Positions 1 through 55,033 of a stretch of 55,033 nucleotides of DNA are shown here, in pieces. Origin of the DNA: Candidatus Gastranaerophilales bacterium (GTDB lineage Bacteria; Cyanobacteriota; Vampirovibrionia; Gastranaerophilales; Gastranaerophilaceae). Position numbers and translations under genes: made by a program. Each line of letters begins with the position of its first letter. Position 1 is the first letter of the stretch. Location of the stretch: the NCBI GenBank assembly GCA_944322625.1, contig CALUPN010000002.1:1-55033 (forward strand), in the 5' to 3' direction. Below the pieces are notes generated by a model. That model had not been told where the DNA came from, did not search any database, and worked only from the letters and a program-made list of their open reading frames with translations.

Positions 1-265
1 GGCAGGTCTTGCTGATCATATCAAGATAGGAGACGATACTATTATTGCTGCTCAAGCCGGAGTTACTAAGAGCTTCCCTGCTAAATCAATTGTTGTAGGT
101 GCTCCTGCTGTTCCGAGAAAAGAATTCATCAAGCAGCTGAAAATTATTAAGGATGCCGGTGATTTGATTGCAAAATTTAAAAAATATGAGCCGCTTCTAC
201 GTTCTTTCGAAGAAGGGGTAAATGAAGGGGTAAATGAAAACTTAAATCACGGTGCAAAGGTATAG
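1..265 (+). CDS. lpxD: UDP-3-O-acylglucosamine N-acyltransferase, C-terminal part (5' end outside window)
   Basis: Only the last 87 codons are present, read from base 2. They encode the end of a left-handed beta-helix hexapeptide-repeat protein (residues such as AGVTKSFP and VVGAPAVPRKEF) followed by the helical tail typical of LpxD. LpxD adds the N-linked hydroxyacyl chain during lipid A synthesis in the cytoplasm. The next gene is lpxC, the preceding enzyme of the same pathway, which supports LpxD over LpxA. The extreme C-terminus (EEGVNEGVNENLNHGAKV) is odd: it comes from two tandem copies of a 12-bp unit, GGGGTAAATGAA, which is repeated elsewhere in the window and probably extended the reading frame. 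Confidence 0.85.
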   Translation, partial: AGLADHIKIGDDTIIAAQAGVTKSFPAKSIVVGAPAVPRKEFIKQLKIIKDAGDLIAKFKKYEPLLRSFEEGVNEGVNENLNHGAKV

Positions 266-274
266 TAAGGTATA

Positions 275-1111
275 ATGGGAACAATTAAAACAGAGATAAA
301 GACATCGGGACGTGGGCTTATGAAGAATAAGCTTTGTGAGGTTACTATAAAGCCTTCTGTGAGCGGCAAAATCCGTATTTTTTCTAAAGGTGCCGATAAA
401 CCTTTTGATGTCTGTATTGAAAATTTGTACTCAACAGAACATTGTGTAACGTTATGCAGCAAAGAGCACCGGACTTTGCTTGGAGATTACAAATATAAGG
501 TGATGCTTTGCGAGCATTTTGTTGCGGCTTGTGCTATATGTGGAATTGATTCTATTGATGTTTATCTTTCAGAAGTAGAGATGCCTATTTTTGACGGCAG
601 TTCTAAAGTATGGGTTGAGTTATTCAGAAAAGCCGGAATAGAAGGGGTAAATAGAGATTTATATACGATAGAAGAGCCTGTTTATTACCTTAACGGCAAG
701 ACGAGTCTTATTGTTGTTCCGGATAAAGAGCTTAGGATTACTTATGCTGTTAATTATGACCATCCGGATTTGACTGAAAGATGGGTTACGATGGATAATA
801 AAAACCTTGAAGAGATAATAGAAGCAAGAACTTTCGGTTTTTATAAGGATTTGAAGAAATTCCAGATGCTCGGGTTTGCAAAAGGGGTTACGATTGATAA
901 TACAGTAGGACTTAAGGATGAAGGATTTACTACGGAATTAAGGTCTGAAAAAGAGCCGGTTAAGCATAAAATTCTGGATTTAATCGGAGATTTTTATTTA
1001 ACGGGAGTTTCCCCTTTGAATATGAGGGTGCAGATTCTTGCAAAAGAAGCCGGACATGCAGTTCATGCGAAAGTAGCACAAATATTGAAAAACAAGTTGG
1101 TTAAAATATAA
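275..1111 (+). CDS. lpxC: UDP-3-O-acyl-N-acetylglucosamine deacetylase
   Basis: LpxC is the zinc-dependent, committed step of lipid A synthesis. The 278-residue protein shows E80-H81 (the CEH motif), the H231-K-I-L-D235 motif with GD following, and H261 in GHAVH. These fit the zinc ligands and catalytic residues of the family. The start at 275 is chosen because residues 5-28 align with the usual LpxC N-terminus (the IKTSGRGL stretch) and AAGG lies just upstream. It is slightly shorter than the roughly 300-residue norm. It sits 9 bases after lpxD and 12 before fabZ, so the three form an operon. A GGGGTAAAT copy encodes residues 124-126. Confidence 0.96.
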   Translation: MGTIKTEIKTSGRGLMKNKLCEVTIKPSVSGKIRIFSKGADKPFDVCIENLYSTEHCVTLCSKEHRTLLGDYKYKVMLCEHFVAACAICGIDSIDVYLSEVEMPIFDGSSKVWVELFRKAGIEGVNRDLYTIEEPVYYLNGKTSLIVVPDKELRITYAVNYDHPDLTERWVTMDNKNLEEIIEARTFGFYKDLKKFQMLGFAKGVTIDNTVGLKDEGFTTELRSEKEPVKHKILDLIGDFYLTGVSPLNMRVQILAKEAGHAVHAKVAQILKNKLVKI

Positions 1112-1123
1112 AGGAGAGGATTT

Positions 1124-1579
1124 ATGATTGAAGATTTCAAAGAAGGAGAAGTTTTATCATTTGATACAATGCAGATTATGGAAATGATTCCGCACAGGTA
1201 TCCGTTTTTGTTAGTGGATAGAATTACAGAATGTATTCCGGGCAAATATGCTAAGGGATATAAAAACCTTACAATGAATGAGGAATTTTTCCAGGGACAT
1301 TTCCCGGGTAATCCTGTAATGCCCGGAGTTTTACAGCTTGAAGCGCTGGCTCAATGCTCAGCTCCGGTTCTTATGTGTCTTCCTGAATATAAAGGCAAAT
1401 TAACTCTTTATGCGGGAGTTGATAATGTAAGGTTTAAAAATATTGTAAGACCGGGGGATAGGTTTGATATGGTTATTGAACTGATTAAAGCAAAAGGACC
1501 TATCTGCAAGAGCCACGGAACGGGTTATGTCAACGGTAAGGTCTGTATAGAAGCTGATATGACAGTTGCATTAAAATAA
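1124..1579 (+). CDS. fabZ: 3-hydroxyacyl-ACP dehydratase FabZ
   Basis: FabZ dehydrates beta-hydroxyacyl-ACP in fatty acid elongation, competing with LpxA/LpxD for the same hydroxyacyl chains. The hot-dog fold signature is clear: PHRYPFLLVDR near residues 23-33, then the catalytic region with H59 (FFQGHFPGNP) and E73 (GVLQLEALAQ). Length 151 residues is normal. The ribosome site AAGGAGAGG precedes the ATG. It closes the lpxD-lpxC-fabZ operon and is followed by a strong terminator. In most genomes lpxA follows fabZ; here it does not. Confidence 0.96.
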   Translation: MIEDFKEGEVLSFDTMQIMEMIPHRYPFLLVDRITECIPGKYAKGYKNLTMNEEFFQGHFPGNPVMPGVLQLEALAQCSAPVLMCLPEYKGKLTLYAGVDNVRFKNIVRPGDRFDMVIELIKAKGPICKSHGTGYVNGKVCIEADMTVALK

Positions 1580-1601
1580 TTTAAGCAAAACATAAAAAAA
1601 G

Positions 1602-1629
1602 TACCGGTTTTCTGACCGGTATTTTTTTG
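1602..1629 (+). terminator. Rho-independent terminator after fabZ
   Basis: TACCGGT and ACCGGTA pair around a 6-7 nt loop, followed by seven T residues. It ends the lpx/fabZ operon. An A run on the 5' side may let it also serve the convergent minus-strand gene. Confidence 0.85.
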
Positions 1630-1636
1630 TGTAAAG

Positions 1637-3106
1637 TTATGAATATACAAACGGCGGACCGTTTTTGATTTCAAAAAGAATATTATCAGCTATGATTTTA
1701 AGTTCCTTCGGTGATTTTCCGTCTTGTTTTTGTTTCATAAATTCTTCACATAAGGGCTCTATAGCGGATTCTTTTTTTGCTTTAAAATTCCTTAATTCAG
1801 TTGATACGAGGCGCTTTTGAAGATTTAATTCAATATCGGCATTATATTTTTTTACCTGAACGTCTTTAACAGCTTCCGCCGCAGTTTTTCCTCCGTAAGC
1901 CAGTGCTGAAATTCCCGCTATTCCGAAAAATAGGTTTTTGAATTGCGGGTTTTTAGGATTCATTAACCAGTCATAGAAAAAAGACAGGTAGTCATTTACG
2001 TGTGAAAAGTATGTGATTTTATTTCGTCCGGAACCGCCCATCATCGGGTTAACTTTTTCTGTTGCCTGATTCATTACATCTTTCAGGTGATTAATATATT
2101 CTGTTTTTTCGTCAGCGTTGAGATTCATTTTATTAATTGTTTTTTCGACTTCTTCCGGACGGGCATAAATTGATTCAAGCATATTCTCTATAAGAAGTTT
2201 ATATGCTTCTTTCCCTTTTACTATTTCACCTTTATGTCCTTCAAGGTTTTCTATCGGTTTTCCGTTATTAAAATCTTCTATTACTTTATCAAGTCCTTTT
2301 TTAGTATTTTTAATACCTTTTGATATAAATTCGTCACTTTTTCTTATATTCCTTGCTGAGAAATATCCCAGTCCGAGTATGCTTAACAAGGTAAATCCTC
2401 CAAGCAAAAATAAATGCCTGTAATTTTCAGAAGTTTTTTCATCTTGATTTCCTTTGAATGCTAATTCTTCAGAGAAATTTCGAGCTTTAGTAGAGAGCAT
2501 GCTTCTTATAATTTGTATTTTCCCGGAGAAAGCCTGTGTTTCAACTGCTATAAGGTTTTCTTGCAGATTCTTTTGAATATCTGCTTCTTGTTTTTTTACC
2601 CAAACATCTCTGAACCCGTCTATAAAAATTTTTCCCATAAAAGCCATAGACCCCAGTGTTATAACTCCTAGCGATGCCAGTATGGTTTTGCGGTTGGGTG
2701 ATTGAATCATACTGAAAATGCTTTGGTGGATTTCATTATTTATGCAGTGATTACGCGTGATTCCAGGTAGCAGATACTCTTTTGTGCTTTCCAATTTTCC
2801 TTTTGAAAACTTTTTCATCATAGCAGTGAATCCGCCTAAAAGAGCCATTACTCCGATAGTTGCCGTACAAACAGGAATAAGCGGGTTATGTTTTTTTTCT
2901 TCTTTTTCAAAAAGTTTGGGAGGTAAATTGATTTCTTTATTGGAAATAACAAGTGTGTCGCAAGTTTCATTAAGGGGGGTAAATGTGTTTGTAGAACTGT
3001 CAAAGCTTCCTGCTTTTATACCTTCAAGCAGCGGGTCTTTAACGAATGTATTAACGATTACTCCTTCTTTAATAAAAGTATCATTGCGTTTTTGAGTATT
3101 AGTCAT
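1637..3106 (-). CDS. Hypothetical membrane protein with a duplicated module
   Basis: No family recognised. The protein (489 residues from the ATG at 3106; an ATG at 3157 would overlap the upstream gene by 29 bases) has about four hydrophobic segments: near VCTATIGVMALLGGF, ASLGVITLGSMAFM, FLLGGFTLLSILGLG and FFGIAGISALAYGG. A module occurs twice. A hydrophobic segment is followed by a stretch of pattern DVxVKKxxADIxxNLQxxLxxxE, first in the middle of the protein and again near the C-terminus. It follows the CPHG/CPIC gene at 3129-3821 at close spacing and is probably co-transcribed from the riboswitch-bearing promoter. Neither candidate start has a strong ribosome site, so the start is uncertain. 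Confidence 0.75.
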   Translation of the reverse strand: MTNTQKRNDTFIKEGVIVNTFVKDPLLEGIKAGSFDSSTNTFTPLNETCDTLVISNKEINLPPKLFEKEEKKHNPLIPVCTATIGVMALLGGFTAMMKKFSKGKLESTKEYLLPGITRNHCINNEIHQSIFSMIQSPNRKTILASLGVITLGSMAFMGKIFIDGFRDVWVKKQEADIQKNLQENLIAVETQAFSGKIQIIRSMLSTKARNFSEELAFKGNQDEKTSENYRHLFLLGGFTLLSILGLGYFSARNIRKSDEFISKGIKNTKKGLDKVIEDFNNGKPIENLEGHKGEIVKGKEAYKLLIENMLESIYARPEEVEKTINKMNLNADEKTEYINHLKDVMNQATEKVNPMMGGSGRNKITYFSHVNDYLSFFYDWLMNPKNPQFKNLFFGIAGISALAYGGKTAAEAVKDVQVKKYNADIELNLQKRLVSTELRNFKAKKESAIEPLCEEFMKQKQDGKSPKELKIIADNILFEIKNGPPFVYS

Positions 3107-3128
3107 ATTTTTCTGGTGCCTTGAAGTT

Positions 3129-3821
3129 TCAAGATCCTGGTTTATCTTCGGTATCATCCTTTTTCTTTTCCCTAATCTTTTGTATGAATTTTTTTAAGTT
3201 AAAAATTTTCTTATCGTCATCAACTTTTGTATCATCGTCTTTTGCATTATCTTTTTTGAAAATTTTAAATAAATTTTCAAATTTAGATTTTATCGAACCT
3301 GCCAATTCTGCGGCCTTTTTTTCGATAAAAGCTTTTGCTTCTCCGAAAATGGCATTTAACTTATCTTGAATGTCTGTAAATTTTTGTTTTATCTGCGATA
3401 GTTTGTCCGCAATATTAGAAATTATATCGGGTATTGTACTGATTTTATTTATTACCGGTGCAATGATATTAATAATTGTATAAGCAACAGGTTTGAAAAT
3501 AAAGCTGTTTGAAATTTTATTTGCAAAATCTATCATTTTTTGTGCCATTTTTTCAAGATTTTGCTGAAATTCTAATACTGCTTGTGCGTGTAGTTTAAGA
3601 TTATTTTCATGGTTTTCAATTCTTTGTGCTCTGGCTTTCATCATTGCTCCGACCATTGCGCAATGATGATAACTCCATTCTCCGGCTTTTTGCGGTCGTT
3701 CTCCAGCTCTGCCACCCCCCCCGCCGCCCATACCGGAACATATAGGACAGGCTCCGGGAGACATTCCGTGAGGACATAGTCCGCTTTTTACACTATTTAC
3801 ATTTGAAGTTACACCAGCCAA
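3129..3821 (-). CDS. Hypothetical protein with CPHG...CPIC zinc-knuckle-like N-terminus
   Basis: A 230-residue protein of unknown function. Near residues 16-30 it has CPHGMSPGACPICSG followed by a run of six glycines. The paired CPH and CPxC motifs could bind a metal through three Cys and a His. Residues around 65-200 are amphipathic and coiled-coil-like with an isoleucine-rich middle (IINIIAPVINKISTIPDIIS). The tail is highly charged (Asp/Lys). The start is TTG, chosen because AAAGAAAGG lies seven bases upstream and no ATG fits. That ribosome site lies inside a hairpin at the end of a cobalamin-riboswitch-like leader. The metal site is inferred from the motif only. Confidence 0.8.
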   Translation of the reverse strand: MAGVTSNVNSVKSGLCPHGMSPGACPICSGMGGGGGGRAGERPQKAGEWSYHHCAMVGAMMKARAQRIENHENNLKLHAQAVLEFQQNLEKMAQKMIDFANKISNSFIFKPVAYTIINIIAPVINKISTIPDIISNIADKLSQIKQKFTDIQDKLNAIFGEAKAFIEKKAAELAGSIKSKFENLFKIFKKDNAKDDDTKVDDDKKIFNLKKFIQKIREKKKDDTEDKPGS

Positions 3822-3861
3822 TAAAAAACCTTTCTTTATAGCATTTGTGCCACAAAGAAAG
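3822..3861 (-). terminator. Leader hairpin that overlaps the ribosome site of the CPHG/CPIC gene
   Basis: On the minus strand CTTTCTTT (3861-3854) pairs with AAAGAAAG (3837-3830), followed by six T residues ending next to the TTG start. A nested TTTGT/ACAAA pairing strengthens it. The 3' arm is the Shine-Dalgarno sequence itself. The hairpin could work as an intrinsic terminator or by hiding the ribosome site, so it is a natural expression platform for the riboswitch upstream. Confidence 0.6.
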
Positions 3862-3917
3862 CTTTATGCAGTACTGTGACTCGCAGTCTTGCATGAATTT
3901 GTAGTTTATACAGCAGG

Positions 3918-4056
3918 GGCAGACCCGGAAGAAAATTTTTGTAAATGAAAATTTTACCTATGTCTGCCTACCATATTCCTACGTACGTAGTACTCCGGCT
4001 TTAACGGTTGCGGCACAGTCACGGATTTTCACCGTAGTTTCCTCGATATTCTTTTT
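3918..4056 (-). promoter_or_regulatory. Cobalamin-class riboswitch (candidate)
   Basis: On the minus strand the region begins GAGGAAACTACGGTGAAAA, then TCCGTGACTGTGCCGCAACCG, and soon AGCCGGAGTACTAC. These match the conserved cobalamin aptamer core: GGAA, then stem ACGG / CCGU closing a UGAAAAU loop, then GACUGU-CCGCAAC-GU, then the AGYC-GG-A box. The last box resembles the AdoCbl-variant/class II form more than the classic one. A 7-bp stem, GGCAGAC (3968-3962) with GTCTGCC (3924-3918), follows. The predicted transcript starts just upstream. No classic B12 gene follows; the first gene downstream is the CPHG/CPIC gene. Confidence 0.75.
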
Positions 4057-4062
4057 TTCTAT

Positions 4063-4091
4063 ATCTTATGATAATAATATATGTTTGTCAA
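4063..4091 (-). promoter_or_regulatory. Sigma-70-type promoter of the riboswitch leader
   Basis: Minus strand: TTGACA (4091-4086), a 17-base spacer, then TAAGAT (4068-4063). The expected transcription start is near 4056, a few bases before the riboswitch core. This is the best promoter match in the window. Confidence 0.75.
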
Positions 4092-4179
4092 AATGCTGTA
4101 CATAAATTTATTTAGGAGTTTTTATGTTGTGGTGAAGAAAAGGACATGAAAAGGAATTTTGTAAAAGATAACTTTTCAT

Positions 4180-4445
4180 ACTATTAGTTTTCCCTTGCGG
4201 GCTGGCACCCATCCCAACCTTGTCTTGGATTTGCTCCACGCTCACAGAGCTTCACCTTTAAGCCTTACGGCTTAGTCTGTTCGCTATTCGGACTTTATAT
4301 TCTTATTTACCCCTCCCATTTACCTCTTCTATTTACCCCTTCCATTTACCCCTCCGTCCGCAAATCCGCTCCCTCAAGGGAAGGGGGGTTGTGCGTTAGG
4401 CGTGTGAAAGACTCCCTCCCTTTTGAGGGAGGGTTGGGGTGGGTG
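4180..4445. repeat. Palindromic dispersed repeat, family B copy 3
   Basis: The termini CACCCATCCCAACC (4206-4219) and GGTTGGGGTGGGTG (4432-4445) are inverted repeats with one mismatch. Inner hairpins pair CTCCCTC with GAGGGAG. The flank TTTTCCCTTGCGGGCT is shared with the copy near 32571-32694. The middle holds three ATTTACCCC units at 4305, 4331 and 4344. There is no reading frame. It looks like a MITE-like or REP-like element occupying most of the gene-free stretch 4092-4557. Confidence 0.7.
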
Positions 4446-4557
4446 CTTCTTGAATTTACCGTTTTATCTATGTTAAATTTTGTAACAATTTGTCGAAAAA
4501 ATTAAAGTTTATAAAATATATGCCGTTATATATTTTGAAAGGACAGGCATACGTAAT

Positions 4558-5439
4558 ATGACTAATTCTAATTCAATTGATTACAGTTCTTGGAGTGGTT
4601 TAAAGAAGTTAATTGCTGCATCTTGCGACAAAGATAAAAACGGCAAACTCGAGAAAACCGCTAATTTTGATGAAATAAGTATTTTTAATGCAACATACGA
4701 AAAATCTATGGCTACCCAACAGGAAATGTTAGACCTTTCAATAAAGATGCCTACTGATGCTATACATTCTTACGCAGCAGAAACGGCAAGAAAAGCAGAA
4801 TTGTTATTAAACGGTCCGAAGAAAGATATTGATATTCAACAGAAATTATTGCAAGATGTTGTTGATAAGCAACAAATCTGTGCAGATATGTATAAAAAAT
4901 GGAGCGGAATATTTCCAAAATCGCCTCTAAAACTTGATTTTTATGAATATTTATACGATGTTATATCTACTTTAAAAATAGAAATTAAAGAAGAAGCTTG
5001 GGATAAAGAACATTATACTTCTCCAATAGAACAAACTATGGATGAGGTCATTGCAATTTTTGCAGGAGAATCACAATTAAATCCAAAAGCAAAGAACGGT
5101 ATTTATCATGGAATTTTTCAACTGGCAAATCCCGGACTTACTGAAGCAAAGCAATGGGCAAAAAAACATAAAGATGTTCCGGGTATGAAAAACATCAATA
5201 AAGCAATGACATTAAACGAATTTCGAAATGCTTCCGGCAGATTACAATTAGATTATCTTGTTGCATATATAGGTAAGTGTAAAGAATACTCAAAAATCGG
5301 TAAGGATGAAAGTATCACTCCTGGACAATTATGGGCAATGATTAAATACCCGTTTAAAGGTAAAAATAGAACACTGATTATTCAAAAAACTGCCTCTATA
5401 AGTAATGTATTTAAAAAAAGCAGAATTCCGCAAGGTTAA
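4558..5439 (+). CDS. Lysozyme-like (transglycosylase SLT-type) domain protein, putative
   Basis: A 293-residue protein with no signal peptide. Residues about 165-260 resemble the goose-lysozyme/SLT fold as seen in phage-type transglycosylases: FAGESQLNPKAKNG with a candidate catalytic Glu, then GIFQLANPGL, and later a RLQLDYLVAYI helix. Near the N-terminus DKDKNGKLEK looks like an EF-hand-type calcium loop (residues about 24-33). A peptidoglycan-cleaving role is inferred; without a signal sequence it may be exported another way or act as a toxin-like effector. The ATG is preceded by GAAAGGA at a wide spacing of about 13. The stop overlaps the stop of the convergent mannosidase gene by four bases. 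Confidence 0.65.
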   Translation: MTNSNSIDYSSWSGLKKLIAASCDKDKNGKLEKTANFDEISIFNATYEKSMATQQEMLDLSIKMPTDAIHSYAAETARKAELLLNGPKKDIDIQQKLLQDVVDKQQICADMYKKWSGIFPKSPLKLDFYEYLYDVISTLKIEIKEEAWDKEHYTSPIEQTMDEVIAIFAGESQLNPKAKNGIYHGIFQLANPGLTEAKQWAKKHKDVPGMKNINKAMTLNEFRNASGRLQLDYLVAYIGKCKEYSKIGKDESITPGQLWAMIKYPFKGKNRTLIIQKTASISNVFKKSRIPQG

Positions 5440-7556
5440 ATAACAATATAATTATAAACTTGATTTAATACATCATCAAAAGCATTATGATTGCCGAAGA
5501 AAACATGAAACTCAGCCCTGTTTCTTCCGATTTGTTGTAAAGTTTCAACTTCAATCGGAGGCCCTGCCGGAGTTGTGCGGGCAGGGTTTTCCGGATTAGA
5601 AATTACTCCGGAAGCACGCAGGAGCGGAATATAAAGTTTATTTTTGAATACTTCGTATTGAGTAATTCCTTTGGTTACAATTCCGAGATTATTTCCGCTG
5701 TCCTCATCTATCAGCAGACCTCTTTGCATCGGGGCGGTATTTGTTTTAGCTTCCAGCCCTCTTGTTTGAGGTAAATTTTTTCTTATGTCATAATCCGGGT
5801 CAAAATTTCTCTTTATTAAGAGGTTCATATCTTCGGAAAAGACTTCCCTAATCGGTCGCTCAAGCTCAAAAGCTGCCGTCAGAAGATGATTTTTCTGCGT
5901 ATTAATCCAATCAAATTTGAACTGCAGGCAGCAAGCGTGCTTATCTAATGAAACAGTAAGCGGAATAACATCCCACGCGCCTTCAAAATCTATCTTTAAA
6001 GAAACTCTTGAAGATGTATTGAGCGCAATACGCGTTCTCAAAACTTTAAGTTCAACTCCGTAATCATCAGCCTTAGGGCCGGAATTGTAGCTGTCACCGT
6101 AGTCAACAAAATCAACAAGTGACATTCTTATTCCGTTTATTAATAAATTCCCGTCTATAACTTTTAAACAAATATTAGAATTCTCTATAGATGTTTCTGT
6201 AATTTTCAAATCAGTATTGCTTACAACCGGCATTAAATATTCAACTTCTCCCGGCTCTAAATCTTTTACCTCTGCTAAATACGTATATATATTTGTGTAA
6301 TCTTCCGTAACCGGAATTCTTTGAGTATCAGTAAGCAGATACTTATCAAAACCTTTACGGCAGGCTATTTTATCATAACCTTCAAGTTTTGCAGTCGTTT
6401 CAAACTCTACAATACCGGAAAACGGCTTTTCAGAAAGGTTTAAAATCTTCTTTTCTTCAAAATGATTTTTAAATTTTAATTCATCAATAATCGTATTTGC
6501 TATTTGTTTGATTTTTTTATACCTGATAAGGTTTTCCGAATGGACATCATCGGTTGAGCACCCGCAGATACTGTCATGAGCCTGATTTTGAAGAAGGAGT
6601 TTATACGCGTATTCTAAGACTCCTGTATATCCAATCTCTTTTTGCTGTTTCACAAAACGCGAAGCCAAATCAAGAAGATAAGTGCATTCAATATTCTCCC
6701 GCTTTAAATCGAGCCTTGAAGAATAACATCCTTGAAGGATGAATGTTTTTGAATTGTCTCTCAGCTCATCATCCCAGGTAAAATCCTTAAAATTGTTTTC
6801 AACACGTTTAAAATAATCAAACGGCGAGCCGAGTTTAATATGATAATCATCTTTTAAAAGTTCGTTTACTGTCTCAATTTGAACATCAATGTCGCTCTCA
6901 ACACCTAAATGGTCAGCGCCGATCGGGAGCAGAATACAATTTTTTGATTTCTCTGCAATCAAATCAAGGTTCTTTTTTAGAATTTCTGCTTTCTTTTCTA
7001 TCGGTAAATTAAGAGAAAAGGTATCTTGAAAATAGCCTCTTACAAGATTAACCGTATCCATTCCGCACCATGAGAATTCGGAAGGGAAATCTCCGACTCC
7101 GCGCCAGACCATACATTTATCAATCCCAAAATCTCTTAAGATATCTACAACATTCCGGCTGTGTCCGAAAGTATCTGCAAGATATCCGATAAAATCTTTA
7201 CACCCGAATTTTTCTGCTTGTTTGAGCCCAATCTCAAGGTTTTTTGAAAAACAGGTTTTATCTGTTAAAAATTCATCCGCCAGGCAATAAAACGGCCCTA
7301 TAAAAAGTTTCTTGTGTCTTATAAGCCCCAAAACCAATTCTTCATTTTCAGGCCTCATTTCAAGATAATCTTCTAAAGCACTTACCTGACCGTCAAAATA
7401 AAAACAAGGGATTTTGTTTTTTGAAAGCATATCAAGAACATTATCAAAAACCCTTAAAAGCCTGAGCCTAAAGATTTCAAATTCTCTGTACCACTCTCTG
7501 TCCCAATGCGTATGCAAGTATGCAATAACCTGTTTTCTCATAGGTTCATAATACAT
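5436..7556 (-). CDS. Alpha-mannosidase, glycoside hydrolase family 38
   Basis: A GH38 enzyme of 706 residues that would hydrolyse alpha-mannosides, retaining and metal-dependent. Visible signatures are HTHWDREWY near residues 15-23 (metal-binding His and Asp), YLADTFGHS near 126-133 with the likely nucleophile Asp, and NQAHDSICGCSTDD in the middle domain. The C-terminal part fits the beta-sandwich domains of the family. There is no signal peptide, so it is cytoplasmic and probably acts on imported or internal glycans. Start: ATG at 7556 (a TTG lies one codon upstream at 7559, another ATG at 7541), with GAAGAAG upstream. It stands alone, with no sugar transporter beside it. Confidence 0.9.
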   Translation of the reverse strand: MYYEPMRKQVIAYLHTHWDREWYREFEIFRLRLLRVFDNVLDMLSKNKIPCFYFDGQVSALEDYLEMRPENEELVLGLIRHKKLFIGPFYCLADEFLTDKTCFSKNLEIGLKQAEKFGCKDFIGYLADTFGHSRNVVDILRDFGIDKCMVWRGVGDFPSEFSWCGMDTVNLVRGYFQDTFSLNLPIEKKAEILKKNLDLIAEKSKNCILLPIGADHLGVESDIDVQIETVNELLKDDYHIKLGSPFDYFKRVENNFKDFTWDDELRDNSKTFILQGCYSSRLDLKRENIECTYLLDLASRFVKQQKEIGYTGVLEYAYKLLLQNQAHDSICGCSTDDVHSENLIRYKKIKQIANTIIDELKFKNHFEEKKILNLSEKPFSGIVEFETTAKLEGYDKIACRKGFDKYLLTDTQRIPVTEDYTNIYTYLAEVKDLEPGEVEYLMPVVSNTDLKITETSIENSNICLKVIDGNLLINGIRMSLVDFVDYGDSYNSGPKADDYGVELKVLRTRIALNTSSRVSLKIDFEGAWDVIPLTVSLDKHACCLQFKFDWINTQKNHLLTAAFELERPIREVFSEDMNLLIKRNFDPDYDIRKNLPQTRGLEAKTNTAPMQRGLLIDEDSGNNLGIVTKGITQYEVFKNKLYIPLLRASGVISNPENPARTTPAGPPIEVETLQQIGRNRAEFHVFFGNHNAFDDVLNQVYNYIVI

Positions 7557-7701
7557 CAAAACGATTTCTTCTTCAAGATTACAACGAACGGAGGATTTTT
7601 GAGTTATTGTTTAAAGATTTTTATTTACTATGTCGTTTTTCATGTTGACATTGTCTGAATTTTTATTAAAAACAATTTGGTAACAAATAGGAGACTCCGC
7701 T

Positions 7702-9021
7702 ATGGGAATGGCAGCATCACAAGCAAGATATTTAGCACTAACGGCAAGAAAAACCAATACCGAATGGGAAGGCCAGCAGATTAACCAGGCAAGAACGGCT
7801 CTTGCGAATCAGAGTGCGAATCTCTTTAATCAACTTCTTGATCTTGAAGTTCCCAATGCTCCGAAAACAACGGATTATACAGAACTCCAGTACTCATATA
7901 CAGATGGTGATAATGAATCTGTTTTAGAAAGCTGGCAGCAGTTATCCAGCTCAGACCCCAACTACAATTATATTGTAAACCATTACTACTATGCGGATGT
8001 CTATACCGGACATCAAAGATATCTTGAAAACCCTCAAGTACAAACTAAAGGACAATTGCAGGAAGAAGATTTAACCCCGCAGGTTCAAGATGTTCAGATT
8101 AATCATGCAGACGGAACCGGTATTATTATTCTTCAAGATGGTACAACAATAAATGTTACAGGCATAAAAAATGTTCAGATGGATACAAAACTCGAGAATT
8201 CATTAAGAGATTTTGAGACAGCCGTCGGCCTAGCACAGGATGACGGGATTTTAAACACTGATGATGTATACGGATATCAGGACGCTAACGGAACCTGGCA
8301 CTTTTTCCTGGAAGAAGATTTGGAAAATGAAAATGCACAGCCTGTTGATTATTCAATTACATACTCGCCTGCCTTTGTAGGGAATTCAAAACTAACAGAA
8401 CTTGACCAGCTTACCGACGATCAGGCTGCAGAACTTGCTCAAATACTTAGAGATTGTTCTGATACATCAATTGCGGATTATCTAAGCTTTGATAATGACG
8501 GTAATCTCGTATATAACGGAGAAGGTATTTATACCTTTGATTTGCAGGGAAAAACTTACTTTACAACAGAAAAAGATTTATACAACAGCATGCAGACCCA
8601 GTATAATTACGAAAAACCGATAGATGTCCAGGAAAAACTTGCATACTACAATGCTTCTTACGTTAAAACCAAAATTGAAGAAACCAACCATGCACTTCTT
8701 GAAACAGACGGAAACGGCAGATTTACGTCCGTAAGATTTGATGACGACAGTGTAGTTTATTCACTTAATGTCGAAACTGTTACGGATGAGGCCGCTTATC
8801 AAGACGCAATGAATGAATACATGTACAAAAAAGAACAGTATGAAAAAACCATTGCAGATATTAATGCACAGACTTCCATTATTCAGCAGGAGGACAGAAC
8901 TTTAGAATTACGCCTCAAACAGCTTGATACCGAACAGAATGCTCTCGCGACAGAAATGGATGCGGTTAAGAAAGTTATTAAAGATAATGTTGAGTCTACA
9001 TTCAAGACATTCAGCGATTAG
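7702..9021 (+). CDS. Hypothetical coiled-coil protein with MGMAASQAR N-terminus
   Basis: Function unknown. The 439-residue protein starts MGMAASQARYLALTARK and continues as an amphipathic helix rich in Gln, Asn and Ala (about residues 1-50). An acidic, Tyr-rich middle contains beta-strand-like stretches (GTGIIILQDGTTINVTG). It ends in a coiled coil (about 375-435: RTLELRLKQLDTEQNAL). Helical ends flanking a globular middle recall the general plan of self-assembling hook, filament or secreted proteins, but this is only shape similarity. There is no Sec signal peptide. The ribosome site TAGGAG lies nine bases before the ATG. It is a single gene between the mannosidase and the activase. Confidence 0.75.
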   Translation: MGMAASQARYLALTARKTNTEWEGQQINQARTALANQSANLFNQLLDLEVPNAPKTTDYTELQYSYTDGDNESVLESWQQLSSSDPNYNYIVNHYYYADVYTGHQRYLENPQVQTKGQLQEEDLTPQVQDVQINHADGTGIIILQDGTTINVTGIKNVQMDTKLENSLRDFETAVGLAQDDGILNTDDVYGYQDANGTWHFFLEEDLENENAQPVDYSITYSPAFVGNSKLTELDQLTDDQAAELAQILRDCSDTSIADYLSFDNDGNLVYNGEGIYTFDLQGKTYFTTEKDLYNSMQTQYNYEKPIDVQEKLAYYNASYVKTKIEETNHALLETDGNGRFTSVRFDDDSVVYSLNVETVTDEAAYQDAMNEYMYKKEQYEKTIADINAQTSIIQQEDRTLELRLKQLDTEQNALATEMDAVKKVIKDNVESTFKTFSD

Positions 9022-9091
9022 TGCGATAAATTTATTTTGATTTACCTTTTTTGTGTTATACTAAACTTATTAAGGGAAGAAGGTAAAAAAG

Positions 9092-10096
9092 ATGAGTTTA
9101 GATGTTTATTTAGGTATCGATGTCGGTTCTGTTACAACTAAGCTGGCACTCGTTGATGAAAAAGGCAAATATATAGATTCTTACATGCTTAAAACTGCAG
9201 GAAAACCCGTAGATGCAGTTCAGGATGGTTTGAAACATATAATTTCCCAGGCATTGTGCGAATATAATGTCCAGGGAGTAGGTACAACAGGCTCCGGAAG
9301 AAACCTTGCAGGCGCGCTTGTAGGTGCTGATGTTATAAAAAACGAGATTACAGCTCACGCGGTCGCTGCCAGTACAAATATTCCGGGAGTTCAAACAATT
9401 CTCGAAATCGGCGGTCAGGATAGTAAGATTATTATCCTGCGCGACGGTATTGTTACGGACTTTGCAATGAACACGGTTTGTGCTGCAGGTACCGGAAGCT
9501 TCTTAGACCATCAGGCACAGAGATTAAATGTGCCGATTGAAAAATTTGGTGAAACAGCTCTTAAATCCGAAAACCCCGCACGTATCGCAGGAAGATGCGG
9601 TGTTTTTGCCGAAAGTGATTTAATCCACAAGCAGCAGCTCGGCTATCCGGTAGAAGATTTATTGTACGGACTCTGTCAGGCTCTTGTAAGAAACTACCTT
9701 TCTAATCTGGCGCTCGGTAAAGAACTCCTTCCGGTTGTTTCTTTTCAGGGAGGTGTTGCTACTAATACCGGCATGGTTAAAGCGTTTGAAGAAGCGCTTA
9801 ATACAAAAATTGTTGTTCCTGATAACCATCAGACAATGGGTGCAATAGGAGCAGCGCTTTTAGCAATGGAAAATCATCAGTACACTGAAACTCCAACCAA
9901 ATTTAAGGGCTGGGAAGTCGGGAATATGAATTTCCAATCAGTGACTTGTCAGTGCACAGGGTGCTCTAATAACTGTGAAGTTATCACCATCCTTGAAGGC
10001 GCTGAACCGGTCGGGCACGTTGAAAAAATAGGCGATATAAAAGGTAACATAATCGCACGCTGGGGCGGTACCTGCGGAAGATGGGACATCAACTAG
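9092..10096 (+). CDS. Acyl-CoA dehydratase activase (BcrAD/BadF/HgdC-type ATPase)
   Basis: An ASKHA-fold ATPase that transfers one electron, driven by ATP, to a 2-hydroxyacyl-CoA dehydratase or benzoyl-CoA-reductase-type partner. The phosphate-binding motif GIDVGSVTTK is at residues 8-17. C130 (NTVCAAGTG) and C169 (AGRCGVF) match the two cysteines by which each monomer holds the bridging 4Fe-4S cluster. A further Cys group (C286, C288, C291, C295) lies near the C-terminus. No dehydratase subunit is next to it, so its partner is elsewhere or it serves another radical or corrinoid system. The ribosome site GGGAAGAAGG is well placed. Confidence 0.9.
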   Translation: MSLDVYLGIDVGSVTTKLALVDEKGKYIDSYMLKTAGKPVDAVQDGLKHIISQALCEYNVQGVGTTGSGRNLAGALVGADVIKNEITAHAVAASTNIPGVQTILEIGGQDSKIIILRDGIVTDFAMNTVCAAGTGSFLDHQAQRLNVPIEKFGETALKSENPARIAGRCGVFAESDLIHKQQLGYPVEDLLYGLCQALVRNYLSNLALGKELLPVVSFQGGVATNTGMVKAFEEALNTKIVVPDNHQTMGAIGAALLAMENHQYTETPTKFKGWEVGNMNFQSVTCQCTGCSNNCEVITILEGAEPVGHVEKIGDIKGNIIARWGGTCGRWDIN

Positions 10097-10120
10097 TGCT
10101 ACGCACGTAGGTACATTGTC

Positions 10121-10170
10121 GGGTGACATTAGTTAATATTACCAGACAATATTAAAGCGACAAGTCACCC
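10121..10170 (+). other. Inverted repeat in the activase-kdsA gap
   Basis: GGGTGAC (10121-10127) and GTCACCC (10164-10170) can pair around a 36-base loop that itself contains AATATT repeats. No T run follows, so it is a poor intrinsic terminator. The rest of 10097-10279 shows no gene. Confidence 0.35.
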
Positions 10171-10279
10171 TCTATCGTGAAACTACTGGCTGGACGCCTT
10201 CTTTACTAAAAAGAAAAAGTAATCAAAAAGAAAAGAACACATTGTCAGCGAGTAATAATAAATCCAGTTGGGCGCGTTT

Positions 10280-10352
10280 CCCTCGCCCCTTGTGGGAGAG
10301 GGAAGAATTTCTTAGTGAACGTTAGTGAACTTAGAAATTCGGGTGAGGGGTC
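10280..10352. repeat. Dispersed hairpin repeat, family A copy 1
   Basis: A C-rich/G-rich pair (CCCTCGCCCC with GGGAGAGGG), then GAATTTCT and AGAAATTC flanking two TAGTGAAC-like units, then GGGTGAGGGGT. A near-identical copy lies between clpP and clpX at 51773-51846. It reaches to within 40 bases of the kdsA start, and an ATG inside it (10315) would falsely extend kdsA by 25 codons. Confidence 0.8.
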
Positions 10353-10389
10353 ACTCAAAAAAACAATATATAATACGAGAATAAATACT

Positions 10390-11202
10390 ATGGCACTAAA
10401 ACTAAACAATTTTGAAATCGGCGGAGATAAATTAACAATTTTAGCAGGGCCTTGCGCGATTGAATCGATGGATGTCTTAAGAGAGACCGCAGAAGGGCTT
10501 AAAAAGGTATGCGAAAAATTAGGAATTAATTATGTTTTTAAATCCTCTTTTGATAAAGCAAACCGTTCTTCTATAAATTCATACCGCGGCTTAGGCATGG
10601 AAAAAGGGCTTGAAATGCTAAGCCGGATAAAAAAAGAGTTTGATTTGCCTATAGTTACGGATATTCACTTGCCGGAGCAGGCTCAAGCCGCGGCAGAAAC
10701 AGTTGATATAATCCAAATACCTGCCTTTTTATGCAGACAAACGGATTTGCTTGTTGCAGCTGCTAGGACCGGAAAAATTGTTAATATAAAGAAAGGACAG
10801 TTCTTAGCTCCGCAGCAAATGAAATCGCTGGTAAAAAAGGTAGAAGAGAGCGGAAACAAAAATATTATGGTAACGGATAGAGGCGTTACGTTCGGATATA
10901 ACAACCTTGTTGTAGATTTTAGAGCCATTCCTATAATGAAGGAATTCGGCTATCCTGTTGTATTTGATGCTACCCATAGCGTCCAAATGCCCGGCTCTAA
11001 CGGCGATTCAACCGGTGGGGACAGAAGATTTGTTCCGACACTTGCGAATGCGGCAATGGCAGCCGGCGCTGATGTTTTATTCTTTGAAATCCATCCGGAG
11101 CCTGATTGTGCACTCTGTGACGGAGCTAATATGCTTCCGCTCAAAGATGCTGAAAAAGTATTTAAGAAATGTCTTGAAATATTTGATATTGTGAGGAAAT
11201 AA
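10390..11202 (+). CDS. kdsA: 3-deoxy-8-phosphooctulonate synthase (Kdo-8-P synthase)
   Basis: KdsA condenses phosphoenolpyruvate with arabinose-5-phosphate to form Kdo-8-phosphate for the LPS inner core. The 270-residue TIM barrel shows LAGPCAIES near the start, FKSSFDKANRSS, VTDIHLP, and the Kdo-8-P-synthase-specific FDATHSVQMPG segment. These separate it from DAHP synthase despite the neighbouring aroA. The start at 10390 (MALKLNNF) is chosen because homology begins there. A longer frame back to 10315 would translate a repeat element. The stop overlaps the aroA start as TAATG, so the two are translationally coupled. Confidence 0.95.
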   Translation: MALKLNNFEIGGDKLTILAGPCAIESMDVLRETAEGLKKVCEKLGINYVFKSSFDKANRSSINSYRGLGMEKGLEMLSRIKKEFDLPIVTDIHLPEQAQAAAETVDIIQIPAFLCRQTDLLVAAARTGKIVNIKKGQFLAPQQMKSLVKKVEESGNKNIMVTDRGVTFGYNNLVVDFRAIPIMKEFGYPVVFDATHSVQMPGSNGDSTGGDRRFVPTLANAAMAAGADVLFFEIHPEPDCALCDGANMLPLKDAEKVFKKCLEIFDIVRK

Positions 11203-12500
11203 TGCTTAAAACAGTTAAAGCTCCGCTAAGACCCTTAAAAGGTGAGATTGTTATTCCTTCTGACAAATCAATTTCGCATAGAGCTGTTATGTTTTCTTCT
11301 CTGGCAGAAGGAGAGTGTATTGTTAGAAACTTCTCGAGCGGTGCGGATTGTCATTCAACTTTAAATCTTTTTAAAGCACTTGGCGTTGAAATAGATTTTA
11401 TAGACTCTAAAACTCTTAAAATAAAAGGCTGCGGCGGGAAATTTGCCCCCGCTAAATTTACCCCCGCTATTTATACCTACTCCTGCGGGAATTCAGGAAC
11501 TACAATGAGATTAGTATCAGGAATTTTAGCCGGACAAAATTTTAATTCTGTTCTGACAGGAGATGAGAGTCTCTCTAAAAGACCGATGAGACGTATTATT
11601 GAGCCGCTAAGCTTAATGGGAGCGGATATTTCTTCCGTTGATGCTCATGCGCCTTTAACAATAAGAGGAAAAAAATTGCACGGAATAACTTACTCTTCAA
11701 AACTTGCAAGTGCACAGGTTAAATCCTGTATTCTGCTTGCCGGTCTAAATGCAGAGGGTGAAACTGTTTTTGAAGAGCCATATCTTTCGCGTAATCACAC
11801 TGAAAATCTGTTTAATTATCTTGGTGCCGATATAAAAATTCAAGGTGCAAAAGTAACCGTAAAGCCATCTGTATTGAAGGCAAAGGATATTGATATCGCG
11901 GGTGATATTTCTTCAGCAGCATTTTTTATTGTCGCAGGGCTTATTGTAAAAGGTTCTGATTTTGTTATAAAAAATGTCGGTATTAATCCGACAAGGGCTG
12001 GTATTATTGACATAGTCAAGCGTATGGGCGGGGATATAGAGATTCTTAATTTGCGTCAAGTTTCAGGAGAAGATGTTGCAGATATAAGAGTTAAATATAC
12101 CGAAGGGCTTAAAGCTTGCACAATTGCAGGAGCTGATATTCCGCGACTGATAGATGAACTTCCGGTAATTGCGGTTCTGGCTTCACAAGCGGAAGGGGAT
12201 ACAATTGTTAAAAATGCAGGGGATTTGAGAAATAAAGAATCAGATAGAATTAAATGCCTTGTTGATGAACTTTCGAAAACGGGAGTTAGTATGGAAGAGC
12301 TGGAGGACGGTTTTATCGTTCATGGAAATACTGAACTTTCCGGAGGTTGTGAATTAGAATCTTATCATGATCATAGGCTTGCAATGAGTTTTTATGTAGC
12401 AGGTTTGGTATGCAGAAAAGAGATTTCTATAAACGGTTTTGAATGGACAAATATTTCTTTTCCGGAGTTTGAAACATTATTTGGCAAACTAAATTCTTAA
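11202..12500 (+). CDS. aroA: 3-phosphoshikimate 1-carboxyvinyltransferase (EPSP synthase)
   Basis: AroA makes EPSP from shikimate-3-phosphate and phosphoenolpyruvate in the chorismate pathway. In 432 residues the key motifs are IPSDKSISHR (residues 18-27, with K22 and R27), CGNSGTTMRL, LSKRPMRRI, the DELPVIAVLA segment with the catalytic acid, and NKESDRIK. Just before CGNSGTTMRL, bases 11441-11470 carry two 15-base units containing ATTTGCCCCC and ATTTACCCCC. They code for a KFAPAKFTPA stretch that looks like an in-frame insertion of the repeat found elsewhere in the window. It is coupled to kdsA by a one-base overlap. Confidence 0.96.
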   Translation: MLKTVKAPLRPLKGEIVIPSDKSISHRAVMFSSLAEGECIVRNFSSGADCHSTLNLFKALGVEIDFIDSKTLKIKGCGGKFAPAKFTPAIYTYSCGNSGTTMRLVSGILAGQNFNSVLTGDESLSKRPMRRIIEPLSLMGADISSVDAHAPLTIRGKKLHGITYSSKLASAQVKSCILLAGLNAEGETVFEEPYLSRNHTENLFNYLGADIKIQGAKVTVKPSVLKAKDIDIAGDISSAAFFIVAGLIVKGSDFVIKNVGINPTRAGIIDIVKRMGGDIEILNLRQVSGEDVADIRVKYTEGLKACTIAGADIPRLIDELPVIAVLASQAEGDTIVKNAGDLRNKESDRIKCLVDELSKTGVSMEELEDGFIVHGNTELSGGCELESYHDHRLAMSFYVAGLVCRKEISINGFEWTNISFPEFETLFGKLNS

Positions 12501-12619
12501 TATTTCTTAAAGATGTGTTTTTATTTTATCTTTTTGTTTTAGAATAGTAGGAATATTATATTATTTATATCACATTTGATATATTGAGGTCTGTTAGGAG
12601 TGTTTAAAAGGAGGTCAAA

Positions 12620-13792
12620 ATGAAAGTAACACCTATTAGTCGTTCAACATCTTTTAAGGGTATTATGACGGATTATCAGATTATAAAGGGGGCTGGTGAT
12701 TTGCGGAATAATAGTCATTGGCATAATAATGCCAGTGTGGAAAATACAGTCGGAGCTTTCCATCAAAATTATACCGGGAAAGTTTATTTTGCGGATCCGC
12801 TGGAGCCGGTAAGCGACAGAATTAAAGAAACTGCAGATTATATTGTCCATGATCGTGAGCCAAGATTCCCTGATATGGACAGAGAAGTAAGTAAACTGTA
12901 CTTCTTCCCTCAAAACCGTTCTAATAAGGAAAAAGAGCTTGCTTCTGATATTAATAAGTACAGAGAATATTTTTACAGGCTTGAAATGGCGGACAGTAAA
13001 ACGGTTGGGGAGTATGAAAGACAGGCATGGTATAATAACGACCCGGCAAAAGCAAGAGAAAAAGCTGACTATTTTAAAGCGCATGTAAATGATGCTAAAT
13101 ATAATCAGGAAACTTCCGCAGCTTGCTTAGGTATATTAGAAGAATCAAAGCCGATGCGAGATAAAAAAGATGCTATTTATAGTGAAATAGAGGTCCTTGA
13201 AGAACTTATCAAAAAAAGAGAAGCTGATATTCCGAAATCTAAAACCGAACTTGCGCAAAGAAAAGCATTGGAAGGGGTAATTGCTGACAGGTTAGCGGCT
13301 TTGGATGTTAAAGAACGTTTATATAGCGGTTTGGAGGAAAATTTAAAAACTTCTTCCAAGACAAATTCTGCCGGGGTTAAAATTACGGCTCAGGCTCTTG
13401 AGTATAACGACAGGCATCATTCGTATGCGGATAGAGGGGCCGTGTTTAAAGAGTTTCTTGCGAAGCCGGTAAGTACGGAAGCATATGCAAGTGTAAATAA
13501 AGCTTTAACTAATGCGGAACTTATTGAAAAAGAAGAAGCTGCAAAAGTTAAATCCGGCTTGAAAGCAATAAGAGAAACCAAAGAGTTTTATACTCAAGAA
13601 GCCGGCAAAAATAAGGATTACATTAAGAAAATAGAACAATACGTCAAAGAACTGCCGGGTATTATTGATAAACTGGAACGAGATCTTGCATTAAAGAAAC
13701 ATGATTTTGAAAAAATAAAAGCGGATTTAATACCGCATTTTGATAAGTTAAAGAATTATTTTTATTCACGCGGTTTAAGAAATATCAGATAA
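12620..13792 (+). CDS. Hypothetical coiled-coil protein with N-terminal FKG tag
   Basis: Function unknown; 390 residues. It starts MKVTPISRSTSFKGIM, the short tag shared with two other proteins of this window. The rest is mostly charged helix with long coiled-coil stretches (residues about 180-250 and 300-380, Lys/Glu-rich). There is no membrane segment and no Sec signal. It has a strong ribosome site (AAAAGGAGGTC). The similar FKG-tag gene starts 16 bases after its stop, so they are co-transcribed. Confidence 0.75.
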   Translation: MKVTPISRSTSFKGIMTDYQIIKGAGDLRNNSHWHNNASVENTVGAFHQNYTGKVYFADPLEPVSDRIKETADYIVHDREPRFPDMDREVSKLYFFPQNRSNKEKELASDINKYREYFYRLEMADSKTVGEYERQAWYNNDPAKAREKADYFKAHVNDAKYNQETSAACLGILEESKPMRDKKDAIYSEIEVLEELIKKREADIPKSKTELAQRKALEGVIADRLAALDVKERLYSGLEENLKTSSKTNSAGVKITAQALEYNDRHHSYADRGAVFKEFLAKPVSTEAYASVNKALTNAELIEKEEAAKVKSGLKAIRETKEFYTQEAGKNKDYIKKIEQYVKELPGIIDKLERDLALKKHDFEKIKADLIPHFDKLKNYFYSRGLRNIR

Positions 13793-13808
13793 TTATAGGG
13801 GTAAAACA

Positions 13809-14690
13809 ATGAGAATAAATGCAATTAATAATAATTTAGGTTTTAAGGGGTTGTTTACGAACAAGTCCGCTCAAAATAACGGTAATTGGCTAATGGAATA
13901 TAGTCCATACAGTTGGGAAGCAAATAACACCTCAAAAATGGCAAACAAGCAAAAATTTGATATATTTGATGCTAAGCTTCCGGATAATGAGGAAATTTAT
14001 AAGAAGTATTCCTATCTGGCTGAAAATTCAACGGATATTTTAGGAACGGAATCATATTATGTTCGTGATGACGGTTCTATGCGAAGAACGATTACCGAAG
14101 TTCCTGCAATGAACAGAGAAGAATCTTTAAAGGTGCAAAATAAAAAGCTTGAAGCATTTTTAGGGATGAAGAACAAAAAGTTTCTTGAATTGAAAAATAA
14201 TTTATGCGGCACTTTAGATAATATAACAGCTGCGGAATCAAAATTTGATAGCTACGCTGCTGCAATGCCGACCGGAGTTTTTGCAAGTTCAAGTGACCGC
14301 AAATATGCTGCGCATGGTATGTATGATGAATTTGACAAAGTTCAAAAGACTGCAAAGGGACTATATCATGATTATAACAGCTACATTTATTTGAAAGAAT
14401 CTGCTGATGCCGTTCTTGCTCAAAAAGAACGTAATGCTAAAGAGATTAATATTCTAAACGAACTTAGACAATCTGGAAAACTTATAGATATAAGCAGACG
14501 TGATTTAAGGGAAGCAAATAAGCCTTTAGTTGAAAGTTTTCAACAGGGATTTAATGCTTTAAAAGCTAAGTTTGTATGCTTGCCTCATAAGCTTATGTCA
14601 ATGAGTGAGATTATTCAATCTCTCGGGATACATAATTTAACAGCAGAAAACAGACAAATGATAGTTAATTGTATTAATCGTTTGATTTAA
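13809..14690 (+). CDS. Hypothetical protein with N-terminal FKG tag
   Basis: Function unknown; 293 residues. It begins MRINAINNNLGFKGLF, the same tag as the gene before it. The remainder is soluble, mixed helical, with coiled-coil-prone segments (residues about 95-135 and 175-235) and no catalytic motif seen. It follows the preceding FKG-tag gene by 16 bases and is closed by a strong terminator, so the two form a two-gene unit. A GGGGT box precedes the ATG; the Shine-Dalgarno is weak. Confidence 0.72.
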   Translation: MRINAINNNLGFKGLFTNKSAQNNGNWLMEYSPYSWEANNTSKMANKQKFDIFDAKLPDNEEIYKKYSYLAENSTDILGTESYYVRDDGSMRRTITEVPAMNREESLKVQNKKLEAFLGMKNKKFLELKNNLCGTLDNITAAESKFDSYAAAMPTGVFASSSDRKYAAHGMYDEFDKVQKTAKGLYHDYNSYIYLKESADAVLAQKERNAKEINILNELRQSGKLIDISRRDLREANKPLVESFQQGFNALKAKFVCLPHKLMSMSEIIQSLGIHNLTAENRQMIVNCINRLI

Positions 14691-14700
14691 GATATGCAAC

Positions 14701-14733
14701 AAAAAACTCCCGCAGTTAATGCGGGAGTTTTTT
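14701..14733. terminator. Bidirectional terminator between convergent genes
   Basis: ACTCCCGC and GCGGGAGT form an 8-bp stem with a seven-base loop. An A run lies on the left and a T run on the right, so it can stop transcription from both the FKG pair and the uridine phosphorylase gene. Confidence 0.9.
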
Positions 14734-14734
14734 G

Positions 14735-15496
14735 TTATTGTTTTATTAAAATTTTTATAGCTTCAACTGCGGTTTTTATGGCAGAATCAGTGTCGTGTAC
14801 GACAGGATTATCCAACCCATTCTTTTCACGTTCCTGATTGGCTACCGTTAAAAATATTGAACCGACTTTTACTTTCAGATAACTTCCGATGACAAATAAT
14901 GCAGCAGATTCCATCTCTGAAGCTAAACAACCCAACTTTAGCCATGCATTCCATTTATTTTGTAATTCATAATTTACCGGCATGATTTCTGGACTATGTT
15001 GACCGTAGAATGAGTCTTTGCATTCGACAATTCCGACGTGATAAGGCATTTTAAGCGTTTTTGATGCTTCGATTAAAGCTGTTATAATCTCATAATTTGC
15101 TACCGCAGGGAACTCAACCGGCGCATACTCTTTAGTCGTGCCTTCCATTCTGATGGCTCCGGTTGCAATAACTAAATCGCCGCTTTTAACATCCAAATCC
15201 ATTCCGCCGCAGGTACCGACACGTATAAAATACTTTCCTCCGACTTTAACCAGCTCCTCCAGTGCGATTGCTGCAGATGGGCCTCCGATTCCCGTTGAAG
15301 TGACGCTTACTTTTACCCCGTTTAAACAGCCTGTATAGGTAGTAAACTCACGTCTGTCTGCAACAAGTTTAGCATTATCAAAATAAGCTGCGATTTTTTC
15401 ACATCTTTTGGGGTCTCCGGGTAAAATTACATATTCTCCTATATCTCCGTCTTTTAAACCGATGTGATATTGTGTTCCGTCTGTTGAATATTTCAT
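14735..15496 (-). CDS. udp: Uridine phosphorylase
   Basis: A PNP/UDP-family nucleoside phosphorylase of 253 residues, splitting uridine to uracil and ribose-1-phosphate. Visible motifs are [15 protein letters not shown] near the N-terminus (phosphate-binding Gly/Arg), the STGIGGPS loop, RVGTCGG, and the SEMESAALF segment that contacts the ribose. The start at 15496 (MKYSTDG) is preferred because AAAGGAGATT sits seven bases upstream; a start 12 codons earlier lacks this. With the pyrimidine phosphorylase at 19512 the window encodes two enzymes for nucleoside salvage. Specificity for uridine is inferred from overall resemblance. Confidence 0.85.
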
Positions 15497-15626
15497 ACAA
15501 ATCTCCTTTTTAAGAAAAACATATATTAGCATAAAGAAATTATGATTACAAATTTATGCGGCATGAGAATTACTGTCGGACTAATGTCCGACTTATAAGT
15601 TTTGATTTTTTGCCGGAAAGATATGC

Positions 15627-16952
15627 TTATATAAGAAATCTGAACCAAATATATAAAGTACTCAGGACTAATGAAACGGTTGTTGACAGTACTCCGAATT
15701 TTAAAAAGTACATAAATGTAACGGGATAACCTTCAGAAGCGGCTGTCTCTGATACAATAACATTTGCGGCCGCTCCTATTATTGTCATATTTCCGCCGAG
15801 GCAGGCTCCTAATGATAAGCACCACCAGAGCGGATGAGTATAATCATGGCCCATAACATTTTGAACCTCAAGTAGTAGAGGTGCCATTGTTGCAGTATAA
15901 GGAATATTATCTATAATTCCGGATAAAATGCCGGAAGCCCATAGAATTATCATTGAAGCAGCCTTTTGAGAACCGCCGGTTATATCCAGAAGCCACTCAG
16001 ACATCAACTTAATTCCTCCGGCGTGCTCCAGACCGCCTATAATAATGAATAGTCCTATAAAGAAGAATATTGTATTCCATTCGATTTCTTTAAATATTTT
16101 TTCAGGGTTTTCAAATAACATTAAAAATGCCGCTCCTGCCATAGCAACAATACAAGATTGAATGTGAATTATATCATGAAGCATAAAACCGACTATTACC
16201 AGTAAAAGAACAATTCCCGAGCGTATTAATAGCGGTTTATCCGTTATTGTTTTTGAATTATCTAGTTTTACAACTCTTTCCATATTTTCAGTTTTTGCAA
16301 TAAGTTGTTTTCTGTATAAAAACATTAAAATAAAAATATTAACAATCAATATTAAAGCTACAATATCAGTCAGTTCCAGCAAAAAATCCATAAAAGAAAG
16401 TCCGGCGGCACTTCCTATTATAATATTTGGCGGATCTCCAATGAGAGTCGCAGTACCTCCGATATTAGAGGTTAGAATTTCCGTAATTAAAAAAGGCATA
16501 GGAGAAATTTCAAGTTCTTTTGCAATAAGAAAAGTAACAGGCATTATAAGAATTACCGTAGTTACATTATCCAAAAAGGCGGAGGCTATTGCAGTAAAAA
16601 TTCCCAAAGAAATTAATATTAACTTAGGTTTGCCTTTTGTAAACTTTAACATTTCAATTGCTGCCCAGTTAAACATCCCGCTTTTTGCAGCTATTGAAAC
16701 TACTATCATCATGGAAACAAGCAGGAATATTACATTAAAATCTACAAAATTTATAAAATATCCGGTATTAAAAGTTCCGCCGAAAAACTTATCTTGTCCC
16801 AGAAGTCCGAGTATTAAAGTTATTGCGGCGCCCAGCAATGCAATTGTCACTTTAGGAACTTTTTCTGTTGCAATGAAAATATAAGCAATAAAAAGAATCA
16901 GACCTGAAATTAATATAGCGTTTGAATGAATAAAATCGGTAAAATATTCCAT
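15627..16952 (-). CDS. ArsB/NhaD-type (ion transporter superfamily) permease
   Basis: An inner-membrane protein of 441 residues with about 11-12 hydrophobic helices. The conserved half-repeat loops of the family are present: TSNIGGTATLIGDPPN in the first half and LGGNMTIIGAAANVI in the second. Both are typical of the ArsB/NhaD/P-protein group, which moves arsenite, sodium/protons or anions. The substrate cannot be told from sequence, and no arsenic genes are nearby. The start has a strong ribosome site (ACGGAGG). It lies upstream of udp on the same strand, but a gap of about 130 bases suggests separate control. Confidence 0.85.
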   Translation of the reverse strand: MEYFTDFIHSNAILISGLILFIAYIFIATEKVPKVTIALLGAAITLILGLLGQDKFFGGTFNTGYFINFVDFNVIFLLVSMMIVVSIAAKSGMFNWAAIEMLKFTKGKPKLILISLGIFTAIASAFLDNVTTVILIMPVTFLIAKELEISPMPFLITEILTSNIGGTATLIGDPPNIIIGSAAGLSFMDFLLELTDIVALILIVNIFILMFLYRKQLIAKTENMERVVKLDNSKTITDKPLLIRSGIVLLLVIVGFMLHDIIHIQSCIVAMAGAAFLMLFENPEKIFKEIEWNTIFFFIGLFIIIGGLEHAGGIKLMSEWLLDITGGSQKAASMIILWASGILSGIIDNIPYTATMAPLLLEVQNVMGHDYTHPLWWCLSLGACLGGNMTIIGAAANVIVSETAASEGYPVTFMYFLKFGVLSTTVSLVLSTLYIWFRFLI

Positions 16953-17017
16953 AAAACCTCCGTAAGTAATCCGTAAATAAGATTATAGCATGATTTGATG
17001 TTACAAATTTTACATTT

Positions 17018-17047
17018 TTGGAAATTACATATTTGTGGTATTATAAT
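17018..17047 (+). promoter_or_regulatory. Promoter of bamA-skp
   Basis: TTGGAA (17018-17023), an 18-base spacer, then TATAAT (17042-17047), about 24 bases before the bamA start. Confidence 0.5.
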
Positions 17048-17070
17048 ATTAAACGCTGTGGAGTGGATAG

Positions 17071-19023
17071 TTGACTAATCTGTCGGTTTTATATAAAAAA
17101 ATAATAATTTTTACATTGGTGCTGGGAGCTTTGTTGGCGCCGGCTGTTGCTTATTCTGCCGAGAAGGGAAAAGACAAACTTCCGGCGGTTGATGAACAAT
17201 ATAAAAAAGAGAACAGCGTTGAAGAAGAAGAGGCAGATTATGTTCAGCCGGAAGAAAATAACAGCGATACCGCTTACATCAATGATATTGAAATTTTAGG
17301 TTCAAATATTATTAAACCGGAATATATTTTATCAAAAATGTCACTCCAAAAAGGCGATTTGTATGACAAAGAAGCTATGCAGCAAGATTTGAAAACCATA
17401 TACAGACTTGGTTATTTTACCGAAAGAATGAAAGCTATCCCTGTTAAAAACTCTAACGGTACAATTTCCCTTAAAATAATTCTGGAAGAGAATATTCCGG
17501 TTACTGATTTTACCATTGAAGGTAACACGGTTGTTTCATCGGATGAAATTATGCAGTACCTTTTACCTCTAAAAGGTAAACCGCAAAATATAGCTGCAAT
17601 AAATCAGGCAATGGAACAGATTAATGAATGTTATTATTCAAAAGGGTATATTTTATCAAAAATAGATTCCATTTATGATGATCCGGACGGGACTTTAAAC
17701 CTTAGTATTACCGAAGGTAAGATTAACAAAATTATGATTACAGGAAACGAAAAGACTAAGGAATATATTATTGAGCGTAATATTATGACTGAGCCCGGCA
17801 CGGTTTATAACGAAAATCAGGTTAAGCAGGACTTAGTAAGACTTTACTCCACTCAGGCGTTTAAGGATGTAAATCGTACCATTGAAGTTTCGGAAGATGA
17901 TCCTGACAAATTTGATATTACGATTGAACTAAAAGAACAAAGAACCGCATCCGTTTCTGTAGGCGGAGGCTTGGATTCAGCAACCGGTGCTTTCGGTTCC
18001 GTAGGCATTTCCGATAATAACTTCCGCGGTATGAACCAGAGGGTTTCTTTGACAGGCATGGTCGGTTCCGGTATTTTGATGAGCGATTCTTCAATCAAGA
18101 ACCATATGAACTATCAGGCTGAATTGAGCTTCTTTGAGCCTCATTTTCTGAATGCCGATAATTCTCTTATGAGTAAAATCTATTTCAGAGATTTGGGAAG
18201 TTATCAGATTCCGCTTGCTATTGAAAGAAGAATAGGTATTGAAGGAACCGTTGCTCACAGAATAAAGATGAACAGACATCTTTCATCTACTTTCACGGCA
18301 GGGGTTGAATATATTCACTTAAGTGAAGGTGATGTTAATAACATAACGAATTTGTATCGAATTCATAATCTTGATATAGCAGAACGTGCAAAACAATTGG
18401 ACGGAGGCCTTTTCCTGAGACTGGCTCCGGGGTTGGCATATGATTCAAGAGATTCTGCAATAAATCCGCGTCACGGTGCTCTGGCATCTGTCAGATATGA
18501 AGAAGCTTTTGGACTTGACGGGTTTGGAAAAACAAACGGTCGTTTAACCGGTATGGCTAAAAAATACATTCCGATAGCGAAAAAATCTTCTCTTACGTTT
18601 ACCGGAAGGGGCGGTATTAAGATTCACGGTTCGGACATGCCGGAAGTTATGGCTTATCGTTTAGGCGGACCGTACACAATCAGAGGCTACAAAGTTAACG
18701 GTGTAGGTACAGGTACAGCTTTTATTATGGGGTCGGCAGAACTTGCAACTCCAATTCCGTTTGTCGACAGGTTGAAAGTTAATTTCTTACAGAATTTGAG
18801 ATTAACCTTCTGGGTTGATGCCGGCCGTGTATTTGATCCTACTATTTCAAGTGTTTTATATGACAGACCGATTCAAGCTATTACGGCAGGTATCGGTTTA
18901 AAGATAAATATGCCGGGTATTGGACCTCTATCGGTTGACTATGGTTTCCCGCTTACAAATCCGGGACCGAACGGTTCGCCTAACGGCTACTTTACATTCG
19001 GCGTCGGTGACATGATGTATTAG
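17071..19023 (+). CDS. bamA: Outer membrane assembly factor BamA (Omp85), three-POTRA form
   Basis: BamA folds and inserts beta-barrel proteins into the outer membrane. The 650-residue protein has a signal peptide (about 1-30, ending near AYSA), an acidic linker, three POTRA domains (about 67-145, 146-220, 221-300) and a C-terminal 16-strand barrel. The barrel has the IRGY motif (RLGGPYTIRGYKV), matching the conserved (V/I)RG(F/Y) loop, and ends in an aromatic residue. Three POTRAs rather than five fits cyanobacterial-type Omp85. The start codon is TTG at 17071 with GGAG upstream. skp follows within 40 bases. Confidence 0.92.
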   Translation: MTNLSVLYKKIIIFTLVLGALLAPAVAYSAEKGKDKLPAVDEQYKKENSVEEEEADYVQPEENNSDTAYINDIEILGSNIIKPEYILSKMSLQKGDLYDKEAMQQDLKTIYRLGYFTERMKAIPVKNSNGTISLKIILEENIPVTDFTIEGNTVVSSDEIMQYLLPLKGKPQNIAAINQAMEQINECYYSKGYILSKIDSIYDDPDGTLNLSITEGKINKIMITGNEKTKEYIIERNIMTEPGTVYNENQVKQDLVRLYSTQAFKDVNRTIEVSEDDPDKFDITIELKEQRTASVSVGGGLDSATGAFGSVGISDNNFRGMNQRVSLTGMVGSGILMSDSSIKNHMNYQAELSFFEPHFLNADNSLMSKIYFRDLGSYQIPLAIERRIGIEGTVAHRIKMNRHLSSTFTAGVEYIHLSEGDVNNITNLYRIHNLDIAERAKQLDGGLFLRLAPGLAYDSRDSAINPRHGALASVRYEEAFGLDGFGKTNGRLTGMAKKYIPIAKKSSLTFTGRGGIKIHGSDMPEVMAYRLGGPYTIRGYKVNGVGTGTAFIMGSAELATPIPFVDRLKVNFLQNLRLTFWVDAGRVFDPTISSVLYDRPIQAITAGIGLKINMPGIGPLSVDYGFPLTNPGPNGSPNGYFTFGVGDMMY

Positions 19024-19062
19024 TGAAAATATAGTGTATAATATAAATATAGGAGGATTTGT

Positions 19063-19512
19063 ATGAAGAATTTTAAATTAGGCTTAGCAATATTGGCAAT
19101 TGCAGCTTGTACGGGAATGGCTAATGCCGGCGGTGTCGGATATATTGATTATGCAAAAGTAATTGATAATTATGATTATGCAAAACAGGTAACTAAAGAG
19201 GTCGATGCAAAAGGCTTAGAGATGCAGCAGTTTCTCGTTGATAAAGAAAAAGAGTATAAGTCTCTGGACACTCCTTTAAAGAAACAGACATTCGAAGCGA
19301 AGACTGCTCAAGAGTTTAAAGCAAAACAAGATGCGTATGTCTCTTTGAAAAATAAAAGAGAACAGGAAGTTTATACAAAAATCAAAGATGCCGCAAAGGC
19401 TGTTATGGTGGAACAAAAGCTTGACGCCATTATGGATGTAAGAGCCGTATTTATAGGCGGTGTTGATATTTCTGACAGTGTTATTGCAAAACTGAAAGGT
19501 GCTAAAAAATAA
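19063..19512 (+). CDS. skp: OmpH/Skp-family periplasmic chaperone
   Basis: A 149-residue protein with signal peptide (about 1-22, ANA cleavage), then the typical VGYIDYAKVIDNYDYAK segment and a long charged helical hairpin. Skp escorts unfolded outer-membrane proteins through the periplasm to BamA, encoded just upstream. It ends with a beta segment (DVRAVFIGGVDISD) as in the family. The ribosome site is AGGAGG. The stop overlaps the start of the next gene as TAATG. Confidence 0.9.
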   Translation: MKNFKLGLAILAIAACTGMANAGGVGYIDYAKVIDNYDYAKQVTKEVDAKGLEMQQFLVDKEKEYKSLDTPLKKQTFEAKTAQEFKAKQDAYVSLKNKREQEVYTKIKDAAKAVMVEQKLDAIMDVRAVFIGGVDISDSVIAKLKGAKK

Positions 19513-20843
19513 TGGACTTTATAAGTCTGATTGAAAAGAAAAAGCAGGGGAAGGCTCATTCTAAGGAAGAAATTTGTTTCATTGTAAAATCTCTTATGGA
19601 AGAAAAAGTTTATGATTCACAAATTTCTTCCTGGTTGATGGCTGTTTATTTTCAGGGATTAACCGAAGATGAAACAGCATATTTAACTGAAGCTTTGGCA
19701 GCTTCCGGAATTACAATTGATTTTGGCGAACTCGGACGTCTTGTTGTTGATAAACATTCAACCGGCGGAGTCGGAGATAAGGTTACAATAACACTTATTC
19801 CTCTGCTGGCAGCGGCAGGAATCCCCGTTGCAAAACTTGCAGACCGAGGACTTGGGCATGCGGCCGGTACAGTTGACAAACTTGAATCAATACCGGATTT
19901 GAACACTAATTTGTCCGTTCAGGAAATTGTAAATCAAGTAAAAAACATAAATGCCGTTATAGCTTCTCAGGCAGAAGAACTTGCTCCGGCTGATAAAAAA
20001 TTATATGCACTCCGTAATACAACGGCTACATATGACAGTGATGTACTGCTGGCCTCTTCAATCATTTCAAAAAAAATAGCTTCAGGAGCTAATAATATAA
20101 TACTAGATGTTAAGTATGGTTCGGGAGCATTTATGAAAACACCGGAGGATGCGGTGCAATTGTCAAAACTAATGGTTAGGATAGGGAAAAAACTGGATAA
20201 GTCAGTTACTGCTGTTGTAACTTCGATGGAAGAGCCTCTGGGACGCGCTATCGGGAATTCTTTGGAAGTTATTGAAGCTATCGAATTTTTAAAAGGTAAA
20301 ATTGAAAGCGGGGATTTAGCGGATTTAACATATTATTTTGCAGTGACGGTTCTTTTAAATATGGATATATATGATGACAAGGCGGAAGCGGAGCGGTATT
20401 TACGTAACCTTGTTCATTCAGGTCAAGCTCTTGCAAAATTCAGAGAACTTATAATAGCGCAAAGAGGAAATACGGAAGTTCTTGAAAATTATGATAAGTT
20501 CGAGTTGCCTGCTTTTAAGGTTGAATGTGAATCTAAAAAAAGCGGGTATGTACAATATATAAATGCGTATAATATAGCACGGGCCGTTAAGATTTTAGGT
20601 GCCGGTCGGGAAAACAGTTCGGCTCCGATAGATTTGAGCGTGGGCATTTATCTCAATAAAAAGAGCGGTGAATATGTAAATAAGGGTGAAATCCTTTATA
20701 CTATATATTCAAATAATGAAGATAAAACTAAAATTGCTCAGAAATATTGTGATGAAGCTTTTTCAATAAATGACAGTAAACCGTGTCATAAAAATCTTGT
20801 ATATGCCGTAATCGGAACAAAAAATGAGGAAGAAGATGTTTAA
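19512..20843 (+). CDS. pdp: Pyrimidine-nucleoside (thymidine) phosphorylase
   Basis: It cleaves thymidine or uridine to base plus pentose-1-phosphate. The 443-residue protein contains the glycosyltransferase family 3 signature near residues 80-90 (DKHSTGGVGDK), DRGLGHAAGTVDKLES and KLYALRNTTATYDS. Length matches the Pdp/DeoA family. It is coupled to skp by a one-base overlap, an unexpected partner that suggests a lineage-specific operon. It overlaps the following FlhA-like gene by eight bases. Confidence 0.93.
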   Translation: MDFISLIEKKKQGKAHSKEEICFIVKSLMEEKVYDSQISSWLMAVYFQGLTEDETAYLTEALAASGITIDFGELGRLVVDKHSTGGVGDKVTITLIPLLAAAGIPVAKLADRGLGHAAGTVDKLESIPDLNTNLSVQEIVNQVKNINAVIASQAEELAPADKKLYALRNTTATYDSDVLLASSIISKKIASGANNIILDVKYGSGAFMKTPEDAVQLSKLMVRIGKKLDKSVTAVVTSMEEPLGRAIGNSLEVIEAIEFLKGKIESGDLADLTYYFAVTVLLNMDIYDDKAEAERYLRNLVHSGQALAKFRELIIAQRGNTEVLENYDKFELPAFKVECESKKSGYVQYINAYNIARAVKILGAGRENSSAPIDLSVGIYLNKKSGEYVNKGEILYTIYSNNEDKTKIAQKYCDEAFSINDSKPCHKNLVYAVIGTKNEEEDV

Positions 20844-22302
20844 TAAAAAGATGCAGTATGTTATAAAATCGGTTCCCACAGACGATAAGCAGGCTTTAGA
20901 GAATTTGTTGAATGAAATGTCTGATGCCGGCTGGGATTTGTATACGATGCATGAAGTTGAAACCGATGAAGCATATGATTTTAACTGTATTTTTATGCGC
21001 GAAAAACAGGAGGAAGAAGCTCCTGATTTAGATGATATTGTAAATATTACAAGTTTTAAATATCGAATGGAAAAAATGCTTGCGGCTCCTTCCAGTCCTT
21101 ATATATCATGTAAAGAAATTCAATTGAAGATTTCAAATCAAAAAGAACGGATTAGAAAAATTAAGTCCCAGCTAGAAAGTGATAATCTTTCTCCTGACAG
21201 AAAAAAACAGTTAAATAATCAGATGTCTGATGAATTAAAACAACTTGATAGCCTTAAACAGGCCCTTGTTAATGAAATTTCGCCGGAGACGATGTATGAT
21301 TCTATTAAAGAAGAGAAGTTTGTTGTGAATCTTTCGGAAGAAATTATAGAAGTTATTTCAATGGAGGCAAATGATAACTTGCTTTCCGAAACGGTAAAAG
21401 TAAGGCAGGAGCTTACTGATAGTTTAGGATATGTGATTCCCCATATTCACTTTCATAACAGCGATGAGCTAATGCAAAACGAGTTCAGTATAAAAATTCA
21501 TGATATAGAAGTCTTTAGAACTGTTGTTTTCCCTGAGTGCAGAGCTTTTTATAAAGAGGATTTAAAAGGGTATAAAGTCTCTCCGGAAGACATTACTCTT
21601 ACAGATGAAATAACAGGTAAAAAACTTATATGGATAGCAGAGGATAAAGTTAAAGACTTTTGGGTGAGGGGACTTAGTGCTTCGGAATATATAGGAGAAG
21701 CTGTCAAATATATTGCTGTAAGAGAAGTATCAGACATTATGGACTATAATGATATAAATAAATATGTTGAAAAAGTTATAGAGACAAATTCTTTCCTTGT
21801 AGATAATATAATTCCCGATTTTATAACGGCATCGGATTTAAAATATTTGTTAACCTGTTTAATCAGAGAGCGTGTGTCTGTTAAAAATATTGTTTATATT
21901 TTTGAAAAGATTAATGATTATGCGAATGAACCGACAAAAGAAGATTTGCTTGATAAAGTAAGGCTTGCGCTGTCTAAACATATTATAAAAGATTTGGCAG
22001 CTTCAGGAGAAGTAAAAGTCATTGAGTTTGCTGATGAAACGCTTGATAAGATTAATTCCTTTTTTAAAGAGGATGAGGATGAAGCTATTATAAGAATTGA
22101 TGCAAGTGATGTACAAGATATTGTAAACAAGGTTTTAAAATTTACAAAGTTAAAAAAGATAACGAATCCTATACTTGTTGCTCCTCTGGATTTGCGGCAT
22201 ATGGTTTTTGTAATTTTATCGGAATTCGTTCAAAATCTTACGGTTCTGGCCTATGAGGAACTTGTAAGTGATAATAATATTAAATTTATCGGGAAAGTTT
22301 AA
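20836..22302 (+). CDS. Soluble protein with FlhA/type III export gate cytoplasmic domain, no membrane domain
   Basis: About 488 residues. Residues about 5-60 resemble small DUF4177-type domains (LLNEMSDAGWDLYTM). Residues about 85-130 are a coiled coil. From about 150 to the end the protein follows the cytoplasmic domain of FlhA/InvA-family export gates: RQELTDSLGYVIPHI, NEFSIKIHDIEVFR, a gapped AVREVSDIMDY...NSFLVDNIIPDFI region, LLTCLIRERVSVKNIVYIFE, and a last part ending ILVAPLDLRHMVFVILSEFV. The eight-helix FlhA membrane domain is absent. No flagellar or secretion gene is in the window. FlhA-C forms a ring that docks chaperone-substrate complexes; here the role is unknown. ATG 20836 is preferred for its AGGAAG site; 20824 is the alternative. 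Confidence 0.8.
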   Translation: MFNKKMQYVIKSVPTDDKQALENLLNEMSDAGWDLYTMHEVETDEAYDFNCIFMREKQEEEAPDLDDIVNITSFKYRMEKMLAAPSSPYISCKEIQLKISNQKERIRKIKSQLESDNLSPDRKKQLNNQMSDELKQLDSLKQALVNEISPETMYDSIKEEKFVVNLSEEIIEVISMEANDNLLSETVKVRQELTDSLGYVIPHIHFHNSDELMQNEFSIKIHDIEVFRTVVFPECRAFYKEDLKGYKVSPEDITLTDEITGKKLIWIAEDKVKDFWVRGLSASEYIGEAVKYIAVREVSDIMDYNDINKYVEKVIETNSFLVDNIIPDFITASDLKYLLTCLIRERVSVKNIVYIFEKINDYANEPTKEDLLDKVRLALSKHIIKDLAASGEVKVIEFADETLDKINSFFKEDEDEAIIRIDASDVQDIVNKVLKFTKLKKITNPILVAPLDLRHMVFVILSEFVQNLTVLAYEELVSDNNIKFIGKV

Positions 22303-22322
22303 AAAAATCTTTTTCGGACATT

Positions 22323-22395
22323 ATATAGGTAGAAAGGCTTAAGCCAAGTGGTTAGAGTGCTAACTGATTACTATGGTTAAGCTTGTTATCTATAT
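22323..22395. other. Imperfect inverted repeat upstream of the tyrosine recombinase
   Basis: The left arm 22323-22345 (ATATAGGTA...GGCTTAAGCC) and right arm 22375-22395 (GGTTAAGCTTG...CTATAT) pair over about 20 positions with a few mismatches. Inside lies a second small hairpin, GTTAG-agtg-CTAAC. It ends about 20 bases before the recombinase start. It could be a recombination site, an operator, or a leader RNA. It is not a complete tRNA, because the T arm is missing. Confidence 0.45.
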
Positions 22396-22417
22396 AGTAA
22401 AGAAAGGAACAAAAAGG

Positions 22418-22960
22418 ATGAACATTGTAGACCCGATAAGACAAAAAGAGTACATAAATGCCGTAAAAAGAGTTTTGCGGGAAACCGGTACAAGAAATTT
22501 ACTTTTATTTTTACTGGGAATAAATACGGGACTGAGAGTTTCGGATTTATTATCTTTGCGTGTAAAGGACGTTAAAGACAAAGACTCTGTGCAGATTAGA
22601 GAAAAGAAAACAAGAAAAACAAAAAAGTTTCTTATTCCAAAGGAAATCAGAGCTTTTATCAGTGAATATGTTGACAGGAAGCCAATGAACAGATATTTGT
22701 TTAAGAGCCGTAAGTCAAATAAGCCGATTTCAAGAGTTCAAGCTTACCGAATTATTAAAGAAGCCTGTGAAATTCTTGGTCTTGCTCATACGGGAACGCA
22801 TTCATTAAGAAAGACTTTTGGTTATCATTTTTATAAACAAACAAAAGATATCGCACTTTTGCAGAAAATTTTGAACCATTCTTCTCAGGATATTACTTTA
22901 AGGTATATTGGTGTAACGCAGGAAATTATAGAAGATAATTTAAAAATGTTCGCTCTTTGA
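22418..22960 (+). CDS. Small tyrosine recombinase (catalytic domain only)
   Basis: A 180-residue site-specific recombinase consisting of the catalytic domain without an arm-binding or full core-binding domain, similar in size to FimB-type invertases. The active residues are visible: R40 (INTGLRVSD), a Lys in the KKTRKTKK hairpin, H128 and R131 (THSLRKTFG), H154 (ILNHSS) and the nucleophile Y163 (LRYIGV). It closely resembles the small integrases common in Firmicutes, so transfer is possible. The start at 22418 (MNIVDPIRQ) is where homology begins; an earlier in-frame ATG at 22373 would translate the inverted repeat. A terminator follows. Confidence 0.88.
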   Translation: MNIVDPIRQKEYINAVKRVLRETGTRNLLLFLLGINTGLRVSDLLSLRVKDVKDKDSVQIREKKTRKTKKFLIPKEIRAFISEYVDRKPMNRYLFKSRKSNKPISRVQAYRIIKEACEILGLAHTGTHSLRKTFGYHFYKQTKDIALLQKILNHSSQDITLRYIGVTQEIIEDNLKMFAL

Positions 22961-22964
22961 TAAG

Positions 22965-22997
22965 AAACTTGTCTGTATATAATGTACAGACAAGTTT
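22965..22997 (+). terminator. Hairpin terminator after the recombinase
   Basis: AAACTTGTCTGTA and TACAGACAAGTTT form a perfect 13-bp stem with a seven-base loop, directly after the stop codon. The T run is short, so it may instead be a stable structural end of the recombinase unit. Confidence 0.7.
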
Positions 22998-23050
22998 ATA
23001 TTCATCTGCAATAAGCTTGATTTTCTGTAAGAATTTATTAAAATATTTGT

Positions 23051-23650
23051 ATGTTACGTAAGATTTTACTATGTTTAGTTTTGATGTCCATATTTATGCC
23101 TGTATATGCGGAACAACCTGATAACGGCGGTCATGCCGGAACTCCTCCCGGTTTTTATGAAGATATAGATCCGGCAACGCTTGAAGAGGAAGAAAACGAT
23201 ATCCCCGGCGCGGCAGAGTCGGATGAGGGGGGCTATCAGGAATATTCCGAAACAGAAGATGTTGTTATTCCGCCGCAAAAGACGAAATCAACTAAGGATT
23301 ATGCGCAAATATACAATTCTTTGGAGGTTCCGACATTTTCGTATTTGCACAATATTGACCCGGAACAGTATTATGATCTTAAAGATGCTACTTGGTCTGT
23401 TTATCCTTTATTACGTCTGAATTCTCCTATATATTTTAAATCTGTAACTGTAGAGCCGGGCTATTATCTTTTAACTCCGCGTGAACACGAGGGTAAGTGG
23501 TTTATGCTGTTTAAACAAAACGGTCTTGTAAAGTACATAATTCCTGTATATGAAAGAGATTATACTCCGGAAATGTTCTATGATGAGCATATTCCCAAGC
23601 CGAAATATACTTTTGCGCAAAAAATACATATGGGGTTTTGGATTTTATAG
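23051..23650 (+). CDS. Hypothetical exported protein, probably frameshifted near its C-terminus
   Basis: A 199-residue protein with a signal peptide (about 1-20, PVYA cleavage) and an acidic, Pro/Glu-rich linker. A Tyr-rich C-terminal domain follows (KSVTVEPGYYLLTPREHEG, KYIIPVYERD). The frame ends at TAG right after MGFWIL, but the coding pattern continues in the next frame to 23790. The original protein was therefore probably about 50 residues longer. The cause would be loss of one G in the GGGG run near 23632-23636, or a sequencing error. Function unknown; the envelope or surface location is inferred from the signal peptide. Confidence 0.65.
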   Translation: MLRKILLCLVLMSIFMPVYAEQPDNGGHAGTPPGFYEDIDPATLEEEENDIPGAAESDEGGYQEYSETEDVVIPPQKTKSTKDYAQIYNSLEVPTFSYLHNIDPEQYYDLKDATWSVYPLLRLNSPIYFKSVTVEPGYYLLTPREHEGKWFMLFKQNGLVKYIIPVYERDYTPEMFYDEHIPKPKYTFAQKIHMGFWIL

Positions 23651-23790
23651 GCAATTTAAAAAGTACAAAGAGGAAAACTCCTGTACAGACATACCTTGAA
23701 GTTAATGATTTAGAGAATTATTTTGTATCAATTGTAATTTATTACGGTGCGCATAAATATTATACAATTTTCAGAACTATCAGACTTTAA
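23637..23790 (+). pseudogene. Out-of-frame C-terminal continuation of the exported protein
   Basis: After the G run the reading frame shifted by one base is open for about 50 codons and reads like protein (LDFIGNLKSTKRKTPVQTYL and then NYFVSIVIYYGAHKYYTIF) before TAA at 23788-23790. Its Tyr-rich composition matches the upstream domain. There is no start codon or ribosome site of its own. Confidence 0.55.
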
Positions 23791-23857
23791 TTTCGAAAAT
23801 AGAAAGTTTTCGGATAAAAAGTCTTTATGTTAAAATATCCGTGGAGGATAATAAGGT

Positions 23858-24367
23858 ATGAAAATAAAAGAAATTGCACCTTCGTCTTTGGAGAATGTAA
23901 AAACAATATTGACAAAGATGAATGCAAAAACAAAATATGCGGATAACGGTTATGTGTATGCATCAAATGTTGTAGACAAAATTTCTATTGCGGATAAGGC
24001 AGAGTTCATTAACGGAAGGAAATTTATAAGCAGAGTCCCAAGCGGTTTTGGCGCTCAAAGTGAATCCAGGCTTAAAATCGGTAATACAGAACTTACAATA
24101 GACAATGAATCCGGAAAAATCGTTGAATATAGTAAATCGTTTTTCAAATCGTGGAATAAAGTTTTCAAAGAAATTGATAAATATCTGGATATGTTTTCAA
24201 AGAACTTTGATAATGCACTTATTGTAAGACAACATAATCATTCTGAGCTGGGCTTTACCGCAAAAGGGGTTGATGAAGTTGAGAAGGTGCATAAAAATGT
24301 CAATAACGGCTCTGTAAAAGATTTTATTTCCTGTTTTCATTTCAATTTTTATAATTGTACAAAATAA
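23858..24367 (+). CDS. Hypothetical protein
   Basis: A 169-residue soluble protein with no recognised family. It begins MKIKEIAPSSLENVKT, followed by a basic N-terminal half and a helical middle (SFFKSWNKVFKEIDKYLDMF). GFTAKG occurs late in the chain. It ends in a Phe/His/Cys-rich tail, FHFNFYNCTK. The start is preceded by GTGGAGGATAATAAGG. It stands alone between the frameshifted gene and an AT-rich promoter region. Confidence 0.6.
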   Translation: MKIKEIAPSSLENVKTILTKMNAKTKYADNGYVYASNVVDKISIADKAEFINGRKFISRVPSGFGAQSESRLKIGNTELTIDNESGKIVEYSKSFFKSWNKVFKEIDKYLDMFSKNFDNALIVRQHNHSELGFTAKGVDEVEKVHKNVNNGSVKDFISCFHFNFYNCTK

Positions 24368-24565
24368 CTTCTTATTTTTTCATTATAAACATTTGTAATT
24401 ACAGCTTAAAACAATGTGTTTTATTGTGTAGATTTGTAAAAAAATTGAAAAATATTTTAAATTTCGTTACAATTCTTAATAAAAGACAAGAAAAAAGGCA
24501 ATTTTTTTATAGTTAAATACTTTATATATACATAAGAGATATTTAATTATAAAGAGAGGCGAAAA

Positions 24566-24751
24566 ATGACGACAGAACAAAGAAAAAGATTTACAGTAAT
24601 TACAAATCATGAGTTGGAACATAAAGAGAAAGAAAAAAGCAGGTTATATCAGACAAATCCTTTAAAAGATCCGATAAAGGAAAAGTTAATGAAATTTGTA
24701 AATAATGAAGCCGGTAAAAAGTTTAGCGTAGAGGATTTGCTAAAATGGTGA
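24566..24751 (+). CDS. Small hypothetical protein (61 aa)
   Basis: A charged, helix-rich small protein, MTTEQRKRFTVITNHELEHK at its start and FSVEDLLKW at its end. The ribosome site AAAGAGAGG is strong and well spaced, and an AT-rich promoter-like stretch precedes it. It lies 44 bases before the next unknown gene and is probably co-transcribed with it and prmC. Function unknown. Confidence 0.6.
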   Translation: MTTEQRKRFTVITNHELEHKEKEKSRLYQTNPLKDPIKEKLMKFVNNEAGKKFSVEDLLKW

Positions 24752-24795
24752 CTCCGGGAGCATGAGCGGAAAAAGGAAAGAGGAACTTGGTTTAA

Positions 24796-25302
24796 ATGTA
24801 CCGAATTAAAAACAGAATTTACCCCGCTTTTGATAAAACACAAAAGAGCGGGGTTTGTAATTATCTAAGGGCGTTGGTGAAACAGAATTTAGGTTTGTCA
24901 TCTCGAGGTATTTTGGATAAATTTCTTGAAGATGAGAAATATTATCTGGAGCTTAATGCATCAAGATTTCCGTTTTTAGCTGATTATATAGATGATGCGG
25001 AATTTTTACGTGATACGGAAGATTATATAAAAGAATGTATTAAATATTATGAATATAAAGAATTGCAAAGACCTATAATAGAGGCAAATAAAGAATTCGA
25101 AAAGAAGAAACGTAAATTTTTACAGGAAGTTAAAATGTCAAAAGAAAAACCTACGAAAAAACAGCTTTACTATTATGACAGGTTGTGTAAAAAATATTCT
25201 GTAGAGAAAAAAAACACGGAAGTGTTGTCTAAATTAGATTTAAGAAATGAAATAGAGAGTATATTGAATGAACATTCAGATGATTACAAAATTATTGACT
25301 GA
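24796..25302 (+). CDS. Hypothetical protein upstream of prmC
   Basis: A 168-residue basic protein with no recognised family. The first 50 residues include NYLRALVKQNLGLSSRG; the rest is charged helix (EANKEFEKKKRKFLQEVKMS). TKKQLYYYDRLCKKYSVEKK near the end looks like a small helical module. It overlaps the prmC start by 35 bases, so the two are translationally linked. The ribosome site AAAGAGGAAC is 10 or more bases before the ATG. Confidence 0.65.
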   Translation: MYRIKNRIYPAFDKTQKSGVCNYLRALVKQNLGLSSRGILDKFLEDEKYYLELNASRFPFLADYIDDAEFLRDTEDYIKECIKYYEYKELQRPIIEANKEFEKKKRKFLQEVKMSKEKPTKKQLYYYDRLCKKYSVEKKNTEVLSKLDLRNEIESILNEHSDDYKIID

Positions 25303-26095
25303 TGCTGGTATAGAAGAAAACGAAGCAAAGATAGAGATAAAGATGCTTCTTGAATACTTTTGTCATTATACGGAAATAGATAAATGCAAAGGTGTACAAC
25401 TTAATAATAATCAGCTTGATATATTAAAACAAAAAGCGGAAATTCGGGTTAAGTCACGAATGCCCGTACAATATATTATAGGTGAATCTTATTTTATGGG
25501 GGAATGGTTTAAGGTAAACGGAGATGTTTTGATTCCGCGTGACGAAACGGAAATCCTTGTAAGAAAAGCGATTGAAATAATTGATAAAGAAGGGGGGCAA
25601 AGTGTTTTAGATATAGGAACGGGAAGCGGATGCATAGCCTGTACTATTGCAAAACATACAGACGCGGTTGTTTTGGGGGTAGATATTTCCTCTGATGCTC
25701 TGCGTGTGGCGTTGGATAATGTTACAAGACTTGGAATAAATAACAGAGCTGTTTTCAGGAAATCCGATTTGTTTTCAAAAATACGTACAGAAGAAAAATT
25801 TGATATGATAATCTCAAATCCGCCGTATGTTCCTTTAGGAACGGAATTATCTCCGGAAGTAAAAAAAGAACCTCCGCTGGCATTGTTTGCCGGGGAAAAC
25901 GGATTGGAATTTTATCGAAAAATAACAGAGAAAGCTCCGGAATATCTTAACAAGGACGGGTGGCTTATGTTTGAGCTTGGTGCGGGAGAATTTGAGCAGG
26001 TTAAAAACTATATGGAGAAAGATTTTTGCAATATAACTATAGAAAAAGATTTAGCCGGAATTGAGCGTGTAATTTTTGGCAGGGTTAAAAAGTAA
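25268..26095 (+). CDS. prmC: Release factor glutamine methyltransferase
   Basis: PrmC methylates the GGQ glutamine of peptide chain release factors RF1 and RF2. The 275-residue protein has the helical N-terminal domain, VLIPRDETE, the SAM-binding VLDIGTGSGCIA (about residues 113-124) and the catalytic NPPY at 184-187. prfA, its usual neighbour, is absent. A second in-frame ATG lies four codons downstream. Confidence 0.95.
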   Translation: MNIQMITKLLTDAGIEENEAKIEIKMLLEYFCHYTEIDKCKGVQLNNNQLDILKQKAEIRVKSRMPVQYIIGESYFMGEWFKVNGDVLIPRDETEILVRKAIEIIDKEGGQSVLDIGTGSGCIACTIAKHTDAVVLGVDISSDALRVALDNVTRLGINNRAVFRKSDLFSKIRTEEKFDMIISNPPYVPLGTELSPEVKKEPPLALFAGENGLEFYRKITEKAPEYLNKDGWLMFELGAGEFEQVKNYMEKDFCNITIEKDLAGIERVIFGRVKK

Positions 26096-26176
26096 AAATA
26101 ACTAAGGATTAAACGACAGAATTGTGCCAGAGCTCGGCATCTTCCTAAACTTTAAAAATTATGTTATATTAATATT

Positions 26177-26959
26177 ATGCGGAAAAGGACATATCTTAAT
26201 GGCAGCGTAAAGAACGGAAGTGTGATGAGATGGCCGATAAATAATCTGGTCGTATATATTGCACCGATGAAATTTTATTCCAAACCCGGTGAAGATGCTA
26301 AATTCAGGAAAATGGTTCTCGATGCTTTTACAGTGTGGTCTGCGGCAACAGGGGGAATATTACGATTTCGGGTAACTAATGTTTTATTGGAGTCGAATAT
26401 TAATGTAGATTGGAAACGCGTAGACAGAAAAGCTTTGGGGCATTGTTATTTTAATTGGGATGCTCAAGGCCGTTTATATGGTGCGGAAGTTTCTATAGGT
26501 TTAACGGATGGAAGAATTCATCAGCAATACGATAGCGATATAGAGGTATATCATACAATATTGCACGAAATCGGACATGCGCTCGGCTTAAACCATAGTC
26601 CATATAAAGAAGATATAATGTATACTCCGCATCAATACGGGGTTGCCTCCCTTTCCGAGAATGATAAATATTCTATCCGGTGGTTGTACAAATTGCCGGC
26701 AGGTATTCCGGTTAAGCAATTTGCATCAAAATACGGAATATCGACTTCAACTGATATAGATTCAGTAATCAGAAAAATAGATTCTAAAAATGATAATGAA
26801 ACTTCAAATGAAAAAATTCAGATTACAACCCGTCGGGATTTATTGCAGGAAGCGGCAAATATTGGTGATTTGAAGCGTTATAATATGATGCTGCAGAATA
26901 TTTCAATTGCGCAAAATGTTAAGAATTATTTAAATAATAACAGAACAACTCCAAAATAA
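26177..26959 (+). CDS. Matrixin-like zinc metalloprotease
   Basis: A 260-residue protein of the metzincin/M10 group. It has the full zinc motif HEIGHALGLNH at residues 130-140 (ligands H130, H134, H140; catalytic E131) and the Met-turn in EDIMYTP (M148). Upstream, FRKMVLDAFTVWSAATGG and LRFRV fit the matrixin fold. About 100 residues of unassigned helical tail follow. There is no Sec signal peptide or propeptide cysteine switch, unlike secreted members. It is either cytoplasmic or exported by another route. The start follows a TATATTAATATT stretch with a poor ribosome site, so it may be leaderless. Confidence 0.85.
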   Translation: MRKRTYLNGSVKNGSVMRWPINNLVVYIAPMKFYSKPGEDAKFRKMVLDAFTVWSAATGGILRFRVTNVLLESNINVDWKRVDRKALGHCYFNWDAQGRLYGAEVSIGLTDGRIHQQYDSDIEVYHTILHEIGHALGLNHSPYKEDIMYTPHQYGVASLSENDKYSIRWLYKLPAGIPVKQFASKYGISTSTDIDSVIRKIDSKNDNETSNEKIQITTRRDLLQEAANIGDLKRYNMMLQNISIAQNVKNYLNNNRTTPK

Positions 26960-27030
26960 GGCAATTTTTTTAAGCCAAATGTTTTTATTAATTTATAAGG
27001 TTAGTAAAAATATAAGGTTTATTATTAAAT

Positions 27031-27807
27031 ATGATTGATCCGATAATTTTTAGGGCTAACGTGGAATATAATAAAGAAGTTGAACAAAATTTAATAAACG
27101 AATCTCCCAATCCTTTAAGATTAAAGGCTAATCTGTCGAGCTTGACAGCACTTTCCAATTATAATCAGGTCATGATAAGGCCGAAATATGATAAGGATAT
27201 TTTGTATGTGCTGAGCAGAGTTGATGAATTAACAAAAGTCACTCCGCAAAAGCTGGAAATGCCTTATAGCTATGATTTAGATAAATTAAACGGTGAAAGA
27301 ATACTTGATGATACCGGTCATCTATTATATATAAGGGAATTCGGAAATAATTTTGTAAGAGAATATTATCCGAGTGAAGATACTAATCAAATAGAGCAGG
27401 TTCTGGAAAAAGATAAAGATAACGGAAATTTGATTTCAAAGGTTGTTCGTAATATTAAGGACGACGGAACAATAAAGACAAGTGTTACAGTATTTGACGA
27501 AAAACTTAATAATAAATATACTATGTTTCAGGTTGAAGATGACGGAAGTGTTAGCAGCGTGACTGAATTTCTCGGTGAAGGCCAAAATTTCAGAACATTG
27601 TTCAAAAATCCGTATAATAACCAATTTTCACGGTATATTGAAGCAAAAGAATCCGATACCGGTGAATTTGAATTTTTAGACGCCAGATTTGACTCAAACC
27701 AGCAAATTTCTGAAATAAAAAAATTGTCATCCTCTAAAGAGGTAAATATTACTTATACGGGAACCCAAAAAACAGTTGATGTAAAGCAAAAAAACATTGA
27801 TTATTAA
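27031..27807 (+). CDS. Hypothetical beta-rich protein
   Basis: A 258-residue protein with no recognised family. After about 70 mixed residues there are recurring beta-strand pairs with GxL/DDG turns (TGHLLYIREFG, DDGTIKTSVTVFD, DDGSVSSVTEFLGEG), which suggest an antiparallel beta-sheet of repeated hairpins. There is no signal peptide and no catalytic motif. Its stop codon directly abuts the stop of dnaX on the other strand. Confidence 0.65.
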   Translation: MIDPIIFRANVEYNKEVEQNLINESPNPLRLKANLSSLTALSNYNQVMIRPKYDKDILYVLSRVDELTKVTPQKLEMPYSYDLDKLNGERILDDTGHLLYIREFGNNFVREYYPSEDTNQIEQVLEKDKDNGNLISKVVRNIKDDGTIKTSVTVFDEKLNNKYTMFQVEDDGSVSSVTEFLGEGQNFRTLFKNPYNNQFSRYIEAKESDTGEFEFLDARFDSNQQISEIKKLSSSKEVNITYTGTQKTVDVKQKNIDY

Positions 27808-29607
27808 TTATTCTATATATTTTCCGTCAAAAAGTTCCAGAACCATTTTTTCTTGATCTGATTCAATGCGTTCTTTATTTTTATTACTATCAGCGGTCTT
27901 TGTTTCTTCGTTAAGCTCCGGCTTTGTTTTTTCTGAAGTTTGTCCTGATACGGGTTTTATGTCAGTTTTTTCTTCGATATCGTTTTTTTGTGCTGATAAG
28001 GTTTCGGAAGAAGTCTTTTGCACATTATTATCTTCAGCCTGCGGGAGTCTTATGATAACCTGCGTCGAATTTTGGTTAAACATTGTGTTCGCCGCATCAA
28101 TCAACATTTGTTTTTTATTTTTATTGTTAATTTGAGAAACCAGTTTTTCATTTTTAAAGGTAATAATAACTTCTTCTGCGGTAATTTTTACCGGTGCTGC
28201 AAGGTTAAGAAGAGCTTTTGTCGCCGGACTTTTTATATTTGCCAGCAATGTTTTCCATAAAGATTGGATATCGCTGCTGTCGGGTTTTCTTGAAATTGGC
28301 GGTGGAGTGAATTCCGGATCTTCTGTTTGTTTTTCTGCAGCTTGTTTTATTATGTCCGGCTCTTGATGTTTTTCTGACGGAGGAATCGGAGCAGGGCGTG
28401 TTACAGGTTCCGTAATAATTTGTGATGCAGTCGGTTTTGTATGCACAACGCCGCTTCCTTCAAGAATTTTTATTCGGTTTTGAAGCTCCAGAAGTGTAGA
28501 ATTTTCATTCATATTCGCTAAATCTATAATGCCGACTTCCAGCCATAAATGCTGGTTGGAAGCAAGTTTAATTTCTTTTATATAATATGTAATTCTCTCC
28601 AAAAGAAAAACAATTTGTTGTGTTTCAAGCTGTTCTTTCTGCTTTTGCAGTAAATCTAATTGTGCATTATTAAGTCCGGTAAGCTCACACAGAAGCTCAG
28701 CTCTGCAGTTTTTAACAATAAGCAGATTTTTAAAATATTCCGAAAGATTTGTAAGTATTTGTAACGGTTCATTTCCTGCATTATATATTTCATTTAGGAT
28801 TTCCAACGCCTCATTTGGAGCTGAAGCAATAATTTTATCGCTTATTTTATTTAAGACATCAAATGAAATTCTGCCGAGAATAGCATTCACATCATCAGAC
28901 GTAATTTCTTTTGAGACTCCTAAAAGGCTTAACTGGTCTAAAAGAGAAATGCTATCCCTCATTCCGCCGGCTGAGTTTTTAGCAATTGTAAACAGAGCGT
29001 CATCAGAGATATTAATTTTTTCATTATCAGAAATATATCTTAGATGTTTAACTATATCTTCAGTAGTAATTCTTCTGAAATCAAACCTTTGGCATCTGCT
29101 TTTTATTGTATCCAGAACCTTATGAACTTCTGTTGTTGCAAGTATAAAAATGACATTTTCCGGCGGCTCTTCAAGGGTTTTAAGAAGAGCGTTAAATGCG
29201 TGGTTTGTAAGCATATGAACTTCATCTATAATATAGATTTTATATTTTCCGTGAACCGGAACGTATTGGATTTTTTCTAAAATATTCTGTGTATCTTCGA
29301 CTTTTCTATTGCTTGCAGCGTCTATTTCAATAACGTCTATCGGAACGGAGTTTGTAATATCCAGACAACTTTCGCATTTCCCGCAAGGATGTGTTGTCGG
29401 CCCGTTTTTACAATTAAGCGATTTGGCAAGAATTCTTGCCGTAGAAGTTTTGCCGGTTCCCCTCGGGCCGGTGAACAAAAAAGCATGTGCTATTTTTCCT
29501 AATTCTACAGCGTTAGTTAAAGTCTTTTTAATATGTTCCTGCCCTACAAGCTGTTCTAATGTTTGAGGACGATATTTTCTGTATAAAGGTATATAATTCC
29601 CGCTCAT
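27808..29607 (-). CDS. dnaX: DNA polymerase III subunit gamma/tau
   Basis: This is the clamp-loader ATPase of the replicative polymerase. The 599-residue protein has YRKYRPQTLEQLVGQEH at the N-terminus, Walker A GPRGTGKT (47-54), a zinc site of four cysteines (66, 75, 78, 81), IDEVHMLTNHAFNALLKTLE (Walker B) and ATTEVHKV (sensor 1). A Pro/Glu/Lys-rich low-complexity linker and a tau-like C-terminal domain follow. No recognised programmed frameshift site was sought in detail. It runs convergent with the beta-rich gene. Confidence 0.95.
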   Translation of the reverse strand: MSGNYIPLYRKYRPQTLEQLVGQEHIKKTLTNAVELGKIAHAFLFTGPRGTGKTSTARILAKSLNCKNGPTTHPCGKCESCLDITNSVPIDVIEIDAASNRKVEDTQNILEKIQYVPVHGKYKIYIIDEVHMLTNHAFNALLKTLEEPPENVIFILATTEVHKVLDTIKSRCQRFDFRRITTEDIVKHLRYISDNEKINISDDALFTIAKNSAGGMRDSISLLDQLSLLGVSKEITSDDVNAILGRISFDVLNKISDKIIASAPNEALEILNEIYNAGNEPLQILTNLSEYFKNLLIVKNCRAELLCELTGLNNAQLDLLQKQKEQLETQQIVFLLERITYYIKEIKLASNQHLWLEVGIIDLANMNENSTLLELQNRIKILEGSGVVHTKPTASQIITEPVTRPAPIPPSEKHQEPDIIKQAAEKQTEDPEFTPPPISRKPDSSDIQSLWKTLLANIKSPATKALLNLAAPVKITAEEVIITFKNEKLVSQINNKNKKQMLIDAANTMFNQNSTQVIIRLPQAEDNNVQKTSSETLSAQKNDIEEKTDIKPVSGQTSEKTKPELNEETKTADSNKNKERIESDQEKMVLELFDGKYIE

Positions 29608-29665
29608 AATCTTAGTCTATCATGGAAATTGCAAGCAGTAAAATTTTATATTAAAATGGCAACAA

Positions 29666-31003
29666 ATGAAAAGATGGTTATTATTTTTAATAATTTTTGC
29701 TCTGAGTCCGTTTGTTTCAGCTTTTGAAATTGTTTTACCGGTGGAAAAAGAAGTTGTGCAAGCCGGTGATTATGCTTTTTTTATGGGAAAAGCAAATAAT
29801 TTGGAGTCAATAACAATTAATAATTCTCGGATTTATATAGCTCCAAACGGGGCGTTTGCTCATTCAGTTAAGCTAAAAGACGGTGAAAATCGTATTGCTG
29901 TAAGGTCAAGTTATAATACCAGAATTTATAAATTCTATAAGACTCCAAAGCCTTCCGAAAAAGAAGAACCTGTTGTTGAGTTTAACGGATTTAAGTACGG
30001 GGTCATAAAAAAAGACAATATTCCGCTTTTTAACTCTCCTTCATATTCTGAAATAAAGCGTTTAGGACAGTTATTTAAGGGTACAAAAGTTGTTATAGAT
30101 GCTTATAAAGGTGATTTTTACAGAGTGTTTTTATCAAAAGATGAGTGCGGCTGGATTCCGAAACAAGGTGTGGAATTTTGTGATAGCCGCGCCGGAGCAA
30201 ATCCGCCTGTGTTTATAAATATGAACAATACCAAATACAAAAATGCTTCAGTACATACAATTTCTTTTAGTGATAATCTTCCGTATTCCCTTGAGGACAG
30301 AGAGGAAGAAATTCTTTTTAAAGTATATAATCCGGAGTTGTCTGAGAATTCTGTTTATACAATGAATATCCCAAAGCCTGAAAAATATACCTATCAGATA
30401 AATTTAACTGAGGGAAATTATACATTTAAAATAAATGAAATTCCCAATTCTATATCAGACTGTACAATAGTAATTGATGCGGGACATGGCGGAGATGAAA
30501 AAGGTGCGCCGGGACCGCTTGGGGATGAAGAAAAAAATATAAATTTAAAAATTGCTCTGGAATTGCAGTCTGTTTTGCGGCAGCTTGGTGCAAACGTGGT
30601 AATGACAAGAGAATGTGACGGAAAAATTTCCATAGAAGACCGAGTTGCGATTGCAAAGAATAATAACGCTAATATTTTTGTAAGTATTCATCTTAATTCA
30701 ATCGGCAATTCCCCTATGAATATAAGAAATACACGAGGTACCAGCGTTTATTACTATAATGCTAATTCTGAAAAGTTAGCGAAAAATGTTATAGAATTAA
30801 CTACAAAAATTGCAAAGACCAGAAATGACAGAGTAAGAAAAGGCAATTACGGGGTAATCAGACCGGCATGCTATGCCGGAATTCTTGTTGAGGCTGCATA
30901 TATGACCAATCCTATGGATTCTATGCTTTACCAGAAAGCCGATTTTGCACACAATGTTGCAGAGGGGATTGCGCAGGGCATTTTGAAATTTATTAGTAAT
31001 TAA
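29666..31003 (+). CDS. N-acetylmuramoyl-L-alanine amidase (Amidase_3)
   Basis: A periplasmic peptidoglycan amidase that would separate the stem peptide from muramic acid, usually in cell division. The 445-residue protein has a signal peptide (about 1-19), an SH3-like segment (about 110-170) and a C-terminal Amidase_3 domain. The zinc ligands are H273 (DAGHGG), a Glu near 288-289 and H342 (SIHLNS), and a catalytic Glu lies near 406 (GILVEAAYMTNP). It resembles AmiC-type enzymes, including those of cyanobacteria. The stop overlaps the stop of the minus-strand gene at 31000 by four bases. Confidence 0.92.
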   Translation: MKRWLLFLIIFALSPFVSAFEIVLPVEKEVVQAGDYAFFMGKANNLESITINNSRIYIAPNGAFAHSVKLKDGENRIAVRSSYNTRIYKFYKTPKPSEKEEPVVEFNGFKYGVIKKDNIPLFNSPSYSEIKRLGQLFKGTKVVIDAYKGDFYRVFLSKDECGWIPKQGVEFCDSRAGANPPVFINMNNTKYKNASVHTISFSDNLPYSLEDREEEILFKVYNPELSENSVYTMNIPKPEKYTYQINLTEGNYTFKINEIPNSISDCTIVIDAGHGGDEKGAPGPLGDEEKNINLKIALELQSVLRQLGANVVMTRECDGKISIEDRVAIAKNNNANIFVSIHLNSIGNSPMNIRNTRGTSVYYYNANSEKLAKNVIELTTKIAKTRNDRVRKGNYGVIRPACYAGILVEAAYMTNPMDSMLYQKADFAHNVAEGIAQGILKFISN

Positions 31004-32406
31004 GGCTTATCTTTGTCCTCGTCGTCTTTGCTATCGGGAGAAGTTCCAAGTCCGCTGTTATTACCATTTCCGCCTTCATTTTGCGGAGGTATTCCAAGAC
31101 CTGCAGCTGCAGGAGCAGCTGCTCCGTCACCTTCAGGAATAACAGGAGCTTCTTCGGGAATTTCCATTCCTTCGGTCATTTCTTCAATATTTTCCGGTAT
31201 TTCCATTGTCATATCATCTACTATTGTCATTGAGCCTTCATAACCGTCAATCGATTCGTCATAAACGTCAGTGGTATCGGAATTCAAATCCTGTGTGGCT
31301 TCTCTCATATTGATTTCAGTTTCAACTCGCCCTGCCCAGCGTCCTTGCTCTGCTCCTGCTGCAGTACATACGCCTGCTGCTACAATAGATGCAACACCCA
31401 TAATCATATTAGGAATATTAAGCCATCCTGTAGCTAATAAAGTTGCCCCGGCAGTGGCTCCAGCTGCTGCATTTAAATATTGTGCAGCAGATTCTGTATT
31501 GCAACCTCTTTTAGTAGCTTCGTCAAAGCTTTCAGCATAATCTGTTAAGCCTTGTACTTCACCGATTGTAGCAGCTGCATTATCATAACCTTCTTGATAT
31601 GTACCCATTTCGTCATAAATATCTCCGACAGCATCGGTTGTATCTTCTGAGGTTGTATTTATACCGCCTCCCAGTTCCTGCATCAAAGGAACAAGTTCTT
31701 GTAACAGAGCTTTTTCGTCTTCAGTCAAAGTTTCTCCCGCTTCGACTTTAGCCATTAAAGCATCATAAGAAGCTTTATACATTTCATATTCAGCTTTCTT
31801 TTCTTCAATATCTTCGTTTGCATCTTCATTGTATATAGCAGCTTCGTCTGATAATTCAATAATTTCATCACTCATAGCAGACATGTCTCCTTGTGCTGCA
31901 GTAAGGGCACTGTTTGCGTTTTCCATTTCATCCTGCAGCTCATCACAGGCTTTTTTCTGTTCTTCATTTGGTTTAGCTATATGGTATTTTGCGGCAGCTG
32001 CAACGACATAACCTGCTGTAGCATAAGCTCCTATGCTCTGAAAACCACCTCCAATAATAAATCCGGCCCCGGTTACACCAACAGCTGCTGCTCCAAGTCC
32101 TGCATCTATTGCAACCCCTGCATTGCTTTTTCCGCCTTCATATCCTGTTTTTTCTTTAGCGGTATCTTTACCGGAATCATAGGCTTTAGAGAAATCATCG
32201 TCTTCTATTTCGTAGGCATTTTCATCGTCACTGGCTGTAGCACGCCAATTTGACAATTCGCCGCTCCAGGTTTGGGTTATTTCGCCCATATCGCTTGCGG
32301 AAATTCCCATTGTGTTGTTACCGTAATTGTAGTTATACCAACATTTGTAGGCATACGACTGTGAAGTTAATGCATTGTCTAAATTGTACGATCCTTGAAT
32401 TGCCAT
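31000..32406 (-). CDS. Hypothetical protein, full-length member of a paralog pair
   Basis: A 468-residue protein of unknown function. The N-terminus is Tyr/Asn-rich (MAIQGSYNLDNALTSQSYAY). Two Gly/Ala-rich hydrophobic stretches (about 100-140 and 315-355) could enter a membrane. Between them lies an acidic coiled coil (DANEDIEEKKAEYEMYKASY). The C-terminus is a Gly/Pro/Asn-rich, highly acidic tail. There is no Sec signal. The ribosome site CGGAGGG is strong. A shortened copy is read in the opposite direction at 32873-33784 with near-identical DNA, so the two form a large inverted repeat. A GTTACATT palindrome lies just upstream. Confidence 0.75.
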   Translation of the reverse strand: MAIQGSYNLDNALTSQSYAYKCWYNYNYGNNTMGISASDMGEITQTWSGELSNWRATASDDENAYEIEDDDFSKAYDSGKDTAKEKTGYEGGKSNAGVAIDAGLGAAAVGVTGAGFIIGGGFQSIGAYATAGYVVAAAAKYHIAKPNEEQKKACDELQDEMENANSALTAAQGDMSAMSDEIIELSDEAAIYNEDANEDIEEKKAEYEMYKASYDALMAKVEAGETLTEDEKALLQELVPLMQELGGGINTTSEDTTDAVGDIYDEMGTYQEGYDNAAATIGEVQGLTDYAESFDEATKRGCNTESAAQYLNAAAGATAGATLLATGWLNIPNMIMGVASIVAAGVCTAAGAEQGRWAGRVETEINMREATQDLNSDTTDVYDESIDGYEGSMTIVDDMTMEIPENIEEMTEGMEIPEEAPVIPEGDGAAAPAAAGLGIPPQNEGGNGNNSGLGTSPDSKDDEDKDKP

Positions 32407-32427
32407 AATCCCTCCGAAATAATTTGT

Positions 32428-32444
32428 GTTACATTCAATGTAAC
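32428..32444. promoter_or_regulatory. Palindrome GTTACATT-c-AATGTAAC, candidate operator
   Basis: A perfect 8-bp inverted repeat around one base, 22 bases before the start of the 468-residue gene. It could be an operator. The same half-site (ATGTAAC/GTTACAT) in opposite arrangement lies upstream of the autotransporter at 35525-35544. Confidence 0.45.
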
Positions 32445-32570
32445 TTAATATATATTGTGTTACGTTAGTACTAATATTTACGGCATAATTTTAGAAAACT
32501 TTAGGATTTTAAGAGAATTCGTTACAAAAATTTACAATTGTTATAATTTTTGTCTAAAAAAGATTTTGTT

Positions 32571-32694
32571 ATCACCCACTCCAACCCTCCCTCATAAGGG
32601 AGGGAGCTTTGCGTACGTTGAATGTGCAGCACCCCTTCCCTTAAGGGAAGGCTGGGATGGGTGCTAGCCCGCAAGGGAAAACAATAGTTGTACA
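32571..32694. repeat. Palindromic dispersed repeat, family B copy 1
   Basis: The termini CACCCACTCCAACCCTCCC and GGGAAGGCTGGGATGGGTG are inverted repeats, with inner hairpins CCCTCC...GGAGGG and CCTTCCC...GGGAAGG, then GCTAGCCCGCAAGGGAAAA. It shares both ends and flank with the copy at 4180-4445. It has no coding capacity. Confidence 0.75.
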
Positions 32695-32770
32695 GTAGAC
32701 TTCAGTCTATAACAATAATATACCATTTCCTCTCAACTTTTAAACTTATAAATTTCTAAACGCCAATTAT

Positions 32771-32857
32771 CACCCACCCCAACCCTCCCTCATAAGGGAG
32801 GGGGCAGTGCGCACGTCGAATGTGCAGCACACCTTCTCTTGAGGGAGCGGACTTGCT
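32771..32857. repeat. Palindromic dispersed repeat, family B copy 2 (truncated)
   Basis: It starts with CACCCACCCCAACCCTCCCT like copy 1 and matches it through the AATGTGCAGCAC segment. It then runs through CTTGAGGGAGCGGACTTGC, as in copy 3, straight into a gene remnant. The right inverted terminus is missing. It marks the breakpoint of the truncated paralog. Confidence 0.7.
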
Positions 32858-32872
32858 GCTGCGCAAGAAGAT

Positions 32873-33784
32873 ATGGCTGCTATGGGTGATGAGGTTGTTG
32901 CATTGTCAGACGAAGCTGCTATATACAATGAAGATGCAAACGAAGATATTGAAGAAAAGAAGGCCGAATATGAAATGTATAAAGCTTCTTATGATGCTTT
33001 AATGGCTAAAGTTGAATCAGGAGAAACCTTAACTGAAGATGAAAAAGCTCTGTTACAAGAACTTGTTCCTTTGATGCAGGAACTGGGAGTCGGTATAAAT
33101 ACAACCTCAGAAGATACAACCGAAGCTGTCGGAGATATTTATGATGAAATGGGTACATATCAGGAAGGTTATGATAATGCCGCTGCTACAATGGCAGAAG
33201 TTCAAGGCGTTACTGATTATGCTGAAAGCTTTGACGAAGCTACAAGAACTAATTGTTATGTAGAGGCTGCTGCTCAAGGTTTGAACGCCGCTTCCGGAAC
33301 GACTGCAGCTGTAAAAGCAGGGGCATTTGCCGCTTCGGGCGGAATATTTACAGCCTGGGCTTGGGCTTTTGCAGGTATGGGCGCTGCAGGAGCTGTAATG
33401 AGCGGAATAGGTACGGCTCAACAATTGCAGTGGGCAGGTGATGTCGGAACAGAAATAGACATGCGAAGAGCTACACAGGATTTGAATTCCGATACCACTG
33501 ACATTTATGACGAATCAATTGACGGTTATGAAGGCTCAATGACAATAGTAGACGATATGACAATGGAAATACCGGAAGATATTGATGAAATGACTGAAGG
33601 AATGGTAATTCCCGAAGAAGCTCCGCAGATTCCGTCTGAAGGTGGCAGTCCTGCCGCCGGAGCAGGCTTAGGGCTTGGCACAGGCTCCGGAGAAAATGGT
33701 AACGGAACAGGCAGTACCGGTCTTGGACTGGGTGCAGCACAGGACGGCAAAGACGATAAGGACAAAGATAAGCCGGTCGCTTAA
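32873..33784 (+). CDS. 5'-truncated paralog of the 468-residue hypothetical protein
   Basis: A reading frame of 303 residues, nearly identical in its first half to residues about 175-320 of the gene at 31000-32406 and more diverged in the Gly-rich tail. Homology continues upstream of the first ATG to about 32852, where a family-B repeat begins. The first 167 residues and the promoter are therefore missing. No ribosome site precedes the ATG. The frame is otherwise intact, so either the truncation is recent or the remaining domain is used. It is probably a pseudogene. Confidence 0.65.
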   Translation: MAAMGDEVVALSDEAAIYNEDANEDIEEKKAEYEMYKASYDALMAKVESGETLTEDEKALLQELVPLMQELGVGINTTSEDTTEAVGDIYDEMGTYQEGYDNAAATMAEVQGVTDYAESFDEATRTNCYVEAAAQGLNAASGTTAAVKAGAFAASGGIFTAWAWAFAGMGAAGAVMSGIGTAQQLQWAGDVGTEIDMRRATQDLNSDTTDIYDESIDGYEGSMTIVDDMTMEIPEDIDEMTEGMVIPEEAPQIPSEGGSPAAGAGLGLGTGSGENGNGTGSTGLGLGAAQDGKDDKDKDKPVA

Positions 33785-34444
33785 TTATTGTACGTCAATA
33801 AACTTATGCACCTGCGGTATGAGACGAACTCTGGGATATAAGTTTAAGCAGGTATTCAAAACCTTTTCCATAAAAGCTGAATTGCAGCAAGGAATTTTAC
33901 CCCTCATCATTGGCTGTAATATGAGTTCAATATCAAATTTTTCACAGAGATTGCACATTTTAGCAATCTCTGTTTCTGTAATATTGTTATCAAAAACAGC
34001 TTTTGCAAATAGTTTTTTTTGTGATGCAATCTCAAAGAATTTTTCGTGTTTTAAAAACATTTCTCTTTGCCCGGTAACACTCGGAAGTTTTATGTCTGCA
34101 GAAATATAAGTTATATTATCAATGACTTTTTCAAGTTCATCACATAAAGTGCCGTTCGTTTCAAGATATATAGGCAAAGGACATTTCTGTGCAAAATCTT
34201 TTATAAAATCTGTGTGTAACAAAGGTTCGCCTCCTGTCAGCGAAACAGAGTGACAATTCTTGTTCTTGTATACAAATTCCAGAAGTTCATCCGTTGACAT
34301 TTCTTTTGCATCAAAAGGCGTAAAATCTGTATCACAATAACTGCATTTTAAGTTACATCCGCAAAGTCTTATAAAGACCTGTTTATAACCGACAAACTGG
34401 CCTTCTCCCTGAATTGAAGCAAAGACTTCTTTAACTTTTACCAC
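33785..34444 (-). CDS. queE: 7-carboxy-7-deazaguanine synthase
   Basis: A radical SAM enzyme of the queuosine/7-deazaguanine pathway, converting carboxytetrahydropterin to CDG. The 219-residue protein has FASIQGEGQFVGYKQVFIRL at the start, the cluster motif C30-x3-C34-x2-C37 (CNLKCSYC), VSLTGGEPLL and YLETNGT. No other que gene is in the window. It sits one base from the DnaJ-like gene upstream and is probably co-transcribed with it. Confidence 0.92.
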   Translation of the reverse strand: MVKVKEVFASIQGEGQFVGYKQVFIRLCGCNLKCSYCDTDFTPFDAKEMSTDELLEFVYKNKNCHSVSLTGGEPLLHTDFIKDFAQKCPLPIYLETNGTLCDELEKVIDNITYISADIKLPSVTGQREMFLKHEKFFEIASQKKLFAKAVFDNNITETEIAKMCNLCEKFDIELILQPMMRGKIPCCNSAFMEKVLNTCLNLYPRVRLIPQVHKFIDVQ

Positions 34445-34445
34445 T

Positions 34446-35423
34446 TTATTCTAATCTTTCTCTGATATTTTCTCCGGAAATTTCCTGCAATCTTTTATAC
34501 AAACGGATTTCTTCGTCTGTAAGATTTTTAGGAATTTGTATTTCCACAGTTACTATCATATCACCAACTTTATTATTTTGTTCAATTCCGCAGCCGGAAA
34601 GTCGGATTTTTTGTCCGTTTCTTGTTTGCGGCGTAATTTTTAAAGATACATTTCCCCTTAAAGTCGGAACGGTAACATTCCCCCCGAGGACGGCTTCATA
34701 AGGAGTGATAGCAATCGTTTTCAAAATGTTTAAGCCGTCCGTTTTGTAATTTTTAGGTTCTCTGATATGGATTATCAAATACAAATCCCCGTTTCTTCCG
34801 CCGTTTAACCCTTTTTCCCCTTCTTCCGCCAGTCTGATTTTAGATTTGTCTTTAATTCCGGCCGGAATTTTTACACTAAATCTCTTGTAAGTTGATGTTT
34901 CGCCTTTACCTTTGCAATGACTGCACTGTGCGCCGTTAATAAACCTTCTTCCGCCGCATTTGGGGCAGATGTTTGTCTGGAGCATGTTGATAACTTTTGT
35001 TGTACCGCTTACAGCTTCAAAAACAGATATTTCCACATCGGAATAAATATCATCACCTTTTTTCGGCGGTTTTACGTCACGCTCCTTTTTGTGTGAAAAT
35101 AAATCTTCCCATTTAAAGCTAAAGTTTTTAGATGTTTTATTCGGATTTTCAGTCGTTTTATAATTAGTTTTTGTCTCCTGTTTGGAATAGCTGTTTTTAG
35201 CGTAGGAATAAAACCTTCTTGCTTTGTCATAGTCAGCTTTTTTTAAGCTGTCTGACAGGATCTCATAAGCTTCATTGATTTCTTTAAAACGTGCAATAAT
35301 ATCAGGCGTATTTCCTGCAACATCAGGATGCCATTTGCGTGCAAGATGTCTGTATGCGCTCTTGATTTCTTCTGTAGATGAGGACTCCGTAATGTCCAGT
35401 ATTTTATAATAATCTTTCGTCAT
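34446..35423 (-). CDS. DnaJ-like co-chaperone with reduced zinc domain
   Basis: The J domain at residues 1-70 has the HPD motif (32-34) that stimulates DnaK. A variable linker follows, then a shortened zinc region with only two Cys pairs (CPKCGG and CSHCKGKG) instead of the four CxxCxGxG repeats of full DnaJ. Two C-terminal substrate-binding beta domains complete the protein. At 325 residues it lies between DnaJ and CbpA types. No grpE or dnaK is adjacent, so it is probably a second, specialised J-protein. Confidence 0.85.
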   Translation of the reverse strand: MTKDYYKILDITESSSTEEIKSAYRHLARKWHPDVAGNTPDIIARFKEINEAYEILSDSLKKADYDKARRFYSYAKNSYSKQETKTNYKTTENPNKTSKNFSFKWEDLFSHKKERDVKPPKKGDDIYSDVEISVFEAVSGTTKVINMLQTNICPKCGGRRFINGAQCSHCKGKGETSTYKRFSVKIPAGIKDKSKIRLAEEGEKGLNGGRNGDLYLIIHIREPKNYKTDGLNILKTIAITPYEAVLGGNVTVPTLRGNVSLKITPQTRNGQKIRLSGCGIEQNNKVGDMIVTVEIQIPKNLTDEEIRLYKRLQEISGENIRERLE

Positions 35424-35457
35424 ACTTTAGGTTTAATGACCCGATTAAAAAAGTCAA

Positions 35458-35515
35458 GGGGTAAATGAGGGGGGTAAATGAGGGGGGTAAAGAGGGTGGG
35501 TGAATGGGGGTAAAA
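35458..35515. repeat. Tandem GGGGTAAAT repeat cluster
   Basis: Four or five imperfect units of GGGGTAAATGA lie head to tail, with perfect GGGGTAAAT at 35458 and 35471 and variants at 35484 and near 35506. They fall between the dnaJ-like start and the autotransporter promoter region. Confidence 0.75.
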
Positions 35516-35524
35516 TCTTTCCGA

Positions 35525-35544
35525 TGTAACAAAAATGTTACATA
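35525..35544. promoter_or_regulatory. Palindrome ATGTAACA-aaaa-TGTTACAT, candidate operator
   Basis: A perfect 8-bp inverted repeat with a four-base centre, about 70 bases before the autotransporter start and close to its likely promoter. It uses the same half-site as the palindrome at 32428-32444. Confidence 0.45.
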
Positions 35545-35615
35545 TATAACTTATTATTGTGTTTTTGATATGATAAATTTGAGGAATTAAGCAATAGAAT
35601 TTTTGGAGTTGTATA

Positions 35616-38600
35616 ATGAATAAAAAAAGGTTGATTTCTGCACTTTTGGTATGTTGTTGTTTAACTATTTTATCTGTTAAAGCAGATGTAAAAGTAATAG
35701 AAAATCAGACATTTAATGGACAAGGAGATTCGATAAACAATAATGATCCGGGGGTTTTTACTGTAAATCCCGGGGACAGTTTGGAAATAACCAATTCAAC
35801 TTTTATTAATAACCATGGCGGATTAAGTGGTGCTATTCGCAATGAAGGCTCTCTTATAATAAATGACGGCACAGCGGATAGTCATACGACTTTTGAAGGT
35901 AACTATAATGATATACCATCCGGCGGTGGAGGTGCTATTAATAGTTATGTAGCCGGCTCCAGTGTTTATATTGGTGATTATACTTCTTTTAAAGGCAATC
36001 GTTCTGATGCAATAGAAGACGGAGGTCAAGCTGGCGGAGCTATATACATTGGTAATCCTAATGGTGCTGGTACGCCCGTAACAAAGTTAGAGATTGGTGA
36101 TTATGTTGAATTTAATGGAAATACTGCAAATAAAGGCGACTCCTCCATGGGTGGAGCTATATATATAGAAAACACGGATACAGATATTGGCGATAACTTT
36201 AAAGTTATAAATAACACGTCATATAAGTCCGGCGGTGCTATCAATATAAATTGTGCCGCTTCTGGTCAGACTGCTGAAATTGGTAAAAATGCAGAATTTA
36301 CCGGCAATACTTCAACAACCGGCAGCGGTGGAGCTATATTAAACTATGACACTGATTTTACAATCGGAAGCGGTGCAGAATTTACCAATAATAAAGCTGC
36401 AACAAGCGGCGGTGCTATTTCTAATTCCGGTAAATTGACCCTAGAAGGTGCAGAGTTTACCGGCAATTCTGCCGAACGCGGCGGTGCTCTTTATAATGCC
36501 CAAAATGCAACTGCAAATTTAACAAATGTTACAGTAAATGCCGCTGACGATAAAGGTTCTAATGACATCGTAAATGCCGGTACTACAACAACAGCAGGAA
36601 CAAATACTTTTGCAAGTGATATCAAGAATGAAAGCACTGGTAAAATAAATTTTAGCGGTACTAATACAATTGACACAACCTCTAAAGTAACCGGCTCCGG
36701 TGAAATTACCAATGCCGGAACTTTAAATTTAAAAGGTAACGCAGGGGAGTATACCGGGAAATTTTCTCAAACAGATAGCAGCGCGGTGACTAATGTAACA
36801 GGAACATTCTTTAATGGTGAAAATAAAATAGATAAGGGTGCTTTAAATATCGGTTCTGATACTGAAAATGGCAGTTTGACATTAAATACCGACAGTTCAG
36901 TCGCAGGCGCTGTAAATATGCATATCTATGAGGGTTCCAGCTTAACATTAAAAGGTGGAAGTGCAGTATTGGATTCTGCAGATACCTGGGCCGGAACGGT
37001 TGATATGTCAACAGGCACACTTACTCTGAATGGATTAACCAGCAGCGAAATAGGAATTATACAAGCAACCGGCGGAAATCTTGTTATAGCAAACGGTACA
37101 AATTTTTCTGCAAAAGAAGGCAGTTCAATATCTGGTGTAAATACTCAAATAGAAGCCGGCGGAACTTATGCTGTTACCGATGGAAATTCTCTTACAATGG
37201 GTGACAGCAACAAGTGGGAAGGTACAGTCAGCTTGCAAGGCGGAGATTTTACTGTAGATGGTAGAAAAGAAACTACGGGAAATGGAGTATTCACCTCAAA
37301 CGATAATTACAAAGGCAGTCTTAATGTCATTAATAACGGAAATTTAGATATAGCTTCAGGAAGTAACATTGCCGGAGCTGTGACTACAAAAATTGAAACC
37401 GGTTCAACTGTGTCAATAGAAGGCGGTGAAGCCACTCTTAACAGCGGTGATACCTGGGCTGGAAATGTTAATCTTAAAAGCGGTACGCTTACAGTTAATA
37501 ATGTGGAAAATGGTGCAATTAATGCAGCCGGCGGGACTTTAAAGTTAGAGAACCAAAATTTTGTGGTTGGAGAAGGTAGTAAAATAGAGGCTGGAACTAC
37601 TGTAAACATAAACGCAGGTTCGAGTTTGACAGTAGCAGGAGGAGAAGCAACAATCGATTCCGGTGATAAATGGGACGACAGCCTGGTTTTAAACAGCGGA
37701 ACTCTAACTATTGATAACGCAACACAAAATAGCACAATTCAAGCTAATGGCGGGAATTTGAATATAGATGCCGGTTCTGTAAAAATAGGTGCGGAAAGTT
37801 ATATTGATGCCCCTGCAAATTTGGACTTAGGAAGTGGTACAACATTAAATGTCATAGAACAAGGGATTGTTGATTTAAATAATGGTGATACATTAGACGG
37901 CACCGTGACACTGAATGGCGGAACAATTAATTATGGGATAACAAATGCAGATGCTTCCGCCAGCTTGACTGCAAACAATGGTTATTTGAATCTTCTTGAA
38001 AACTCAAACTTAACAATTCAAAATCCAAGTACTATAGCAGATGCTGTTGTAGTAGATATTCAAAAAGGTGCTACTCTAACTTCAGGTACGAGTACAACAT
38101 TAAACCTCAATGGTGGTAAAGATGACGCTTCTCTGAACGACAAGTGGAACGGTACTATCGTTAATGACGGCGGCACAATTAATGCTGATAATATGATAAG
38201 CAGCGGGACTTCTGCTTTAATCCATACCCAGGGACGCAATGGAGTTACAAATATCGATAACTACTCACAAATTCTTCTTGATAGTGATGTAAGTAAAGTA
38301 GAAGGTGGTACCGTTAATGTAACCAATAATTCTACTTTGGGAATGCTAGATGCGTCTAATATGCATTTATGCGATTTGAATGTAGACAGCACATCTAAGT
38401 TTGTATCTTACGATAATGCTTTTGATTTGTACAATTTGAACCATGCAGGTCTGTTAATCGGTCAGAATAACGCTCTTGAAGATTACAATATAAGTCAAAC
38501 AATGAATATTGGAAGCGGTAATGATAACCAAGCAGATTTTACGATTGATGTATATGGTAGGAGTAATGCCACAGACGAGCACGGTTCAGACAGATTTTTT

Positions 38601-39842
38601 GCGGATATTATTAAGAATAATTCTACAAATGGGGAACCTGCTGTTGTAAATATCTCTGACTGGAGTCTTGGCGGCGATATCTTTGGCTGGGACGCTCCGA
38701 TTGATAAGCATATAAATTTAGATCAGATATTTAACTACAATACTCTTGACGGTAATGTAGAATTCAATGTAACGGATAAAGAAGTATTCACTCCGATAGG
38801 CTGGTATAAATTAAATGGAGCTCCAAATTCTCCCGGCGGCATGACTCTTGATTTAACCCGCTTTAATCCACAGGTATACCGCGGTCAGGTAACAACTATT
38901 GCTCAATGGATGAATCAGTTAGCCATTAACGATATGTTGTTCAACCATTCAATGGTGTTACCTAGTTTTAAAGAAGAAGACGGGGGTATAGCCTACGGCG
39001 GTATGATGGCAAACCGTTATGCAGCAATAGATCCACAGTTTGCACCATATCAATATTCAAGAAAAGATGGCGGTTTGTGGTATAAGATGTATGGGACATT
39101 TGAAACATTGCAAATGAGTCAGGGATTAAGCAATGTCGGGAATAACGCATATGGAAGCATAATCGGTGCAGATTTTGGTTTGAAAGAACTCAAGAATGGC
39201 TGGAAATTCATGCCAACTGCTTATATCGGATATAACGGCGCTCACCAGTATTATTCAGGATTAGGCGCATACCAAAACGGCGGACAAGCAGGTTTCTTGG
39301 GAACATGGTATAAGAATAACTTCATAATCGGCGGATTAGTCTATGGAGGTGTTTACCAAAACAGTATGGATATTGCAGGACATACAGATAATACTTTCAA
39401 CTATTTTGCAGGTGCTGCAACAAAAGCTGCATATAACTGGAGATTCCATCGGGATTGGGTATTACAGCCTAATTTACTTTTGGCGTATAATTTCTTCGGC
39501 CAGCAGAATTGGCATTCAGACTTTGGTCAGATGGGTATGATGTCAGGAATATTGAACGGAATAAATTTGGCTCCGGGTTTGAATTTAATCTGGGAGAAGG
39601 AAACTTTCAGTATTTATGCGACATTACAGTATATGTATAACGTAAACGGTGCCGTCGGCGGTCGTGCCGGTAATGTAAGCTTACCTCATCTTGATATGGA
39701 CAGAGGTTATATTCAGTACGGTATAGGTTTCACCAAACGCTTTACGGACAGATTTTCCGGTTATTTCCAGACAGTATTCCGAAATGTAGGCAGAACCGGT
39801 GTCGGCTTCCAGCTCGGATTTAATTGGTTAATCGGAAAGTGA
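35616..39842 (+). CDS. Autotransporter with Pmp-like GGAI repeats
   Basis: A 1408-residue surface protein of the type V secretion class. It has a signal peptide (about 1-23, VKA cleavage). Residues about 60-300 carry repeated GGAI/GGAL and FxGN motifs, as in Chlamydia polymorphic membrane proteins and other beta-helix passengers. A long run of related beta-helix coils follows (patterns GGxxTLNSGDTWxGxVxLxxGTLT). From about 1100 to the end is a 12-strand autotransporter barrel finishing GFQLGFNWLIGK. The passenger would be exposed on the cell, as an adhesin or similar. BamA encoded in this window would insert its barrel. Confidence 0.9.
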   Translation: MNKKRLISALLVCCCLTILSVKADVKVIENQTFNGQGDSINNNDPGVFTVNPGDSLEITNSTFINNHGGLSGAIRNEGSLIINDGTADSHTTFEGNYNDIPSGGGGAINSYVAGSSVYIGDYTSFKGNRSDAIEDGGQAGGAIYIGNPNGAGTPVTKLEIGDYVEFNGNTANKGDSSMGGAIYIENTDTDIGDNFKVINNTSYKSGGAININCAASGQTAEIGKNAEFTGNTSTTGSGGAILNYDTDFTIGSGAEFTNNKAATSGGAISNSGKLTLEGAEFTGNSAERGGALYNAQNATANLTNVTVNAADDKGSNDIVNAGTTTTAGTNTFASDIKNESTGKINFSGTNTIDTTSKVTGSGEITNAGTLNLKGNAGEYTGKFSQTDSSAVTNVTGTFFNGENKIDKGALNIGSDTENGSLTLNTDSSVAGAVNMHIYEGSSLTLKGGSAVLDSADTWAGTVDMSTGTLTLNGLTSSEIGIIQATGGNLVIANGTNFSAKEGSSISGVNTQIEAGGTYAVTDGNSLTMGDSNKWEGTVSLQGGDFTVDGRKETTGNGVFTSNDNYKGSLNVINNGNLDIASGSNIAGAVTTKIETGSTVSIEGGEATLNSGDTWAGNVNLKSGTLTVNNVENGAINAAGGTLKLENQNFVVGEGSKIEAGTTVNINAGSSLTVAGGEATIDSGDKWDDSLVLNSGTLTIDNATQNSTIQANGGNLNIDAGSVKIGAESYIDAPANLDLGSGTTLNVIEQGIVDLNNGDTLDGTVTLNGGTINYGITNADASASLTANNGYLNLLENSNLTIQNPSTIADAVVVDIQKGATLTSGTSTTLNLNGGKDDASLNDKWNGTIVNDGGTINADNMISSGTSALIHTQGRNGVTNIDNYSQILLDSDVSKVEGGTVNVTNNSTLGMLDASNMHLCDLNVDSTSKFVSYDNAFDLYNLNHAGLLIGQNNALEDYNISQTMNIGSGNDNQADFTIDVYGRSNATDEHGSDRFFADIIKNNSTNGEPAVVNISDWSLGGDIFGWDAPIDKHINLDQIFNYNTLDGNVEFNVTDKEVFTPIGWYKLNGAPNSPGGMTLDLTRFNPQVYRGQVTTIAQWMNQLAINDMLFNHSMVLPSFKEEDGGIAYGGMMANRYAAIDPQFAPYQYSRKDGGLWYKMYGTFETLQMSQGLSNVGNNAYGSIIGADFGLKELKNGWKFMPTAYIGYNGAHQYYSGLGAYQNGGQAGFLGTWYKNNFIIGGLVYGGVYQNSMDIAGHTDNTFNYFAGAATKAAYNWRFHRDWVLQPNLLLAYNFFGQQNWHSDFGQMGMMSGILNGINLAPGLNLIWEKETFSIYATLQYMYNVNGAVGGRAGNVSLPHLDMDRGYIQYGIGFTKRFTDRFSGYFQTVFRNVGRTGVGFQLGFNWLIGK

Positions 39843-39864
39843 TATAAATAAGCATGGAGTTTTG

Positions 39865-39905
39865 AAAAAGGGATTTAAGTTTTTAGCTTAAGTCCCTTTT
39901 TATAA
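39865..39905 (+). terminator. Terminator after the autotransporter
   Basis: AAAAGGGAtTTAAG pairs with CTTAAgTCCCTTTT around a short loop, ending in a T run. Confidence 0.8.
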
Positions 39906-39952
39906 TTATATTGTAATAGGAATATAATTAACTGAAATTTTACTTTTTCCTC

Positions 39953-39981
39953 TTGCACAACTTAATTTTTTGTGCTAGTAT
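39953..39981 (+). promoter_or_regulatory. Promoter of the ATP synthase operon
   Basis: TTGCAC (39953-39958), a 17-base spacer, then TAGTAT (39976-39981), 27 bases before the atpB start. Confidence 0.6.
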
Positions 39982-40008
39982 CGACTTGGAAAAGAGAGAG
40001 GTTATTCA

Positions 40009-40707
40009 ATGAGTGAAGGACATTGGATTGTAAATAAAGTAATAGCCGGACATACAATGGCTTTTAATATGGATACACTTATTACTATGTGGGCGGCTAT
40101 GGCGTTTTTGCTCATTGTATCTTTTATTGCAACCAGAAAGCTTACTATTTTCCCGACAAAACTGCAGCTTGCATTTGAAGGGATATTGAGTGCGTTCTGG
40201 GGGCTTGTGGACAGTTTGATGCCAAAAGAGGGCAGAAAGCATGTTCCTCTTATTGCGTCATTATTTTTATTTATTATCACCGCAAACCTGATGGGACAGT
40301 TACCTCTCAGAATGATTGAATTAAAAACAGGAGAAATGGCTTCTCCGACAAACGATATAAACTTAACTGCCGCTTTAGCGATTATTGTTCTTGTTTATTA
40401 TGTCGGCGCAGGGTTTATGAAAAAGAAATTCAAATTCTTCCTGCACGATTTCAGCCCGATGTCGTTCTTTATGGCGATACTGGAAATTATGGATATGATA
40501 ACAAGACCGCTCACGCTGGCTTTACGTTTATTCGGTAATATATTGGCTGGTGAATGTTTAATGACCGCTCTGTTAGGGATTTGCGCATATGTGCTTCCGC
40601 TTCCGGTAATGTTTTTTGAGGTTCTGGTTGCGTGTGTACAGGCACTCGTTTTTGCGCTTCTTACAACGGTTTATATTTCATCTGCAATAGAAGAAGGCGA
40701 ACATTAA
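40009..40707 (+). CDS. atpB: ATP synthase subunit a
   Basis: A 232-residue membrane subunit of the Fo proton channel with five to six helices. The essential arginine is in RPLTLALRLFGNILAGE (about residues 165-181). It is the first gene of an operon in the order a, c, b', b, delta, alpha, gamma. The ribosome site AGAGAGAGG precedes the ATG. No atpI is seen upstream. Confidence 0.96.
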   Translation: MSEGHWIVNKVIAGHTMAFNMDTLITMWAAMAFLLIVSFIATRKLTIFPTKLQLAFEGILSAFWGLVDSLMPKEGRKHVPLIASLFLFIITANLMGQLPLRMIELKTGEMASPTNDINLTAALAIIVLVYYVGAGFMKKKFKFFLHDFSPMSFFMAILEIMDMITRPLTLALRLFGNILAGECLMTALLGICAYVLPLPVMFFEVLVACVQALVFALLTTVYISSAIEEGEH

Positions 40708-40745
40708 TCAATAAGTTTTAATATTAATTGAGAAGGAGATTAAAA

Positions 40746-40988
40746 ATGGAAGAAGTTAAAACAATTTCAGACTTAGCGCAATTAGGCGCAGGTGTTGCAA
40801 TGGGTTTCGGTGCAATCGGTGCCGGTGTTGGTATCGGTATCGCGACTAAAGGTTTCTTGGAATCAATTGCAAGACAGCCTGAAATCTTTGGTAAAGCTCT
40901 CGTATTCTTCATGGTTGGTGCAGCTTTATCAGAAGCTTGTGCAATTTATGCGTTAGTTATCGCTTTGAAACTTGTAGGTATTTGGTAA
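40746..40988 (+). CDS. atpE: ATP synthase subunit c
   Basis: An 80-residue, two-helix proteolipid with the polar loop ARQPE and the ion-binding glutamate in the second helix (ALSEACAIYAL). The first-helix GVGIG has no Gln and the Glu is followed by Ala, so the sodium-binding signature of Na-type c rings is absent and proton use is inferred. The start at 40746 is set by GAAGGAGAT; an earlier in-frame ATG at 40728 would precede that site. Confidence 0.96.
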   Translation: MEEVKTISDLAQLGAGVAMGFGAIGAGVGIGIATKGFLESIARQPEIFGKALVFFMVGAALSEACAIYALVIALKLVGIW

Positions 40989-41003
40989 GAAGAAGTATAA
41001 ATT

Positions 41004-41474
41004 ATGGAATTTAATGCAACATTTTTAGCATCAATAATATCTTTTCTGATATTTGTTTTCTTGATGAATAAAATACTCTATTCTCCTATGGAGAAAATTG
41101 TAAAAGAAAGACAAAAGTTTATTGATGAGAATTTCAATAGTGCTGATGAGAATTATAAAAAAGCAGACGGCTTGGAGCATCAAAGAGAAGAAAAGCTTGT
41201 TGGTGCTAAGAATGAGGCTCGTTCAAAATATAATGATTCCGTAAACGGTTTTAAGGCTCAAAAAGCTGATATTCTGAAACAGGCACAGGATAAGATTAAT
41301 GCAGAGCTTGAAGAAGAATATCAGAAGCTTAATAATATATCAAATGATACAAAAGAAGGCTTAAAAGGCAGAATGACCGATTTAGCTAACGATATTGTCG
41401 AGAAAGTTTTAGGCTACAGAAGCGAAGTTCAAGGTTTTGATAATGATGAAGTAAACAGAATACTTTATCAATAA
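41004..41474 (+). CDS. atpF2: ATP synthase subunit b' (peripheral stalk)
   Basis: A 156-residue protein with an N-terminal membrane helix (FLASIISFLIFVFLMNKILY) and a long charged coiled coil. Its position before a second b-type gene fits subunit b' of the cyanobacterial/photosynthetic type of ATP synthase, in which the peripheral stalk is a b/b' heterodimer. Sixteen bases separate it from atpE. Confidence 0.88.
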   Translation: MEFNATFLASIISFLIFVFLMNKILYSPMEKIVKERQKFIDENFNSADENYKKADGLEHQREEKLVGAKNEARSKYNDSVNGFKAQKADILKQAQDKINAELEEEYQKLNNISNDTKEGLKGRMTDLANDIVEKVLGYRSEVQGFDNDEVNRILYQ

Positions 41475-41493
41475 ACAGGGTAAGAGGTAAATT

Positions 41494-42003
41494 ATGGAAA
41501 GCATAAGATTAATATGGGAATATATAGGCAGAACAAATCTGTTCAACTTTATAATATTTCTTTCTGTATTTATTCTTATCTGGAAAATGGCAAAACTTGG
41601 TGATATGCTTGAAAGGGCAAAACAGAGCGTTATTGACCATATTGAGGATTCAAAATCAAAGAAGGCAGACTCTGAAGAGCATTTAAAACAGATTGAAGAA
41701 ACAGTTTCTCATCTTGGAGAAGAGATTGAAGGTCTGATTAAGAAGTCAGAAGATAATGCTAAATTAGTCGGTGAAAAAATACTTCAAGATGCCGGTAATA
41801 TGGCAGAAGGTATCAGAGACAACGCCAGAAAAGTTGTTGAAAATAAATCGGCGCTTTTAAAGAATGATATTTTGAGAAGAGCATCTCAGGCTTCGATTGA
41901 TGTTGCAAGAAATCATATTATAAACGAGCTAAGAGATAACGATGGTTTGCATCAGAAATTAATTGATGAAAGTATTGAGGCTATTAACGGTATAGAGGGA
42001 TAA
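41494..42003 (+). CDS. atpF: ATP synthase subunit b
   Basis: A 169-residue stalk subunit with a membrane helix near residues 16-33 (LFNFIIFLSVFILIWKMA) and a coiled coil to the end. It follows b' and precedes delta by 15 bases. Confidence 0.92.
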   Translation: MESIRLIWEYIGRTNLFNFIIFLSVFILIWKMAKLGDMLERAKQSVIDHIEDSKSKKADSEEHLKQIEETVSHLGEEIEGLIKKSEDNAKLVGEKILQDAGNMAEGIRDNARKVVENKSALLKNDILRRASQASIDVARNHIINELRDNDGLHQKLIDESIEAINGIEG

Positions 42004-42018
42004 GGGGATTAAATAATA

Positions 42019-42579
42019 ATGGCAGTTGCTTCAAATCATAATTCCGAACTTGTTGCAAGAAGATGGGCTAAGGCTCTTATGGATTTAGCTCAAGAAGACG
42101 GCGGCATTTCAAAAGAAGAAATCTTAAGCAATCTTAATGATATTGCACAAACTATTGAAGGGTCTAAAGAATTATCAGATTTAGTTAATAACCCTTCTGT
42201 CTCTGTCGAAGAAAAGCAGATTGTAATATGCAAACTCTTCCAGAATAGAGTTATGCCGGTTGTTTATAACTTTTTATTCTCTCTGAATTTAAAAAAGAGA
42301 CTAAATATTATCGGTGAAATAGCTCAAGAATTCCGGAAAGAACTGGAAGAAATGAAAAATATCGTTAGAGTAGATGTAACATCGGCAATTGAACTAAACG
42401 ATGAGCGCAAAAACGATATAAGAAACAGAATTGCAGATAAACTCCAAAAAGATGTAATTGTAAATTGGGGTGTAGATAGTGATATAATAGGCGGTCTGGT
42501 ATTAAATATAAATGAAACGATTGTTGATAACAGTATCAGACACAGATTAGAGAATTTAAGTAAAAACATTATAAAATAG
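42019..42579 (+). CDS. atpH: ATP synthase subunit delta
   Basis: A 186-residue OSCP/delta subunit that joins the stalk to the alpha/beta head. It has the N-terminal helical domain (VARRWAKALMDLAQE) and the C-terminal signature GGLVLNINETIVDNSIRHRL. It lies nine bases before atpA. Confidence 0.94.
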   Translation: MAVASNHNSELVARRWAKALMDLAQEDGGISKEEILSNLNDIAQTIEGSKELSDLVNNPSVSVEEKQIVICKLFQNRVMPVVYNFLFSLNLKKRLNIIGEIAQEFRKELEEMKNIVRVDVTSAIELNDERKNDIRNRIADKLQKDVIVNWGVDSDIIGGLVLNINETIVDNSIRHRLENLSKNIIK

Positions 42580-42588
42580 AGGTGGAAA

Positions 42589-44100
42589 ATGGCAGTAATT
42601 AATCCGGATGAAATTAGTTCAATATTAAAAGAGAATATCCGTAATTACGAAGCAAGAGCGGAAGTTTCAAATATCGGAAGCGTTCTTGAAGTAGGTGACG
42701 GTATTACAAGAATTTACGGGCTTAGGAATGTTATGTCAAACGAGCTTGTAGAATTTGAGGATGGAAAAGGTACATTAGGTATTACTCTGAACCTTGAAGA
42801 GGATAACGTAGGTGTTGTAATCTTAGGTGAATATACCTACATTAAGGAAGGTATGACAGTAAAAACAACCGGCCGTATCGCTTCTGTTCCGGTAGGTGAT
42901 GCTTTAATCGGAAGAATTGTAAACCCGACAGGACGCCCGATTGACGGTAAAGGCGAAATTATTGCCGATAAAACAAGACCGATTGAAAGAGTAGCTCCCG
43001 GTATTGTTGCAAGGCGTTCTGTTCACCAGCCTCTTCAAACAGGTTTGACAGCAATTGACGCTTTAACTCCGATAGGAAGAGGACAGAGAGAATTGATTAT
43101 CGGCGACAGACAAACAGGTAAAACTGCTATTGCAATCGATACTATCTTGAACCAGAAGGGCGGAGATGTAATCTGTATTTATGTTGCTATCGGTCAAAAG
43201 GCTTCAACGGTTGCACAGTTAGCTAAAACATTAGAAAAACATGGTGCAATGGATTACTCAATTATTGTAGCAGCTAATGCAAATGAGCCGGCACCTTTAC
43301 AATATATCGCACCGTTTGCAGGTGTTGCGATTGCAGAAGAATTTATGGAACAGGGAAAACATGTTCTTATAGTATATGACGATTTGACTAAGCATGCTCA
43401 AGCTTATCGTGCAATGAGTTTGCTTCTTAAAAGACCGCCTGGACGTGAAGCATATCCTGGTGATGTATTCTATCTTCACTCAAGATTGTTAGAAAGAGCT
43501 GTTAAGCTAAATGACGAACTTGGCGGCGGAAGTATTACAGCACTTCCTATTATTGAAACTCAAGCTGGTGACGTTTCAGCATATATTCCGACAAACGTAA
43601 TCTCAATTACGGACGGTCAGATATTCTTGGAATCAGCACTGTTTAACTCTGGTGTAAGACCGGCAATTAATGCGGGGATTTCGGTTTCACGTGTAGGCGG
43701 TGCGGCTCAGACAAAGGGTATTAAGCAAGTTGCCGGTAAGCTTCGTCTTGATTTGGCTCAATACAGAGAATTGGAAGCGTTTGCTCAATTTGCGTCAGAC
43801 TTAGACCCTGCTACTAAGAAGCAGCTTCTAAGAGGTCAAAAGTTGATGGAAGTTTTGAAACAGCCTCAATATAAACCGCTTACTGTTGCGCAGCAGGTAA
43901 CAATTCTGTTTGCAGTAAACGAAGGTTACTTAGATGAAATCGATAATAAGAAGATTGCAGATTATAAGACAGGCTGGTTTGAATACTTTGAAGCTAATAT
44001 GCCGGATTTAAGCAAGGCTTTGAATGAAGGAGCTAAATTGTCTGATGAAGATATGACAGCTTTAAGAAGCCAGCTTGAAGCATACGGAAAGACTTTATAG
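42589..44100 (+). CDS. atpA: ATP synthase subunit alpha
   Basis: A 503-residue F1 subunit with Walker A GDRQTGKT (about 170-177), the arginine-finger region ([17 protein letters not shown]) and [16 protein letters not shown]. Length and motifs are standard. The ribosome site is GAGGTGG. It is followed by two genes not usually found in ATP synthase operons and then atpG. The beta and epsilon genes are missing from the window. Confidence 0.97.
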
Positions 44101-44114
44101 TAAGGAGTGTATTT

Positions 44115-44468
44115 ATGAAATGCTATAATCACCATGACAGAGACGCTTTTGCAGTATGCAAAGCCTGTGGGAAGGCTTTATGCCTTGAATGCGCCGAAGA
44201 ATATAAAGACTTTTATATTTGCAAAGACTCTCCGTCTTGCAGGCATGTTGCTGATGTAGAGTATGTAAATTATTTTAAGGATAATTCAGAAGGTGCATGG
44301 ATGTTTAATAGAATTGCATTTATGCTTATTGGTGCTTTTCTGTTCATCTACGTGATTGTAAAATCATTCATGTTCTTTATGATACCATGTCCGCTTTTAG
44401 AGACTGTATTGTTAATATTGCTTGCAATACTTCTTATAAAAAAGGGTATGGATATGAAGTTAAAATAA
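44115..44468 (+). CDS. Small membrane protein with B-box-like zinc finger
   Basis: A 117-residue protein. Residues 3-42 hold C3, H6/H7, CKAC, CLEC and later Cys and His residues (CYNHHDRDAFAVCKACGKAL), typical of B-box-like zinc ribbons in bacterial membrane proteins. Two hydrophobic helices follow (about 65-85 and 93-110). It sits 14 bases after atpA with ribosome site AAGGAG, so it is part of the operon. A role in ATP synthase assembly is possible but only inferred from position. Confidence 0.7.
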   Translation: MKCYNHHDRDAFAVCKACGKALCLECAEEYKDFYICKDSPSCRHVADVEYVNYFKDNSEGAWMFNRIAFMLIGAFLFIYVIVKSFMFFMIPCPLLETVLLILLAILLIKKGMDMKLK

Positions 44469-44499
44469 ATAACTTTCTTTTGCACAATGAAAATAAAAA

Positions 44500-45021
44500 A
44501 TGGAAAATCTCATACAAATTAAGAACTTAATATATGAAATAAGAGGTTATAAGGTAATGCTCGACAGCGACCTTGCAGATTTGTATGGAGTTCCGACAAA
44601 AAGGCTGAATGAGGCTGTAAAACGTAATATTACAAGATTTCCAAGTAATTTTATGTTTCAGTTAAATGAAGAAGACCTTTTAGACTTGAGGTCGCAAATT
44701 GCGACCTCAAGTTCAAAGCACGGTGGTCGTCGTTATATGCCATATGTCTTTACCGAACAGGGTGTGGCAATGCTTTCAAGCGTTTTAAACAGCGAAAAAG
44801 CTATTCAGATAAATATACAAATCATGAATACTTTTGTGCAGATGCGGCAATGGGCTATGGAGAATAAGGATTTAGCAAGGCGTGTTGCGGAATTGGAAAA
44901 TTATTTTATAGAGCATTGTAAAGACAATAAAACAGATATGAGAGAAATCTATGAAGCAATAGATTTATTGATGGATAGGACAAAACCTGCAAAAATAGGG
45001 TTTAATACAGAGGAAAAATAG
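44500..45021 (+). CDS. ORF6N-domain DNA-binding protein
   Basis: A 173-residue protein with the ORF6N domain known from phage antirepressors: IRGYKVMLDSDLADLYGV, NEAVKRNITRFPSNFMFQL and YVFTEQGVAMLSSVL. A coiled coil follows. Such genes spread on phages and as solitary copies. Here it lies between atpA and atpG. The atpG ribosome site (GAGGA) is within its last codons and its stop is one base from the atpG start, so the inserted gene is now coupled to atpG. A perfect 29-base palindrome (44684-44712) lies inside the coding sequence. No ribosome site of its own is evident. Confidence 0.88.
   Translation: MENLIQIKNLIYEIRGYKVMLDSDLADLYGVPTKRLNEAVKRNITRFPSNFMFQLNEEDLLDLRSQIATSSSKHGGRRYMPYVFTEQGVAMLSSVLNSEKAIQINIQIMNTFVQMRQWAMENKDLARRVAELENYFIEHCKDNKTDMREIYEAIDLLMDRTKPAKIGFNTEEK
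44684..44712. repeat. Perfect 29-base palindrome inside the ORF6N gene
   Basis: ACTTGAGGTCGCAA, one A, then TTGCGACCTCAAGT: 14-bp arms with no mismatch. It codes for the LRSQIATSS segment. It can form a very stable hairpin in the mRNA or act as a protein-binding site. Confidence 0.85.
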
Positions 45022-45022
45022 A

Positions 45023-45934
45023 ATGCCAAACACAAAAGATATAAAAAGCAGAATTTCAAGCGTTCAGAATACTAAAAAGATTACAAAAGCAATGAAGATG
45101 GTTGCGGCAGCAAAAGTTAAGAAAGCAGAAAGCACTGTAAAAGCTGCACGTCCCTTTGCGGATGAGCTTATGGTTTTATTCAGAAAGATGCTTGCAACAG
45201 TAGGTGAAGAATCTGCCACAGGTTTGAAAGTAGAAAGAGGGCTTGATAATTATCCTGAACTTTTGAGAGAAAGAGAAGTTAAATCAGAAGGGCTTCTTGT
45301 TATAACTTCTAACAAGGGTTTGGCAGGGGCTTATAACGCTAATGTAGTAAAAGCTGCGCTAAAGCGGGTTAGAGAAAATTCTGAAAAGGGGATTAAGACT
45401 GTAATTTATCCTGTAGGACAGAAAGCTGTTTCAGCTTTAAAGCATAAAGCTGGCGATTATGAGCTTAAGAAGGGTTATATAAGTGTTGCTAACGATCCGA
45501 CAGCTACCGGTGCAAATATTATAGCGGAAGATATAGCAGAAGATTTTGTTAATGGTAATATTGACAGAATAGATATTATAACAACCCGTTTTAATAATAT
45601 GATGTCTTATAGTGTACAGGATTGGGAAATTCTTCCCGTAAAAATAGAAAAAGCAGAAACCCATGAAATAGATCCTGTTATGGAATTTGAGCCGTCACCG
45701 CATAGTGTTTTACAGCAGCTTGTTCCTATGTATATTTCAAATACTGTTTATCAAGCGCTTCTGGAAGCAAACGCAAGTGAATTGGCATCTCGTATGACAG
45801 CGATGTCAGCTGCTTCAAATAACGCTGAAGAAATGATAAATACTCTGACAATTGACTACAATAAAGCCCGTCAAGCTGCAATTACTCAAGAACTCGTAGA
45901 AATCGTCTCCGGTGCACAAGGTGTAAAGGGTTAA
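45023..45934 (+). CDS. atpG: ATP synthase subunit gamma
   Basis: A 303-residue rotor subunit. It has the N-terminal helix (KDIKSRISSVQNTKKITKAM) and the C-terminal signature (ELASRMTAMSAASNNAEEMI, then TLTIDYNKARQAAITQELVE), both close to cyanobacterial gamma. It is the last gene of the operon; beta and epsilon are not here. Its translation start depends on a site within the ORF6N gene. Confidence 0.95.
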   Translation: MPNTKDIKSRISSVQNTKKITKAMKMVAAAKVKKAESTVKAARPFADELMVLFRKMLATVGEESATGLKVERGLDNYPELLREREVKSEGLLVITSNKGLAGAYNANVVKAALKRVRENSEKGIKTVIYPVGQKAVSALKHKAGDYELKKGYISVANDPTATGANIIAEDIAEDFVNGNIDRIDIITTRFNNMMSYSVQDWEILPVKIEKAETHEIDPVMEFEPSPHSVLQQLVPMYISNTVYQALLEANASELASRMTAMSAASNNAEEMINTLTIDYNKARQAAITQELVEIVSGAQGVKG

Positions 45935-45964
45935 TAATTAACGCCGTTATGTTATTAATATCTC

Positions 45965-45993
45965 TTTACATTTTGTTATAATAATTGTATGAT
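45965..45993 (+). promoter_or_regulatory. Promoter of murA
   Basis: TTTACA (45965-45970), a 17-base spacer, then TATGAT (45988-45993), 20 bases before the murA start. Confidence 0.5.
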
Positions 45994-46013
45994 TATAATA
46001 GATTGGAGGAATT

Positions 46014-47357
46014 TTGGCAGAGAAATTCAAAATACAAGGCGGAGAGACTCTTAAAGGCGAAGTTTCGATAGGCGGAGCCAAAAATTCTGTTCTAAAACTA
46101 CTTGCAGCCAGCATTCTGGTGAAGGGAAAAACAAAGATTTATAATGTACCCCGTCTGACAGATGTCGATATAATGCTTAATGTGCTTTCTGATTTGGGGG
46201 CGTCTTATATTTATGATAAACAGGAAAAATCTGTAGAGGTTGATGCTTCAAATATAACATCAATCACTGCCAAGTATGAACTTGTCAGCAAAATGAGAGC
46301 ATCTTTTATTATTCTGGGTGCTTTAATGTCCCGTTGCAGAGAAGCAATTGTTGCATTGCCCGGCGGTTGTGCAATCGGTGAAAGAAGAGTTGATTTCCAT
46401 ATAAAAGGTTTAGAGGCTTTAGGTGCTAAAATTAAAATTGAAAACGGTTATGTGCATGCAAAAGCTTCCAAATTATCAGGGACTGATATATATCTTGATA
46501 TTCCATCGGTAGGTGCTACTGAAAATCTTATGCTGGCAGCTGTTTTAGCCGAGGGAGCTACAAGAATTCAAAATGCTGCACAAGAACCGGAAATAGTTGA
46601 TTTAGCGAACTTTTTAAATACAATAGGTGCTGATATTTCAGGGGCCGGTACTTCTGAGATATTGATCAACGGTGTAAAGGCTGAAAATTTGCATTCAGCA
46701 GAGTATACAACAATTCCGGATAGAATTGAAGCCGGAACTTTTATGGCTGCAGTTGTTGCAACCAGAGGAAAAGCAATAATTAGAAATGTTTATCCTGCAC
46801 ATTTAACCTTTTTTAATGATAAATTAATAAAAATGGGTGCCGGTATAAAGCTTGTAGAGCCAACTACAATAGAAGTCAGTTGTAAAAGCAGACTGAACTC
46901 AATTAATTTTGTAACTCAACCTTATCCCGGTTTTCCGACGGATTTACAAGCGATAGCAATGACTCTTCTTACTACCGCGAATGGAGTCGGAATAATAACG
47001 GAAAGTTTGTATGAAAATCGCTTTATGCAAGTTCCGGATTTAAGGAGAATGGGGGCAGATATTCATCAAGATCGCAATCATGCAATTGTAAAAGGGGTAA
47101 AAAACCTTACCGGAGCAATAGTTGCAGCCAGCGATTTAAGAGCAGGTGCCGCTCTTGTTATAGCCGGATTAATGGCTCAAGGCGAAACTATCGTTGAAAA
47201 GCTGCATCATATTGACAGAGGTTATGAAGAATTTGAATATAAGATACAAAAACTCGGCGGTAAAATATACAGATATAATGATGAAATGACGGGAGGTTTA
47301 AATCAATCAGTCGTATTAAATAATGAAAAGGGGGTAGTTAATGAGTCCCGCATATAA
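46014..47357 (+). CDS. murA: UDP-N-acetylglucosamine 1-carboxyvinyltransferase
   Basis: MurA adds enolpyruvate to UDP-GlcNAc, the first committed step of peptidoglycan synthesis. The 447-residue protein has K23 in GGAKNSVLK and the active-site C119 in ALPGGCAIGERRVD. The Cys predicts the usual sensitivity to fosfomycin. The start codon is TTG with GGAGGA close upstream. It overlaps the next small gene by 17 bases. Confidence 0.95.
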   Translation: MAEKFKIQGGETLKGEVSIGGAKNSVLKLLAASILVKGKTKIYNVPRLTDVDIMLNVLSDLGASYIYDKQEKSVEVDASNITSITAKYELVSKMRASFIILGALMSRCREAIVALPGGCAIGERRVDFHIKGLEALGAKIKIENGYVHAKASKLSGTDIYLDIPSVGATENLMLAAVLAEGATRIQNAAQEPEIVDLANFLNTIGADISGAGTSEILINGVKAENLHSAEYTTIPDRIEAGTFMAAVVATRGKAIIRNVYPAHLTFFNDKLIKMGAGIKLVEPTTIEVSCKSRLNSINFVTQPYPGFPTDLQAIAMTLLTTANGVGIITESLYENRFMQVPDLRRMGADIHQDRNHAIVKGVKNLTGAIVAASDLRAGAALVIAGLMAQGETIVEKLHHIDRGYEEFEYKIQKLGGKIYRYNDEMTGGLNQSVVLNNEKGVVNESRI

Positions 47358-47673
47358 AAGATGGTATGACCACGACCCTAAGCTTTTGGAAGTTATTGAA
47401 TTGTTGAAGAATTATCAGGATGAATTAAAGGAACATGCTGTAGTATTTCTTGATAAATTAGAACAAAAAGTCTCAAAAGAAGCTTTAGACAGATTTTACG
47501 ATCTTGTAAAACCTGTGAACGGAAATCGTTGGTATGACAAAGATCCTATTATATCAAAGACTGTTGAAATTTTGCGTGTAGTTCCTCCGGAAGTTCAGAA
47601 TGCTTGTGCGGAACGATTTATTTCTGCATTGAAAGATATGGGGATTGAATACGAGAGTCCTAATCATAATTAG
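47341..47673 (+). CDS. Hypothetical protein with two RWYDxDP repeats
   Basis: A 110-residue protein built of two related halves of about 55 residues, each starting RWYD-x-DP (residues 7-13 and 63-69) and continuing as amphipathic helices. No family recognised. It starts inside the end of murA, with AAAGGGGG upstream, so it is translationally coupled to it. A link to wall synthesis or a lineage-specific partner is possible but unproven. Confidence 0.7.
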   Translation: MSPAYKRWYDHDPKLLEVIELLKNYQDELKEHAVVFLDKLEQKVSKEALDRFYDLVKPVNGNRWYDKDPIISKTVEILRVVPPEVQNACAERFISALKDMGIEYESPNHN

Positions 47674-47811
47674 AAAATTGTGTGCTATCAACGTATCTTT
47701 TGGCATTAATAATAACCGTTAAAAAGTGTGTTCTTGTGGTTTTATTATTAAATAAAAATAATGTTTAAGGTATAATATACTCAGAAGTTTTGAATTGTTA
47801 CGGAGTATAAA

Positions 47812-49017
47812 ATGTATAATGTCAGAAAAATAACGGACAGTTTGTTTTATGTCGGTTGTTCCGACAGAAAACTTTCTCTTTTTGAGAGTGCATATCCGGT
47901 TAAAGAGGGTATGTCTTATAACTCATATCTTATTTCGGATGAAAAAACAATACTTTTTGACACGGTTGATAAATCTTGTTGGGAACAGTTTCAGGAAAAT
48001 CTTAAAGCAGCTCTTGCAGGCCGTCAGCTGGATTATATTGTTGTTCAGCATATGGAGCCTGATCACTGTGCACTCTTAGAGGAAGTCGTTAAATTGCATC
48101 CGAATGTTAAAATTATTTGTACGCAAAAAACTGTTGCGATGATTAAGCAATTTTTTAATTTTGTTGCAGATTCAAACGTAATGGTTGTTAAAGAAGGTGA
48201 TACTTTAAATACGGGCAGACATGAGTTTCAATTTATTATGGCGCCGATGGTGCACTGGCCTGAGGTTATGGTAACTTATGATAAAACTGATAAAATCCTG
48301 TTTTCGGCAGACGCTTTCGGAACCTTTGGGGCCGTAAACGGCAATCTTTATGATAATGAAGTTAACTGGGAAAGGGATTATTTAGACGAAGCAAGAAGAT
48401 ATTACACAAATATTGTGGGGAAATACGGTCTGCAGGTACAGATGCTTCTTAAAAAAGCAGCAGGGCTTGATATAAAAATGTTATGCCCGCTTCATGGTTT
48501 AATAATTAAAGAAAATATTAATTTATTTCTTGAAAAATATGATAGATGGTCTAAATACGAACCGGAAGAGAATGGAGTTCTTATTGCATACTCATCCGTA
48601 TATGGCGGGACGGAAAGTGCGGTTAACCTTCTGGCGGCAAAACTTGCTGATAGCGGAGTTAAAAACATAAAAATGTTTGACGTATCAATTACTCATCCTT
48701 CATTTGTTCTGTCGGAAGCCTTCAGGTTTTCGCATATTGTAATTGCAACAACAACTTATAACGCCGGAATATTTGAGTCAATGGAAACATTCCTGCATAT
48801 ACTGGCTTCACATAACCTGCAAAACAGAAAATATGTAATTATACAAAACGGAAGCTGGGCTCCTGCTTGCGGAGGACAGGTAAAAGAAATTCTTGAAAAA
48901 CTCAAGGGTTCTGAACTGCTTGATGACAGTATTTGTATAAAATCAACTCTAAAAGAAGAACAGATAACCTTGATGGATAATGTTGTAAATACAATGGTAA
49001 AATCTTTGGGTTTATAG
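47812..49017 (+). CDS. Flavodiiron protein (A-type flavoprotein)
   Basis: It reduces oxygen to water or nitric oxide to nitrous oxide, protecting anaerobes. The 401-residue protein has a beta-lactamase-fold domain with the diiron ligands H80, E82, D84, H85 (HMEPDH), H148 (MVHWPE), D167 (SADAFG) and a His in LCPLHGL. A flavodoxin domain follows (from about 255, [12 protein letters not shown]). A rubredoxin gene, its usual electron donor, starts 28 bases downstream. Confidence 0.93.
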
Positions 49018-49045
49018 TTTAATAAATAAAAAGGAGGATTTGTTT

Positions 49046-49204
49046 ATGCAAAAATATGTATGCACAGTATGCCATTATGTATATGACCCGGAAGCAGGCG
49101 ATCCTGATAACGGAATTCAGCCGGGAACTGCGTTTGAAGATTTACCCGAAGACTGGGTTTGTCCTCTGTGCGCAGTAGGCAAGGATATGTTTGAAGCTGA
49201 ATAA
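49046..49204 (+). CDS. Rubredoxin
   Basis: A 52-residue iron protein with the two iron-binding pairs CTVCHYVYD and CPLCAVGKD, and the usual [12 protein letters not shown] between them. It is a single-electron carrier and, by position, the donor to the flavodiiron protein just upstream. The ribosome site AAGGAGG is strong. A terminator follows. Confidence 0.95.
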
Positions 49205-49230
49205 ATAAAAAAACAAAAGCAAATATAAAG

Positions 49231-49256
49231 ATCCGGGTTTTTCATCCCGGATTTTT
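49231..49256 (+). terminator. Terminator after rubredoxin
   Basis: ATCCGGG and CCCGGAT form a 7-bp stem with T runs in the loop and after the stem. Confidence 0.88.
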
Positions 49257-49280
49257 ACTTAAAATAACAAATATGAATTA

Positions 49281-49592
49281 TTAATATTTGGTATCGTGAT
49301 CCCAGTCTTCCAACATGTTTATGTCTGTATTGTGCTTTTTATTATAGTCATCTATAGAGCCGTAACCGGCGCCTGTTCCGGCTCCTATACCCGCACCAAT
49401 AGCAGCTCCAATAGGCCCGGCGACAAAGAAACCTATAATGCCACCCACCACTCCAAATGCTTTTGCACCAGCACTGGCGGTTTTTCCACTGAAGTTTACA
49501 CTTGTTTCAGGAACAGCAACTGTATTGTCATTTTTTAAGTTTTTTCCTGCTTTAGGGTGATAATAAGCCATGTTAATTGCATTAACTCTCAT
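49281..49592 (-). CDS. Small glycine-zipper protein with N-terminal FKG-type tag
   Basis: A 103-residue protein. It starts MRVNAINMAYYHPKAG and has VNFSGK at about residues 33-38, the same pattern as the FKG-tag proteins at 12620 and 13809. The core (about 45-75) is a Gly/Ala-rich glycine zipper (GGIIGFFVAGPIGAAIGAGI) that could insert in or attach to a membrane. The tail is acidic. The ribosome site CGGAGG is strong. Function unknown. Confidence 0.75.
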   Translation of the reverse strand: MRVNAINMAYYHPKAGKNLKNDNTVAVPETSVNFSGKTASAGAKAFGVVGGIIGFFVAGPIGAAIGAGIGAGTGAGYGSIDDYNKKHNTDINMLEDWDHDTKY

Positions 49593-49724
49593 AAAAAGAC
49601 CTCCGGTTAGTAAAATCTTTTAAATTATACCATAAACTAAAAAAATGTAAAGTTTCTTGTAGCATTCTTGATTTATTAAAAAAAATATTATACGATTTTC
49701 TTAAGGATATTTAATGAGATTTGT

Positions 49725-51029
49725 ATGATAAATTCAATCAGAACAAATACGCTTCAATATCAGGCAAACCAACAAGGACTTGCAAGGAGGAGGACTTTAG
49801 TTAACGCTCTTGATACGATTGATGCAAAGAGCGGTAAATATAGGACTGTAGCAGATGATGCACAGCGTGCATATTTAGCATTTCCGTCGATGCTTACGAT
49901 GTTGCCGGCGTTTATATTGGCGTTTATGTCGGAAAAGCATGGCGGGGCAAAACTTGCAGTCCCAACGGCATTACTATCCGGATTAAGTGCTCTGGCGTTC
50001 GGAATTTTTGCAAAAAACCGTGGTGAGAACAGCTATAAGACAATCTCAGCAGGTCAAGCGGAAGCTCTTAAAGATGATTTATCGGATCCCAAATTGTTTG
50101 TGAATATTGATGCTAAACGAATTAGAGAAATAAATAATAACCAGAACTACAAAAAAATAATATCTTCAAAAATGTTTACAGATAGAGCAAATTTATTCTT
50201 GGATTATAACTATAAGGAGTATAAAGAATTCTTTAGAGACATAGATAAAAAAACGAAGGAATTTGAGTCTCCGAAAGAGGTACAAGATAATGAAACCTCA
50301 AAAGCCATCGACTTTATAGACAAAAGAGCCCGGAATTATAATAATAAAATTGTTACAGGTATGTACTTATTATATTCCGGGCTTTGTGCTGCCGGGGCCG
50401 GTACAGGGATTGCTCTAAATTCAATAGCCAAGAAAAATAATAAATTTTCAATTCCGCTTAATATTGGTGCTTTTGCATCAATATTAACTCCAATGTTTAT
50501 GTTATGTAAAATATCACAAAAATCCTTTTTTAGTGATATAGAGCAAATCTCTCGATTAAAAGCAAAAGAAGATTTTTTAAATGATAAGTATGAGGATAAA
50601 AATTCTCTACAGACGTATTTTGACTATAATAAATCAAAAAATAAGTATATCCAAAAGCTTGAAAAGCAGGAATATATAACATCTATGCGGAATAGCATAA
50701 TTAAGAAATCTGCTGCTGATAAAAAGGAAATTGCAGATGCAGAAGTTTTTCAGCAGGAATTTAAATCTGCAATTAATGCAAAAGACCGAATGAATAAGTT
50801 AAAAAAAGCTGAAATCAATAACAGTACCGCAAGTGATTTTATTATTAACGTATTCGTTGCAAGTGTTTTATACCCCATATTAGTATTGTTAAATCGTAAG
50901 TTAGAATTCGGAGCCGGTAAAACTTCATCTTTGATTAAAATCGGAGCATTGGAGACGATGGCAACATCTGTCGGCTGCATGTTAAGTGCCGGGCTTTCAA
51001 AGTTTTTGAATAAAAAATCGGATAGTTAA
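49725..51029 (+). CDS. Hypothetical membrane protein
   Basis: A 434-residue protein of unknown function. It has hydrophobic pairs near residues 53-92 (FPSMLTMLPAFILAFMS and LSGLSALAFGIFA), 210-265 (MYLLYSGLCAAGAGTGIAL) and 370-425 (FIINVFVASVLYPILVLL), separated by long charged cytoplasmic-type regions. The pattern of paired helices with charged linkers resembles that of the membrane gene at 1637-3106. It has its own AT-rich promoter region; the ribosome site is weak. Confidence 0.7.
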   Translation: MINSIRTNTLQYQANQQGLARRRTLVNALDTIDAKSGKYRTVADDAQRAYLAFPSMLTMLPAFILAFMSEKHGGAKLAVPTALLSGLSALAFGIFAKNRGENSYKTISAGQAEALKDDLSDPKLFVNIDAKRIREINNNQNYKKIISSKMFTDRANLFLDYNYKEYKEFFRDIDKKTKEFESPKEVQDNETSKAIDFIDKRARNYNNKIVTGMYLLYSGLCAAGAGTGIALNSIAKKNNKFSIPLNIGAFASILTPMFMLCKISQKSFFSDIEQISRLKAKEDFLNDKYEDKNSLQTYFDYNKSKNKYIQKLEKQEYITSMRNSIIKKSAADKKEIADAEVFQQEFKSAINAKDRMNKLKKAEINNSTASDFIINVFVASVLYPILVLLNRKLEFGAGKTSSLIKIGALETMATSVGCMLSAGLSKFLNKKSDS

Positions 51030-51176
51030 TATAGATTTTAAGAATTTTGTGTTATAATAACACTGACCCAATAAATAGCGAGGTGGATTTCATCCAAATT
51101 CATTATTTGTGAAATAATTTATGTAATGTATAATGTTATTGTCACTTTTATACATAATAAGAAAGGAAAATAAGAA

Positions 51177-51761
51177 ATGAGTTTTGTACCTGTAGTAATT
51201 GAACAATCAAGCAGAGGCGAGCGTTCTTTTGATATCTTCTCAAGACTGTTGAGAGAAAGAATTATTTTCTTAGGAACGCCGGTTGATGATATGGTGGCAA
51301 ACCTTATTGTTGCTCAGCTTTTGCTATTAGACAGCGAAAATCCGGAAAAAGATATTATGTTATATATCAACTCTCCCGGAGGAAGCGTTACTGCAGGTTT
51401 GGCAATATATGATACAATGCAGCATATAAGAGCTGATGTGCAGACTATCTGCTTAGGTCAGGCAGCATCTATGGGTGCATTCTTATTATGTTCAGGTGCA
51501 AAAGGCAAGAGAATGGCTCTTCCGCATTCAAGAGTTCTTATCCACCAGCCTTTAGGCGGTGCTCAAGGTCAAGCTACAGATATTGAAATTCAGGCACAGG
51601 AAATCTTGAGAATTAAAAAGACTTTGAATGAAATAATGGCATCTAATACAGGACAATCTATTAAGAAAATTGAAAAAGACACTGACAGAGATTATATTAT
51701 GACTCCTCAAGAAGCTCTAGAATACGGTATGATTGATAAAGTCATAACAAAAGAGGGGTAG
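51177..51761 (+). CDS. clpP: ATP-dependent Clp protease proteolytic subunit
   Basis: A 194-residue serine protease with S98 (GQAASMGA), H123 (SRVLIHQP) and D172 of the catalytic triad, and [17 protein letters not shown]. It forms the ClpXP proteolytic chamber with the ClpX encoded next. The ribosome site AGAAAGGAAAA precedes the ATG. Trigger factor, often upstream, is absent. Confidence 0.96.
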
Positions 51762-51772
51762 ATGTCCTAAGT

Positions 51773-51846
51773 ACCCTCTCCCCGGTGAGGGAGAGGGTAG
51801 AATTTCTTAGTGAATGTGAGTGAACTTAGAAATTCGGGTGAGGGGT
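51773..51846. repeat. Dispersed hairpin repeat, family A copy 2
   Basis: CCCTCTCCCC pairs with GGGAGAGGG. Then come GAATTTCT and AGAAATTC around TTAGTGAATGTGAGTGAACT, and GGGTGAGGGGT. Nearly the same sequence as at 10280-10352. It fills the gap between clpP and clpX and could reduce or modulate read-through between them. Confidence 0.8.
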
Positions 51847-51936
51847 GATTTTATTCCCCAAAAACACAAATATATACTGCCAAATAAGGCTGATTTACCA
51901 AAATAAGGCGGGTAAAATATAAAACAGGAGAATATT

Positions 51937-53268
51937 ATGTCATCGAATGATAGGTTAAAATGTTCATTTTGTGGAAAAACTCAAGATCAGGTTAAGAAAT
52001 TGATTGCAGGGCCTGATGTGTTTATATGCGATGAGTGCGTTGAGCTTTGTAACGAGATTCTTGATGAAGAGTTTTTTGAAGCAAAAGAAAAGAATGGTGA
52101 AAAGCCTGAAAAACATTCAGATGACTTGGAAGATAAACCTATTCCAAAGCCTCATGAAATTAAGGCATATTTAGACCAGCATATTGTAGGGCAGGATGAT
52201 GCCAAAAAAGTCCTTTCTGTTGCGGTTTATAATCATTATAAAAGACTTAGACACAACCAAAAGGAAGATACTAACGGTGTAGAAATACAGAAATCTAATA
52301 TTCTTCTTGTTGGCCCTACCGGGAGCGGTAAAACGTTATTGGCTCAAACATTAGCAAAAATGCTTGATGTTCCGTTTGCAGTTGCTGACGCTACAACTTT
52401 GACAGAAGCCGGTTATGTTGGTGATGATGTTGAAAATATTCTGTTAAGACTTTATCAAAATGCTGATTATGATGCTAAAAAAGCCGAAAAGGGTATTATT
52501 TATATTGATGAAATAGATAAAATTGCAAGAAAATCCGAAAATACATCAATAACCAGAGATGTGTCAGGTGAAGGTGTTCAACAGGCTTTGTTGAAGCTTA
52601 TTGAAGGTACAATTTCAAACGTTCCTCCGCAGGGCGGCAGAAAACACCCGCAGCAGGAGATGATACAGATAGATACAAGCAACATCCTGTTTATCGTAGG
52701 CGGTGCGTTTGTTGATTTAGATAAAATTATTGAACATCGTGTTAAAGACGGCTCTTCAATCGGGTTCGGGAAATCTGCTCCGACACAAGCTGAAAAAGAA
52801 CAGGCAGCTTCGAGAATGCTTAAGAAACTCCAGCCCGAAGATTTGCTGAAATTTGGATTGATACCGGAATTTATCGGACGTATTCCTGTCTATGCGGTTC
52901 TTGACGCTTTGGACGAAAAGACTTTAAAGATGATTTTGACAGAGCCAAAGAATGCAATCATCAAGCAGTACAAATGTTTGCTTGAAATGGACGGAGTTGA
53001 TTTGGAATTTGAGCCGGAAGCTTTGGATTTAATCGCTCAAAAAGCGTTAAAACGTAAAACTGGTGCACGTGCTTTGCGTTCAATTGTAGAAGAGTTAATG
53101 CTTGATGTCATGTATGATATACCGACAACTCATGATATTGATAAGTTTACAATAACCAAAGAAATGGTCGAAAAACAGGATGAAATTGACAATCAAGCAG
53201 AATTGATACATCTTCCGAATAATAAGACTTCAGATTTATCACAAAAAACAAGAGCGGAAATTGCTTAG
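51937..53268 (+). CDS. clpX: ATP-dependent Clp protease ATPase subunit ClpX
   Basis: An AAA+ unfoldase of 443 residues that feeds substrates to ClpP. The N-terminal zinc domain has C9, C12, C31 and C34 (CSFCGK and CDECVELC). Walker A is GPTGSGKT and Walker [11 protein letters not shown]; the pore loop (AGYVGDD) and the ClpP-binding IGF-type loop (SSIGFGK) are present. It follows clpP after a 175-base gap occupied by a palindromic repeat. Confidence 0.97.
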
Positions 53269-53527
53269 TATAAAATTCCGGAAAAGTTTTTAAGAGTGCA
53301 TTTTTCTATCTCCGGATAGGTAAGTTTAAGTAATATATTAATTTGGCCGGAATCTATCTGCTCAAATCGTATCTCTTGTATTTTGTTGTCTGTATCAAAT
53401 CTGACTATAGCATGCTTGTTGTTGTTTAAATCAATTATTAAATAGCCTAATATTTCAGCTTGGGCTTCTTGTTGTGTTTTAATTCTGATATTATAGTGAT
53501 AGAGGTTTTTCTGTTTGTAGGTATAAT
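53265..53527 (-). pseudogene. Remnant of an unidentified gene
   Basis: On the minus strand about 87 codons are open and read as plausible protein (KTQQEAQAEILGYLIIDLNN, IRFEQIDSGQINILLKLTYP), ending at a stop shared with the end of clpX. There is no start codon: a TAG precedes the frame, and the 5' side runs into repeats. It looks like the 3' end of a gene cut by the repeat element. Family not recognised. Confidence 0.4.
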
Positions 53528-53601
53528 TCTAAACTTGGCGTCATTCTGGGGTAAATGTTTTTTCTGTTTGTAGATATAATTCCAAACTTGGCGTCATTCT
53601 G
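53506..53601. repeat. 43-base direct repeat, two copies
   Basis: Copies at 53506-53548 and 53559-53601 (TTTTTCTGTTTGTAG then AACTTGGCGTCATTCTG) differ at about two positions. The gap between them contains a GGGGTAAAT unit. Confidence 0.8.
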
Positions 53602-53743
53602 AGTGCGAAAATAATTATTAGATGAGCCCGAAGAATCTATTATAATTTCTTTAAATGTTAAAGAGATTCTTCAGTCGCTGTCGCTCCTTCAGAATGACGT
53701 TTTTTTAAATTACCTTTAACTGTTGTGGAACCAAGTTTGGAAT
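53579..53743. mobile_element. MITE-like element with nested inverted repeats
   Basis: The outer arms ATTCCAAACTTGG (53579-53591) and CCAAGTTTGGAAT (53731-53743) are perfect inverted repeats. Inside, CGTCATTCTGA pairs with the CAGAATGACG near 53691-53701, and GAAGAATCT pairs with AGATTCTTC. About 165 bases with no coding capacity. Confidence 0.65.
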
Positions 53744-53806
53744 ATCTTAATAATATTTGGTGAAAACATATATAACTCCCAAAATTATTAAAAGTTTAAT
53801 TTATAA

Positions 53807-53843
53807 AAAAGTCCGGGAATTTAATATAAATTCCCGGACTTTT
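53807..53843. terminator. Strong terminator of the last minus-strand gene
   Basis: AAAAGTCCGGGAATTTA and TAAATTCCCGGACTTTT form a perfect 17-bp stem with a three-base loop. It is symmetrical and can act in both directions. Confidence 0.9.
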
Positions 53844-53860
53844 AGTTCTGCGATTTATTT

Positions 53861-55033
53861 TTATGCACCGAGAGCCTGTTCATAGAATTTGTTAAACATA
53901 TCCATTACGCATTTTGCATTTATAGCAATTAAGAATAAGTGATCATCATATTGTTCGCTAATAATTAGTCCTAAATCATTATTTTGGGCAGTTGTTCCGT
54001 TTAAATAGTAGTCAATATCACTAGCAGTATTTGAACTGTAATATTTTTTTACACTATAGTTATAATTTTCTCCGTCAAATTCCACAGAATTTACTCTTGC
54101 GGATTTCTTACTTGCCCAGTTATTTATAGAATGGTCTAATGCAGCTTGATAAAGTGAAGTAAGTTTTTCTTTTGCTGTATTTAATGCCGCAGTGTCGTAT
54201 TGTCCGGTACTTATGCAAGCTTTTGCAATAAAGTCAATAAATGATGCAATACTTACTTTAGCATAGTTTACGCTGCTCTTCCAATCTCCGCCTTTTAGAC
54301 CTGTAGCATCCAGCAAGTTTACAAAGCCGCCATGTCCTTCGTATAGCTCAGCGAGTGTATTAACAGAGTTCGGGGTGCTACCGTCTGTGCCCATACTAAT
54401 ATAACCATTGTATTTTGTTTGCATTTTTGCCCAATCTACGCTTGTTGGTGCAACGCTTATATTAATCTTTTTCTCACCGACTTTAACGCCGTCTACTAAT
54501 ATTGAAATCGTTACAGAGAAATCACCGTTGTTTTTGCCAGTAACAGTAATATTACCGCTATTATCAATACTTACAAGTCCTGTATTGCTGGATTGATAAC
54601 TAATCCTGTCACTTGTTATAGCTTTAGCATTGCCATTTTTATCCGTAAATGTCGGAGCTAAGACAAAAGTTTTAGTGCTGTTAGGTGATATTGCAATATT
54701 GCCGGCCGGTAAATTACTCCAAGTGCTATCGTTAAGGGTTAAATCTTTAGGATCTCCGAGTTCAAGAACTTTTGCTTTCAATTCAGTAATTTTATCTTCA
54801 ATTTCAGCAGTTGTGAGGTCGTTGATAGTAGAGGCGTAATTATCTCCAAAGACAGTTTTAACAGCTTCTGCTAAAGAATTACTCTTTGAAGCAACTGCTT
54901 TGCAGTAAGAGATAGCGGCATTTTTGTACGCTTTAGCGTCATTGTTTTCTCTGGCGGCTTTAACTAAGGCATCGTATGTATTATTAAGAGTTTCAATAGA
55001 CATACTTCCGAAACCGTTAGGATAAAAATCTGT
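53861..55033 (-). CDS. Large hypothetical protein with Ig-like (BIg2-type) domain, partial
   Basis: The frame is open to the right edge of the window (an internal ATG is at 55003, but codons before it are also open), so the true start is outside. The C-terminal 380 or so residues show a helical segment, then a bacterial Ig-like domain at about 95-185 from that ATG (YQSSNTGLVSIDNSGNITVT). A helical C-terminal domain ends FYEQALGA. The Ig domain suggests a surface or secreted protein. Function unknown. Confidence 0.7.
   Translation of the reverse strand, partial: TDFYPNGFGSMSIETLNNTYDALVKAARENNDAKAYKNAAISYCKAVASKSNSLAEAVKTVFGDNYASTINDLTTAEIEDKITELKAKVLELGDPKDLTLNDSTWSNLPAGNIAISPNSTKTFVLAPTFTDKNGNAKAITSDRISYQSSNTGLVSIDNSGNITVTGKNNGDFSVTISILVDGVKVGEKKINISVAPTSVDWAKMQTKYNGYISMGTDGSTPNSVNTLAELYEGHGGFVNLLDATGLKGGDWKSSVNYAKVSIASFIDFIAKACISTGQYDTAALNTAKEKLTSLYQAALDHSINNWASKKSARVNSVEFDGENYNYSVKKYYSSNTASDIDYYLNGTTAQNNDLGLIISEQYDDHLFLIAINAKCVMDMFNKFYEQALGA

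Follow-up and report, generated by a model that had tools for sequence, protein, structure and literature searches.

A predicted cobamide riboswitch of the AdoCbl-II class precedes an orphan operon in Gastranaerophilales

The locus described here lies in a stretch of 55,033 nucleotides (the window) from a Candidatus Gastranaerophilales bacterium (GenBank assembly GCA_944322625.1, contig CALUPN010000002.1). Gastranaerophilales are non-photosynthetic relatives of cyanobacteria, and gut communities are shaped by cobamide supply. On the minus strand of the window, a promoter is followed by a riboswitch aptamer, a structured leader and two overlapping genes, labeled G1 and G2. In the direction of transcription, the features are as follows:

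4063 to 4091, minus strand: sigma-70-type promoter TTGACA-17-TAAGAT, with 10 of 12 consensus bases, read from the sequence
3980 to 4058, minus strand: cobalamin riboswitch aptamer of the AdoCbl-II class (RF01689, 41.4 bits, E 1.5e-6)
4021 to 4035, minus strand: aptamer P3 hairpin, ACGG-UGAAAAU-CCGU; four of five pairs show changes on both sides among 40 leaders
4008 to 4017, minus strand: aptamer strand UGUGCCGCAA (P5/L5), predicted anti-sequestor partner, with 10 contiguous pairs (one G-U) to 3855-3846
3995 to 4007, minus strand: aptamer P6 hairpin, CCG-UUAAAGC-CGG; the middle pair occurs as C-G, U-A, A-U and G-C, and all cells are paired
3918 to 3968, minus strand: variable insertion with a 7-bp stem (3968-3962 with 3924-3918), found in some close relatives only
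3868 to 3892, minus strand: P13-type hairpin GCAAGACUG-CGAGUCA-CAGUACUGC, whose loop is a candidate L13; a similar loop occurs in nrdD leaders
3830 to 3861, minus strand: putative ribosome-site sequestering, terminator-like hairpin of 14 pairs followed by T6 (fold z -4.2 over the last 63 nt)
3846 to 3855, minus strand: putative anti-sequestor strand UUGUGGCACA, complementary to 4017-4008, with partner covariation in relatives
3829 to 3835, minus strand: Shine-Dalgarno sequence AGAAAGG, 7 nt ahead of the start codon, from the sequence
3129 to 3821, minus strand: G1, a helical CPHG/CPIC protein of 230 amino acids from an orphan family, with a TTG start
1637 to 3157, minus strand: G2, a membrane protein of 506 amino acids with an internal repeat

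Because G2 starts at 3157 and G1 ends at 3129, the two genes overlap by 29 nt and their joint translation is probable.

A sequence-only reading of the window had proposed that a cobalamin-type riboswitch controls these genes, and its observation as a whole was confirmed by the RF01689 match, the leader hairpins and the gene start. The minus-strand promoter that it named is present at 4091-4063, and because a scan gave 3 promoter-like sites versus 1.5 expected, the promoter is weak evidence when taken alone. The cobalamin core is real: the window matches RF01689 over 81 positions with a score above the curated gathering cut-off of 36.5 bits. This is the sole Rfam match within the window and the only AdoCbl-II copy in the genome above the cut-off. 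When the other cobalamin models that had been suggested for checking are compared, the window reaches threshold for RF01689 only, the best of the clan, and is not above threshold for RF01482 or RF00174 (class I AdoCbl and Cobalamin); a search of genome G000 with RF00174 gave no match at E <= 0.01. A covariance model built from 40 leaders (R1), the window included among them, scores the window copy at 78.1 bits. A second site in G000 (C86, 16.4 bits, sub-threshold) lies beside HipA-like genes, is unmatched by R1 and was rejected.

Conservation of the aptamer was evaluated with an alignment of 40 aptamers taken from G1 leaders, in which the core positions are invariant. Across P3, P5 and P6, 94% of cells are paired and 55 cells are changed on both sides, and the covariation score is 0.374 versus 0.108 in shuffled alignments and no more than 0.145 in controls with slid partners. 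These compensatory changes keep P3 and P6. None of 500 shuffles reaches 55 double-change cells, a count that is not a probability given that the sequences are related; the slid controls preserve this relatedness and score far lower. Several mismatches in P1 of the window copy are what a chance resemblance, or a decayed and functionless riboswitch, would display. Such an origin has a negligible probability in view of the compensatory changes, the conservation before homologs and the conserved platform, and chance itself is already refuted.

The linkage of the riboswitch to G1 and G2 was then followed in 80 loci of G1 homologs, drawn from Gastranaerophilales and from further records of gut metagenomes, and in 144 genomes. 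Full-length G2 is found in 75 of the 80 loci, and 118 of the genomes searched carry the riboswitch. Within the genus of the window, a single riboswitch of this kind occurs in 62 of 65 genomes; the fetched loci show G1 as the gene downstream of it in all 62, and G2 is present in these 62 genomes and absent from all three that have no switch. The association of switch and G1 holds down to approximately 35% protein identity and into other families. The leader is thus kept upstream of homologous genes, the comparison by which the sequence-only reading had asked to be judged. A first regular-expression search recovered the core in only about 20 of the 80 leaders, which proved to be an artefact, as a looser pattern and the covariance model show it in nearly all. 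Similarly, G090 was rejected as a case of G1-G2 without a switch when R1 found a riboswitch carrying an insertion, and in G103 G2 is present with no switch detected beside it.

Taken together, a cobamide riboswitch very probably governs G1-G2. The computations establish the aptamer and how far it is conserved, the structures that compete with each other (described below) and the linkage to G1-G2, and the regulatory part is well supported. That support extends to the earlier proposal of a new B12-linked system, to the degree that regulation speaks for it.

Several observations were made along the way at individual loci. In G007 (L029 / L166), the G2 gene is broken by stop codons into pieces of 341 and 132 amino acids, possibly a pseudogene or an assembly error. 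Repeated GGGGTAAAT units occur at 4300-4360 of the window, upstream of the promoter, and also inside leaders L013, L014 and L036, which suggests a small intergenic repeat invading the variable part of the leader. On the plus strand, the divergent neighbour gene (4558-5439) matches phage tail lysozyme only weakly, below the threshold.

The identity of the ligand is predicted by association. The genes nrdDG, btuBCD, metE, cbiM and nrdA are standard cobalamin regulon genes, and in relatives within the class this aptamer is found upstream of nrdDG, btuB-btuC-btuD, metE, cbiM (with a porin in front of it) and nrdA, whereas the window gene behind it is an orphan. The ligand is therefore very probably a cobamide. 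A change of ligand in this lineage, such that cobamides are no longer sensed, would fit the little apparent B12 use in the genus. This explanation is very improbable considering the invariant core and the fact that the nrdD (L124) and btuB (L137) riboswitches are recovered, with E below 1e-14, by a model for which G1 leaders were the sole input.

The survey of relatives also yielded regulatory arrangements that stand apart from G1-G2. Cobalamin riboswitches of the class (L123-L158 and L214) govern nrdDG, btuBCD, metE and cbiM, a textbook-type regulon for which the literature search found no published report in the group; the search also found nothing joining Melainabacteria, cobalamin and riboswitches. 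In other orders, the same aptamer precedes a different orphan operon (L216, L217, L218, L248, L249, L251 and L252, with the first gene also at L219 and L250), which encodes a repeat protein of approximately 480-590 amino acids starting around SLQKALSFYLTG and then a GGGGGG protein of approximately 215-255 amino acids. Neither protein has a Pfam match, and the families bearing this operon have CobS. Its reading as a diverged G1-G2 is unsupported, with profile comparison probabilities of 5.7% and 0.3%. In G123, RF01482 riboswitches (L160:3736-3587 and L161:191-339) are located before an acyl-CoA / hydroxyisobutyrate-type operon and an apparent methylcitrate prpB-prpC-prpD set.

Downstream of the aptamer, the leader contains several elements of differing conservation. 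The 7-bp stem of the sequence-only reading exists (GGCAGAC/GTCTGCC) and falls outside the core; because the stretch that holds it is shared by L004, L005, L007 and L009 only, it counts as a variable insertion. The reading's hairpin with the ribosome site as its 3' arm is confirmed (14 pairs, 3861-3830) and is followed by the T-run GTTTTTTATT, and the TTG start at 3821 is kept or replaced by ATG in homologs. Two elements had been missed: the P13-type hairpin (3892-3868), whose CGAGUCA-loop form is conserved among leaders, and the complement between 3855-3846 and 4017-4008. The second of these makes the sequestor hairpin and the anti-sequestor pairing mutually exclusive. Since the 5' arm of the hairpin is complementary to 10 nt of the aptamer core, a B12 OFF-switch is predicted.

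In the proposed mechanism, the aptamer strand UGUGCCGCAA would pair with the hairpin 5' arm UUGUGGCACA when no ligand is present, leaving the ribosome site open. On cobamide binding, the aptamer would retain its strand and the downstream hairpin would close over the ribosome site, such that the AdoCbl-II class riboswitch represses the G1-G2 operon. A contact made by the loop of the CGAGUCA hairpin would probably help the aptamer to keep its strand in the bound state, and the T-run may add termination of transcription as a second layer. For the loop contact itself, CGGG loops could pair with the CCG of L5 and the CGAG form could do so only with a mismatch; L5 is nearly invariant and the pair shows no covariation.

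Several results bear on this mechanism. Forced-fold energies, which are approximate, are -69.3 when the hairpin is closed, -68.6 when P3 and P6 form and -65.1 for the anti-sequestor form, and this closeness in the folding model is as would be expected of a switch. A purine of the aptamer changes in step with the pyrimidine predicted to pair with it downstream (A-T 20, G-C 17, G-T wobble 8, A-C 3; Fisher p 1.4e-4), with the qualification that in some leaders this pyrimidine has an alternative partner within the hairpin. Of the 74 leaders in which a ribosome site was located, 62 have at least 80% of it paired. A sister group of leaders uses another complement, UCCUCUUU against AGAGGAAA at the 5' side of the aptamer, which appears to follow the same logic to the same outcome with different strands. 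In nrdD leaders, the ribosome site is inside the P13-type hairpin itself (CCUCGAGACAGGAG). An OFF switch that acts through sequestration of the ribosome site is thus the likely mode of control.

The proteins encoded by the operon were compared with known families and folds. Both fall outside every known family, and the sequence-only reading had called their function unknown: searches of G1 and G2 against Pfam, NCBIfam and solved structures returned no match beyond coiled-coil noise. In G1, residues C16, H18, C25 and C28 (CPHG...ACPIC) are invariant in 68 homologs, as is C54, and helices follow. The zinc knuckle proposed earlier is a candidate: this invariant CxH...CxxC ligand set fits a metal knuckle, and no described zinc-binding family in Pfam was matched. 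Family-averaged hydropathy gives G2 three clear membrane segments (96-114, 159-177 and 250-268), and a possible fourth near 404-425 was judged by eye. The two halves of its internal repeat align with E 2.4e-7 and share the motif VKK..ADI..NLQ..L. AlphaFold models of G1 and G2 are poor (pTM 0.37 and 0.38), and the G2 model has no PDB fold match at E <= 0.001. A third gene, G3 (approximately 140-175 amino acids; 53 fetched loci, for example L045:7225-7752), follows G2 in many genera and has the motif SPNIQTFLAGIYRK...FDPNEEIGGAIL. It has no Pfam family, was not detected in the window and is absent from most loci of the window's genus.

The genes of B12 use and supply were also surveyed, with CobS, BtuC and CbiQ forming the search set for a source. 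NrdJ is an adenosylcobalamin-dependent enzyme. Within the family, NrdJ is found in 17 genomes and BtuC in two only (G076 and G082), and no genome gave a CobS or CbiQ match. This leaves 16 NrdJ genomes without detected CobS, BtuC or CbiQ (ECF), and G2 is present in all 16. Across the order, NrdJ genomes comprise 29 with G2 and no alternative source (CobS or BtuC), 3 with both (G076, G091 and G096, each with BtuC), 4 with the alternative only and 1 with neither (G088), a distribution with a Fisher p of 0.0025. Because the genomes are related, this p value and that of the purine-pyrimidine changes overstate independence, and many assemblies are incomplete. A BtuC candidate in G097 (28 bits) was judged from its sequence to be another ABC permease and was excluded from these counts. 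By co-occurrence, G2 and CobS/BtuC tend to replace each other in the NrdJ genomes of the order.

The genus of the window presents a different picture. No NrdJ, QueG, CobS, BtuC or CbiQ was detected in it, MetH is in 3 of 22 genomes, and the main visible B12 user in the window's genome is a B12-binding radical-SAM protein; for these reasons the B12 need of the genus looks small. Yet the switch and operon are in nearly all of its genomes, and G1 and G2 look structural (helical and membrane, respectively) more than enzymatic. These are the grounds of the main rival explanation, that cobamide serves as an environmental cue, a sign of B12-producing gut neighbours, for switching an envelope or attachment structure with no role in B12 metabolism. 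This explanation is unlikely overall and retains real weight because the genus shows few B12 users. It is set against sister genera that are true B12 users, with the operon beside NrdJ and riboswitch-controlled nrdDG, and against the frequent lack of G2 where BtuC or CobS is present. In addition, the signal must reach the cytoplasm, so an importer would still be needed.

Another explanation is suggested by the B12-independent isozymes that this riboswitch class often governs in the bacterial class, namely that G1-G2 substitutes or compensates for a B12-dependent function in B12 scarcity, as nrdDG and metE do. It is quite improbable: the searches of G1 and G2 turned up neither a catalytic family nor a catalytic motif or fold, and no tested B12 enzyme tracks G2, which occurs without NrdJ in the genus and with NrdJ in other genera.

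The best explanation of the whole, held with slightly less than even confidence, is a cobamide-repressed G1-G2 operon under an AdoCbl-II riboswitch that most likely acts in cobamide acquisition or handling at the cell envelope. Here G1, with its metal-knuckle and helical parts, and G2, with its duplicated membrane segment and long helices, would form an envelope cobamide system that is turned off at sufficiency. The riboswitch part of the earlier interpretation is supported, and its "cobalamin or cobalt handling at the envelope" is plausible: G2 is a membrane protein and accompanies NrdJ in every family genome that has no known B12 source. Considered separately, a role of G1-G2 in cobamide acquisition or handling is evenly balanced. 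Direct uptake by the two proteins, which we infer at a greater remove than either the ligand or the OFF direction, is a possibility of distinctly lower standing. The control of G1-G2 is of the kind that an importer would be expected to have; no transporter resembles G2, and neither protein matches BtuB, BtuC, BtuD, BtuF or ECF components in Pfam or NCBIfam. More tentative still is the full proposal of a new system for cobamide uptake, made up of G1-G2 and in many genera also of G3, that has no relation to the BtuBCDF and ECF transporters. It would serve B12-dependent Gastranaerophilales, and a cobalamin riboswitch whose anti-sequestor is specific to the lineage would turn it off.

The B12 source of Gastranaerophilales is unexplained by known genes, as the 16 NrdJ genomes of the family illustrate, and the riboswitch offers a direct, testable way into the function of an orphan operon found almost throughout the group. 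Should the uptake role be true, the operon would represent a new import system for cobamides; if not, it would be a clear case of B12 as a signal. The exchange of anti-sequestors before one and the same gene also offers a natural series for studying change in a riboswitch platform.

The locus can be compared with several known systems. It shares with the AdoCbl-II family (RF01689) a compact aptamer of 79 nt, the core GGAAA / GGUGAAA / CUGU-CCGCAAC and the P3 and P6 helices, and differs in controlling orphan genes and in placing the ribosome site outside the P13-type hairpin, in another hairpin further downstream that has a predicted anti-sequestor of its own. In relatives (L137, L144, L148, L156 and L214), this aptamer class also controls the BtuB/BtuCDF importer. 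The importer has no detectable sequence similarity to G1 or G2, which tend to occur without BtuC. In the env8HyCbl and E. coli btuB translational riboswitches, a kissing loop stabilises P13 and thereby promotes the ribosome-site hairpin (PMC10653944). The window leader resembles them in its P13-like hairpin and in its predicted coupling of ribosome-site sequestration to the aptamer, whereas its predicted anti-sequestor is the P5/L5 strand of the aptamer; among the leaders of the class, those of nrdD seem more like env8. The P. megaterium metE riboswitch likewise has a P13 separate from a terminator-type hairpin and a competing pairing, with the antiterminator made by the 3' side of P13 (PMC10653944). 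Here the aptamer strand would take that part instead, and in sister genera the 5' side of the aptamer would do so. Finally, in M. tuberculosis a B12 riboswitch is reported to precede ppe2, a gene of uncertain function (PMC11260477), which parallels the arrangement here. That organism is unrelated, and in Gastranaerophilales the linkage spans a bacterial order and involves the only such riboswitch in the genus.
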